The notes beneath the pieces were generated by a model. The model made no database searches. It was not told where the DNA came from and saw nothing but the letters and a program-made list of their open reading frames with translations. From Candidatus Desantisbacteria bacterium CG1_02_38_46 (lineage in GTDB: Bacteria > Desantisbacteria > UBA1551 > UBA1559): a DNA stretch of 10,509 nt. Made by a program: the position numbers and the translations under genes. The stretch is from contig MNUO01000127.1 in NCBI GenBank assembly GCA_001871015.1, forward strand, positions 1 to 10,509, read 5' to 3'. This document shows, piece by piece, positions 1 through 10,509 of the stretch (within the stretch, counting starts at the first letter, position 1; each line of letters starts with the position of its first letter).

Positions 1-1
1 T

Positions 2-307
2 TATCAAATACAGTCCTACTCTGGTCATTGTGCTCAATCAATCGAACATTATGAAAGAGATTTTTCAAGAGTAGTCTATTTCTACACTGCTGGCAAATCA
101 GCAAGGGACATCCGGGTTTTAACAAATCAATCTGAAAAAGTTATCAAGGAATATATTAACCTTTACAAAAATTATATTAAGAATCCTGACTACAAAGAAC
201 CCTTAAAAAGAATGTTAGAGCGTTTTTATTCGTATTTAGAGGATGAAGGTAATAAAAAAAACTTTTCTGGGCATCCCATACTCTCCAGGGGGGAGGTCCA
301 GCAATGA
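2..307 (+). CDS. DUF1670-like helix-turn-helix protein, C-terminal end (cut by window start)
   Basis: An open frame enters from the left edge and runs 101 codons to a TGA at 305-307; its start lies outside the window. The visible part contains HCAQSIEHYERDFSRVVYF, then a second helical unit (TAGKSARDIRVLTNQSEKVIKEY). This pattern, roughly HS-EAIE-Y--DF-RV followed by I--LT--S---V-EY, is what I remember from the C-terminal half of DUF1670 proteins, whose function is unknown. It also aligns loosely with the downstream gene at 582-1286 (EQEISYLTDHHLSSISRYLRRYKQV), so the two look like diverged paralogues. The helical repeats look like helix-turn-helix units, so DNA binding is a reasonable inference. 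The final 20 or so residues (after EDEGNKKN) look unstructured. The stop overlaps the next ATG by 4 bases (ATGA), which implies translational coupling. The family call is from memory of the pattern, not a search. Confidence 0.7.
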   Translation, partial: YQIQSYSGHCAQSIEHYERDFSRVVYFYTAGKSARDIRVLTNQSEKVIKEYINLYKNYIKNPDYKEPLKRMLERFYSYLEDEGNKKNFSGHPILSRGEVQQ

Positions 308-585
308 TTAATAATTGCAAGAATAACAATGCCCAGCATTATAAGCCTCTGGAGAAGCAGAATTATCGCACCAAACTTAAGAATCTTCTCAAGGAAGAAT
401 TAAATATCTATGGTAAGCCTAAAACACTGGACCTACTTACCTCTGAAATAGAGCAACTTACACAAGAGTGTTTTCCTGCTAAGGATTATCTTCGTCCCTG
501 GCAAGTTCGGGTTCTTGTACCACGGGTTGAAGATAAGCCACATTTTGGTCAAAGTATGGAGGATACACAGATTACCTGTGTGTGA
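304..585 (+). CDS. DUF1670-like protein, N-terminal part (split gene, first frame)
   Basis: A 93-residue protein starting at ATG 304 behind a strong Shine-Dalgarno (GGAGGT, 292-297, spacing 6). Its ATG overlaps the TGA of the preceding frame. The body is a charged helical region (residues about 14-50) followed by LRPWQVRVLVPRVEDKPHFG and SMEDTQITCV. In full-length DUF1670 proteins as I recall them, a similar stretch (QV-WLAV---EKPG-GK-M-DT--V-V-LTL) runs without a break into the helix-turn-helix part. Here the frame stops at TGA 583-585, exactly where that continuation should occur, and the remainder lies in the next frame from 582. Removing one TG unit from the (TG)4 tract at 577-584 would join the two into ...ITCVTLNL. 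So this is either the first half of a naturally split gene, or a frameshifted copy. No catalytic motif is visible. Confidence 0.6.
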   Translation: MINNCKNNNAQHYKPLEKQNYRTKLKNLLKEELNIYGKPKTLDLLTSEIEQLTQECFPAKDYLRPWQVRVLVPRVEDKPHFGQSMEDTQITCV

Positions 586-1286
586 CACTTAACCTCTGCA
601 CCAAAGAGGACATAGATTCTTATTATCAAGGAGGAAAAAGGCTTATCTTCTTACAAAATAGATTAGCAAGAATGGCTAAAGAGGCAAAAGAACAGGGTGG
701 CCTACTTTCCCAGGCAGTAGCAGCAATTTTACTTGGAGTAAGACAAGAGACTGTTTCGCATCTGGTAGAGGACTACCAAAAGAGAACAGGTAAGATTATT
801 CCTTTACGAGGAATAGTTCATGACATTGGCCGCAGTCTAAGCCATAAGAAATGGATTGTTTCTCTCTATGAAAAGGGATACACTGAACAGGAGATTAGTT
901 ATCTTACTGACCATCATCTCTCCAGTATCAGCAGGTATCTTCGTCGGTATAAGCAGGTGAAAGAATTAATAAAAGAAATGAAGGAAGAACCAACAATTGA
1001 AAGGATTGCGAGGTTATTAAGAATAAGTGAATATTTAGCCAGAGAATATCTCCATTTACTTACTGAGCTTAAACAAATAACCTGGAACAACAAAGCAATA
1101 TTTAAAAGCAGACAAGAGTACAGAGAAGAAAAACTTGCTAAAGAGGATTCTAATTCTAAATCAGAAGAAAAAAACTTGCAGAAATGCCCTAAATTTCAAA
1201 GATCACAGGGATGGGATACATCTTTATACCCCCCTTCTTCCGAGGAGAAGTCTCTGATTCATAACGAGATTTTATCTACGGTTTAA
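582..1286 (+). CDS. DUF1670-like helix-turn-helix protein, C-terminal part (split gene, second frame)
   Basis: 234 codons from GTG 582 to TAA 1284-1286. Three helix-turn-helix-like units follow one another: residues about 40-65 (QGGLLSQAVAAILLGVRQET), about 93-125 (YEKGYTEQEISYLTDHHLSS) and about 130-165 (EPTIERIARLLRISEYLARE). Between the first two lies IIPLRGIVHDIGRSLSHK, which matches the P-RG-V-DIG-G-(S/T)HK signature I associate with DUF1670. After about residue 170 the tail is charged, low in complexity and rich in K, E and S, and is unlikely to be folded. The start has no Shine-Dalgarno at a usable distance; the nearest GGAGG (558-562) is 19 bases upstream. Translation would therefore depend on termination-reinitiation at the GTGA overlap or on a frameshift. 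A DNA-binding regulator or mobile-element protein is the likely role; the real function is unknown. Confidence 0.65.
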   Translation: MTLNLCTKEDIDSYYQGGKRLIFLQNRLARMAKEAKEQGGLLSQAVAAILLGVRQETVSHLVEDYQKRTGKIIPLRGIVHDIGRSLSHKKWIVSLYEKGYTEQEISYLTDHHLSSISRYLRRYKQVKELIKEMKEEPTIERIARLLRISEYLAREYLHLLTELKQITWNNKAIFKSRQEYREEKLAKEDSNSKSEEKNLQKCPKFQRSQGWDTSLYPPSSEEKSLIHNEILSTV

Positions 1287-1287
1287 G

Positions 1288-1315
1288 TTGACTTTTTTTG
1301 AAAATCTGGTAGAAT
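1288..1315 (+). promoter_or_regulatory. Sigma-70-type promoter for hicBA
   Basis: TTGACT (1288-1293) and TAGAAT (1310-1315) are separated by 16 bases, with an extended -10 TGG at 1307-1309. It begins two bases after the stop of the DUF1670-like gene and is followed by an untranslated leader of roughly 105 bases before hicB. It gives the toxin-antitoxin pair transcription independent of the upstream genes. Confidence 0.6.
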
Positions 1316-1341
1316 GATATTATAAAAAAAGAGGGCAGTAC

Positions 1342-1355
1342 AGGGCATTTGCCCT
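1342..1355 (+). other. Small hairpin in the hicBA leader
   Basis: AGGGC (1342-1346) and GCCCT (1351-1355) form a 5-bp GC-rich stem with a 4-base loop. A second AGGGC at 1332-1336 could pair with the same right arm instead, giving two mutually exclusive folds. It lies 27 to 40 bases after the -10 box, inside the predicted leader. There is no following T-tract, so it is not a standard terminator. An operator or translational control element is possible, but unproven. Confidence 0.35.
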
Positions 1356-1427
1356 TATATAAAAATCAGATTAAAATAATGGAAATTGCTGAGGTTAATG
1401 AAAAAATTTTCTAAGGAGGGGGGAAGT

Positions 1428-1634
1428 ATGGATGAAATAAGTTTTGTTATTTGGAAGGAAGGGAGATACTATGTATCTCAATGTTTGAATGTTGATGTTT
1501 CTTCCTTTGGAAAAAACGTTGAGGAAGCGAAAAAGAATTTACGAGAAGCAGTTGAACTTTATTTTGAAAAAGAAAATATAACACTACAAAAAATTGATGA
1601 TATTATTGTGGGTAAGGAAAAAGTTAATGCCTAA
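1428..1634 (+). CDS. hicB: HicB-family antitoxin (short form)
   Basis: 68 residues. HicB proteins neutralise the HicA mRNA interferase by binding it, usually through a partial RNase H-like fold. The sequence has the typical HicB pattern: beta strand ISFVIWKEGRYYVSQCLNVDV, then SSFGKNVEEAKKNLREAVELYFE, which matches the G-(T/N)--EA--N--EA-ELY-E helix of the family. The protein ends soon afterwards (KIDDIIVGKEKVNA), so the C-terminal helix-turn-helix or ribbon-helix-helix DNA-binding domain of longer HicB proteins is absent. The ATG at 1428 is chosen because AGGAGG begins at 1414 at a good distance and the family fold begins here; an in-frame TTG at 1386 would add 14 residues that do not fit. 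The gene precedes hicA and overlaps it by 8 bases, so antitoxin is made first. Without a DNA-binding domain, autoregulation at its promoter would need another mechanism. Confidence 0.88.
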   Translation: MDEISFVIWKEGRYYVSQCLNVDVSSFGKNVEEAKKNLREAVELYFEKENITLQKIDDIIVGKEKVNA

Positions 1635-1848
1635 ATTATTTTCTTCAAAAGAAATAGAACATGTGCTCAAAAGACTTAATTTTAAATTTGTTTCTCAAAA
1701 AGGCTCTCATGGAAAATTCAAGAACGAAGAAGGGACAATTGCTATTCTACCAATGAATAAAAAAGAAATTCCTCATGGGACCCTGAGAAGTATTTTAAGA
1801 CAAATGGGAATAAACTATGATGAATTTATAAAAATCTTAGAAGATTAA
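1627..1848 (+). CDS. hicA: HicA-family toxin, mRNA interferase
   Basis: 73 residues, the usual HicA size. HicA folds like a double-stranded RNA-binding domain and cleaves mRNA, using a conserved histidine. Visible features: the N-terminal helix SSKEIEHVLKRLNFKFVSQ, the catalytic GSHGKF segment with His28, a beta strand EGTIAILPMN, and the C-terminal PHGTLRSILRQMGINYDEF, which matches the typical P-GTLR-IL-Q-G-----F ending. The start is ATG 1627, inside the end of hicB (8-base overlap), with AAGGA at 1614-1618 as Shine-Dalgarno. An in-frame upstream ATG at 1594 would add 11 residues from within hicB and is less likely. All expected key residues are present, so the toxin looks intact. It forms one operon with hicB. 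Confidence 0.9.
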   Translation: MPKLFSSKEIEHVLKRLNFKFVSQKGSHGKFKNEEGTIAILPMNKKEIPHGTLRSILRQMGINYDEFIKILED

Positions 1849-1944
1849 AAGTTATGAGGAGGTGATGCTAAAATTTAAAAGTCGGCAGTAGAAAAAAGTA
1901 CTGTAAAGCTTTAGAATTGGTGGATAGCAGGAATTCACCTAAAC

Positions 1945-1972
1945 TTGACAAATTCATAAAAATCAGTAAAAT
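1945..1972 (+). promoter_or_regulatory. Promoter directly before the alcohol dehydrogenase, possibly leaderless transcript
   Basis: TTGACA (1945-1950), a perfect -35 consensus, is followed after 16 bases by TAAAAT (1967-1972). The ATG is at 1982, so transcription from here would start within about 0-5 bases of it, leaving no room for a Shine-Dalgarno; none is visible in the AT-only stretch before the ATG. The 96 bases between hicA and this promoter contain no gene that I can support, only a possible weak stem at 1919-1939 (GGTG/CACC). Confidence 0.55.
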
Positions 1973-1981
1973 ATTAATATT

Positions 1982-5111
<3,130 letters not shown>

Positions 5112-5113
5112 CA

Positions 5114-5138
5114 GAAAATGGGGACAGCCCCCATTTTC
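5114..5138. repeat. Perfect 10-bp hairpin, REP-like palindrome between ligA and glmS
   Basis: Arms GAAAATGGGG (5114-5123) and CCCCATTTTC (5129-5138) are exact reverse complements around a 5-base loop ACAGC. The hairpin starts three bases after the ligA stop and ends four bases before the glmS Shine-Dalgarno. It lacks a T-tract on either side, so it is not a typical intrinsic terminator. The core (TGGGGACAG then CCCCA) resembles short dispersed palindromes that I recall from genomes with REP-associated Y1 transposases. That identity is inference; there is no second copy in this window. Confidence 0.7.
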
Positions 5139-5150
5139 CCTGGAGAAAAT

Positions 5151-7010
5151 GTGTGTGGAATAATTGGATATATTGGTAATGAGGATGCGGCTGAAATTTT
5201 GCTGGACGGTTTAAAACGATTGGAATACAGGGGGTATGACTCTGCCGGCATAGCCACCATTGACGGTGAACATATTAGCATAAAACGAATAAAAGGGAAT
5301 ATTGCACTGTTAGAGAAAGTCCTTGAGGAAAAACCTATTTATGGCAAAATTGGACTGGGACATACGAGATGGGCGACTCACGGACAACCATCTGAAGAGA
5401 ATGCCCACCCGCATAGAGATTGCACCGGAACCATTGTAATTGTGCATAATGGAATTATAGAAAATTATCTGTTATTGAAAGAGAAATTGAAAAAGAGGGG
5501 ACACAGATTCAAATCCGAGACTGACACTGAGATAATTGCCCATCTTATAGAAGAATATTATCATAGCGGCGTGGTTCATCGCTCATGCGACGATCTGGAA
5601 AAAGCAGTGAGAAGAGCACTTAAAAAGATTGAAGGTTCGTATGCACTGGGGATTATGTCATCCAGAGAACCTGATAAACTCATTGCTACAAGAAATGGCA
5701 GTCCTCTTATTATCGGACTGAAAGATGGAAATTACTTTATTGCTTCAGATGTTCCTGCAATACTGCGTCACACAAAGGACATTATTTATTTAGAAGATGG
5801 AGAATTGGCAATTCTTGCAAGGACCGGTGTCAGATTGTATGGACAAAACGGAAAATTGATTAGGCTGGAACGGAGAATAAAGAGAATTTCCTGGGACGTG
5901 AACATGGCTGAAAAAGAGGGCTATCCTCATTTTATGCTCAAGGAGATTCATGAGCAGCCACGTGCAATAGAGGATACAATTCTTGGACGAATTTCTCCTG
6001 ATGGAGCAGATATACATTTAGAAGAAATGGCTTTGAATAAAAATAAACTAAAAAAAATTAATCGGATTATTATAACAGCCTGCGGGACTTCCTGGCATGC
6101 TGGATTAATCGGAGAATATTTAATTGAGGAAATTGCAAGGATTCCAGTGGAAGTAGAAAATGCTGCTGAGTTTAGATATCGCAATCCAATAATCACAGAT
6201 GATACTCTTGCCATTGCCATAAGCCAGTCCGGGGAAACCGCTGATACACTTGGTGCAATAAGGGAGGTTCATCAAAAAAAAGGAAGGGTAATTTCTATTT
6301 GCAATGTAGTTGGAAGTTCAGTAGTGAGGGAATCAGACGCGGTAATTTATACCCATGCCGGACCTGAAATAGGAGTTGCTTCAACAAAAGCTTTTACTAC
6401 CCAGTTGACAGTATTGTATATTCTTGCAGTATATTTTGGCAAAATAAAAGGAACTTTAAATGCAGAGCAGGCAAAAAAAATGATTGCGGATTTGAGAAGA
6501 TTGCCCCAGAAAACAGAGGAGATGCTCAAGCAAGAAAAAGAGGTTATTAAAATTGCAAATAAGTTTTACCGTCATAGAAATGCTATTTACCTGGGCAGGG
6601 GAAAAGGATATCCTGTTGCTCTTGAAGGTGCATTGAAATTAAAAGAAGTTTCCTATATCCATGCTGAGGGTTATCCTGCTGCTGAGATGAAACATGGACC
6701 AATTGCACTCATAGATAAAAATATGCCTGTAATAGTACTTGCTCTCAAGGGGAGCAGATATGACAAAATTCTTGCTAACATTGAAGAGGTGAAAGCAAGG
6801 GGTGGGGTTGTCATTGCTCTTGCTACCATGGGTGATAGAAAAATAAAGGAGAAGGTGGACGAAGTTCTTTATGTGCCCGAGACTTCAATTCCACTTTCAC
6901 CAATTTTGGCAGTGATTCCTCTGCAATTGCTTGCATATTATATAGCAGTAAAACGGAAATGTAACCCTGACCAGCCAAGACACTTAGCGAAAAGCGTAAC
7001 AGTGGAGTAA
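5151..7010 (+). CDS. glmS: Glutamine--fructose-6-phosphate aminotransferase (isomerizing)
   Basis: 619 residues after choosing GTG 5151. GlmS makes glucosamine-6-phosphate from fructose-6-phosphate and glutamine, the first step to UDP-GlcNAc for peptidoglycan and lipopolysaccharide. The start matters: Met is removed to expose catalytic Cys2, and GTG-TGT-GGA gives (M)CGIIGYIG. GGAG at 5142-5145 is well placed. An in-frame ATG at 5118 would bury this cysteine behind 11 residues. Glutaminase motifs: EYRGYDSAG, GHTRWATHG, HNGIIENY, SETDTEII. The two SIS domains carry TACGTSWHA, AISQSGETADT, ASTKAFTTQ, YLGRG, EGALKLKEVSYIHAEGYPA and MKHGPIALI; the C-terminus PRHLAKSVTVE is canonical. All catalytic motifs are intact. 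No glmS ribozyme fits in the 39-base gap before it. It lies in the ligA operon and is followed after two bases by a restriction-modification gene. Confidence 0.97.
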   Translation: MCGIIGYIGNEDAAEILLDGLKRLEYRGYDSAGIATIDGEHISIKRIKGNIALLEKVLEEKPIYGKIGLGHTRWATHGQPSEENAHPHRDCTGTIVIVHNGIIENYLLLKEKLKKRGHRFKSETDTEIIAHLIEEYYHSGVVHRSCDDLEKAVRRALKKIEGSYALGIMSSREPDKLIATRNGSPLIIGLKDGNYFIASDVPAILRHTKDIIYLEDGELAILARTGVRLYGQNGKLIRLERRIKRISWDVNMAEKEGYPHFMLKEIHEQPRAIEDTILGRISPDGADIHLEEMALNKNKLKKINRIIITACGTSWHAGLIGEYLIEEIARIPVEVENAAEFRYRNPIITDDTLAIAISQSGETADTLGAIREVHQKKGRVISICNVVGSSVVRESDAVIYTHAGPEIGVASTKAFTTQLTVLYILAVYFGKIKGTLNAEQAKKMIADLRRLPQKTEEMLKQEKEVIKIANKFYRHRNAIYLGRGKGYPVALEGALKLKEVSYIHAEGYPAAEMKHGPIALIDKNMPVIVLALKGSRYDKILANIEEVKARGGVVIALATMGDRKIKEKVDEVLYVPETSIPLSPILAVIPLQLLAYYIAVKRKCNPDQPRHLAKSVTVE

Positions 7011-7012
7011 TA

Positions 7013-10000
7013 ATGTTAAGATCATATTTAAAGCAAATTTTTGAAGTTACTAATCGTGGAGATGCCAGAGAGGAAAGTTATTATTCCGCCCTTGAGAGAT
7101 TACTAAACGAATATACAGAATCGGTGGGTAAAAAAGGTATCCATATAACAACTCTGCCCAAGAAGACCGAATCAGGCAATCCTGATTTCAGAATCTGGGA
7201 TGGCAAGCAGCATATCGTTGGATATATCGAAGCAAAAGACCCATCAACAGAATATTTAGACCAGGTAGAGGACACCGAACAGTTAAAGCGTTACAGGAAT
7301 ACCTTCCCAAATGTAATTTTAACCAACTTTTTTGAATTCAGGCTTTATCGTAATGGTGAATCAATAGACAGAGTTTGTATTGCAAGGTCTTTTATTATCA
7401 AAAAACTTAAAACTATCCCACCGGTTGAAAAAGAGGAAGATTTTTTAAAATTGCTTGAAAAATTCTTTTCTTTTTCCTTGCCCAAAATTTATTCTGCTAA
7501 AACCCTTGCAGTAGAATTAGCGAAGAGGACACGCTTCTTAAAAGACGAAGTTATTGCAGAAGAATTTAAGGAAGAAGAAAATACTGGCAAAGGTTTCATT
7601 CTGGGATTTTACGAGGCATTTAAAAAATATCTTATAAATAATCTTTCTAAAGAGGACTTTACCGACCTTTATTCACAGACAATTGCATACGGACTTTTTG
7701 TTGCCCGCACCCGTTCAGAAAATGGTTTTAATAGAAAACTTGCATATGACAATATTCCCCACACTATCGGAATTTTAAGAGAGGTTTTCAGATTTATTTC
7801 TCTTGAAGACCCGCCCAGACAAATTGAAAGTATTATAGACGATATTTCAGAAATTCTGGCAGTTACCGATGTAAATAAAATTTTTCACAAGTATTTTCAT
7901 GAAGGAAAAGGAAAGGACCCTGTTGTCCATTTCTATGAGACATTTTTAACTGAATACGACCCAAAAGCAAGAGAGAAGAGAGGCGTCTATTACACTCCTG
8001 AACCAGTAGTTTCTTATATTGTTCACTCTCTTCACATTATTCTAAAGGAATATTTCAATAGAAAAGATGGTTTTGCAAATGGGTCAGTTACTGTATTAGA
8101 CCCCGCAGCTGGTACCCTTACATTTTTAGCAGAAGCATCAAAACTTGCCGTAGAGGAGTTTATTAAAAAATATGGTGGCGGGGGAAAAGAAAATTTTATC
8201 AAAGAGCATATTCTCAAAAATTTCTATGCTTTTGAACTGATGATGGCACCATATGCAGTGGGGCATTTAAAAATGGCTTTTCTTCTTGAAGAGCTCGGTT
8301 ACAGACTTAAAGGTAATGATAGGTTTAACCTGTATTTGACAAACACTTTGGAAATGGAAGAACTTCCTGAAACACAACTTCCCGGCATGGCTTCTCTTTC
8401 TGAGGAATCACACTTAGCAGGAAGGGTTAAAAAAGAAAGACCAATTCTGGCAATACTTGGGAATCCGCCATATTCAGGGCATTCCTCCAATATCGGTGAA
8501 TGGATATCAGAAGAAATTAAGGTGTATTATCAGGTTGATGGTAAGCCTCTTGGAGAAAGAAATCCCAAGTGGCTACAGGATGATTATGTTAAATTTATCC
8601 GTTTTGCCCAGTGGAAAATAGACCAGGCAGGAGAAGGAATTTTGGGCTTTATAACCAACCATAGTTATCTTGATAATCCTACTTTTAGAGGAATGCGCCA
8701 GTCCTTAATGAATAGTTTTAACGAAATTTATATTCTGGACCTGCATGGCAACAGTCTTAAAAAAGAAAAATGCCCCGATGGTTCTAAAGACGAAAATGTT
8801 TTTGATATCCAGCAGGGAGTTGCCATTGCTCTTTTTATAAAAAAGAAAGATGGCAAAAAAGATTGCAAAGTATATCATTCAGAAATTTGGGGATTGCGCG
8901 AGAGTAAATATGAATGGCTCTTAGAGAAAGACATAAAAATGACGAAGTGGAAGCAAATATCCCCAAAATCCGAATTTTATCTTTTTATTCCCAGAGAAGA
9001 AAAACTCTTGAGAAAATATGAGAATTATTTAAAAATAACTGATATTTTTCCAGTGAATAGTGTAGGTATAATTACCGCGAGGGACGATTTTGCAATTGAT
9101 TTTGATAAAGAAACACTTAAGCGTAGAATAGACCTTTTCTGTAATGAAAAAATGTCAGATGAAATCATTGCCAAGACTTTTCATTTTGAAAATAAAATGG
9201 ACTGGTTAAAACAGGCCCGTGAAGAAGTCAAGAAAGATGAAAGTTGGGGAAATTCTATTACTCAAATTCTATATCGGCCATTTGATACCCGTTGGATTTT
9301 TTATAATGATGCAGTTATCGAACGTTCTCGTAAAGAAGTAATGCGTCATATGCTACAGGAAAATTTATCATTATTACTTACTAATCGACATTCCGTAGGT
9401 GACTATAACGATGTTTTTATTGGTGACAAACTTATCGAAGGACATGTTTTGTCAGGTGCATTAGGTATTAGTTATGTTTTTCCTCTTTATCTTTATCCAG
9501 AAAAAAAGAATCCTGGAAAACAATCTTCAGGAACTATTATGATGCTTTTTGAACCGGAGGTAGACTACAAATCAAAAAAACCAAACTTATCTGAAAGTCT
9601 ATCAAGGGTATTGAACGATACATTTAAAAAAGTAATTAGTCCTGAAGAAATTTTTTATTACATTTATGCAGTGCTGTATTCCAATATCTATAGTACAAAA
9701 TATGCCGAATTTTTAAAAATAGATTTTCCACGAATCCCATTTACAAAAGACTATAAACTTTTTAGCAAGATGGTTAAATATGGAAAAAGACTGACTGATT
9801 TGCATTTACTTAAATCGCAGGAACTTAATCCGCCAGTCGCCAAACTGCAAGGAAAAGGTAATAACAAGATTGAAAAAGTAAAATATGACCAAAAACAAAA
9901 AAGAATTTATTTCAATCAAAGCCAATATTTCGAAGGAATCAAAAAGGAAGTTTGGGAATATCAAATCGGCGGCTATCAAGTCTGTGATAAATGGCTGAAA

Positions 10001-10144
10001 GATAGAAAAGAAAGACCTCTATCGCTTGAAAATATTAAACATTACTGTCAAATCGTCACTGCTTTACAGCGAACAATCAAAATCCAAAAATCAATCGACA
10101 AAATCTATCCCGAAGTCGAAAAAGAAATTATAGAGAATATCTAA
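7013..10144 (+). CDS. Single-chain restriction-modification enzyme: PD-(D/E)xK nuclease plus N6-adenine methyltransferase (Type IIG/ISP-like)
   Basis: 1043 residues. Residues about 1-135 look like a PD-(D/E)xK nuclease: GNPDFRIWDG (Asp58), then GYIEAKDP (Glu73, Lys75). Residues about 150-310 are a helical linker. A gamma-class N6-adenine methyltransferase follows: RGVYYTPEPVVSYIV (323-337), SAM motif I DPAAGTLTFL (363-372) and catalytic motif IV NPPY (484-487). Residues about 620-1043 resemble the Type ISP C-terminal specificity region (GLRESKYEWLLE, ITARDDFAIDFDKETLKRR, RPFDTRWIFYNDAVIERSR, VMRHML). No helicase is present between nuclease and methyltransferase, unlike LlaGI-type ISP enzymes. 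It would both methylate and cut DNA at its own, unknown, site. ATG 7013 has GGAG at 7004-7007 and lies two bases after the glmS stop, so it is probably co-translated with glmS. No separate specificity subunit or second methyltransferase is visible. The frame is intact. Confidence 0.88.
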   Translation: MLRSYLKQIFEVTNRGDAREESYYSALERLLNEYTESVGKKGIHITTLPKKTESGNPDFRIWDGKQHIVGYIEAKDPSTEYLDQVEDTEQLKRYRNTFPNVILTNFFEFRLYRNGESIDRVCIARSFIIKKLKTIPPVEKEEDFLKLLEKFFSFSLPKIYSAKTLAVELAKRTRFLKDEVIAEEFKEEENTGKGFILGFYEAFKKYLINNLSKEDFTDLYSQTIAYGLFVARTRSENGFNRKLAYDNIPHTIGILREVFRFISLEDPPRQIESIIDDISEILAVTDVNKIFHKYFHEGKGKDPVVHFYETFLTEYDPKAREKRGVYYTPEPVVSYIVHSLHIILKEYFNRKDGFANGSVTVLDPAAGTLTFLAEASKLAVEEFIKKYGGGGKENFIKEHILKNFYAFELMMAPYAVGHLKMAFLLEELGYRLKGNDRFNLYLTNTLEMEELPETQLPGMASLSEESHLAGRVKKERPILAILGNPPYSGHSSNIGEWISEEIKVYYQVDGKPLGERNPKWLQDDYVKFIRFAQWKIDQAGEGILGFITNHSYLDNPTFRGMRQSLMNSFNEIYILDLHGNSLKKEKCPDGSKDENVFDIQQGVAIALFIKKKDGKKDCKVYHSEIWGLRESKYEWLLEKDIKMTKWKQISPKSEFYLFIPREEKLLRKYENYLKITDIFPVNSVGIITARDDFAIDFDKETLKRRIDLFCNEKMSDEIIAKTFHFENKMDWLKQAREEVKKDESWGNSITQILYRPFDTRWIFYNDAVIERSRKEVMRHMLQENLSLLLTNRHSVGDYNDVFIGDKLIEGHVLSGALGISYVFPLYLYPEKKNPGKQSSGTIMMLFEPEVDYKSKKPNLSESLSRVLNDTFKKVISPEEIFYYIYAVLYSNIYSTKYAEFLKIDFPRIPFTKDYKLFSKMVKYGKRLTDLHLLKSQELNPPVAKLQGKGNNKIEKVKYDQKQKRIYFNQSQYFEGIKKEVWEYQIGGYQVCDKWLKDRKERPLSLENIKHYCQIVTALQRTIKIQKSIDKIYPEVEKEIIENI

Positions 10145-10160
10145 TAAACCGAGGTGGCTT

Positions 10161-10221
10161 TTGCAGTTGTCTAACCTGCTTCAAAGGGGTAAAGACAAAT
10201 AAACCAGATTTATAACTGCAA
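10161..10221. repeat. Inverted repeat flanking a 45-base spacer downstream of the restriction gene
   Basis: TTGCAGTT (10161-10168) and AACTGCAA (10214-10221) are exact reverse complements, and G-T wobbles with a C-G pair extend the stem outward to 10158/10224. The right arm ends three bases before the proposed IS21 end. No T-tract follows, so a simple terminator is unlikely. It might be a recombination site, a target-site feature of the insertion or a long-loop RNA stem; chance cannot be excluded. Confidence 0.4.
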
Positions 10222-10224
10222 GGG

Positions 10225-10292
10225 TGTTGGAAATTATAATTGAAAAATCACCCCCCCTGTTCTATAAAGTTATAATTGAAAAAACACCCCCT
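10225..10292 (+). repeat. Two tandem direct repeats at the IS21 left end
   Basis: Unit 1 (10225-10257) and unit 2 (10258-10292) both start with TGTT, then share TTATAATTG followed by A-rich bases and a run of C. The shared core (10234-10255 and 10270-10291) differs at one position (T10248 versus A10284); unit 2 has three extra bases after TGTT. The position and tandem arrangement fit the L1/L2 transposase-binding sites of IS21-type elements. Unit 1 ends in a C7 tract. Confidence 0.7.
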
Positions 10293-10295
10293 CCC

Positions 10296-10324
10296 TTGTA
10301 AATCCTTCTCATTTCTGGTATAAT
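10296..10324 (+). promoter_or_regulatory. istA: Promoter of the IS21 transposase operon
   Basis: TTGTAA (10296-10301), an ideal 17-base spacer and a perfect TATAAT (10319-10324), with an extended -10 TGG at 10316-10318. It lies just inside the second end repeat and 60 bases before the istA start, so transposase binding to that repeat could also shut off transcription. Confidence 0.7.
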
Positions 10325-10383
10325 TAAAAGAACAAACATAAATAACAAACATTTCTACCAGGAAATGGGAAGGAGGCAAAGGG

Positions 10384-10509
10384 GTGATAAAAGTGGAGAT
10401 ATGGGCAGAGGCAAAAAGGCTTTTTTATGTGGAGAAGGAGAAAAAGAAGGGTATTGCACGAAGATTAGGAATACATGTGCAAACTGTCAGGAAATTGTTA
10501 AAGAAGGAG
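10384..10509 (+). CDS. istA: IS21-family transposase IstA, N-terminal 42 residues (cut by window end)
   Basis: The frame starts at GTG 10384 behind AGGAGG (10371-10376, spacing 7) and is open to the edge. It reads VIKVEIWAEAKRLFYVEKEK then KGIARRLGIHVQTVRKLLKK. This closely fits the IstA start pattern (M--VE-W--IR-L---E--S---IARRLGI---TVRK-L), in which the second half is a helix-turn-helix that binds the element's ends. IstA carries the DDE catalytic domain further on, not seen here. The IARRLGI-x4-VRK helix-turn-helix is clear. The segment KEKKKG, where many relatives have a phrase such as LSKR, is unusually lysine-rich. The assignment rests on 42 residues plus the end repeats and promoter in front of it. 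Confidence 0.8.
   Translation, partial: MIKVEIWAEAKRLFYVEKEKKKGIARRLGIHVQTVRKLLKKE

Follow-up and report, generated by a model that had tools for sequence, protein, structure and literature searches.

We suggest that the window, by which we mean the whole stretch of 10,509 nucleotides analysed here, carries the right half of an element resembling an insertion sequence (IS), and that the two proteins encoded by this element, both members of the DUF1670 family (PF07900) and called A and B below, probably act together as a two-subunit complex that binds the element ends and carries out transposition. A and B are paralogues and are the only genes of the element, which is about 1.7-1.9 kb long. 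Its mobility is well supported. This explanation would turn a family of uncharacterised function into a mobile-element gene pair with a testable role. A literature search gave no mention of DUF1670 or PF07900, and the IS-like element is undescribed in the literature searched; ISfinder may list the same element under another name.

The preliminary description of this DNA had reported three consecutive frames at the left edge of the window, joined by 4-base overlaps of ATGA (304-307) and GTGA (582-585). The frames and overlaps are present (Table 1), but profile comparisons indicate that the frames make up two genes, not three separate ones. The proposed likeness to DUF1670 was confirmed by a PF07900 profile search, in which the first and third frames passed the Pfam gathering cut-off of 25 bits and the full A protein scored 177.9 bits. 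The first frame scored 103 bits against a profile of A genes and still 31 bits against a B-profile built from six other B genes. The pattern common to A and B is therefore a sign of true homology, and the gene duplication that had been suspected from it is borne out. The middle frame had no match in a Pfam search, and BLASTP of 304-582 against the B protein of G058 gave none either; the N-terminal part of B was matched to B of G404 by BLASTP (E 8e-12), and the middle frame scored 43 bits against the B-profile, compared to 6.3 for the best of 1000 shuffles. The third frame scored 127 bits. Because the two profile matches abut exactly, the two frames are pieces of one B gene.

In G058, G137, G175, G386, G391 and G404, B is a single uninterrupted frame. 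Compared to these intact genes, B in the window appears to be broken by a change of frame at the junction of its two parts, and the window copy of the element is probably inactive or crippled. It is conceivable that B is intact in effect, with stop-start reinitiation or programmed frameshifting at 582-585 leading to a regulated full-length or two-part protein, which would be compatible with the transposon explanation. The overlap of the stop with a GTG start at the junction and the exact meeting of the profile halves would suit such a process, and frameshifting is common in IS elements. We nevertheless regard it as unlikely, because each of the six other B genes has one frame. The junction of A with B is of the translational-coupling type, as had been described, and the ATGA overlap is found in the window, G175, G391 and G404, with longer overlaps elsewhere. 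An extension to the left had been proposed as a way to recover the whole upstream gene. A full A gene (279 aa) does end contig C59 of the same genome (G000), with 94% identity by blastn over about 268 bases (window 1-267). C59 and the window may represent a single locus split in two, with differences between strains, or else two separate copies.

Table 1. Features of the window discussed in the text.
Feature	Position	Strand	Basis and remarks
Gene A (DUF1670), C-terminal 101 codons	2..307	+	PF07900 32.4 bits; remainder beyond contig edge
Gene B (DUF1670), N-terminal part	304..585	+	B-profile positions 3-90; ATG overlaps A stop
Gene B, C-terminal part, other frame	582..1286	+	PF07900 132.2 bits; B-profile positions 90-248; open frame 537-1286
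74-bp right-end block	1288..1361	.	73/74 identical to a block on C72 beside oriC/dnaA, same genome
Right terminal inverted repeat, AGTACAGGGCATTTGCCCTTATATAA	1337..1362	.	Score 18.5 vs 13.5 for best of 100 shuffles; partner (23/26) upstream of A on C59
HicB-like antitoxin gene	1428..1634	+	UPF0150 and HicB_lk matches weak, below cut-off; adjoins HicA; outside element
HicA toxin gene	1627..1848	+	PF07927 E 1.3e-16; outside element

The pairing of A with B is recurrent. We searched 98 genomes with PF07900, later 386 genomes, and additionally 17 genomes of one small phylum, and found DUF1670 in 5, 10 and 9 of them, respectively. A control search also detected the family in Methanosarcina acetivorans. 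Tandem A-B pairs were present in ten genomes (G000, G019, G058, G137, G175, G274, G386, G391 with two loci, G399 and G404) and a decayed pair in G198, while the remaining loci were fragments or single genes. The two outcomes that had been named as speaking against the pair, no match between A and B and no recurrent adjacency, were thus not obtained. The element occurs in numerous poorly studied bacteria, and unrelated phyla have the order of A and B and their overlapping ends in common. In the tree, the B genes formed one clade (100/97, 99% of bootstraps) with the A genes on the opposite side. As this separation is accompanied by persistent linkage, the duplication must be old and the pair has been retained together; two ancient clades kept together make it plausible that A and B hetero-oligomerise. 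The single-gene forms of G028, G401 and G402 were an A-type offshoot in the tree. Single-gene A-type copies at L086, L087 and L017 have a different end palindrome (GTATGTGGT..ACC), with good support only in G028 (score 14, best shuffle 13). The pair of G019 (L016) is longer (390 and 442 aa); its A gene includes a partial additional DUF1670 unit, and its B gene has about 150 additional N-terminal residues with no Pfam match. Several DUF1670 copies were decayed or located at contig ends, as repeats are. No match was found by tblastn in plasmid and phage collections and no confirmed relative in the viral contigs searched, and one scan of genome contigs recovered only the known G019 locus.

To locate the borders of the element, the DNA that precedes A was compared with the reverse-complemented DNA that follows B. 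Near-palindromic inverted repeats with a core of CAnnTG surround all six pairs for which both flanks were readable (G000, G058, G137, G386, G399 and G391); those of G000 are TTATATCAGGGCAAATGTCCTCTACT and TTATATAAGGGCAAATGCCCTGTACT, and those of G058 are GTATCATTTGACCCCATGAGG and GTATCATATGACCCCAGGAGG. When each locus was subjected to 100 dinucleotide shuffles, none reached the real score in G000, G058 and G137, and 2, 2 and 4 did so in G386, G399 and G391, respectively, the repeats of which are marginal if each is taken singly. Swaps of left and right ends between loci lowered the score, so that the own right end was the best partner, except for the left end of G386, which paired better with that of G058; the two genomes are close relatives. 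Single-ended matches were obtained in G274, G198 and G175. The left repeat of G058, G386 and G137, as read from the sequence, includes TTGACC, followed about 17 bases on by a -10-like box, and in some copies the -35 box predicted for the promoter of A and the left repeat overlap. In the window the outer edge of the element lies at about 1355-1361. Since the ends in G000 are on different contigs (C59 and C107), one intact copy in this genome is not proven.

The block of 74 bp at the right end has its counterpart on C72 beside dnaA, where DUF1670 is absent; the C72 block is either the relic of a right end or a promoter block that both places share. The preliminary description had pointed to a toxin-antitoxin system next to the pair. 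HicBA does adjoin the element, but judging from its position outside the right inverted repeat it is only a neighbor and no part of it. A sigma-70-like promoter (TTGACT..TAGAAT, 1288-1315) lies inside the element end and is directed towards hicBA. Farther along the window, 7013-10144 encodes a Type ISP restriction-modification protein (Type_ISP_C E 6e-90, N6_Mtase). A match on G000:C71 across the joined flanks was only a similar promoter, and TTATAT as a target duplication in G000 was dropped as unsafe, since C72 has TTATAT too.

Signs of movement come from G058. The pattern GTATCANNTGACC occurred five times in this genome, compared to none for the reversed control: two occurrences are the ends of a complete copy, two belong to further copies and one is in a coding region and chance-like. 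The further copies are identical to the complete copy inward (121/121 and 95/95 nt) and differ outward, so that G058 holds at least three dispersed, near-identical copies in different surroundings. After the identical ends, exactly 100 N follow in both further copies; these runs resemble gaps in the assembly, which a repeat would be expected to cause, although N may also mark masked stretches. A paralogous empty site was found at G058:C1:514787-515169, where both flanks of the complete copy align as one continuous stretch. The empty site reads GGTGTTG[ATGAA]GTAATA and the filled one [ATGAA]-element-[ATGAA]; since ATGAA stands on both sides when filled and once when empty, insertion was accompanied by a 5-bp target duplication. 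According to PMC4150552, the convention is to infer a new DNA transposon where target duplications flank terminal inverted repeats. The duplication was demonstrated against an empty site at this one site only. None was seen at the insertion in G386, and we claim none for G137, where two readings were equally good. The copy on G391:C12 is located in an arm of another repeat; an element-free version of this repeat is on C95, but the arms vary, and no duplication is claimed there either. The repeat in G391 is about 270 bp long with long inverted arms (TTGACAACGAACTTTTGCAGGAAA), occurs at L084 (5900-6300), L085 (5540-5810) and L121, hosts one DUF1670 element and has relatives in G403 and G028. In the same repeat context, L084 has a solo outer half of the right repeat at 7100-7140, possibly a scar of excision or recombination.

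Five element ends in four genomes (two copies in G058, and G386, G274 and G198) were at the 3' end of a gene whose product carries a C-terminal sorting tail of type IX secretion (T9SS; TIGR04183). The end abuts the stop codon in G058, G386 and G274 and lies in the last codons in G198. Four of the five target genes were above the TIGR04183 cut-off and the fifth scored 21.4 against a cut-off of 23. For the complete copy of G058, the unoccupied context according to the other flank is ATGAA-GTAA, and the element end gives ATAG, by which the Lys-stop is restored. No sorting-tail target was found at the element ends of G000 and G137. In bacteria with a T9SS, insertion may thus favor the last codon of sorting-tail genes, with the element end supplying a new stop, and the 3' ends of these genes would be a harmless, multi-copy target site. 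Insertion at such stop codons would be a neat safe-harbour strategy.

The A protein was modelled by AlphaFold together with 18 relatives (mean pLDDT 84, pTM 0.52). The model has a small N-domain in the order helix-helix-strand-strand-helix, a winged helix-turn-helix (HTH) besides two other HTH-like units, and a long helix at the C-terminus. This agrees with the repeated HTH units that had been read from the sequence. In PDB fold searches, HTH proteins matched the middle and C-terminal parts. The N-domain alone resembled HU/IHF weakly (Z of 4.9 at most with high rmsd; best IHF Z 4.8, rmsd 13), with no sequence match to HU/IHF. The most conserved residues are D89, R108, H188 and those of a loop, R153-G154-D158-H165-K166, part of which has low model confidence. 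No nuclease or recombinase domain was recognized by Pfam, NCBIfam, PHROGs, PADLOC or a PDB sequence search, and no catalytic domain of a transposase by Pfam, NCBIfam, PHROGs or fold searches. The fold searches, run with the complete model of A and with its N-domain, gave no nuclease fold and nothing convincing besides HTH and the weak HU/IHF resemblance.

We propose that A and B, acting together, would use their HTH domains to bind the inverted repeats, and that the HU-like N-domains would bend and pair the element ends. Because the left repeat overlaps a predicted -35 box in some copies, binding there would also repress the expression of A and B themselves. The pair would then perform the staggered (5-bp) cut-and-insert reaction through an unrecognized site, or recruit an enzyme for it. 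We infer that DUF1670 proteins catalyse transposition. The more far-reaching proposal, that A and B suffice by themselves as a transposase of a novel type, HTH-rich and HU-like, without a known nuclease fold and targeting T9SS cargo genes at their stop codons, is put forward tentatively, as a possibility that we favor less than the two-subunit complex itself. If A and B are a transposase, they would represent a new way to move DNA without a recognized catalytic fold.

The same observations could be read differently. A and B might be passengers of a non-autonomous element that an unrelated transposase moves in trans, merely regulating themselves through the repeats. The lack of a recognized catalytic domain, the low copy number of the element per genome and an architecture of HTH units only, which suits repressors, are consistent with this reading. 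When G058, G386 and G198 were scanned with the pattern, the real-looking ends all belonged to DUF1670 elements, the others were chance-like and no different element with the same ends was found. The repeats also vary by lineage while the A-B pair persists, which fits A and B recognizing their own repeats. We therefore consider passengers to be rather improbable and, because no different element shared the ends in the scanned genomes, favor cutting and joining by A and B themselves over recruitment.

The preliminary description had left the choice between a mobile and a regulatory module. Its mobile part has held, and the regulatory one is less likely, given that inverted repeats, identical copies at scattered places and an empty site were all found. 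As a regulatory operon, A and B would be transcription factors, and the palindromes would be operators before A and before the downstream gene, which is hicBA in the window. In G000 a sigma-70-like promoter adjoins each palindrome and the right palindrome is 66 nt before hicB, and operators are typically palindromic. In G058, G386 and G198, however, a convergent gene ends at the right palindrome; the neighbor genes vary between genomes, and identical dispersed copies and an empty site with a 5-bp duplication also speak against operators. We hold this explanation to be very improbable, and the transposition complex remains the preferred one.

A and B both belong to PF07900 above its cut-off. 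Pfam assigns no function to this family, to which the present analysis adds the pairing, the inverted repeats and the mobility. The element is similar to two-ORF insertion sequences with terminal inverted repeats, such as IS21, IS3 or ISA1214, in that it measures 1.7-1.9 kb, has two genes that overlap, is bounded by inverted repeats, duplicates a short stretch of its target and overlaps a promoter with its left end. It differs from them in that both genes are paralogues of a single HTH-rich family, without a recognized DDE, HUH, serine, tyrosine or DEDD catalytic domain. The N-domain of A shares with HU/IHF the order of helices and strands and a conserved turn of the Pro-x-Gly-Lys type between the strands, but has one strand fewer, weak structural scores and no match in sequence. 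In PMC10132070, the IS1202 family is described as target-specific insertion sequences near dif sites. The DUF1670 element resembles this family in that its end always falls at one position of a conserved sequence, and differs from it in targeting the 3' ends of T9SS sorting-tail genes and in encoding other proteins.
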